26,746 bases of DNA from positions 1 through 26,746 of the IMG/VR virus record IMGVR_UViG_3300050821_015813, one strand, 5' to 3'. Below are positions 1-26,746 of the stretch, piece by piece (position 1 is the stretch's first letter; each line of letters opens with the position of its first letter). Below the pieces are notes generated by a model. That model made no database searches and was not told where the DNA came from. It saw only the letters and a list, made by a program, of their open reading frames with translations. The translations under genes and the position numbers were made by a program. The stretch is from a virus.

Positions 1-1129
1 ACTTCACATCATAGACCGGATGTCCGAATTGGAGGATTTGTGCTGTGGCGCGAGCCTGCGCTTCCGGAACGCTCAAAATTTTCGTGTCGGTAACCACTCC
101 CTGACGTTCACCGTAGGTCGCAATGCTCGTCGCGTCTTCAGCGTGAGCGACGATGGGGACCTTTGCCGTTCCGAACACCTTGACGGTTTGGCCGCTCGAA
201 GGAGCTCCTGCAGGGAACTGTATCCACCGCTGCTGGTCGTTGTACATTACTTGGAATGCGGAGGGATCGTCCTGGTTGGCGATACCGACGGTCTGCGGGA
301 CCCCGGCGAGGGTGACGGTGATGGGCACGGCCTCATAGTCAACGGCGGTTGGAGAATAGTAGGGATACGAAATACTGAAGAACTGCCGGATTCCGTCCGT
401 CAGGAACGTGTCCGAGGTATTGGCAGCAGTAAAGGTCTTCGGATAGGTTCCACCGATCACGTATACGCTGTTTTGCATGTTCGCGATGCTGAGGTCCACG
501 TCGAGCGAGTTCCACTCGATACCGCCACTCGTGCCATCTACAGTGATCGGAGCAACGCCGCCGCCGCTGCTTACGCCATCGTCAACGTCGCCCAAAAAGA
601 AATGAAGATCCTTGTTCGGATCGATATACCAGTCCCACCCGATAAGGTTTGCAAGTGACTGGAGCGCTTTGCTCGGCTGCTGGTAATTGAACTTGATCGA
701 AGGAATGAGGAAGTTTGCTGTTTGCACGTGGTTCGTCGTGAACCCCTTTCCCGCGCAAAAGGTGGTCATGATGTCGATCGCGATGTCGTGAGGGTCCAAC
801 ATGGAGTAGTTTTTCTTGACGAGGGTTCCGTCAAGCAAAAATCCCCAATCAGTGCAGGTCACCTGCCACGTGAGCATGAGGCCGCTGATGATGGGTTCCA
901 CTTCCGTGACCGTGCCGCCGAAAATGACGCCAGTCGAGTCATAAAGCTCGATCGTGTCGCCGATTGCCGGAACAACTTTGACCGGGTAGGTTTGACCGAC
1001 GCCCTGACGGACGTTGAATCTGCCAACGCCCGACTCCTTAGTCAACACGCTTGTGAAGTCGATGGACTTCCAATCGACGGATTGTGTTATATCAACACCG
1101 TTGTCCTTGATGCGTACGCTAGAGGCCAT
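1..1129 (-). CDS. Phage tail hub / baseplate protein (3' end outside window)
   Basis: The frame is open from an ATG at 1129 to the left edge, giving at least 376 residues without a stop, so the C-terminus is missing. The N-terminus (MASSVRIKDNGVDIT) begins a beta-rich domain. Around residues 150-200 there is a segment reading ALQSLANLIGWDWYIDPN followed by DLHFFLGD, which resembles the gp27/gpD-like hub proteins that form the ring at the tail tip and carry the fibre or lysin. The gene follows the tape measure gene by only 3 bases, the usual place for a distal-tail or hub protein in siphoviruses. Assignment rests on position and on this segment; Dit versus Tal cannot be separated here. Confidence 0.72.
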   Translation of the reverse strand, partial: MASSVRIKDNGVDITQSVDWKSIDFTSVLTKESGVGRFNVRQGVGQTYPVKVVPAIGDTIELYDSTGVIFGGTVTEVEPIISGLMLTWQVTCTDWGFLLDGTLVKKNYSMLDPHDIAIDIMTTFCAGKGFTTNHVQTANFLIPSIKFNYQQPSKALQSLANLIGWDWYIDPNKDLHFFLGDVDDGVSSGGGVAPITVDGTSGGIEWNSLDVDLSIANMQNSVYVIGGTYPKTFTAANTSDTFLTDGIRQFFSISYPYYSPTAVDYEAVPITVTLAGVPQTVGIANQDDPSAFQVMYNDQQRWIQFPAGAPSSGQTVKVFGTAKVPIVAHAEDATSIATYGERQGVVTDTKILSVPEAQARATAQILQFGHPVYDVK

Positions 1130-1132
1130 GGA

Positions 1133-2938
1133 TTAGAAGGCGTAGTTTTTCACCCGGATTTGCTGGACGATTTGCTTTGCCAAGGTGTTCCCGATCTGCG
1201 TTGCCGCTTGCTGGTCGAGGTAGTAGCCGCCGGTGATGTTCACGATGATTTGTTGTCCGCTGAACCCGCCGCCGTTCGCATTCATACTTGAAAGCGGCAT
1301 GACGGCTTCTGGGCCGGCTTCACCGATGATGGCAAGCGTCGGTTGGGTGACGAATCCTCCGTCCGCAAGCATGGGGATGTCGGGAATGCTAAAGCCGAGA
1401 TTAATGGACGGTGTGGCGAGCTTTGTGCCGGGAATCGAAATCGAAGGTATTGAAATGTGGATCGCATCAAGCGCATTGATGAAGCCGTTGATGGCGGAGA
1501 TGACGTAATCGATCCCCGTTTTCACCGTGTTCTGGATCGTGGTCCAAATGTCGCCGAGAATCGTGCTCATACCGTTCCATGCGGTATTCCAGATATTTTG
1601 GATTGCGTCAAATGAGGTCTTGAAAAGGTTAATTTCCCAACTCCATCCTGAAGTGAAGAATGCCGAAATGCCGTTCCAAACCGTTTCGGTATCATCCTTG
1701 ATGGTTTGCCAATTTGCGACGATCACTGCTACGAGAACCGCTACTACTGCGGCGATCGATACAGCGGCCGCGGCAAACGCCGAACCCACGGCAGCGACAA
1801 CAAGGCCGACGACGGTGAGGATCGCGAGAAGGGCCGTGAAGACGACAACACCGGCAACAAGCGCTTCGGTGAGCTTCGGATGTTCTGCTGCCCAGTTCGT
1901 GATGTCGGTGATGATCGGGAGAAGGGCCTTTGCTAGGGCATCGAGATCCGGTAGCAGATCGTTCCCGACTTGCGTGCCGAGGGAAGTGAGGGAATTTGAA
2001 AGCTGTGTGAGTCCTGCCCCGGGTGCTTGCGCTGCCGCCTGCGCCATGCCGCCCACTTTGCCGTTCAATGTTTCGAGGATGAGCGCGTCAGCTCCCGCGG
2101 TATCGCCAACCTTCGCCATGTTCTCGATCATGGTCACGGTCGCTACCGGGAACGCTACCGTACCTTGTCGGATGAGCTGGTTGATGCCGGCGACGGGGTC
2201 TTCAAGGGCATTGACGAGGATCTTCGTCGCGTTCGGGAGATTATCGGTCATGGTGCCGGACGCCTGCGACATCTTGGTCGCGAGATCGGCCGAGAGCAAA
2301 GTAAGTGACTGATAATTGGGCTGGAGATCTTTATATGACAAAATCAGGCCTTGTGATTGGAGGGCCTGCTGCTGAGTGAGGAGCGTGATGCTCTGCACAT
2401 GCTGCGCGTATTCCTGAACTTGAGAGAGCGGAATTGCAGATCCCGTGTCTTTGAGCGTCTGGCTGATGATGGCAGACTCTTCATCCCATCCTTGTGCGGA
2501 CGACACGGCGCCGCTTACAGCGCTTGCTACTGCCGCGAATGCAAGCGCAGCGACGACACCGATCGAGGTGAAACTCCCTTTTGTCAGCGCACTTGACGTC
2601 GCAATCTCCTCGCTTGCTGCGGCAGATTCCTCTGCTGCAGCCTCCTCGGAGGCGGTGAACTCCTGAAAGGAGAGCGCGACCTCGTCGGTCATGGCCTGCG
2701 CGGCGGCACCTGTGCTGAACATAGCTGCTTGCCAGGCGTCCAGCGAACCCTCAATCTCCTGGGTTCCTGTCGTGATGACCGTCGCTGATCCTTCCATGCT
2801 GGCGCTGATCTCAGCAGTTGACGCATCCGCGGCTTCTGATAATCCTTCAAGCGACGCGCTTACCTCATCAAAAGCGGCCGACGCTTCGTCGATGGCGGAA
2901 ATTACGATCTCTAGATTCGATGAGGAATCGGCTGACAT
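1133..2938 (-). CDS. Tail tape measure protein
   Basis: 601 residues. The N-terminal ~100 residues are Ala/Ser/Glu-rich and helical with regular repeats of small residues, and hydrophobic segments lie near 128-150 and 355-410, as in tape measure proteins that enter the host membrane. The C-terminal part carries the signature GGFVTQPTLAIIGEAGPEAV, found near the end of many siphovirus tape measures. The protein fixes tail length and is ejected with the DNA. With the rule of about 0.15 nm per residue, the tail would be roughly 90 nm (inference). Start ATG at 2938; there is no clear Shine-Dalgarno site. It lies between the chaperone genes and the hub, the canonical order. Confidence 0.93.
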   Translation of the reverse strand: MSADSSSNLEIVISAIDEASAAFDEVSASLEGLSEAADASTAEISASMEGSATVITTGTQEIEGSLDAWQAAMFSTGAAAQAMTDEVALSFQEFTASEEAAAEESAAASEEIATSSALTKGSFTSIGVVAALAFAAVASAVSGAVSSAQGWDEESAIISQTLKDTGSAIPLSQVQEYAQHVQSITLLTQQQALQSQGLILSYKDLQPNYQSLTLLSADLATKMSQASGTMTDNLPNATKILVNALEDPVAGINQLIRQGTVAFPVATVTMIENMAKVGDTAGADALILETLNGKVGGMAQAAAQAPGAGLTQLSNSLTSLGTQVGNDLLPDLDALAKALLPIITDITNWAAEHPKLTEALVAGVVVFTALLAILTVVGLVVAAVGSAFAAAAVSIAAVVAVLVAVIVANWQTIKDDTETVWNGISAFFTSGWSWEINLFKTSFDAIQNIWNTAWNGMSTILGDIWTTIQNTVKTGIDYVISAINGFINALDAIHISIPSISIPGTKLATPSINLGFSIPDIPMLADGGFVTQPTLAIIGEAGPEAVMPLSSMNANGGGFSGQQIIVNITGGYYLDQQAATQIGNTLAKQIVQQIRVKNYAF

Positions 2939-2959
2939 GATTTGATGAAAGGAATTGTT

Positions 2960-3109
2960 TTACTGTTTTTCGGATTTCTCTCTGTCCTCATCCCGGATGT
3001 CGAGCAGTAACTCGACAACGATGGCGAGCATCCTGGTCACGTTGGGGATGCCGGGCATTGAGCCATTGAGGCTCTTAACGTGCTCTTGTATCTCTTGGCG
3101 GGTTCTCAT
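2960..3109 (-). CDS. Small tail-module protein, 49 aa
   Basis: A short frame starts at ATG 3109 and ends in TAA at 2960-2962, encoding 49 residues beginning MRTRQEIQEHV and ending EKSEKQ. It fills the gap between the chaperone extension and the tape measure, 16 bases and 21 bases away respectively, and has a hydrophobic helix (LAIVVELLLDI) flanked by charged residues. The frame is predicted alpha-helical from its composition. I do not recognise a family. Position suggests a third chaperone or a small tail protein; it could also be non-essential filler, but tight spacing and clean coding character support it. Confidence 0.6.
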   Translation of the reverse strand: MRTRQEIQEHVKSLNGSMPGIPNVTRMLAIVVELLLDIRDEDREKSEKQ

Positions 3110-3125
3110 ATATGTGTTGAATAAG

Positions 3126-3343
3126 TTAAGCGTTCGATTTGCGCTTTGCCTCCTCTGCCTCGGCTTGGAGCATGATGAGAAGGTTGGTATTGAACCAAGT
3201 TGGCTGGGCTCTTAAGGTGAACCAGTCCCATTTCATCTCGCGGCATAAGAGAATGTCTCTCATCTCCGCCGGGAGATATGCGCGCCCGAGGGCGAAGAAC
3301 TCGTGCCAGATCAGTTCTGCGTTGGAGTCTTCGCCTCCGTAAA
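3126..3343 (-). CDS. Frameshift extension of the tail assembly chaperone (T part of a GT-type fusion)
   Basis: This frame has no convincing start of its own but is open from the T4 run at 3341-3344 to a TAA at 3126-3128. Read in the -1 frame relative to the upstream gene it gives FYGGEDSNAELIWHEFFALG, then a stretch rich in Trp and Arg (REMKWDWFTLRAQPTW) and ends with a helical charged tail. This is the layout of lambda G/GT, where a fraction of ribosomes slip -1 near the end of G to make a fusion that recruits the tape measure protein. The site is GGGGATTTTAC, where Phe-tRNA on TTT can re-pair one base back; it is not a perfect X XXY YYZ heptamer. Confidence 0.75.
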
Positions 3344-3613
3344 ATCCCCGTTTACGATCTTCGTCACTTCCTTGCTGAGGAAGAGATAATCGCCGAGGGG
3401 TAGGTCGCGGATCAGGGTGGGAACGTTCTCGGAAACACCGTCGATCGAAACGACCGCGAGATTCACGAGGCGCTTTGCAAGCTCGCTTTTCGAAAGTTCT
3501 GCGCCTTCCTTTGCGTCGTTGATGTCGAGAAATTCCCCGGCGGAGATATATTCCTTGAGTTCGACGGTGTGATTGGACGGAGTGGTGATCGTCCTGTTTT
3601 TGCGTTCTGACAT
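3311..3613 (-). CDS. Tail assembly chaperone (G-like)
   Basis: 100 residues from ATG 3613, ending in TGA at 3311. The protein starts MSERKNRTITTPSNHTVELK and has the all-alpha/beta profile of small siphovirus tail chaperones: an N-terminal beta strand pair and a charged C-terminus with the helix ELSKSELAKRLVNLAV. It sits directly between the major tail protein and the tape measure, the invariant position of the G gene. Chaperones of this kind coat the tape measure before tube polymerisation and are absent from the mature virion. The end overlaps a second frame (3126-3343) that would be joined by a -1 frameshift. Family assignment is by position and length rather than by a catalytic motif. Confidence 0.78.
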   Translation of the reverse strand: MSERKNRTITTPSNHTVELKEYISAGEFLDINDAKEGAELSKSELAKRLVNLAVVSIDGVSENVPTLIRDLPLGDYLFLSKEVTKIVNGDFTEAKTPTQN

Positions 3614-3638
3614 TGTGGTGAGGATTTAGTTTTTATTG

Positions 3639-4643
3639 CTATGCGCTCGTCGCGGCAGTGTTCGTCGTGACGATGTTCAACATCTCCGAGTTTGCGGTCG
3701 AATAGACGGCCTTGAACTTGACGGTCTGGTACACGAGATCTTTGATCTTTATCGGACGGCTGAACTCGGTGAAGTAGCACTGGTCGAGCGTGATGTTCAC
3801 CGTCGGATGCGACGGGACGACGCCGATGTTCACGTCCGTGTTCTGCAGCACAATCGAAAGCGCCTGGGGAACGTTCGGCGTTGCGAGTGAGACGGTTTTG
3901 AAGTCGGACTCGTTCTGCCAGATCGCCTCAAGCGACCCGGTCACTTTGAACTCTTTGTTCAGGTAATCGATCGGTGCGTTACTGCCGAGGACTTCGTCGT
4001 CCTCGATGCTGGCGTCAAGCGAGAGCTTGAACGATTTCAGCGGTATGGCAGTCGCTCCGGAGATCCCGGAGACGGAGGTCGCGTACTTGAACGTCATGTA
4101 CTGCGGGAGGAAACGATTCTCCGCGGCAATGGACGGGGTGAACGAGGACTGCGAGACGCCCTTCAAGGCCTTCACGGAGAGCGAGAGCTCGGCGAACTTC
4201 TTCAGCTCGACATCGAGATCCATCTTGTGGACGACGCCCAGCGCGTGGGAGTAATCGACGGCCGCAAGCGGGTCGTGGATGAAGAACGTGAGGGACTGGT
4301 GCTGTGCGCTCTCGCCGACCGTCGCTTTGTGGTCGTAGACGGTCGATTCGCCCGAGTGCGTGGTGTCCGCGCTCGCGCCGAACATCGAATACAGGATCAG
4401 CGGCAAGCTGAGGTCCGTGAGGGGAACCTTGAGCGTACCTTCTGCCCAGTTTTTCACGCGGAACTGTCCTACCGAATCTTCGATGACGCCGTATGCTTCG
4501 TCCTGCGTGACGTTCTCATACTTCTCGTCGATCGATGCGTCGCTGAACGGAAGCCAATGGTTGGCGGAAGAAATGGCGGTGCCGCGGGTCACTTCCTTGG
4601 CGATCCCGATGCTGAACCGTCTTCCAATTCCTTTTTGTGACAT
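3639..4643 (-). CDS. Major tail (tube) protein
   Basis: 334 residues from ATG 4643. The opening MSQKGIGRRFSIGIAKEVTRG and the beta-rich body with segments such as SFKLSLDASIEDDE are typical of tube proteins of phages with long flexible tails, which stack as hexamers to form the DNA conduit. The length is at the long end for the family and allows an added C-terminal domain (around residues 250-334) that could decorate the tube surface. It is the first gene upstream of the chaperone pair and is separated from the small gene at 4646-4894 by 2 bases, so both are probably translated from one message. No Shine-Dalgarno site; the leader reads ATAAACAATAAAA. Confidence 0.85.
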   Translation of the reverse strand: MSQKGIGRRFSIGIAKEVTRGTAISSANHWLPFSDASIDEKYENVTQDEAYGVIEDSVGQFRVKNWAEGTLKVPLTDLSLPLILYSMFGASADTTHSGESTVYDHKATVGESAQHQSLTFFIHDPLAAVDYSHALGVVHKMDLDVELKKFAELSLSVKALKGVSQSSFTPSIAAENRFLPQYMTFKYATSVSGISGATAIPLKSFKLSLDASIEDDEVLGSNAPIDYLNKEFKVTGSLEAIWQNESDFKTVSLATPNVPQALSIVLQNTDVNIGVVPSHPTVNITLDQCYFTEFSRPIKIKDLVYQTVKFKAVYSTANSEMLNIVTTNTAATSA

Positions 4644-4645
4644 TT

Positions 4646-4894
4646 TTATTGTTTATCGGTTTCTAATTCTGGCGACCTTTCCTCCGGACTCACCGGCGTT
4701 CGCTTTACGAGGTAAATTGCCTGCGCGTCCTGGCGCGTGGCGGCACGGATGGTGATCGCCTGATAGCCGTTCGATTCTGGGTAGAAATACTCGTTCTCGA
4801 GCTGCGAGGCGGCTTTGATGGTCGTCGGCTGTACGTCCTTGTTCTGGACGTCATTGCTGTCGATCATTTTGTTCTGGGTTTTTGGAATTTCCAC
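4646..4894 (-). CDS. Small tail-region protein, 82 aa
   Basis: 82 residues from a GTG at 4894, preceded by an AT-rich leader (AATTAATCAATTACATCC) and no Shine-Dalgarno site. A GTG start is preferred because the in-frame ATG ten codons downstream has no better leader. The protein is polar at the N-terminus and has a beta-like segment around ENEYFYPESNGYQAITI and a charged C-terminus. The motif resembles short phage proteins that sit between tail terminator and tube genes, but I do not recognise the family. It ends 2 bases before the major tail protein start. It may be a small structural protein of the tube or a tail completion factor. Confidence 0.68.
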   Translation of the reverse strand: MEIPKTQNKMIDSNDVQNKDVQPTTIKAASQLENEYFYPESNGYQAITIRAATRQDAQAIYLVKRTPVSPEERSPELETDKQ

Positions 4895-4911
4895 GGATGT
4901 AATTGATTAAT

Positions 4912-5379
4912 TTATTGGACTGCGGCGGGGACCAGTGTCTTTGCTTTAAGCGTAATGTAGAACACGACGTATGTCACGCTGTTGCTACTCACAGGCCCGG
5001 GTGGATCTAGAATTGCCGGACTCACGCCGCCGACCGCCATCCCTTGCAAGGTGACATCGTTGTCGAAAGCTTGGAGCACGTTGTCGATCAGGCTTTCAAG
5101 ATAGGTGGGATCTGAGCCGGAAAGATTCTCCGGCGTCGTGATAACCATGACGTACCACGTATATTCCCGGAGGTTCGTCGCGACGTCATAGTATTCCGAT
5201 TGGCCGACGGTCGGAGGAATGACGAGCGCCGCCGGGAACGTTCCCCATGTCCGGTCCAGGGGATTGAGCTTCGTGAAATCGTCCGCATTGTATGAGCCGA
5301 GAACACCGCTCGTGACAAGCGACTGAAGATCGGTCACGATCGCGTTCTTCATGTTCTGCGCGGGAGTGGTACTAGGCAT
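4912..5379 (-). CDS. Tail terminator / tail completion protein
   Basis: 155 residues from ATG 5379. The sequence has an N-terminal helix (NMKNAIVTDLQSLVTSG), then a beta-sheet body with YTWYVMVITTPE and a C-terminal strand set (VTYVVFYITLKAKTLVP). This alpha-then-beta arrangement and length match lambda gpU / SPP1 gp17-type proteins that cap the tail tube and join it to the head. The start overlaps the last 8 bases of the gp10-like gene upstream, pointing to translational coupling. Position after the neck protein and before the tube gene supports the call. The identification is structural by pattern, not by a catalytic motif. Confidence 0.72.
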   Translation of the reverse strand: MPSTTPAQNMKNAIVTDLQSLVTSGVLGSYNADDFTKLNPLDRTWGTFPAALVIPPTVGQSEYYDVATNLREYTWYVMVITTPENLSGSDPTYLESLIDNVLQAFDNDVTLQGMAVGGVSPAILDPPGPVSSNSVTYVVFYITLKAKTLVPAAVQ

Positions 5380-5842
5380 TGGATTGTTCGGCGATCTGGG
5401 CCATTACTTTGTCGAGCGCCTGGACGAAGAGCGATTCGATGTCGGGCTGGGAGGCCGCGACGATGCGTTCCATGAAGGGATTAGCCTTCGTGCCGGGATG
5501 GTGGACGACAGGGCCGAACACCTGCCCCGTCTGGGTATTCGCCAGCACGCGCTTATTCACCGCTCTGATGATGTGCGGTCCGGTGCCAAACTCGACGAAT
5601 GGTGCGTAGCTTGCGCGCGGATACCATCGTGCCGTGAGGTTTCCGATCTCAAACGCCCAATTCTGCACAAGGTATCCGGTCTTGATCGGGACCGTGGCGG
5701 CAGTCGTGAACTTCGCAAGGATCGCCTGCGCGGCGACGACTGCGTTCTGGATGATCGGCGTGGAGATGGCGGGATAGTCTGCAAGCGCCTCTTGGAGCTT
5801 CGGAAGATTTGGGATTGAAATTGAGAAGGTTGAGCCTTGCAT
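5372..5842 (-). CDS. HK97 gp10-like head-tail joining protein
   Basis: 156 residues from ATG 5842. The family features are visible: an N-terminal helix set (LPKLQEALADYPAI), the mid-protein motif TGYLVQNW, and the characteristic YAPFVEFGTGPHI followed by a C-terminal NPFMERIVA segment. Proteins of this family (HK97 gp10, neck type 1) attach to the connector after DNA packaging and bind the tail. Gene order connector, gp10, tail terminator, tube is the standard siphovirus order. It begins 4 bases downstream of the end of the connector gene and overlaps the terminator gene by 8 bases. Confidence 0.88.
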   Translation of the reverse strand: MQGSTFSISIPNLPKLQEALADYPAISTPIIQNAVVAAQAILAKFTTAATVPIKTGYLVQNWAFEIGNLTARWYPRASYAPFVEFGTGPHIIRAVNKRVLANTQTGQVFGPVVHHPGTKANPFMERIVAASQPDIESLFVQALDKVMAQIAEQSNA

Positions 5843-5846
5843 TGGG

Positions 5847-6716
5847 TTAGAAAATATTGCCTACGCGCCGGTAGTTCTGGATGACGTTAAGATCGAACGC
5901 GTCGAGCCTGTCTTTCCATGACGTCGTCGCACCCTGGATGTTCTCACTTGCTCTCCCGTCGAGTAGGCGGCGCTTGAATATCCGGACGACAAGGTTTTCG
6001 CAGAGGTTCGTGAGATCGGCTGGAAGTTGATGCGTCGCACCATCGCCCGCATTCGCAAAGTTCGCCGGAAACCCGGCGACGTAGGTCGCGCGAATCATGT
6101 TGTTGTAAAGCCCTGGGATCGAACCGTAAACCCGGATGATGCCCGAGCGCCCCTGCTGGTCGAGCTCGAATTGGTCCTGGATGAAACTTGTCCAATTGGG
6201 ATTGCTCGGTGTGCCTGATCGCCACTGGAAGGAAATGAGGCCACTGATCTCGAACACGGCGCCTGTTTGCGAAGCGCTCGCTGGTTGGCTCATCGTGAGC
6301 GCGCCGTTGCTCCCCGCAGTGAGAACAGTAGTCCCTTGGGGGAATAGTCCTTGAATGTTGTAGAGCGGCATTCCGGCAACAATGCCCGTATACGGCGCGA
6401 CCGTGACATTGGCAGAACCGGATGTCAGATTGCCTGTGACCGTGAGATACGTGACCGGCGAGTTCCGGAGGACGAGGCGCTCCTGCTTCCGTCCCTGCGT
6501 TGTGTAGACCTCGTTCGTATAGGTCTTCTGGATAAAATGCCCGTCGTTCGGATACGATTCGAGACCGGTCTTGCCGCACTCGCGCTCGATGAAGTCGGTC
6601 GCGCCATTAATGAGCCGCATGAGGACCGTGTCCGAATCGGTGTTATTGATCTGCAAACGATCTTTGACTCGTTGCAGGGTTGTTAAGGCATATGGATAGA
6701 CTTGTTCTCCTGGCAT
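5847..6716 (-). CDS. Head-tail connector (gp6-like adaptor) with insertion
   Basis: 289 residues from ATG 6716. The N-terminus (LTTLQRVKDRLQI followed by DTVLMRLINGATDFIERECG) is the helical start of the gp6/gp15-type adaptor family that docks under the portal. The C-terminus has ADLTNLCENLVVRIFKRR, the expected last helices. The family is usually 100-200 residues; here residues ~95-170 form an extra beta-rich, Gly/Thr/Ser-rich insertion (LTSGSANVTVAPYTG), possibly an exposed domain. The ATG is immediately preceded on the transcript by a short hairpin (6723-6737), which may limit its translation. The next gene upstream (6786) is separated by a 10-bp stem inverted repeat. Confidence 0.82.
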   Translation of the reverse strand: MPGEQVYPYALTTLQRVKDRLQINNTDSDTVLMRLINGATDFIERECGKTGLESYPNDGHFIQKTYTNEVYTTQGRKQERLVLRNSPVTYLTVTGNLTSGSANVTVAPYTGIVAGMPLYNIQGLFPQGTTVLTAGSNGALTMSQPASASQTGAVFEISGLISFQWRSGTPSNPNWTSFIQDQFELDQQGRSGIIRVYGSIPGLYNNMIRATYVAGFPANFANAGDGATHQLPADLTNLCENLVVRIFKRRLLDGRASENIQGATTSWKDRLDAFDLNVIQNYRRVGNIF

Positions 6717-6722
6717 GTGAAT

Positions 6723-6737
6723 CGAGGAATATCCTCG
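6723..6737. repeat. 15-bp palindrome just upstream of the connector start
   Basis: CGAGGAATATCCTCG is a perfect inverted repeat with 6-base arms and a 3-base centre. In the minus-strand mRNA it would fold about 6 bases before the ATG at 6716, where a ribosome binds. It may repress or time translation of the connector, or may be a protein binding site. Seen in sequence; function inferred. Confidence 0.5.
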
Positions 6738-6740
6738 TGT

Positions 6741-6770
6741 CGTGGCTCTTACCTCACCGGAAGAGCCACG
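6741..6770. repeat. Inverted repeat, 10-bp perfect stem, 10-base loop
   Basis: Arms CGTGGCTCTT (6741-6750) and AAGAGCCACG (6761-6770) are perfectly complementary. On the minus-strand transcript this lies between the decoration-like gene and the connector gene. There is no T run, so it is not a standard intrinsic terminator; mRNA processing, stabilisation of the upstream message or attenuation are possible. It lies directly next to the smaller palindrome at 6723-6737. Confidence 0.55.
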
Positions 6771-6785
6771 GAGCGAAGATTCGAA

Positions 6786-7235
6786 CTAGGTGTTCGAAGC
6801 TGCTGATGTGACGGGGAGCTGCTGTGCTCCACCACCGAAGACGATCTCGCCGTACGCGAGGACCGCGGGCGACGTGCCGCCGGTGAAGGACGGCGTCACC
6901 ACGATGCGAAGGTACCGCTTCCGATTAAGGTTGAGGCCTTCGATGCGAGCGGCGTTCACTCCTGCTGCGGCCTGGAGGCCGGTAAGGGTGAAACCGATGA
7001 CGGTCCCGGTGTTATCGAGCGCGTTCGCCCAGCTGGTTGAGCCGTCAAGGCTCTCCTGGAGAGTGACCACGAGCGACGCGGCGCTCGGAGAACCCGAGGC
7101 TTCGGCCGAGTACACGTGGAGCTTCGCGTTGTCGTACCCCTGGGTATCGACCGAGACGCCATTGACGGCGCCCGTGACGCTCTGCGGGATGACGCTCGAC
7201 ACCTGATGGATGTCGTCATATGCATTGAATTTCAT
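6786..7235 (-). CDS. Probable capsid decoration / head protein
   Basis: 149 residues from ATG 7235. Composition is beta-rich with many Gly, Ser, Thr and Val, few charged residues and no Cys. Segments such as SLVVTLQESLDGSTSWANAL and KRYLRIVVTPSFTGGTSP are shared with small phage head proteins that lie between the major capsid gene and the connector, where decoration or head-fibre proteins are coded. I do not see a catalytic motif. The leader is AAACAATCATCAGC before ATG, a form repeated before other minus-strand genes. The upstream neighbour is the damaged capsid gene. Alternative: a head completion protein. Confidence 0.55.
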   Translation of the reverse strand: MKFNAYDDIHQVSSVIPQSVTGAVNGVSVDTQGYDNAKLHVYSAEASGSPSAASLVVTLQESLDGSTSWANALDNTGTVIGFTLTGLQAAAGVNAARIEGLNLNRKRYLRIVVTPSFTGGTSPAVLAYGEIVFGGGAQQLPVTSAASNT

Positions 7236-7324
7236 GCTGATGATTGTTTGGCCCCTGCCTTCCCTCGACTTTATTCGGAAGGGACGAAACGCTTGCGCGC
7301 TTCGACGGGCGGTTTATTTTCCCC

Positions 7325-7371
7325 ATCCGCTCCGGCCCGCGGTTTGGAATGAGCGCAGACCGGAAGCGGAT
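7325..7371. repeat. Imperfect inverted repeat after the capsid gene
   Basis: ATCCGCTCCGG (7325-7335) and CCGGAAGCGGAT (7360-7371) can pair over 11 of 12 positions with a 24-base loop that contains a CCCGCGG self-complementary core. It starts just after the capsid stop codon on the minus strand. No T run follows. It may stabilise the capsid mRNA or partly terminate. A short frame ending in RKRFVPSE crosses this region on the minus strand but has no standard start. Confidence 0.4.
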
Positions 7372-7379
7372 AGTGCAGA

Positions 7380-7937
7380 CTAGGACGCCGCTGTATAGAC
7401 GACGGTGAATGCTTTGGGGAGCACGACCACGAATGCGTGGCGGTGCTTGTAAACGATGCCGCGCTGGTCAGAAAGAGCTACCTCTTTGCCGCCGAACGAG
7501 CCCGATTCGAACTGGGCCACGCGCAAGTCGCCCTTGTCGCCGAACGCGCACGCTTTCATGTTTCCGAAGATGATGAAAGCAGTGTTCGCCTGCGAGCCAA
7601 CGGTGGTTGCGGGGAGCCAGCGGTTCGTATAGACGGGGAATCCGCCCATGCCTCCTGCCGGCTTTATGGGGCCGCCAGTAGCGTCATGTGCGAGTTCATC
7701 CTTGCCCATGAGGCCGCCAAAGGCCAAATAAGGCAAGCCGGAAGTCGAAGCCAATTCGGTTCGGATCGCAGCCCAGACGGTGCGGTGCATGTACCATGCG
7801 GCGCCGTCCAAGATGGATTCCTCCAAAGTGGCGATGACGTTTCCAGCGTCCGTGATCGGATTGAACTTCGCATACGTCGTGTTCGTTGCTGCCAACGTAT
7901 ATACGCCTTTTGCACTTCGCGGAGTGCTGCGGCGCGG
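7380..7937 (-). pseudogene. Major capsid protein, C-terminal half only (HK97 fold)
   Basis: The frame is open from just after a TGA (7938-7940) to TAG at 7380. From about 7912 it reads AKGVYTLAATNTTYAKFNP and then the typical end of HK97 capsid proteins: an ESILDGAAWYMHRTVWAAIR helix, a GGFPVYTNRWLP strand, AFIIFGNMKACAFGDKGDLR, and a closing IVYKHRHAFVVVLPKAF. About 175 residues remain from a family of roughly 280-400; the N-arm, E-loop and spine helix are missing. The only in-frame start-like codon is a TTG at 7895, which has no ribosome site and would begin inside a strand. The gene is therefore 5'-truncated and fused head-to-tail, in another frame, with the gene starting at 8230. Capsid assembly from this locus cannot work unless a complete copy exists elsewhere. 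Confidence 0.82.
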
Positions 7938-8230
7938 TCACGGCCGGGGGCGAACTTATCGTTAGCTATCTCCCAGCCCACGCGGGCGATCTCGGCCATC
8001 GCGTCTTGGAAGGAAGTGAGCGCCATGTTGAGGGTCCATGTGTCGGCGCGTTTGGCGCGTTCGGTGTGGATCGCCTTCAAAAGCGAGCCTATGTAATGGC
8101 GGTCGAGGGTCAGACCTTGAACTTCAAGTGCCTTGCGAATGCCCTCGGCGCTGATGTGCGGGTTCTGCACTATGAGGCTGCGGACGCGCTCGCGATGGTA
8201 ATGCTTGGTTTTTATAGATAGGGGAGGCAT
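7908..8230 (-). pseudogene. Helix-turn-helix protein of the terminase-small-subunit region, 3'-truncated
   Basis: From ATG 8230 (MPPLSIKTKHYHRERV) the protein has a helix-turn-helix-like part (HISAEGIRKALEVQGLTLDR then YIGSLLKAIHTERAKR) and a helical segment with MAEIARVGWEIAND and AAALREVQKAYIRW. This type of gene normally stands just upstream of the terminase large subunit, and may itself be the small subunit that recognises phage DNA. The recognisable sequence stops at about 7908, where the capsid coding sequence begins in another frame. The reading frame continues to 7664 but beyond the junction it is only the shadow of capsid codons, so the natural C-terminus is lost. The end coordinate is an estimate of the junction. 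Confidence 0.6.
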
Positions 8231-8240
8231 GGTGCCGATG

Positions 8241-8272
8241 GGAGGTTTAGTTAATCGTACAGCTCGTACAAA
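8241..8272 (+). promoter_or_regulatory. Promoter region with doubled CGTACA box
   Basis: GGAGGTTTAGTTAATCGTACAGC is followed at once by a second CGTACA copy (TACAAA at 8267-8272). The arrangement of a G-rich block, an AT-rich spacer and ATCGTACA matches the boxes at 10171, 10744 and 13257. It lies between the divergent gene starts at 8230 (minus) and 8319 (plus). Either it is an upstream promoter for 8319 or a regulator site; an additional TATAAT stands closer to the gene. Confidence 0.5.
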
Positions 8273-8304
8273 TAAAAGCCAGTGCGCAAGGCTAGACGAG
8301 AGCC

Positions 8305-8310
8305 TATAAT
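8305..8310 (+). promoter_or_regulatory. TATAAT -10 box, likely leaderless transcript
   Basis: A perfect TATAAT is followed by 8 bases (CCTCTGCC) and then the ATG at 8319. With normal start-site spacing, transcription would begin at or next to the A of ATG, so the mRNA would have no leader. No ribosome binding site precedes this ATG. No good -35 element is seen 17 bases upstream. Confidence 0.6.
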
Positions 8311-8318
8311 CCTCTGCC

Positions 8319-8672
8319 ATGAAGCTCCCTTGGCGCCCCTTGAGTTTTGGCATAGTCATTGTCTGCACTGTGATGCTCTCGGACATCGGTGCAGTCGCGA
8401 AAGATACAGAGAAGACAAAACGACACCGGGCACAATCCGAAGTCGAAGATCTAAGTAATCGGCTCACTCCGCAATTGACGACTGTACAAACAAAGACCGA
8501 ACTTGTGGAGCATGATCTGGCTGACGCGAAGTCCCAGGTGAAAGACTTGACACAGCAAGTTACTTCTCTAAATAGTCAAATGAAATTGATCCAGTTCATC
8601 GGAGGAGGGATAGCGTTCGTGTTGGGTGTCTTTGTAGCTGCGATCATCACCAAAATGGTAAAAGCACCCTAG
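8319..8672 (+). CDS. Membrane protein with periplasmic coiled coil, 117 aa
   Basis: The N-terminus (LSFGIVIVCTVMLSDIGA) is a signal-anchor or cleaved signal. Residues ~30-90 form a charged coiled coil with heptads (VEDLSNRLTPQLTTVQ then VKDLTQQVTSLNSQ), and residues ~92-112 are a transmembrane helix (IGGGIAFVLGVFVAAIIT) with a positive tail. Two membrane anchors joined by a coiled coil is the general plan of unimolecular spanins, which fuse membranes at lysis, but no proper lipobox cysteine is present, so this is only a possibility. The gene is on the opposite strand to the late genes with its own TATAAT. Its TAG stop shares the four bases CTAG with the stop of the convergent gene. Confidence 0.72.
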   Translation: MKLPWRPLSFGIVIVCTVMLSDIGAVAKDTEKTKRHRAQSEVEDLSNRLTPQLTTVQTKTELVEHDLADAKSQVKDLTQQVTSLNSQMKLIQFIGGGIAFVLGVFVAAIITKMVKAP

Positions 8673-8863
8673 TCGTTCTTGAGACGCTGAATGAATTCCG
8701 ATATTTTCTTGAGGTCTCCGAAATCTGCAATTATCTCAATCCGCGCCTTCATCCGGTGTAGGCCACCGGAATCAAGGGGCGTATCGCCCAATTCATCTAA
8801 AGCCTTCTCAAGCTCCTTCTGGCTCACCGCCCGGCCGAATTTTATGGTGTAACGTTCGATCAT
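8669..8863 (-). CDS. Hypothetical protein, 64 aa
   Basis: 64 residues from ATG 8863, starting MIERYTIKFGRAVSQKELEK and ending FIQRLKND. The pattern is beta, long helix (KELEKALDELGD), beta, helix, with no cysteines and no membrane segment. It could be a small DNA- or protein-binding fold, but I do not recognise it. Its start codon is only 20 bases from the divergent ATG at 8884, so both promoters must lie inside the other gene or overlap in the AT-rich gap (ATTTGATAAATTTG). Convergent overlap with the 8319 gene at CTAG. Confidence 0.6.
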   Translation of the reverse strand: MIERYTIKFGRAVSQKELEKALDELGDTPLDSGGLHRMKARIEIIADFGDLKKISEFIQRLKND

Positions 8864-8883
8864 ATATTTGATAAATTTGCGTA

Positions 8884-9114
8884 ATGCTTATTGAAGGGGT
8901 TCGAGTCTGCGATGTATGTAATGAGCCCATCGAAATGGGCGCGCGGTTCATAACGAGTATCGTTCCAAAGGAACGGGCTTCCATCCTGATGTCAGTGATT
9001 TCGGAAATGGATGACGCGCCAAGCCTGACCACCGATCCAGCCGGAAACGTAAAACTCGACGTGTGCCTTGAATGCAAGCTTAATATGGGCCTCACGGACG
9101 AGATCGTGCAGTAA
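8884..9114 (+). CDS. Small zinc-ribbon protein, 76 aa
   Basis: Two CxxC pairs are visible: CDVC at residues 9-12 and CLEC at about residues 61-64, the arrangement of a zinc ribbon. Between them lies a hydrophilic segment with SIVPKERASILMSVISEMDD. The start ATG 8884 has no ribosome site; GATAAA (8870-8875), a possible -10 element, lies 8 bases upstream, which would make this mRNA leaderless. The gene stands alone on the plus strand among minus-strand genes. Zinc ribbons of this size in phages often modulate host transcription or translation, but that role is only inferred. Confidence 0.68.
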   Translation: MLIEGVRVCDVCNEPIEMGARFITSIVPKERASILMSVISEMDDAPSLTTDPAGNVKLDVCLECKLNMGLTDEIVQ

Positions 9115-9257
9115 GAAGCCGGGAAGCCCCTTTGCCCGACGGGTGGGGCGGTTGCGCAGGAGTTGCATGCCTTGTTCGGGCAAAATACCGTCTAGAACGG
9201 TTCGCGCCTATTGGTTCCTGCCGCGGTCCTTGCGGATACGCGTTCCCGGATTAATTG

Positions 9258-9473
9258 CTATTCTTCGGTCTTCTCCTCCGGCTCCGCAGCTGGCTCTTCT
9301 GCAGGTTTCTCTGGGGCCGCTTCTTCCGGCTGGGCTTCCGTCTCCGGAGTTTCCGGCGCCGCTTCAACTGGAGTCTCAGCGATCTCTGCCGGCGCCGCTG
9401 CCGCCTCGGCTTGCGCCGATTCGGTCGTGATGCCTCCGTCCGGATGTGCGATGAAATGATTATCGTCTGACAT
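9258..9473 (-). CDS. Acidic Ala/Glu/Pro-rich protein, 71 aa
   Basis: After MSDDNHFIAHPDGG the rest is almost only Ala, Glu, Pro and Thr in short repeats (PEEAAPEKPAEEPAAEPEE), with no aromatic residues. It is therefore disordered and strongly acidic. Such proteins occur in phage late regions as flexible linkers, scaffolding-like factors or DNA mimics; the sequence cannot decide between these. Start ATG 9473 is preceded by AAACCTAATCATCAATATAG, the AT-rich leader seen before other minus-strand genes. Low complexity means that homology searches will be unreliable. Confidence 0.62.
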   Translation of the reverse strand: MSDDNHFIAHPDGGITTESAQAEAAAAPAEIAETPVEAAPETPETEAQPEEAAPEKPAEEPAAEPEEKTEE

Positions 9474-9521
9474 ATCTATATTGATGATTAGGTTTGTCTC
9501 GACCTTTTCGTCGGGAATGGA

Positions 9522-10031
9522 TCATAAGCTTCGTATTCGTTCAGCTATCGTCCGGTTGTTCTTCGCCTGGTCCTGGAAATATTTCGCGGTCTGCTCGCTG
9601 CCCGCCGCGTTCTCTTCCTCGGCTTTGGCCTGCGCGCGCTTGTTCGTGGCGATCTTCTGCGCCTCAGCTTTCTCCCGATCGGATTCGTATTTCTCCTGGC
9701 CGGTCATGAGATCACGTCGAACCATTTTCATGGGCTTATGACAAGTTGAGCACTGCCTCGCAATCTCAAGCTCAATTTCAGCGAAGGCTGTGCTTTGTGG
9801 CTCCTCATGCCCGTTCTCACACTCCCAATAGCCAGTCGCGAGTTTCTCATCGACGGCCTTGATGTTCGCCTCGATGTCGTCGGCTTCCTTGTTCAGCTTT
9901 TCGATGAGCTCACGCTTCTCCCCGGCGAGCCGGAGCGAAAGGCCTGCGTGCAGATCGGCCGTGGACGCCTGAAATTCCTGATTGAAGACGTAATACTTCT
10001 TTGCTGCCCACTTCGCTAACGCTCGAATCAT
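9522..10031 (-). CDS. Coiled-coil protein with zinc-binding cysteine cluster, 169 aa
   Basis: Start ATG 10031 (MIRALAKWAAKKYYVF) was chosen over upstream starts because the leader AAATTAATTACCC matches other genes and the upstream extension is not conserved in character. Residues ~30-75 are a coiled coil (EKRELIEKLNKEADDIEANI). CENGH and CSTCHKPM in the middle form a likely zinc ribbon (CxxxH and CxxC). The C-terminal ~75 residues are a charged helix rich in Lys, Glu, Gln. The alpha-helical hairpin with zinc ribbon in the middle recalls small DksA/TraR-type proteins, but the order and lengths do not match well, so I leave it unnamed. Confidence 0.7.
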   Translation of the reverse strand: MIRALAKWAAKKYYVFNQEFQASTADLHAGLSLRLAGEKRELIEKLNKEADDIEANIKAVDEKLATGYWECENGHEEPQSTAFAEIELEIARQCSTCHKPMKMVRRDLMTGQEKYESDREKAEAQKIATNKRAQAKAEEENAAGSEQTAKYFQDQAKNNRTIAERIRSL

Positions 10032-10047
10032 GTAATGGGTAATTAAT

Positions 10048-10152
10048 TTAGAAGACCCGCGTGACAAGTTCGACGACCGCCACGCTTGCAAGGACTGTGA
10101 GTAGGACAGTGCAGAGCAATCTGAGGAATTTCTTGAATGACCTGTCCGTCAT
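10048..10152 (-). CDS. 34-aa single-span membrane peptide
   Basis: A short frame starts at ATG 10152 and ends in TAA at 10048. It reads MTDRSFKKFLRLLC, then a hydrophobic helix (TVLLTVLASVAVVEL) and a short basic end. The positive-inside N-terminus and single helix are typical of small phage membrane peptides, for example holin-like or superinfection factors. It fits exactly between the gene at 10031 and the plus-strand promoter at 10151-10176, and its start codon overlaps the shared ATGGGGGAATA box, which would tie its expression to that site. Supported only by frame and composition. Confidence 0.45.
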   Translation of the reverse strand: MTDRSFKKFLRLLCTVLLTVLASVAVVELVTRVF

Positions 10153-10176
10153 GGGGGAATAACCTAATCGTACAAT
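10151..10176 (+). promoter_or_regulatory. Promoter with ATGGGGGAATA box and CGTACAAT
   Basis: ATGGGGGAATA (10151-10161) is followed after 9 bases by TACAAT (10171-10176), a one-mismatch -10 box preceded by ATCG. The same pair of elements precedes the gene at 10779, with one base more between them. The start of gene 10210 is 33 bases downstream with an AGGAGA ribosome site. Confidence 0.62.
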
Positions 10177-10209
10177 GTAGGCAGAATTCGTCAATCCCCA
10201 GGAGAACGT

Positions 10210-10479
10210 ATGAAGGGCTATGTCGTACGGTGGGAAATCCGCGAAGATGACGACCATCAAACCATCGACTACTGGTTCTCAACTTCGCCGAAAGACGGAG
10301 CGACTTGGCCTACGCGCGAGTCCGTGGAGGTCCATGTGCAGGACTTCAATCGAAAGGGCGTGACGATCCCTTCCTCATTTGGCGGCGAGCACACGATCCA
10401 AGATTTCAGAATCGAGGAACGGGAAGACGGCAAATTCGTGGTCTTCTGCGAGGCTCCATTTGTAGTGCAGGGCTGGTAG
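10210..10479 (+). CDS. Hypothetical protein, 89 aa
   Basis: Start ATG 10210 has a good ribosome site, AGGAGA, 5 bases away. The protein is beta-rich, begins MKGYVVRWEIREDDDHQ and ends FCEAPFVVQGW. The alternating hydrophobic residues suggest a small beta barrel or sandwich. It has no cysteine cluster. It is a single-gene plus-strand unit with a clear promoter, next to a convergent acidic gene 6 bases away. I do not recognise the family; it fits the moron pattern of independently expressed accessory genes. Confidence 0.68.
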   Translation: MKGYVVRWEIREDDDHQTIDYWFSTSPKDGATWPTRESVEVHVQDFNRKGVTIPSSFGGEHTIQDFRIEEREDGKFVVFCEAPFVVQGW

Positions 10480-10485
10480 CGGCTA

Positions 10486-10656
10486 CTAGATGCCCTCAGG
10501 CTCCATGCCTTCGGGGAGCTCTTCTTCCTCTTCTTCTTCGGGGTCAACTACTTCTACTTCGCCAGTATCAAGATCCCTCAGCGGAATGCCGTGAATTTCG
10601 TCGCTGTCGATGTCGGTCTCTGGATTGGGCGCGAGCGGATTGCCTGACGTAGCCAT
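10486..10656 (-). CDS. Acidic protein, 56 aa
   Basis: The frame could start further upstream, but the ATG at 10656 has a strong ribosome site (AGGAGGG, 5 bases away) and the protein from there (MATSGNPLAPNPETDID) is coherent. It ends in an extreme Glu-rich run (VEVVDPEEEEEEELPE). Such highly acidic short proteins may mimic DNA or bind basic host proteins. This is one of the few minus-strand genes in the region with a canonical Shine-Dalgarno site. Convergent with gene 10210, whose stop is 6 bases away. Second acidic small protein of this region after 9258-9473. Confidence 0.68.
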   Translation of the reverse strand: MATSGNPLAPNPETDIDSDEIHGIPLRDLDTGEVEVVDPEEEEEEELPEGMEPEGI

Positions 10657-10722
10657 TTTTCCCTCCTGGCCTGATGGGATGCACGAAGGGAAGTTCCGGC
10701 TGTCCAGCTTCTTCGGATGTTC

Positions 10723-10749
10723 ATGGGGGAATAGTCGCGATCGTACAAT
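10723..10749 (+). promoter_or_regulatory. Promoter with ATGGGGGAATA box and CGTACAAT
   Basis: ATGGGGGAATA (10723-10733), 10 bases, then TACAAT (10744-10749) preceded by ATCG. Near-exact copy of the unit at 10151-10176. It drives the three-gene plus-strand operon beginning at 10779, whose ATG has a GAGG ribosome site. Confidence 0.62.
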
Positions 10750-10778
10750 GGTCGCAATGTCTGTCAAAGTGAGGTGGT

Positions 10779-11207
10779 ATGGATAACGCGCAGCTTGTCG
10801 TCTCAATGGTGGGCGGCGGACTTGCCGGCGGAGCCGTCAATGTCCTTTTCAACCGCATCTTTCACTGGCGGTCTTTGCGTATTAAGTTCTATCCAAAACT
10901 GAGTGATATGCTTTCCACTTACACTATTCGGATGGAAGATCCCCAGGGTCGTTACATGAAACAAACGGTCGGAATTAGCCCGTCGCCAGATGATGACAAG
11001 TTTATCCGACATCGAGGCTCTTTCATGGTGGGCATTGTTGAATTCACTGAATTGAGAGAAGCGCGAAATCTCAGACGGCAAATACTCAAAAACCAGCATT
11101 GGGCCGTTGAACCCGATGGCACGGTCGTCACAACCGATCTCATGCCGGAATATGAAGCTGTCAATGCGTGCATGGCAATAGTAGATGACAAGCTAGACTT
11201 ATCGTAA
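10779..11207 (+). CDS. Hypothetical protein with N-terminal membrane helix, 142 aa
   Basis: Residues 6-28 are a Gly-rich hydrophobic segment (LVVSMVGGGLAGGAVNVLF) followed by basic residues, so the protein is probably anchored at the membrane. The rest is soluble, mixed alpha/beta, with a segment EFTELREARNLRRQ. First gene of an operon with 11236 and 11757 (gaps 28 and -4 bases), all three coding for proteins with membrane parts. The start ATG has GTGAGGTGGT in front. The family is not recognised. The grouping suggests a membrane complex, for example superinfection exclusion (inference). Confidence 0.7.
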   Translation: MDNAQLVVSMVGGGLAGGAVNVLFNRIFHWRSLRIKFYPKLSDMLSTYTIRMEDPQGRYMKQTVGISPSPDDDKFIRHRGSFMVGIVEFTELREARNLRRQILKNQHWAVEPDGTVVTTDLMPEYEAVNACMAIVDDKLDLS

Positions 11208-11235
11208 TAAACGATGTGGTGGAGGGGATCAATGT

Positions 11236-11760
11236 ATGTGGCTTGGGCATGACCTCGCATGGTGGTCGTTTGTACTCGCGGTAATGGCGCTCGTCTTGAT
11301 GGTGCCGGCGAATCTCTTTGCTAACTTCCTCACGCCAAAACTCAAGGACTGGTGGGCGGAGCGGTCGAAGGCTTCCTTGCAAAAACGGATTAAGAACATT
11401 GAAGACCAACTGACTGAGTCAGAGATTACTGAGTTCGAAGAACTGATGATGAAAGCAGCTGAGTTCACGCTTATGATCCTGGGCTCAATAATTGCGCTTG
11501 TAATCTTATGTTTTCTCACATCAATAGGAGTAATTTCTAGTTCGGGAGAACTAGTATCCCACCAAAACAATCATGGGCAGAGCCAGAACGCGCAAATATT
11601 CGCCATATTTTGGTTGGGCATAGGATTGGTATTTGCGCTCAGTGTCTTTTCACGATCCCTATTGAAGTTCCGGCTTACACATGGGCCGACCGGGAGAAAA
11701 TATCTGAAGAAATCCCTCGACACGCTTCGCATGAAAGCAGAAAAAGGAATTAGGAAATGA
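11236..11760 (+). CDS. Membrane protein, three transmembrane helices, 174 aa
   Basis: Hydrophobic helices lie at about residues 10-32 (FVLAVMALVLMVPANLFANF), 76-100 (TLMILGSIIALVILCFL) and 119-140 (IFAIFWLGIGLVFALSVF). Between the first and second is a charged helical cytoplasmic or periplasmic segment (KRIKNIEDQLTESEITEFEE). The ribosome site GGAGGGG is 8 bases from ATG 11236. Its last bases overlap the start of the next gene in ATGA, so the two are translationally coupled and probably act together. No known domain recognised. Confidence 0.75.
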   Translation: MWLGHDLAWWSFVLAVMALVLMVPANLFANFLTPKLKDWWAERSKASLQKRIKNIEDQLTESEITEFEELMMKAAEFTLMILGSIIALVILCFLTSIGVISSSGELVSHQNNHGQSQNAQIFAIFWLGIGLVFALSVFSRSLLKFRLTHGPTGRKYLKKSLDTLRMKAEKGIRK

Positions 11761-12197
11761 TAGGCAAGTGGATTGTGATGCACCCCATAGATCTTTTGAT
11801 AGCGGTGGTGCTGGCCGTGGTTGCGGCATTCCTGATCGAAATATTCAAATTCTTGTGGCGCGATGTGCGCAATCTGATTTCTCCCACAACAATTAAGGAA
11901 ATTGATCGGCAGATAAATGAGCAACTTGAGATGCGCAGAATCTTGACCAATGAAAAGGCCTTCTATCTTTCGATGTTCCGAGACGTGTTCGGCGTTTTAG
12001 CTCTTTTGTGCATAACAGCATCGACATTCATAACGAGTTTTCTCGCGGACACTCCCGCGAGCGCATACGCGCTTCGCCTTGCAGCAAACGGGATGTTGAT
12101 TATTGTCGCGCTGCTCTGCGGGGTCTCGATGAAGAGGACATTTATGGATTCCAGGATAGACTGGCTGCACGCCTGGCAAAGATTGACGACAAAATAG
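11757..12197 (+). CDS. Membrane protein, three transmembrane helices, 146 aa
   Basis: Helices at about residues 11-34 (DLLIAVVLAVVAAFLIEIF), 75-95 (VFGVLALLCITASTFITSF) and 103-122 (ALRLAANGMLIIVALLCGV). A charged segment (TTIKEIDRQINEQLEMRRIL) lies between the first two. The layout mirrors that of the preceding gene, so the two may be distant relatives forming a hetero-complex. The end is unusual: 30 bases before the stop, the -1 frame continues into a charged helix (KIDDKIAKLRARREELE) that runs to 12262. This suggests that the protein is normally longer. Confidence 0.75.
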   Translation: MIGKWIVMHPIDLLIAVVLAVVAAFLIEIFKFLWRDVRNLISPTTIKEIDRQINEQLEMRRILTNEKAFYLSMFRDVFGVLALLCITASTFITSFLADTPASAYALRLAANGMLIIVALLCGVSMKRTFMDSRIDWLHAWQRLTTK

Positions 12198-12262
12198 CAA
12201 AACTCCGTGCTCGCCGAGAAGAGTTGGAACCCCCTCGAATTATTTCCGGTGGTGACTTCTGA
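12165..12262 (+). other. -1 frame extension of the preceding membrane protein
   Basis: From about 12165 the -1 frame reads LAKIDDKIAKLRARREELEP and ends GGDF with a TGA at 12260-12262. The heptad-like charged helix looks coding, and it has no start codon or ribosome site of its own at a sensible place. It could be reached by a -1 shift near GCCTGG, or this is a true gene end broken by one indel. No homopolymer is present at the site, unlike the other two -1 events in the window. Confidence 0.4.
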
Positions 12263-12324
12263 GCTCAAAGTAAAGCTGCTCATACACTCTCGGACCCATT
12301 CGCAGCGCAGTCCTAAGCAGAACG

Positions 12325-12330
12325 TACAAT
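12325..12330 (+). promoter_or_regulatory. CGTACAAT promoter, leaderless spacing
   Basis: TACAAT, preceded by AACG, lies 6 bases from ATG 12337 with no room for a ribosome site. Transcription would begin at or near the A of ATG. The G-rich upstream box present at 10151 and 10723 is absent here. Confidence 0.6.
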
Positions 12331-12336
12331 ATTTAA

Positions 12337-12594
12337 ATGTTGAGCAAAGACGGTAGGAAAGTTATATGTGACGTCGGCGGGTGTGGCAAAGAGGCAATCG
12401 GCGGGTGTGAACTAAGAATAGAAGCCGGTATCGGCGGCGAGCGCAGTACTATTCCCGGAGATCTGATTGCGTGGTGCGATTTTCATCAGGTGAGTCTACG
12501 TGTAGGCATAGAGGGCGAGTTCATCCTCCTCGATCTTGAGCAGCTAAAAGCCGGGTACATCACTCATGGCGCGAAACGTGGTAGATCTACTTAA
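12337..12594 (+). CDS. Small zinc-binding protein, 85 aa
   Basis: The cysteine pattern CDVGGCGKEAIGGC in the first 25 residues plus WCDFH at about residues 47-51 suggests a treble-clef-like zinc site of the type C-x4-C ... C-x2-H. The C-terminal half is beta-rich (EFILLDLEQLKAGYI) and ends in basic residues. The gene is a single plus-strand unit driven by the leaderless-type promoter at 12325. Its 3' end overlaps the convergent DUF1064-like gene by 8 bases. Function unknown; compare the zinc ribbon at 8884-9114, which shares the same set-up but not clear sequence similarity. Confidence 0.68.
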   Translation: MLSKDGRKVICDVGGCGKEAIGGCELRIEAGIGGERSTIPGDLIAWCDFHQVSLRVGIEGEFILLDLEQLKAGYITHGAKRGRST

Positions 12595-13039
12595 CGACGA
12601 GATAAGTATGATCTGGGTGATCGGGAAGCCACATGATCTCCAGGAGCCGCTTCTTTAGCTTGTACACATCGGTTTCAAATCCCTTCACTTCCACGAGTTC
12701 ATAGCTCCCGTCCGTCTGCTTTACTCGAAAATCTACCCATAGAGCGCAGATCTTCTCGCCGTTGTACATGATCCGGACCGGATACTGGCGCTCCCAAGAA
12801 TCAATATCGTTCGCCTTGAGCCGCATATCGAGATTCATGGCGTAGTTCGCCTCGAACTTTGAGTCGTACCAAAACCCGTTATAGAAGCATGTCTTGGCGT
12901 GATATTTGTTGGAGGCCATCGGCGCGGAGCCCTTGACCTTCCCGCAAAGACACACCGCGTCGTTCGTCACTGTGTCTACGAAATATTTATGGCTATGCTT
13001 TTTTGCGAAGCGCTTTTGAAGGTAAGGAGTTAAGGTCAT
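12587..13039 (-). CDS. DUF1064-like PD-(D/E)xK nuclease, 150 aa
   Basis: The central part matches the phage DUF1064 family: NKYHAKTCFYNGFWYDSKFE, then an acidic WVDFRV and YELVEVKG strand pair, the D...ExK core of the PD-(D/E)xK nuclease fold, then a Lys/Arg-rich helix (YKLKKRLLEIMWL). Members are thought to act on branched or single-stranded DNA during phage recombination. The N-terminal ~35 residues carry a CLCGK pair and may form an extra zinc site. The start ATG (13039) overlaps the stop of the upstream small gene by 4 bases (ATGA). The leader ACAAAAGAA is also seen before 15919. Confidence 0.83.
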   Translation of the reverse strand: MTLTPYLQKRFAKKHSHKYFVDTVTNDAVCLCGKVKGSAPMASNKYHAKTCFYNGFWYDSKFEANYAMNLDMRLKANDIDSWERQYPVRIMYNGEKICALWVDFRVKQTDGSYELVEVKGFETDVYKLKKRLLEIMWLPDHPDHTYLVVK

Positions 13040-13239
13040 TTCTTTTGTTCATCGCCTAGCCCTTCAATCGCTCGTCCGAACCGGCGCGATATTTGCTCTG
13101 CAATGGCCGAGGGGAGATGATGCGGGCACGAACATTCGTGATCGTGCGGCTCGTCATAGCCGCGCGGCACATAGCCGTCACATGCCGAGTGATCCCTGCG
13201 TTTGCATTCCTGGCTTATGTATTTGGGTTCGCCGCGCAT
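13036..13239 (-). CDS. Small Cys/His-rich protein, 67 aa
   Basis: The pattern C-x4-H-x2-C in ECKRRDHSACDGY and the dense cluster HDHECSCPHH suggest one or two zinc sites. The C-terminus is a helical basic segment. Start ATG 13239; upstream on the coding strand is CCCCC, the complement of the G-run of the plus-strand promoter at 13238-13262. It is coupled to the downstream nuclease gene by the 4-base overlap, so it may be a partner or regulator of that nuclease. Family not recognised, though short C/H-rich proteins with this spacing are common in actinophage-like regions. Confidence 0.68.
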   Translation of the reverse strand: MRGEPKYISQECKRRDHSACDGYVPRGYDEPHDHECSCPHHLPSAIAEQISRRFGRAIEGLGDEQKK

Positions 13240-13262
13240 GGGGGTTAATTAAAGCGTAGAAT
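13238..13262 (+). promoter_or_regulatory. Promoter with GGGGG block and CGTAGAAT
   Basis: ATGGGGG (13238-13244) is followed by TTAATTAAAGCG and TAGAAT (13257-13262). This is the same arrangement as at 10151 and 10723 with a C to G change in the -10 box and a 12-base interval. ATG 13292 is 29 bases further on. Confidence 0.58.
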
Positions 13263-13291
13263 TCTCACACCTACCGTCAAGTGGGGACAAC

Positions 13292-13513
13292 ATGCCGTGC
13301 GCTCGAAGGATCTTTTATAGATATTCGAATATTCTGCTAGCTGACGATCTGGAGATCGATCTCACGCACGAGCTTGTGCTCAAGCAGGGTGACATCATCT
13401 CTCGGTGCGGCCGGAATTGGAAGATCGAGTCGGTGCTATCAGAGGAATTCAGCGGGCATCGACTAAAGATGCCGACGATCTTTGTCTATTTGGTAGATGC
13501 ATCGGTGAACTGA
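13292..13513 (+). CDS. Small tandem paralog A, 73 aa
   Basis: First of three neighbouring genes that encode related proteins. It shares with the next two an N-terminal strand ending in (K/R)Y, a central KQGDIISRCGRNWKIESV and a C-terminal IFVYLVDASV. The alternation of hydrophobic residues and the conserved Gly-Asp and Trp suggest a compact beta-barrel fold. The ATG 13292 has AGTGGGGACA in front, a weak ribosome site. It is 43 bases from the next copy, which has its own promoter. Function unknown; duplication suggests a family under selection for diversification. Confidence 0.72.
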   Translation: MPCARRIFYRYSNILLADDLEIDLTHELVLKQGDIISRCGRNWKIESVLSEEFSGHRLKMPTIFVYLVDASVN

Positions 13514-13538
13514 ACCAAACGACGCAAGCTTCAAAGCG

Positions 13539-13544
13539 TACAAT
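13539..13544 (+). promoter_or_regulatory. CGTACAAT promoter box
   Basis: TACAAT preceded by AGCG lies 12 bases from ATG 13557; the mRNA leader would be about 5 bases and includes a short AGGA. This places the second tandem paralog under its own promoter, near-leaderless. Confidence 0.58.
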
Positions 13545-13556
13545 CGTCATTAGGAT

Positions 13557-13766
13557 ATGAAGCATATTGTTTACAAATATGACGGCGATCAGTCGGACGA
13601 AATGGACTTTGATGCACACGGCATGCTCACCTTCACGAAGGGCGACATTCTTTCAAGACATGGAATCTCGTGGAGAATTGAAGCGGTGGAGCAGGAGTTG
13701 AGCCTCGGCAATCTTATTCAAATCCCTACGTACTGGGTATATTTGGTGCGCGTTGCAGTGCACTAG
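13557..13766 (+). CDS. Small tandem paralog B, 69 aa
   Basis: Starts MKHIVYKYDGDQSDE and contains TKGDILSRHGISWRIEAV and PTYWVYLV, lining up with copies A and C at KGD, G..W and the C-terminal strand. The VYKYDGD opening is closest to copy C (VYRYNGD). ATG 13557 has AGGAT only 3-4 bases away, so initiation may be leaderless-like. Copy C follows 15 bases downstream with its own GGGA ribosome site and probably shares this transcript. Confidence 0.75.
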   Translation: MKHIVYKYDGDQSDEMDFDAHGMLTFTKGDILSRHGISWRIEAVEQELSLGNLIQIPTYWVYLVRVAVH

Positions 13767-13781
13767 GGAAAGGGAATCAAG

Positions 13782-14006
13782 ATGACGGCGATGGACACGA
13801 AACAAATTGTTTATCGGTATAACGGCGACGCGACAAGCGATGAAGTTGTTGAGGACCTCATAGGAGAGATTCCGCGCCACGCGAAAGGCGAGATCATGGA
13901 GCGAAATGGCAAACAATGGAAGGTCATATTTATCAATGATGAATTCACCATCGGTGGCCCGCAGCAAGTTCCAATTCATCACGTATTCCTGACCGATCAA
14001 TTCTGA
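13782..14006 (+). CDS. Small tandem paralog C, 74 aa
   Basis: Starts at ATG 13782 (GGGA site) or at a second ATG nine bases on. It keeps VYRYNGD, the central AKGEIMERNGKQWKVIFI and a C-terminal HHVFLTDQF, so it is the most diverged copy, with Glu replacing Asp in KGD. It ends 8 bases before the convergent membrane-anchored gene. The three copies differ throughout and share no long identical DNA stretch, so the duplication is old. They could bind nucleic acid through the shared beta core, but nothing shows this directly. Confidence 0.72.
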   Translation: MTAMDTKQIVYRYNGDATSDEVVEDLIGEIPRHAKGEIMERNGKQWKVIFINDEFTIGGPQQVPIHHVFLTDQF

Positions 14007-14014
14007 GTTTCTAT

Positions 14015-14539
14015 TTATGGGGTGCTTGTCGGTTGTGGATTGCTATAAATCTCAACTTTGTATAGCGAATTGGGATACATATTTATGGTCCCGGTGGTAT
14101 ATCGCAAAACGGATATTGTAGCGCGGGAGCGAGATTCATAGCATATTCCATCCACCAAAAATGATTTGCATACTGTGCTTGTCGGGGCTGAATTAAGCGC
14201 GTCATTCACCGCTTCTGGGCTCAACCACTCCGAACTGCTCGACATCACGCCATTCAGATTTTCAAGTTCTGAAACACAGATCAGTCCCCAATCGTGCAGG
14301 AATGGGCCGTCATATCCTCCGTGGCAATAAATATAGGGATTCAAGATTGGCGGCATCGCGTCTGCCGGTGTTTGAGCACACAAACCAGCGTTATCCCACA
14401 CAGGACCATACTCACATCCTTGCTGATCACTCTCTTGTGCCGATGGAATACTTATCACGTTCGTCGCGAGAAGGATTAAAAACACTACGAGCCCAATCAT
14501 AAGTCCAACAAATGCCCACTCAAATTCATCTCTGTTCAT
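14015..14539 (-). CDS. Membrane-anchored exported Cys-containing protein, 174 aa
   Basis: The N-terminus (MNRDEFEWAFVGLMIGLVVFL) is a signal-anchor at residues 9-30. The exported part has six or seven cysteines (GCEYGPVWDNAGLC, YIYCHGGYDG, LICVSEL, VCKSFLVDGICYES), suggesting disulfide bonds outside the cytoplasm. No enzyme motif seen. Possible roles are surface exclusion or receptor modification (inference). The leader before ATG 14539 is AACAATTAATTAAACAAATCA. The start overlaps the end of the preceding minus-strand gene by 14 bases. Confidence 0.72.
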   Translation of the reverse strand: MNRDEFEWAFVGLMIGLVVFLILLATNVISIPSAQESDQQGCEYGPVWDNAGLCAQTPADAMPPILNPYIYCHGGYDGPFLHDWGLICVSELENLNGVMSSSSEWLSPEAVNDALNSAPTSTVCKSFLVDGICYESRSRATISVLRYTTGTINMYPNSLYKVEIYSNPQPTSTP

Positions 14540-14687
14540 TGATTTGTTTAATTAATTGTTCCTTTGTCGCACACCCCTTGATGATGACCGGCTGCTCGCC
14601 CTTCCTGCTCAAGATCGCGCCCCATTCGCCAAACATATTCCGCCAGCAATCCCAGGCTCCCACTTTGAAGTCGATGCGGGTGGTCAT
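14526..14687 (-). CDS. Small protein, 53 aa
   Basis: Start ATG 14687 was chosen because the upstream extension is read in another frame by the preceding gene and the two overlap by 4 bases (ATGA), a typical coupled pair. The protein MTTRIDFKVGAWDCWRNMF continues with GEWGAILSRKGEQPVIIKG and ends in a Lys/Glu helix. It looks like a small alpha/beta protein with two cysteines. Family not recognised. Confidence 0.6.
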   Translation of the reverse strand: MTTRIDFKVGAWDCWRNMFGEWGAILSRKGEQPVIIKGCATKEQLIKQINEQR

Positions 14688-14854
14688 TTCTCGCGGCGCA
14701 ACTCTTCTCTTGTGCAATCGGCTGCCGATTCGAGCATCGAGATGACAATGTCCAGTCCCTCAAGGTAATCCTTTTTTGAACACTCGACCGAGTCGCAACG
14801 AGATTGCGTCTCTTCTGCAATTTCTTCAAACTCCTTTTCAGTTGATTTCTTCAT
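14684..14854 (-). CDS. Small helical protein, 56 aa
   Basis: Start ATG 14854 has an AGGA site. The protein MKKSTEKEFEEIAEETQSRC is strongly charged and helical, with three cysteines (one in VECSKKD) and a C-terminal LESAADCTREEL. It is coupled through 4-base overlaps to both neighbours, forming a four-gene minus-strand set with the winged-helix gene 14851-15171 first. The longer upstream frame (to 14962) is not used because it lies inside that gene. Function unknown. Confidence 0.62.
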   Translation of the reverse strand: MKKSTEKEFEEIAEETQSRCDSVECSKKDYLEGLDIVISMLESAADCTREELRREK

Positions 14855-15171
14855 ATTCCTAATGATTGTGGATTTCCTTCGACCTTTTTCTCTTCTCTTG
14901 CCGGCGGCAACACCGGATGCTTGGCGCGCCAACAATGAGCAGTGCTTCCCGTCACTTTGCACGTCCGGCGCCCACCATCAAACACGAGTTCCATCTTCCT
15001 TAGCTCCAGGATGCGCGGCGTGATCCTATTCACCGGCCACCTCAAATGCGCGGCGATTTCCGCGTTCGTTGCATCCGGGAAGAACCGCAGCGCGTCGAGA
15101 ACTTGCTTCTGTTTTGCACCGAGATTTTGCGTGGCGACGCTATAGGCGAAGAGCGATGTATCTTGGATCAT
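14851..15171 (-). CDS. Winged helix-turn-helix DNA-binding protein, 106 aa
   Basis: Residues ~18-65 form a winged helix: KQKQVLDALRFFPDATNAEI, then AAHLRWPVNRITPRILELRK with MELVFDGG as the wing. This arrangement (NAEIAAHL..P.N.ITPR..EL) is common in phage proteins that regulate or help replication, distantly MarR/gp-type. The last 40 residues are basic and disordered, with a CKVTGSTAHCW pair. Start ATG 15171 lies 101 bases from the divergent gene at 15273, so the protein may act in that shared region. First gene of the leftward set ending at 14015. Confidence 0.72.
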   Translation of the reverse strand: MIQDTSLFAYSVATQNLGAKQKQVLDALRFFPDATNAEIAAHLRWPVNRITPRILELRKMELVFDGGRRTCKVTGSTAHCWRAKHPVLPPAREEKKVEGNPQSLGI

Positions 15172-15272
15172 TATGCTTTGATTAGCTTTAAGGGTTCTCT
15201 AGAGCATTTCAACCTGCAGCGTACCCATTTCGACAGGGTGCGCATCATACTGCGACAAGGAGTATCTACACC

Positions 15273-15452
15273 ATGGCGCACGATGACGTAAAAGACGTTC
15301 GCAATCAGCAGTCGGGCTCGCAGTCTGGACAGAGCGACCCATCGAATGCAACGAAACAGCCCGGCCAGCAGACCCAACAGGCACCAAAGAAAGATGTTCA
15401 AGGCGGAGAGAAGAAAGAAGATTCTCAGAAAACGGGAACGGGAAAGCACTAG
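15273..15452 (+). CDS. Gln/Lys/Ser-rich disordered protein, 59 aa
   Basis: Start ATG 15273 has a strong ribosome site, AAGGAG, 10 bases upstream. The protein (MAHDDVKDVRNQQSGSQSGQ, then a Gln/Pro-rich part and Lys/Gly/Thr-rich end) has no hydrophobic core and so is disordered. It is followed 30 bases later by a clear intrinsic terminator, making a complete one-gene unit. Similar hydrophilic small proteins occur as stress-type or host-takeover proteins, but no function can be given. Coding is supported by the ribosome site and the matching terminator. Confidence 0.7.
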   Translation: MAHDDVKDVRNQQSGSQSGQSDPSNATKQPGQQTQQAPKKDVQGGEKKEDSQKTGTGKH

Positions 15453-15481
15453 AACGTTCGCGCGGTTTCCTCGCTCCCAGG

Positions 15482-15508
15482 GCGGCGGTGAAAACCGCCG
15501 TCTTTTTT
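15482..15508 (+). terminator. Intrinsic terminator
   Basis: GGCGGT, loop GAAA, ACCGCC, followed by a run of seven bases rich in T (TCTTTTTT). It ends the single-gene unit at 15273-15452. Confidence 0.9.
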
Positions 15509-15520
15509 GTGGTCATGTCG

Positions 15521-15919
15521 TCACCAGAACTTGTTCACGTCGCTCAATCGACACTTGAGCTCTGCAGCGATCTTTAGCGAGTCCCAGGTTGGATGCGCGG
15601 CACTCACTTCATCCACTATCTCCTTAGTGATTTCGCGCTTGACCGGCGGCTCTTCGTCCAGCGGCAGGTCGCCATCGCGCTTGGGACATGTTTTGGCAAA
15701 GTGGCCGTAGCCGTCACAGATCTTGCAATGGATCTTGCCTTTCCGACCGCGCTTCGTGCTCTTCGGCGCACTCGTCATGTGTTTCTTGCGCTTGGGAGCG
15801 AACGTCGAGGCCGAATCTTCTTCACTTTGAGGCTCAAGCAAGCTAAACTCTGGCACCTTCTCATAAAGGTCGTCTCCAGATGCGGCATAGTGTTTGCCGG
15901 CGATTTGGTAGATTTTCAT
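15521..15919 (-). CDS. CCHC zinc-knuckle protein, 132 aa
   Basis: Start ATG 15919 (MKIYQIAGKHYAASGDDLYE) has the leader ACAAAACAAAAGAA. In the middle, CKICDGYGHFAKTCPKR is an exact C-x2-C-x4-H-x4-C zinc knuckle, the motif of retroviral nucleocapsid and other single-stranded nucleic acid binding proteins. It is preceded by a Lys/Arg-rich segment (KRKKHMTSAPKSTKRGRKGK) that would also bind nucleic acid. The C-terminal part (VSAAHPTWDSLKIAAELKC) looks like a short helix-turn-helix or UBA-like helical unit. It probably binds single-stranded DNA or RNA. The frame extends upstream to 16096, but that part overlaps the gene at 16025. Confidence 0.78.
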   Translation of the reverse strand: MKIYQIAGKHYAASGDDLYEKVPEFSLLEPQSEEDSASTFAPKRKKHMTSAPKSTKRGRKGKIHCKICDGYGHFAKTCPKRDGDLPLDEEPPVKREITKEIVDEVSAAHPTWDSLKIAAELKCRLSDVNKFW

Positions 15920-16024
15920 TTCTTTTGTTTTGTGGCGTCTGGCGCCTAGGATTGATTGTTGAACGTTTGTTCGCCCTTCCACGTCATTGTCATGTAGAAC
16001 CTTGGCTAAGAGGAGAAACTTGTG

Positions 16025-16264
16025 ATGCAAGCACGAATTCTGCGGATTGGTATTGGCGTAGCACTGCTGCTGACTGGATACATGGTCGGGACACACTCCT
16101 CAACACCAATCCATGCTGAACAGCGAACGAGTGTCCCTGGCTACTACGGAAGGTTTGTCGCGGGCGACAGCGCATCGCTATGGTTTGAGGACAAGGACGG
16201 CACGCTTCGGCAGGTCAACGTACCGCAGGGCAACACTGTTTTCACTGCCTCTCGAAACAAATAG
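16025..16264 (+). CDS. Small exported protein, 79 aa
   Basis: The start may be ATG 16025 or the GTG just before it; AGGAG is placed well for either. The N-terminus (LRIGIGVALLLTGYMVGTHS) is a signal sequence or single anchor. The exported part is a short beta-rich domain (GYYGRFVAGDSASLWFEDKD, then LRQVNVPQGNTVF). The gene stands alone on the plus strand; upstream, TAGAAC (15995-16000) in TGTAGAAC may be its -10 box. It resembles small host-derived exported proteins and may be a lysogenic-conversion gene, but this is inference. Confidence 0.7.
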   Translation: MQARILRIGIGVALLLTGYMVGTHSSTPIHAEQRTSVPGYYGRFVAGDSASLWFEDKDGTLRQVNVPQGNTVFTASRNK

Positions 16265-16305
16265 CTACGCGGGGAGGGTCTCCATGGAGTCTTCACTCAC
16301 TCAGA

Positions 16306-16316
16306 TATTCCCCCAT
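16306..16316 (-). promoter_or_regulatory. Third copy of ATGGGGGAATA box
   Basis: The complement of TATTCCCCCAT gives an exact copy of the 11-bp element found in the promoters at 10151 and 10723, here on the minus strand. No CGTACAAT follows it, so it is more likely a regulator binding site than a promoter. It lies in the 75-base gap between gene 16025 and gene 16340. Confidence 0.45.
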
Positions 16317-16339
16317 ATTCTCTGAGCGGCCCATAATGT

Positions 16340-16534
16340 CTATTGCTGTTTCGGTCGATACCACGGCTTCGCGATTATCTCGTAGTGATGCACTATGTCG
16401 TTCTTCGTAAAAGGACTAAGCTCGTTCCACACTTCCTCTGCGTGTCGGCACAACTTCCGCTGAAACGTTGCCGTGGGGCAGGTGCAAGTGATGTCAGGAT
16501 TCGTCATCGTCCCACCCCAATAGATCGTCGTCAC
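16340..16534 (-). CDS. SWIM-like zinc-finger protein, 64 aa
   Basis: The motif ITCTCPTATFQRKLCRHAEE fits the SWIM zinc finger pattern C-x-C-x(n)-C-x-H, which binds DNA or protein. The most likely start is a GTG at 16534, giving VTTIYWGG; the long frame to 16660 overlaps the SSB-like gene in another frame. The C-terminus is polar and ends WYRPKQQ. It lies 22 bases downstream of the SSB-like gene and so probably acts in DNA replication or recombination with it. Start is uncertain. Confidence 0.62.
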   Translation of the reverse strand: MTTIYWGGTMTNPDITCTCPTATFQRKLCRHAEEVWNELSPFTKNDIVHHYEIIAKPWYRPKQQ

Positions 16535-16556
16535 GTACTCGACGGACGGGTCCTTG

Positions 16557-17072
16557 CTAGAACGGGATGTCCTCCGGCCGAATATCCTCTCCGCCTCCCA
16601 GGCCTGGACGATCTCCTTCACCAATTGGCTCATCGAGTTGAATGGTCGGAATATGCTCACCCGACGATTTGCTTGCGACCTTTGAAATGCGCTTGCCGTA
16701 CTTCCCGTTCTTCAACTTGAACGCCTCGACAAAGAACTCCTCGCCGATTTCGATGTCCTCCAGGTCTTCGATGAGGTAATAGAGATTGCCGTCCTCATTC
16801 CTGATCGGCATATTCCACAGTTTCTCGACACCGTTGTCGATAATGACCATCTGCAGTTCTTCCTGCTCCGCACCGTTGAAGCTCTTGCCCTTGCCGATGC
16901 TCTGCGAAAGGATCTTCACCCGATGCTGACCATTCGGCACCTCTACGTCGATCATCTGACCGCCGCCGGCATCCACTTTCTTCTTATCGGTAACACTGAA
17001 GAACTGATTCTTTTCTGCAATCGCGCCCTTTTCGCGCGCCTTCTCCGCCAACTGCTTCGCTAATGTGCTCAT
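16557..17072 (-). CDS. SSB-like protein with acidic DIPF tip, 171 aa
   Basis: The C-terminus (GGGEDIRPEDIPF) is the acidic, Gly-rich tail with the D-I-P-F tip that in bacterial SSB proteins recruits replication and repair enzymes. The middle has a beta-rich part (GQHRVKILSQSIGKGKSFNG, ELQMVIIDNGVEKLW, then FFVEAFKLKNGKYGKRISKV) compatible with an OB fold, but it is not the ordinary SSB sequence. The N-terminus is a helix (LAKQLAEKAREKGA). It probably coats single-stranded DNA. Start ATG 17072 with leader TAAACCTTAATAATTTC. The next gene upstream is the DUF1351-like coiled coil, typical neighbours in phage recombination modules. Confidence 0.72.
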   Translation of the reverse strand: MSTLAKQLAEKAREKGAIAEKNQFFSVTDKKKVDAGGGQMIDVEVPNGQHRVKILSQSIGKGKSFNGAEQEELQMVIIDNGVEKLWNMPIRNEDGNLYYLIEDLEDIEIGEEFFVEAFKLKNGKYGKRISKVASKSSGEHIPTIQLDEPIGEGDRPGLGGGEDIRPEDIPF

Positions 17073-17106
17073 GTTTGAATGAAATTATTAAGGTTTATTT
17101 TCTGCA

Positions 17107-17979
17107 CTACGCTGCCTGCAACTCGTCCACAATCTCGTCCACGACCTTCCGCACCTTTGCGACCTTTGCCACCGCTCTCTTGCTAGTGACCACCGGCCAT
17201 GCAATGGCCATGAACACTCCAGAGAATGCACGAAGTTTCTCGGCGTCAGGGCGCTCCGCCTCGATCCGTTCAGCCTCGGCCTTCGCTGCCGCCTCCGCGG
17301 CAATGCGCTCGTCTTCCTTCCGCTTGGCATCGATCTCTGCCTGAATGCGTGCATCCTCGGCGGCCCTCCGCTTTGCTTCCTCAACTTCGGCTTTATGCCG
17401 CGCCTCGCGCTCCGCCTCAAGTTTCTTATCTTCGATCGCCTTCTTCTCCGCCTCGATCCGATCCGCTTCAGCTCGCTGCGCCCGCTCCGTTTCTTCCTGG
17501 GCAACGCGCTGCCTCTCGAGCTTCCTGGAAAGGAAACCATTGAGGACCGCCATAAATGCAGGACCATCCAACTTGAGGACTTCATCCTCGGTCATCGTTG
17601 CGTCCAACTCGGCAAGCTTCGCCATGCGCTCCGGCAAGACTGCACGCTGTTCCTTCTCGAACTTGATGCGCTCCTTCTCGTCGTCGATTCTCTTCTGCTC
17701 GGCCATGAGGTGATCCTCCACTTCCTCGATGGCAACCGTGATGCGCTTTGCTTCCGCATCCACCGCCCGGCCATACTCCAGTGCCGATGCTTTGAGCTCA
17801 ACGCGCTTCTTCTCGACATTCACGCGCTCTGCCTTTATGAAGAGGCGAGCATCCCGCACCTTCTCATATCCCTCTACATCGTCCAAGCCCTTGATCGTGA
17901 GGGGAAGAAACTCCTTGCGGTACTGTGCGAGGGCTTCATCAGTGACACTGTACTTTACCAATTCTGTGATGTTGTCCAC
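17107..17979 (-). CDS. Coiled-coil phage protein (DUF1351-like), 290 aa
   Basis: Start GTG 17979, with leader ACAATTAATAAATACATTC; upstream ATGs lie in the preceding gene. The first 110 residues fit the family of phage proteins near single-strand annealing genes: VDNITELVKYSVTDEALAQY, YEKVRDARLFIKAERVNVEK, a GRAVDAEAKRI motif and EEVEDHLMAEQKR. Then follows a very long Ala/Glu/Lys/Arg coiled coil (residues ~135-250), ending in a shorter helical part (VVTSKRAVAKVAKVRKVVDE). Probably part of the recombination/replication machinery, as a scaffold for SSB or recombinase. No RecT or exonuclease gene is seen next to it. Confidence 0.72.
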   Translation of the reverse strand: MDNITELVKYSVTDEALAQYRKEFLPLTIKGLDDVEGYEKVRDARLFIKAERVNVEKKRVELKASALEYGRAVDAEAKRITVAIEEVEDHLMAEQKRIDDEKERIKFEKEQRAVLPERMAKLAELDATMTEDEVLKLDGPAFMAVLNGFLSRKLERQRVAQEETERAQRAEADRIEAEKKAIEDKKLEAEREARHKAEVEEAKRRAAEDARIQAEIDAKRKEDERIAAEAAAKAEAERIEAERPDAEKLRAFSGVFMAIAWPVVTSKRAVAKVAKVRKVVDEIVDELQAA

Positions 17980-17990
17980 GAATGTATTTA

Positions 17991-18209
17991 TTAATTGTTG
18001 CGGGAGGCTTCGACGTTCTCCCGTCCTACTTCCTGTAGCGCTTCGGCTCTTCTGTCCATTTCGCCAATGAATGTGCGATGCCGGGGTGGGACGCAATTCA
18101 TAAGAATCTCTGCTTTCATTTCCGCCTTCAGTGCATCGTTGCGCTTGTCCTGCTCCACCTGTTCAAGTGCCGACTTCCTGTTCGCTGCGGTGATGTCTTC
18201 CTGGACCAT
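17991..18209 (-). CDS. Helical charged protein, 72 aa
   Basis: Start ATG 18209 (MVQEDITAANRKSALEQVEQ). All-helical, rich in Glu, Arg, Lys, with one cysteine (LMNCVPPRHRTFIGEMDRR). It is only 1 base after the upstream gene and 11 bases before the DUF1351-like gene, so the four genes form one transcript. Not recognised. It may be a small helper of the replication/recombination set. Confidence 0.65.
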   Translation of the reverse strand: MVQEDITAANRKSALEQVEQDKRNDALKAEMKAEILMNCVPPRHRTFIGEMDRRAEALQEVGRENVEASRNN

Positions 18210-18210
18210 C

Positions 18211-18348
18211 TCAATGTGCGATCTGATACTCCTGCGACGCGCTACCGACTATCGCGTCATACATGCCTTCGATGTCTGCTTCCGTCGGAGGCTCGCCGTG
18301 CTTCATCTGATAATCGGCGAGCATCTCCATGATTTCGTCGTTATCCAC
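18211..18348 (-). CDS. Small acidic protein, 45 aa
   Basis: The chosen start is GTG 18348 (VDNDEIMEMLADYQMKHG), with leader TAAACCTAACAATCAACATC, identical in style to other minus-strand leaders. The longer frame to 18423 runs inside a membrane protein gene and is rejected. The protein is a Met/Glu/Asp-rich helix pair. It overlaps the end of the upstream gene (18341-18517) by 8 bases and is adjacent to the next. Unknown function. Confidence 0.55.
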   Translation of the reverse strand: MDNDEIMEMLADYQMKHGEPPTEADIEGMYDAIVGSASQEYQIAH

Positions 18349-18517
18349 GATGTTGATTGTTAGGTTTATTTGCGAACCGTCCGAGGATGAACCCGAGGAA
18401 TACTGGCCCAAGAACATATCCAATCCACTTGAGTGGGCTATGCCAGGGAAAACTCCAATATAGAGCGAAACCGGTATTGAGGATGATGATGACGCAAATT
18501 GATTCGAAAATATCCAT
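18341..18517 (-). CDS. Two-span membrane protein, 58 aa
   Basis: A frame from ATG 18517 to TAA 18341 encodes MDIFESICVIIILNTGFALY, then a Trp-rich loop (WSFPWHSPLKW) and a second hydrophobic helix (IGYVLGPVFLGFILG) followed by a basic tail. Two helices with a short outside loop and a basic tail is holin-like in shape, but no lysin gene is nearby. It overlaps the GTG start of the next gene by 8 bases. Upstream on the coding strand is a 17-bp palindrome and AT-rich DNA. Evidence is frame, hydropathy and gene packing. Confidence 0.62.
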   Translation of the reverse strand: MDIFESICVIIILNTGFALYWSFPWHSPLKWIGYVLGPVFLGFILGRFANKPNNQHRG

Positions 18518-18542
18518 GCTCGTGAAAATCGATTTAATTTAT

Positions 18543-18559
18543 TTCCCGATATTCGGGAA
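18543..18559. promoter_or_regulatory. 17-bp palindrome, operator or hairpin
   Basis: TTCCCGATATTCGGGAA is a perfect palindrome with a 3-base centre, 26 bases upstream of the ATG at 18517. On the minus strand it is followed by ATAAATTAAAT. It may be a repressor operator or an mRNA hairpin. No T run for a normal terminator. Confidence 0.5.
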
Positions 18560-18599
18560 GGTGCGAGGAACCGTTGCGGACTTCTCGCTGGGGATCGAA

Positions 18600-18616
18600 T
18601 GGCGGATTCGAACCGC
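18600..18616 (-). other. tRNA T-arm-like sequence, possible attachment site
   Basis: On the minus strand this reads GCGGTTCGAATCCGCC, which has the T-loop TTCGAAT with a 4-bp stem. No matching acceptor or anticodon arm is found within 90 bases, so it is not a complete tRNA gene. A fragment identical to a tRNA 3' end is what phage attP sites look like. It lies in the 142-base gap between two minus-strand genes. Confidence 0.3.
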
Positions 18617-18659
18617 TAACCAAATCTTTCCGACCCTTTCCCTCCCGAATGCAACCGTT

Positions 18660-18809
18660 CTATCTATTCCAGCTCCACCACAAGGTGGTTCCCACGATCA
18701 CCGCGATTCCTGCAATCACTGACATCTCGTAGATGTAGGTTCGCACTGGATGTTTGGTGCGGGGCCTCAGGTATTGAATCTCATCGCTGATCAATTCTGT
18801 GTCGTTCAC
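18660..18809 (-). CDS. Small membrane-anchored protein, 49 aa
   Basis: From GTG 18809 (VNDTELISDEIQYLRPR) to TAG 18660. The N-terminal half is charged and cytoplasmic, the C-terminal half a single membrane helix (SVIAGIAVIVGTTLWWSW). The leader TAAACCAATTAATAAAAGC is the recurrent AT-rich form found before other genes on this strand and supports the GTG. It would be the first gene of the leftward set running to 16340. Unknown function. Confidence 0.6.
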   Translation of the reverse strand: MNDTELISDEIQYLRPRTKHPVRTYIYEMSVIAGIAVIVGTTLWWSWNR

Positions 18810-18988
18810 GCTTTTATTAATTGGTTTATATTATTCGACCTTTTAGATGATTCGCTGGTGGGGAAACAGAGCGTAGAAACTTCTATAGAAATCGCGCCGC
18901 TCGTGTTGGGTTCATCTAGTGGAAATACAGAACCCTCAGGCCACTACTCACAGCTCCCCCATCAACGAACCATCCTGACTGCCCCTTA

Positions 18989-19016
18989 ACAATAGCAAAT
19001 TGGCGTAACCCGTCAA
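18989..19016 (-). promoter_or_regulatory. Sigma-70-like promoter for the leftward gene set
   Basis: On the minus strand TTGACG (-35, at 19011-19016) is followed after 16 bases by TATTGT (-10, at 18989-18994). It directs transcription toward the gene at 18809 with a leader of about 170 bases. Match 5/6 and 4/6. Confidence 0.45.
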
Positions 19017-19022
19017 ACGAAA

Positions 19023-19250
19023 CTGGGGATAACCCAATACCCTGTCAAGCCCTCTGTTTATGCGCCCTCCGAGCCGCTCTGCGTGCCGCATTGATCTTCG
19101 TGCGATTCTTCTTTTTATATTCCCTGTGAAAGGCGTTATAGCGATTCCGGCCTTCTATCTTTCCGAACGTCCTTTCGTAGTATGCGAGCGATGCCATTGA
19201 GCTAACTAAAGCACACCTCCAACGACTTGCCCAGAGAAGGTTATCCCCAG
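19023..19250. other. Candidate replication origin: inverted DnaA-box-like repeats
   Basis: CTGGGGATAACC (19023-19034) and its exact reverse complement GGTTATCCCCAG (19239-19250) flank a small gene. Each contains TTATCCCCA, one base from the DnaA box TTATCCACA. The pair lies at the point where transcription switches from leftward to rightward, just before the CHC2 protein gene. A further TTATCCACG is at 18341. Origin function is inferred; no iteron array was seen. Confidence 0.4.
19045..19197 (-). CDS. Small Arg/Lys-rich protein, 50 aa
   Basis: Start ATG 19197 (MASLAYYERTFGKIEGRNRY), then NAFHREYKKKNRTKINAARR and a basic tail ending HKQRA. Net charge is strongly positive, so it likely binds DNA or RNA. 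The aromatic-then-basic pattern resembles the N-terminal part of some HNH-type phage proteins, but no HNH motif follows. A GGAGGTG lies too far (about 16 bases) upstream for normal use. It sits between the two DnaA-box-like repeats, which is a hint of a role near the origin. Confidence 0.58.
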   Translation of the reverse strand: MASLAYYERTFGKIEGRNRYNAFHREYKKKNRTKINAARRAARRAHKQRA

Positions 19251-19323
19251 GCCGCGTCTTGTGCATTTCTGACAGTTTCCTAAAGTGATTGGGTAGTTCA
19301 GTTCATTCACAACTGGAGGGAAT

Positions 19324-19506
19324 ATGCCCGGAGAGAAACCGCTCAAAGTCTATGCCATTGAAGACAATGGCGGCGACAAAAAATACTGGCGTGAAATTGG
19401 CGTGGCGTTTCGTAATCGCGACAACTCACTCAACGTGAAGCTCTATATGCTTCCACATCTCAACGTGAACATTCGGGAGCAGAACGAACGGGACGAACCC
19501 CGATAA
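19324..19506 (+). CDS. Small plasmid/phage protein, 60 aa
   Basis: Start ATG 19324 with ribosome site GGAGGG 5 bases away. The sequence MPGEKPLKVYAIEDNGGDKK, WREIGVAFRNRDNSLNVKLY and LPHLNVNIREQ is that of a short conserved protein often found on mobile elements near replication genes; its beta-rich pattern (single-domain) is clear, the function is not known. It is followed within 5 bases by a strong terminator, and the CHC2 protein gene starts 49 bases after its stop. The first gene to the right of the candidate origin. Confidence 0.72.
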   Translation: MPGEKPLKVYAIEDNGGDKKYWREIGVAFRNRDNSLNVKLYMLPHLNVNIREQNERDEPR

Positions 19507-19510
19507 ACCA

Positions 19511-19537
19511 AAAAGCCTCGCGCGTTGCGGGGCTTTT
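19511..19537 (+). terminator. Intrinsic terminator
   Basis: AAAAGCCTCGC, loop GCGTT, GCGGGGCTTTT: an 11-bp stem with one G-T pair, symmetrical A and T runs. Ends the gene at 19324-19506 and may allow some readthrough into the CHC2 gene. Confidence 0.85.
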
Positions 19538-19554
19538 CCACTGGGAGCGCGAGT

Positions 19555-20112
19555 ATGCTCGATTTTTCCAGGATAAAGGAAATCAAACTCACCGATGTTC
19601 TGGCGCGGTACAAGATCGCCTTGAGATACAAGACCGATTATGCCGTGTGCGCGTGTCCGTTGCCGACACACAAAAGGGGCGACACTTCCAAATCGTTCTC
19701 CGTGAATCTGCGGGGCAACTATTTCATCTGTTTCTCTGATTCCTGCAATGCGAACAACGGCGGGAAGCGCGGTGGTGATGTGATCAACTTCGTCGCGCTG
19801 ATGGAAGGATGCCGGGAAAAAGACGCGGCCCTCAAGCTCTCTGTGTGGTACGGGATCGAAGAAACAAAAACCCCTACTCACATGGAGCAGGGGCGGAAAC
19901 AAGAACCAAAAACCGAAATGCAAGGTTCTAACCAGAACGGTAGCATTTCGGGCGATAGCGTCAAGTACATGGCATCTATTGATGCCTGGTTCTATGATCT
20001 GGTTACAGTGGAGGCGGGAGAGAACAGAGACGATTATTTCAACCGCATCCTGAAGGCAGTCAAAGACAAACTGGTGGCAAGCTACAACGCTGGCAAAAAA
20101 GCCGCCAAATAA
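19555..20112 (+). CDS. Stand-alone CHC2 zinc-finger (primase-type) protein, 185 aa
   Basis: Start ATG 19555, with GGGAG upstream; the frame is open to 19525 but that part lies in the terminator. Residues 1-30 (MLDFSRIKEIKLTDVLARYK) and the zinc site C34-P..H39, C59, C64, followed by GGKRGGDVINFVALMEG, match the DnaG N-terminal CHC2 domain that recognises the priming site. The toprim catalytic domain is absent: after residue 100 the protein continues with a polar linker and a helical C-terminus (WFYDLVTVEAGENRDDYFNR) without Asp/Glu motifs. It may act with a host or separate primase, or may be a regulator. Ends in a terminator. Confidence 0.82.
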   Translation: MLDFSRIKEIKLTDVLARYKIALRYKTDYAVCACPLPTHKRGDTSKSFSVNLRGNYFICFSDSCNANNGGKRGGDVINFVALMEGCREKDAALKLSVWYGIEETKTPTHMEQGRKQEPKTEMQGSNQNGSISGDSVKYMASIDAWFYDLVTVEAGENRDDYFNRILKAVKDKLVASYNAGKKAAK

Positions 20113-20114
20113 TT

Positions 20115-20142
20115 AAAGCCCCCTACGGTTCGGGGGCTTTTT
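20115..20142. terminator. Bidirectional terminator holding a stop codon in its loop
   Basis: AAAGCCCCC, TACGGTT, CGGGGGCTTTTT. It ends the plus-strand CHC2 gene and, read on the minus strand, also the AT-hook gene, whose TAG stop codon is at 20123-20125 inside the hairpin. Confidence 0.88.
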
Positions 20143-20302
20143 CTTGCGGCGATTGGATATTGGGTGGACGGCCACGGCGCTTTTTGATTTGGCCGTCGCC
20201 ATGCCCGAGCTTGGAAAGTTCCCGATCAATTTGCTCCCGCTCATTGAGGAGTAAATCTATGGCTTGCTGTTTCAACTGCTGGACTGTTTCAAGGGTAGTA
20301 AT
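20123..20302 (-). CDS. Small coiled-coil AT-hook protein, probable ATT start, 59 aa
   Basis: The frame is fixed at the left by a TAG at 20123 and closed on the right by an in-frame TAA just before GGAGGC. The strong site AAGGAGG followed by CACC leads directly to ATT (20300-20302) as first codon, giving (M/I)TTLETVQQLKQQAID; a TTG 30 bases later is the only standard start and has no ribosome site. Residues 4-32 are a coiled coil (LKQQAIDLLLNEREQIDREL), and IKKRRGRPPN is an AT-hook, which binds the minor groove of AT-rich DNA. It may compact or regulate DNA like small nucleoid proteins. It follows gene 20355-20786 by 52 bases. Confidence 0.68.
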   Translation of the reverse strand: MTTLETVQQLKQQAIDLLLNEREQIDRELSKLGHGDGQIKKRRGRPPNIQSPQEKAPEP

Positions 20303-20354
20303 GGTGCCTCCTTATGATGGCGGTCGCGTTGCAGGGAATGGCGGTTAATTTGTA

Positions 20355-20786
20355 CTAATTCACGACTGATTCAAACAGTTTCCTAGCGTCTTCAAGTGTT
20401 GGAACTGTCATCATCGCTATTTGGGCACTCTCAAAGCGGGCGTCAATGTCAGCGCAAGAGCCGATCTCCTTCTCAACACGCTGTTCCACTAATTTGTCGA
20501 GAGCATTGAAGCTTCCACAAGTGCGTAGGCGATCGCCATGGAGTTCAAAGCCAAGCTGCTGAAGTTCGAGCTTCAAGTCCTGAAGCTTTTTGCTTCCAGC
20601 CTCGATCTGCCGTAACACTGTAGTTGCTCCTTTCTTCTCCGCAAACTCCTCGAGTACGGAGTTGCGAAGAAGGTCGGCTTTCTCGCCCCATTTGCGCTTC
20701 GCTTTATAGCGAATGCCGTCGTAACGATCGCTTAACATGTCGGCAAGAGACTTCCTACTAGCCAACGAAAGATTTGAAGTATTCAT
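20355..20786 (-). CDS. Helical protein, 143 aa
   Basis: Start ATG 20786 (MNTSNLSLASRKSLADMLSD), preceded by AAACAATTAATTACCAAAAAC. The sequence is nearly all alpha, with a coiled coil (QIEAGSKKLQDLKLELQQLG) and two basic patches (YKAKRKWGEKAD). The last third contains three cysteines (CGSFNAL, IGSCADI). The upstream open frame to 20960 is not used because it lacks a ribosome site and runs into promoter-like DNA. Found directly after the ATPase gene, suggesting a role in DNA handling. Family not recognised. Confidence 0.68.
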   Translation of the reverse strand: MNTSNLSLASRKSLADMLSDRYDGIRYKAKRKWGEKADLLRNSVLEEFAEKKGATTVLRQIEAGSKKLQDLKLELQQLGFELHGDRLRTCGSFNALDKLVEQRVEKEIGSCADIDARFESAQIAMMTVPTLEDARKLFESVVN

Positions 20787-20949
20787 GTTTTTGGTAATTA
20801 ATTGTTTACCATCCCCTGCTTCCGCAACAATGATACCTTCGAATGTCCATCGCTCGGCGCGGCTTATCGTAAGCATCATGGAAACGATTATGTATTGAAA
20901 GTCGTCGGAGCGCGCATCAATTATCGTCAGGTACGGACGCACGTTACGC

Positions 20950-22188
20950 TCAAGCCGCAAGGAAGCGATTTATCTTCTCGATCACGTCTTTTCTCTTTGA
21001 GCCATACCGCATCAGAGACGCTTTAATCAACTTCGTCGGGTTAGCTTCATCACCGCGCTTTTGGATCGTAGGCCAGCCGATTATGCGCCGGGCTTGCGGG
21101 AGATCATCCGCGAATGTGCGGCAATAAAACTGGTATCGAGGCAGGGAAGTGATGTGCGTCGCCTGCACCTGCTCTTCGTTCCAATTCTCCTGAATCGCCT
21201 GGGCGTCCTCTCCGGAGACATTGAATGTGATCTGCGTGGGGCAGTTTGAAAAGACGTCCTTCGCAAAAGGGAGCTGGTACATCCCCTGCGAAGCCAGGAC
21301 CAGAGTGATGCCATATTTCCGGGATTCAGCGAGGAGCGTGCCGAATCTCCCGCCGTGGACGAAATTGTGAACCTCGTCAGCCACGAGCATGAAGGGCGGC
21401 CGGGACTTCTGCTTTTCCCGCTTGAGTGCAGAAATGGAGACCATCGAAACGATCAAAGACCCGAGGATCTGGGCGATCTCTTCTCCGAGGCGGCCCTTCG
21501 AAAATCGGCACACGACGATCTTCTTCTTGTTCATGATCTCTAGAAAGTCGAGAGACTTGGGCTGGCCGATGATTGGGATGATGGACGGCCGGAGCAATTT
21601 TCCCACCTTATTGATCGGCGGCGAGAACTTTGACATCTGTTCCGAGTCCCGCAGTTTTTCGTCGTACTGCTCCTTGAACATTTGAAGCAAGGGGTTTTCG
21701 GTCGCGGCCAAAATCTTTTCTCGGAACTTGTCATCGGCCATGAATCGAAAGATGTGGACCGGCGTCGGGTGGTCATAATATTCGCAGACTGCGTCGATGG
21801 CGTTAATAATGACCCGCGCGGATTCATCGCCCCACGCGGTGCCGGCGAGGGATTTGAACGTGGTGAATAGAGATTCTTTCCCGAGTTCCAATTCTTCTGG
21901 CGAGTTGAAATGGAGCGGGTTGAACGGGGGCACGAGCGAAGCATCCGGATCAATCCAGATGAAATCCCTCATCCGACTTTTGGGAATCAGCCTGGCGATC
22001 TGGTCGGCGGTATCGCCGTGAGGGTCAATAAAAAGTCCGCCGTTACCCTGGCGCAGATTTTCAATAAAAAGATTGACGAGCAGGGTGGACTTTCCCATTC
22101 CGGACATCCCCTCAATTGATATGTGCTTCGTACTGTCTATTGAGAACTCGTGATTCGTTATCGAGTCCCTTCCGATACTGATGGACAT
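20950..22188 (-). CDS. HerA/TraD-like DNA-transfer ATPase, 412 aa
   Basis: Residues 28-37 (GMSGMGKST) are the Walker A motif, followed by GGLFIDPHGDTADQIARLIP, the typical second motif of type IV coupling proteins and HerA relatives. Walker B is PPFMLVADEVHNF, and the following GTLLAESRKYGITLVLASQG is the arginine-finger/sensor helix with ASQG. There are no membrane helices, unlike full-length VirD4. The protein would form a hexamer that pumps DNA. Start ATG 22188 with a weak upstream site. A second, different ATPase of the same superfamily is coded at 24210-25912. Confidence 0.88.
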   Translation of the reverse strand: MSISIGRDSITNHEFSIDSTKHISIEGMSGMGKSTLLVNLFIENLRQGNGGLFIDPHGDTADQIARLIPKSRMRDFIWIDPDASLVPPFNPLHFNSPEELELGKESLFTTFKSLAGTAWGDESARVIINAIDAVCEYYDHPTPVHIFRFMADDKFREKILAATENPLLQMFKEQYDEKLRDSEQMSKFSPPINKVGKLLRPSIIPIIGQPKSLDFLEIMNKKKIVVCRFSKGRLGEEIAQILGSLIVSMVSISALKREKQKSRPPFMLVADEVHNFVHGGRFGTLLAESRKYGITLVLASQGMYQLPFAKDVFSNCPTQITFNVSGEDAQAIQENWNEEQVQATHITSLPRYQFYCRTFADDLPQARRIIGWPTIQKRGDEANPTKLIKASLMRYGSKRKDVIEKINRFLAA

Positions 22189-22214
22189 AAATAGCTGGAT
22201 TAGGTGGATTGTCT

Positions 22215-22436
22215 ATGAAAATGGATGTGCCGGTTCTGGAAGATCCTTCCCTCATTGTGCTTTGCCCGGTGTGTGAGGCGCGTCCACATGAACCGTGTCA
22301 TGTCCAGCCTGGAGTCCTTCGACCCGAATCGCATTTTGAAAGAAGCCAATTCGCTGCAAAAGTGAGGGGCGACAGCGCGGTACAGCCGCACAGGATGGAA
22401 TCATTACAGCGACATCGTCGGAGAATGGAAAACTGA
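22215..22436 (+). CDS. Small zinc-finger protein (CPxC..PxxPC type), 73 aa
   Basis: Start ATG 22215, with AGGTGG 7 bases before. LCPVCEARPHEPCHVQPG is the conserved motif of a small zinc-finger family known from phages and many genomes, and PESHFERSQF is its second conserved part. The natural protein probably ends shortly after; here the last 20 or so residues (from VRGDS) are Arg/His-rich and unlike the family. Near that point an AAAA run, with a TGA in the next frame, suggests a lost base. Single plus-strand gene between two minus-strand units. Confidence 0.68.
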   Translation: MKMDVPVLEDPSLIVLCPVCEARPHEPCHVQPGVLRPESHFERSQFAAKVRGDSAVQPHRMESLQRHRRRMEN

Positions 22437-22560
22437 ACAGTGCTATGCCGCCGTCGCCGCCACCATCAAAGACTGGATTACAGCCCGAGATAGCGGCGAG
22501 GGACGGATAGTGCCGGAAGTTCCGGCCCCGCTGTTTTACCAGCGATTCATTTCATTATGA
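22366..22560 (+). pseudogene. Orphan reading frame without start, 64 codons
   Basis: From just after a TGA (22363-22365) to TGA (22558-22560) the frame reads RYSRTGWNHYSDIVGEWKTE, CYAAVAATIKDWITARDSGE and ends APLFYQRFISL. The mix of Trp, Tyr and ordinary residues looks like a real protein rather than a shadow, yet no ATG, GTG or TTG is at hand near its beginning. It overlaps the Arg/His-rich end of the zinc-finger frame, so a single base change could restore a second gene or a fusion. Probably a truncated gene remnant. Confidence 0.4.
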
Positions 22561-22583
22561 AGAGTTTCCGGCAATTGTCGAGA

Positions 22584-23279
22584 TTATGGGACTACAGTCA
22601 CTGTCTTTGTGAAGGGCCTCCCAATGGTCGAGGCAGAGATAGTTATCCGAGTCGGGTGTCTCACCTTCTTCGTGGTGATAGAGAATGTCGTTACTTTGCG
22701 GCCAGGAGGAATGGAAATAGCGCCGGATGGAAGTGTTGCAATTTTATCGTGATCTTCTAATGTGAGATCGATGCGGATACCCGCTTTGCTTGCGGTGTCA
22801 TTTGATATTGCCTGCACCGAAAACGATTTCCCAGCTGTTACGCGATCCGGTGCCTGGATTGTGTTAAGCGGAGTTCGATCATGAACTTTTACCGTAGCAG
22901 CCGCATCGAATGTTCCATCACCTGGATTCATATGGGAGCAATGGTAAACAGTTGTAATCACCGGATGATATTCTTTGGACTCTGTGTATTTGTGGCCCGG
23001 TATTGGCGGGATGTAATAGACGCTGGCAGGTGTGGGGAACTTTGCCTGTTGGGCAGTGTTGTGCACTTCCGCCTTGGGAGTGCCATCATCGAAATTGACG
23101 AACGTGTGTAAATTATCGATTTCCCACTCGTTCTTAAGGGACGCCATGTGATCACCGTCGTAAACAACCCCGTTTTCAAAGTCGGTTCGAATCCAAGTCA
23201 CCGTCGGCTTGCATTGCGTCTGTGCACACAGCAGTCCTGCGCTGCATAGGAACAGAGATATAACCAGTAACTTCCTCAC
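22584..23279 (-). CDS. Exported protein with C-terminal Ig-like domain, 231 aa
   Basis: GTG start at 23279 with a strong AGGAGGAATC site. Residues 1-20 (LLVISLFLCSAGLLCAQ) are a Sec signal peptide. The middle has YYIPPIPGHKYTESKEYHPV and two cysteines. Residues ~140-231 form an Ig-like domain: IQAPDRVTAGKSFSVQAI, then LPSGAISIPPGRKVTTFSIT and ITISASTIGRPFTKTVTVVP, the repeat type common in cell-surface proteins of Acidobacteriota and relatives. It interrupts the transfer genes and has its own promoter (23360-23388), so it looks like a host-derived surface gene carried as cargo. Confidence 0.78.
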   Translation of the reverse strand: MRKLLVISLFLCSAGLLCAQTQCKPTVTWIRTDFENGVVYDGDHMASLKNEWEIDNLHTFVNFDDGTPKAEVHNTAQQAKFPTPASVYYIPPIPGHKYTESKEYHPVITTVYHCSHMNPGDGTFDAAATVKVHDRTPLNTIQAPDRVTAGKSFSVQAISNDTASKAGIRIDLTLEDHDKIATLPSGAISIPPGRKVTTFSITTKKVRHPTRITISASTIGRPFTKTVTVVP

Positions 23280-23359
23280 GATTCCTCCTCATGTGTCGGC
23301 AGACTCGGGAGAATCGAGAATCAACACCGACACCAAATGCTGATTTTTGCGGGGAGATC

Positions 23360-23388
23360 ATCCTAGCTCTAATCACCTTTCATAGCAA
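23360..23388 (-). promoter_or_regulatory. Sigma-70-like promoter of the exported protein gene
   Basis: On the minus strand TTGCTA (23383-23388), a 17-base spacer and TAGGAT (23360-23365), each 4/6 to consensus. The GTG start is about 80 bases further on. This gene would be transcribed independently of the upstream replication-relaxation gene. Confidence 0.42.
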
Positions 23389-23416
23389 CAAAAAAATCTG
23401 TAGGCGCCGGACATAA

Positions 23417-24277
23417 TCACTTGGTAGACACTCCGTTGAACGAGTAAGTCGTCGTAGTAAAGTCCCTCGGTGTCCTGAAAATTCCCCCAGCAATGTCATC
23501 TTTATATCCACGCTCTGTCGTGAGCCAAAACATCCGGTGATTGAACTGCTTATTGAGTTCCTTCAAGAGATTCTCGCGGCGTTCGTGCGTGCGCTGCACG
23601 ACGACCACGCGGAACTGCCGAAAATCCTGCCACTCCTTTTCGCACGCGTCGGTCCCGTAATATGCGTAATACTTCCCGAGCTTTCGCATGATCGAAGGTT
23701 CGCCGTCGCGGTAATGACCGATCTTCGCGCGCTCCATTTCGAGGAAATAGTACAGGGTGTTTTTGCCGTTAGGCTTCTGCGGGTCAGTGATGCCGAACAT
23801 CGCATCGGGGGAGACAGTGCATTTCAAGTCAGACTGTTGCCAATAGAGTTTCAATTTGTGCTTCAGGCAGAATTTCTCGAGCGCGGCGTGGAAGAACGAG
23901 ATCTCAAGCTCGTGGTCGAGAGTCCGCTGGGAATGTTCGTCGAAGGTCTTGGCGAGCGGCCATAGGGACTTGCAGAACTCCACGCCTTTGTCTGAAAGAC
24001 CCCAGGCATAATGAACACTGCCCGAGACACGATCGAGATCGAGGTAGGGAAGCCGGGCCACAACACCGGCCTTCAGGAGGACGGTGAGGGTCTGACGGAC
24101 TGAACGCTTGTCGTTGGGGTTCGGAGCGTGGCCACGGATGAGTTCCGCGATGTCGTTTGTGCGGAGGCAAAAGTACTCAGCGAGGAGTTCGAGAACTTTT
24201 CTATTTGTGCTATAGAGTTTTATCCCCGGGAGCGCCGGTGGGCTCGATGTCCTCCGACTTGGTGTTTGTACTGCCAT
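23417..24277 (-). CDS. Replication-relaxation family protein, 286 aa
   Basis: Start ATG 24277 (MAVQTPSRRTSSPPALPGIK) is preferred; the longer frame to 24388 overlaps the preceding ATPase gene. Residues ~20-90 form a winged helix (KVLELLAEYFCLRTNDIAEL, then VRQTLTVLLKAGVVARLPYL), and the remainder is the conserved alpha/beta domain with HELEISFFHAALEKFCLKH and TLYYFLEMERAKIGHYRDGE. This family accompanies TraG-type ATPases on plasmids and integrative elements, where it is thought to help relax or replicate the DNA (the role is not well defined). It overlaps the ATPase gene by 68 bases, consistent with one operon. Confidence 0.8.
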   Translation of the reverse strand: MAVQTPSRRTSSPPALPGIKLYSTNRKVLELLAEYFCLRTNDIAELIRGHAPNPNDKRSVRQTLTVLLKAGVVARLPYLDLDRVSGSVHYAWGLSDKGVEFCKSLWPLAKTFDEHSQRTLDHELEISFFHAALEKFCLKHKLKLYWQQSDLKCTVSPDAMFGITDPQKPNGKNTLYYFLEMERAKIGHYRDGEPSIMRKLGKYYAYYGTDACEKEWQDFRQFRVVVVQRTHERRENLLKELNKQFNHRMFWLTTERGYKDDIAGGIFRTPRDFTTTTYSFNGVSTK

Positions 24278-25912
24278 TCCATTCACTATGACGTACCGCC
24301 GGGGAATGTAAAGCCTCGTTGTCCACAGTGCGTTTCTGGCCGCTTTGGGCGGAAGTATCTGCGCGATAACGCTCAATGGTGTGCGCACGCAATTGATCGA
24401 GCATCAGGTTAGCATCGTCCTCATCATTTTCTGACATGACGTGGATGCGCTTTGTTCGTGCGAATATCGGTGAGGCGGAGCCAATTTTGAAGCAAGCTTG
24501 AAATGGTTCAAGTTGCACAAGGCGCGGGGGCTTATATGGTGAGATGACGTCACTAAATTGATTGGCATCGTCTTTGCTGATTTGGAAAAAATGTAGGTGG
24601 GATTATTGCCGAGAATGGCCTTGAGGTTTGTCGAAAGCACCTGGTCTAGGTATTGATTCCCGAGCGTGAGCCGGAGTCCAAGCCCTCCCGCCACAGAAAG
24701 CAGATCTGCAAAGGATTCGGTCTGGCAAAGCTCAAATTCATCGACGTGGAGAAAGAATGGGGTTCGTTTGTATTTCGGAATGGCTGAGCGACGATTTATC
24801 ACAGAAGCGATTTGCGCCATGAGCAGCGAACCGTAAAATTGCGCATTCTTATCTCTTGGAGGGGAAAGATCTACGAGGAGAATTTTCTTTTGGTCCATGA
24901 TCGAAGCAAGATCGAGCGGCGGTGTGCGGGCGTCGAAGATAGCCTTGAGAAAGGGACTGTTGTAGAAGGCGCTCAACCGCCTCTCAAGCGTGGCAACGCC
25001 TTCCTTTGGGAACGGCTTCCACATTTCAACCAATTCTTTTTCCACCAATGACAGCTTTAGGAGAAAGTCGTCTCTCCAACTCTTGAAGGCGATGAAGCGG
25101 TACATGTCCGTGATCGTGGTATCGGGAATGAGGAGAAATGCTCGAATGATTTTTTCAAGCAGTGGTGAGGCAGCCTTGAGAGTTTCGTCGCCTTTCGTGA
25201 CGACGTAAATGAGGTCATTCACCACGCGTTCGGTTTCTTCAGGGTCGCGATCGAGAAAGTTGAGCGGCACGGGCGTTTTGAGATCGAGATAAACAACGTC
25301 ATCAATGATGCGCCGACGTTCGCCGTCCACCACTCGGTATTCGGGCAGGGAATGGACTATCAAGCGGAGGAGATCGCGCTTCGGGTCTAAAACGCCGACG
25401 CCGTTCCCCTGCATGATGTCGTTATAAATAATGCTATGAAGCTGGGTGGATTTGCCCCGCTGCGTGCCACCCGGCACATAAATATGCTTGCTACGGATTT
25501 CGTCTGGGATGAGCGGCGGCTCCCGTAGGAATACGGGCGTGGGATCACGTCGTTCCTGTTCTGCTTCCTTCTCGGCTTTCCTTTCTGCTTCTTTCGCTTC
25601 TTGGTCCGCTTTGCGCTGGGCATCGCGCTGCTCACGCTCGCGCCTTTTCAATTCATCGCGGCGGATCCGCTCCTTTTGTCGCTCGATCTCTATCTTGAGC
25701 CGCTCCACAGTCTTTGCGTGCTCCTCGGCTTCTACATCTTTACGGCTCACTCTGTTCCGGCGCTTTTGTTCTTCTAGCCGTTCCCACTCGCTTCGATATT
25801 CTTCAGCAAACACCCTCTTCCTAGAGAAACTTAGAGAATTGGGCATTTTGGGTGCGATGACTCTTGCAACATAGTCGTCCCAATCTTCCGGATCGTCAGG
25901 GTTCTTGCTCAT
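24210..25912 (-). CDS. TraG/VirD4-like ATPase, interrupted by a -1 frameshift in a T run
   Basis: Start ATG 25912. Residues ~55-125 are a basic coiled coil; Walker A GGTQRGKST is at 148-156, followed by NGVGVLDPKRDLLRLIV; Walker B is TPFFLHVDEFELC (near 391); the sensor GLRLTLGNQYLDQV follows. After residue ~442 the zero frame loses homology (ends at 24404), while the -1 frame continues with QISKDDANQFSDVISPYKPP, PRLVQLEPFQACFKIG, the normal end of these ATPases, and runs to TAG 24210. The switch is in six T's at 24586-24591. Adding one T restores one protein of about 568 residues. The coordinates given include both frames. It overlaps the membrane protein gene by 17 bases. Confidence 0.83.
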
Positions 25913-26636
25913 CAGCTTCCGCCTCGCTTGGGATTAATTTGAGCCGAGCAAGCTCCTCTTCAAGCTCAGCAACCTCGTCAGCCCGGCTCTTCCTGAGTTT
26001 TTGAGTTGCGATACTTTCTTTTTCCGAGTTCCGAAGGTAAGCCTCATGGGCGGCGACGCGGTCGCGCTCAAATTTTTCGTCCCGTCGCGCCTGTTCCTCT
26101 TTATCTTCCCTACTTTTGCGTTGCCCTTCTGCACTCCTTGCAGCCCAAGCAGCTTCTTTGTCAGCCTTCTTTGTACGCCTAACACGCAGTCTCCAAATGA
26201 AGAAGAAAACCGTATCAATAAGAGAGATTGTGAATTGAGGTAGAAGCGGTACGGGGGGTGTCTCCTGGGTGTGGGGCGGTCGTCCCCAATACGAGAATAG
26301 GTTTGCAAAGCAGCCTATGAAAAAAGAAAAAACGATGCCTTCAAAAATGAAAAGAAAGAAATAGCGAGTTCCTGTCATTTCGATCGGATCGGAGTCAGAT
26401 TCTTCCGGGAATTCTTCGACAGAAACCCAGTTATTTTTCGCTGCTTCTTGCCTGCTGATTGCCCTTGAAATTAGTGCCATTGGAAATGAAACTGCGAGAG
26501 CAATGAGGAGTGTGTTGAGAAGGCTGACATTCAATGAATTTGCTATAAGCCAAGTGAGCGTACCAAAAATAAGAAAATTGGCAATAAAGCTTGATATGAA
26601 CGAGAAACCCTTCCAGGGCTTTTCAAGTTTCAGCAT
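25896..26636 (-). CDS. Polytopic membrane protein with C-terminal coiled coil, 246 aa
   Basis: Start ATG 26636 (MLKLEKPWKGFSFISSFIAN) is chosen over the upstream frame. Hydrophobic segments are at about residues 10-32 (FISSFIANFLIFGTLTWLIA), 36-58 (LLNTLLIALAVSFPMALIS), 89-115 (FFLFIFEGIVFSFFIGCF) and 133-150 (FTISLIDTVFFFIWRLRV). The last ~90 residues are a highly charged coiled coil (KEEQARRDEKFERDRVAAHE) resembling the N-terminal coil of the following ATPase, so the two probably form a membrane-anchored complex, as TraG-type ATPases need. The ATPase itself has no membrane helices, which fits. First gene of the module on this strand in the window. Confidence 0.75.
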   Translation of the reverse strand: MLKLEKPWKGFSFISSFIANFLIFGTLTWLIANSLNVSLLNTLLIALAVSFPMALISRAISRQEAAKNNWVSVEEFPEESDSDPIEMTGTRYFFLFIFEGIVFSFFIGCFANLFSYWGRPPHTQETPPVPLLPQFTISLIDTVFFFIWRLRVRRTKKADKEAAWAARSAEGQRKSREDKEEQARRDEKFERDRVAAHEAYLRNSEKESIATQKLRKSRADEVAELEEELARLKLIPSEAEADEQEP

Positions 26637-26746
26637 CAGTCGCCGCACCGTCCTAGCGGTAGCGTACCCCGATAGGGGCGAGCGATAGCGACGGGCATTC
26701 TTCTGCGGTAGCCCGGTAGGGTTGATGAGGAGAGAACGATAGAGAA
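26637..26746. other. Window-end region upstream of the transfer operon, hairpin
   Basis: About 110 bases without an obvious gene. CCCCGATAGGGG (26667-26678) is a 4-bp-stem hairpin, and GCGGTAG occurs twice (26656 and 26711). It is probably the leader or promoter region of the minus-strand operon starting at 26636; no clear -35/-10 pair was found. Confidence 0.3.

Follow-up and report, generated by a model that had tools for sequence, protein, structure and literature searches.

Organization of the Record

The stretch of DNA analyzed here, referred to as the window, is the whole of the IMG/VR record IMGVR_UViG_3300050821_015813 and measures 26,746 bp. It derives from a soil phage, has no end repeats, and is cut at both ends; the left end falls in the tail hub gene, which makes the record incomplete, and nothing can be read from the lack of genes past this end. 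In gene direction, the early region begins with a HerA/FtsK-like ATPase (24404-25912, minus strand), whose matches stay below the Pfam cut-offs. It is followed by a Replic_Relax protein (23417-24388, minus strand; PF13814), a VirD4/TraD-like ATPase (20950-22188, minus strand), which is kept in the family, and a DnaG-type zinc-ribbon protein (19525-20112, plus strand), which is kept in the family's early module. Small genes come next, and then the structural genes, all on the minus strand. These are a gene in the terminase-small-subunit position (TerS), the C-terminal part of a major capsid gene, and a small protein 3′ of the capsid (6786-7235), which is matched by phrog_5707 and by the relatives and has no assigned function. 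A head-tail adaptor (5847-6716; phrog_442) and a neck or tail completion protein (5372-5842; phrog_5) follow, and then a protein of 4912-5379, which matches no family and is named tail terminator from its position. The order continues with the tail tube protein (3639-4643; PF18906, phrog_290), the tape measure protein (1133-2938; full length against relatives), and the baseplate or tail hub protein (2-1129), which is truncated at the record's left end.

Some features of the layout deserve mention in their own right. The two ATPases and the Replic_Relax protein (20950-25912) are kept in about half of 20 relatives tested; this combination is better known from conjugative or mobilisable elements. 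The ATPase at 20950-22188 was considered as a large terminase on account of a match to phrog_2666 and was rejected, as the match is a generic ATPase one and the best Pfam families are conjugation coupling proteins. The segment 8319-14006 consists mainly of plus-strand small genes, nearly all without counterpart in relatives; within it, three alike short open reading frames at 13292, 13557, and 13782 match a single relative (G002). The window contains no terminal or internal repeats of note that could place a gap at a circular seam. A composition of two unrelated halves was also rejected, since the difference in GC and tetranucleotides between the tail and early regions equals that found inside intact relatives.

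The Junction and Its Two Gene Stumps

The TerS-position gene is represented by its 5′ part (7904-8230, minus strand; about codons 1-107), as delimited by the full-length genes of relatives. It breaks off after codon 107 or so, out of about 173, and the sequence goes on, in another frame, with the C-terminal 42% of an HK97-fold major capsid gene (3′ part, 7380-7901, minus strand; residue about 237 to the end; PF05065, phrog_10). The two stumps sit in different reading frames. An earlier reading made from the sequence only had described this run of one gene into the other, and the family matches and the relatives bear it out.

The TerS stump has 79-89% amino acid identity to six relatives across codons 1-109. 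In relatives, the corresponding genes encode 172-187 aa and lie directly upstream of the large-terminase gene, whose start they overlap in three cases (G002, G003, and G004). The window diverges after ALREVQKAY, where relatives have ALREVREAYNAxFEKLFDAGVFERKLG. Neither the stump nor a full-length relative matches a terminase-small-subunit family in PHROG or Pfam; the TerS name is therefore positional. The earlier identification of the genes is mostly right. On the capsid side, the open reading frame 7380-7895 (minus strand) matches phrog_10, and also PF05065 from profile position 139/153 to 278 of 280, with a score of 35.5 bits against a cut-off of 24.2 for the C-terminal part of the profile only. 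The stump has 70-90% amino acid identity to intact relatives, whose capsids measure 405-409 aa and are matched from residue about 236-237 onward. Capsid residues 1 to about 236, comprising the N-arm and the E-loop region, are absent, and the gene is thus not complete.

The junction was placed by comparing the nucleotide sequence on either side of it with that of 12 relatives. TerS homology extends through GGCGTATA (to about 7900) and capsid homology begins with TATACGTTGG (from about 7901), giving, in minus-strand reading, the junction ..GAAGTGCAAAAGGCGTA/TATACGTTGGCAGC.. at 7899-7908, with an overlap ambiguity of 2-4 bases. The sequence-only reading had put it at about 7904-7915; there is indeed a single join in this place, a few bases to the left of that estimate. 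The join falls within a 10-bp palindrome, CGTATATACG, which may be a chance coincidence. No long repeat and no shared word of assembly length spans it, and a search of viral contigs with 42-bp and 24-bp patterns, in a set that may omit the nearest records, returned no second exact copy.

Intact Relatives and the Missing Block

In 12 uncultivated relatives, the TerS-position gene and the capsid C-part occur in the same order and on the same strand, separated by 7.6-16.4 kb. The gap of several kilobases that had been expected from related phages is therefore real and larger than supposed. The block between the two genes holds the large terminase, a portal/Mu-F protein, a 600-aa protein, and the N-terminal part of the capsid. 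In G002, the large terminase matches phrog_38 (E 9e-72), and the portal, which has a Mu-F-like domain, matches PF04860 and PF04233; the block there also holds a 933-aa protein that belongs to no family, besides the 600-aa protein and the capsid N-part. When the proteins of the block were compared with the rest of the window, they matched nothing except the stumps. Hence the large terminase, the portal, and the capsid N-part are missing, as had been claimed, and a search beyond the junction recovered no head genes in the remainder of the record. The remaining head-to-tail order agrees with the relatives gene for gene (the sequence-only reading had called it perfect), and the window genes other than the stumps are full length where they were compared. 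In another relative, G001, the large terminase (L093:5839-8256, minus strand) has 805 aa against 480 aa and matches Hint/intein-splicing domains.

Uncultivated temperate phages of the same group, for instance IMGVR_UViG_3300036823_000154, 3300037258_001193, and 3300050119_000364, share with the window the gene order, the strand, the TerS-position and capsid genes and, in several cases, the VirD4-like genes, with 79-93% amino acid identity for many tail genes. They differ from it in possessing the whole packaging and head block. A tyrosine recombinase is encoded close to one end in most of the full-size relatives, which indicates that the group is temperate; no integrase or bacterial flank is found in the window. 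Four genome contigs contain a relative of the capsid. The closest is a 232-kb contig of the metagenome-assembled genome Acidobacterium sp. palsa_291 (PKVY01000081.1), where the capsid is intact and the locus is prophage-like. Among 50,697 phage records, neither the capsid nor the tail tube finds a match and the best matches of the large terminase are all below 30% identity, so that the group is not represented in that collection.

Selection on the Two Stumps

The age of the break was approached through codon differences between the window and its near relatives, which were polarized with an outgroup so that changes on the window's own branch could be counted. For the capsid stump, this branch carries 2 nonsynonymous and 10 synonymous codon changes (5 and 11 with another trio); for the TerS stump, 0-2 and 10-13, respectively. 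Under neutrality, a nonsynonymous fraction of 0.73-0.74 would be expected of these sequences, and against this the capsid counts give P = 7e-5 (5e-4 with the second trio) and the TerS counts P = 2e-8 to 1e-5. Intact window genes display the same pattern. Both stumps have been under purifying selection on the window's own branch, which means that the lineage possessed the head block through nearly all of its history. Since nearly all of the divergence arose while both genes worked, the break is either very recent or not in the organism at all. A test of this kind on two stumps is a simple way of separating an old domestication from a fresh break or an artefact.

Other Broken Records and the Shared Capsid Site

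Broken capsids were sought in three screens. The capsid C-part gave 79 loci, the tail tube 73, and the capsid N-part 80; two very distant loci, and one whose N-terminus diverges, were left out of account. With few exceptions, the capsids are intact or cut by contig ends, and about 90 other distinct sequences of the site in the family are intact. Besides the window, two records are clearly broken. The first, IMGVR_UViG_3300037258_001181 (G021, 25.5 kb), retains only capsid residues about 237-324, as a 264-bp piece between two joins, both in frame: upstream it is fused to a truncated HNH gene, and downstream it enters the tail terminator at residue 67. The resulting fusion open reading frame (L205:3326-4351, minus strand) encodes 341 aa, namely, the truncated HNH protein, capsid about 237-324, and tail-terminator 67-155. 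This record extends from the HerA end as far as the integrase, yet has about half the relatives' size and lacks most of the head module. In the second, IMGVR_UViG_3300037549_000238 (L276/G026, 6.7 kb), capsid residues 1 to about 240 run directly into the final part of a tail-chaperone gene, followed by the tape measure; at L276:3500-3700, the capsid N-half stops at the NTYTL site.

Both records belong to the same capsid group as the window and break at the same place, with partners unlike the window's. In all three capsids the break falls on the NTYTL codons, the three sites being within about 13 bases of one another. With breaks distributed uniformly along the 1.23-kb gene, such a coincidence would have P of about 3e-4, a post hoc estimate of our own. 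All four joins in the three records keep the order and strand of intact phages. Random joins would do so in about 0.4-6% of cases, by a rough hand estimate that treats the joins as independent and gives each a chance of a half or a quarter.

The surroundings of the site are distinctive. In two relatives scanned along their genomes, exact 31-mers are most widely shared in and just before the capsid gene, and within the gene at residues about 90-210, where words are shared with up to 17 of 77 loci. The break lies in the patch that follows immediately, residues 211-255, which is high in entropy and rich in indels. A shared stretch that ends in a variable patch would make the assembly graph of mixed relatives fork, which gives an assembly error a reason to recur here. 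The occurrence of one capsid break site in three records would reflect either a systematic assembly failure in a marker gene for virus classification or a true deletion hot spot.

Origin of the Junction

The head genes are lost at one join in this record. The sequence-only reading had offered an internal deletion or an assembly join, and this proved to be the right pair of alternatives. We lean slightly, and tentatively, toward the former over the latter: on this view, one real deletion very recently made defective what had been an ordinary long-tailed temperate phage or prophage of Acidobacteriota. In such an event, the TerS-position gene, broken at codon about 107, would have been joined to the major capsid gene at codon about 237, the two sides overlapping by 2-4 bases. 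It would have removed about 8-14 kb, with the large terminase, the portal/Mu-F protein, the 600-aa protein, and the capsid N-part. The join would be present in the cell and not merely in the assembly, and would probably have arisen through end joining without homology. The element would by itself be unable to package DNA or to form heads; it would be either a prophage in decay or a deletion mutant that depends on a helper, and no new function is evident for it.

In favor of a deletion, the order and strand kept at the joins are expected of deletions and not of random joins, and the lack of a long word across the junction counts in the same direction, as do the wide spacing of the two genes in the relatives, the identification of the missing genes there, the selection on both stumps, and the full length of the other window genes compared. 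The tyrosine recombinase of the full-size relatives also makes decaying prophages an expected finding. Essential packaging and head genes are missing within this record, which is the mark of a defective prophage. The window resembles defective (cryptic) prophages with internal deletions in that a large deletion passes through the head module and the remaining genes stay ordered. It is unlike them in showing no other decay, in having stumps that look functional, and in lacking bacterial flanks. Several observations weigh against a deletion. Three independent natural deletions with breaks within about 13 bp would need a hot spot; the break site is an expected fork of the assembly graph; and a single copy of the junction was found in the viral contigs searched, a set that may omit the nearest records. 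If the deletion is real, the window is one more recently broken temperate phage.

It is also quite possible that the phage was intact in the sample, and that its assembly broke in the capsid where shared DNA ends in the indel-rich patch, the tail contig then being misjoined to a contig ending in TerS. The high sharing just before the variable patch agrees with such an event, as do the functional appearance of both stumps and the breakage at the same site, with different partners, of two records from other assemblies. The 264-bp capsid piece of G021 resembles a short graph edge bridging contigs. In simulated viromes, chimeras amounted to <5% of contigs of at least 10 kb (Roux et al. 2017, PMC5610896), which resembles the frequency of broken records in this family and thereby counts against a deletion; this rate does not settle the choice between a deletion and a chimera. 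Chimeric metagenomic contigs of this kind (PMC5610896) are also alike in having the join beside a stretch common to co-occurring relatives. They are unlike the present records, in which order and strand are kept in all joins and the window's junction has no shared word. An assembly join between related copies, as earlier proposed, is thus possible, although only 2-4 bases are common at the junction. Moreover, the TerS side is not a place of high sharing, and the break lies about 80 bp past the last strongly shared words and not at their edge.

It is rather unlikely that NTYTL is a real recurrent break site, at which DNA is cut time and again, for instance by a homing nuclease or one of another kind, and the ends rejoin using little homology, so that deletion genomes keep arising. 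The codons AACACG-TACACG-TTG form an imperfect dyad (AAC-AC-GTAC-AC-GTT). No insertion (intron, intein, or homing gene) occurs at the site in 256 capsid matches, which leaves a homing intron there unsupported.

Compared with a deletion or a chimera, an established lifestyle without a head fits poorly. The sequence-only reading had suggested a tail-only, tailocin-like, or satellite element; a recent or artefactual break together with the retained early module argues against both an established tailocin and a satellite, and a missing head in a single environmental contig should not be taken as evidence of either. A phage satellite, or a deletion mutant kept by packaging in trans, is very improbable. 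The window does keep early and tail genes without packaging and head genes, and G021 is likewise about half size and without most of its head module. Against a satellite, however, the window has the tail module from adaptor to hub, and satellites are not known to retain a whole tail module. The deletion is also too recent for a maintained lifestyle. No hijacking genes were recognized in the window, where several genes match no family. Least credible of all is a functional element without a head, an F-type tailocin or a gene-transfer-like particle, in which the head genes were given up while selection maintained the tail. The tail genes are indeed intact and under purifying selection, but the equal constraint on the capsid and TerS stumps shows that the phage relied on its head genes until very recently and had not lost them long ago, about 90 other distinct sequences of the site in the family are intact, and the phage early/replication-type module (DnaG-type zinc ribbon, VirD4/HerA-like ATPases, and Replic_Relax) is retained.
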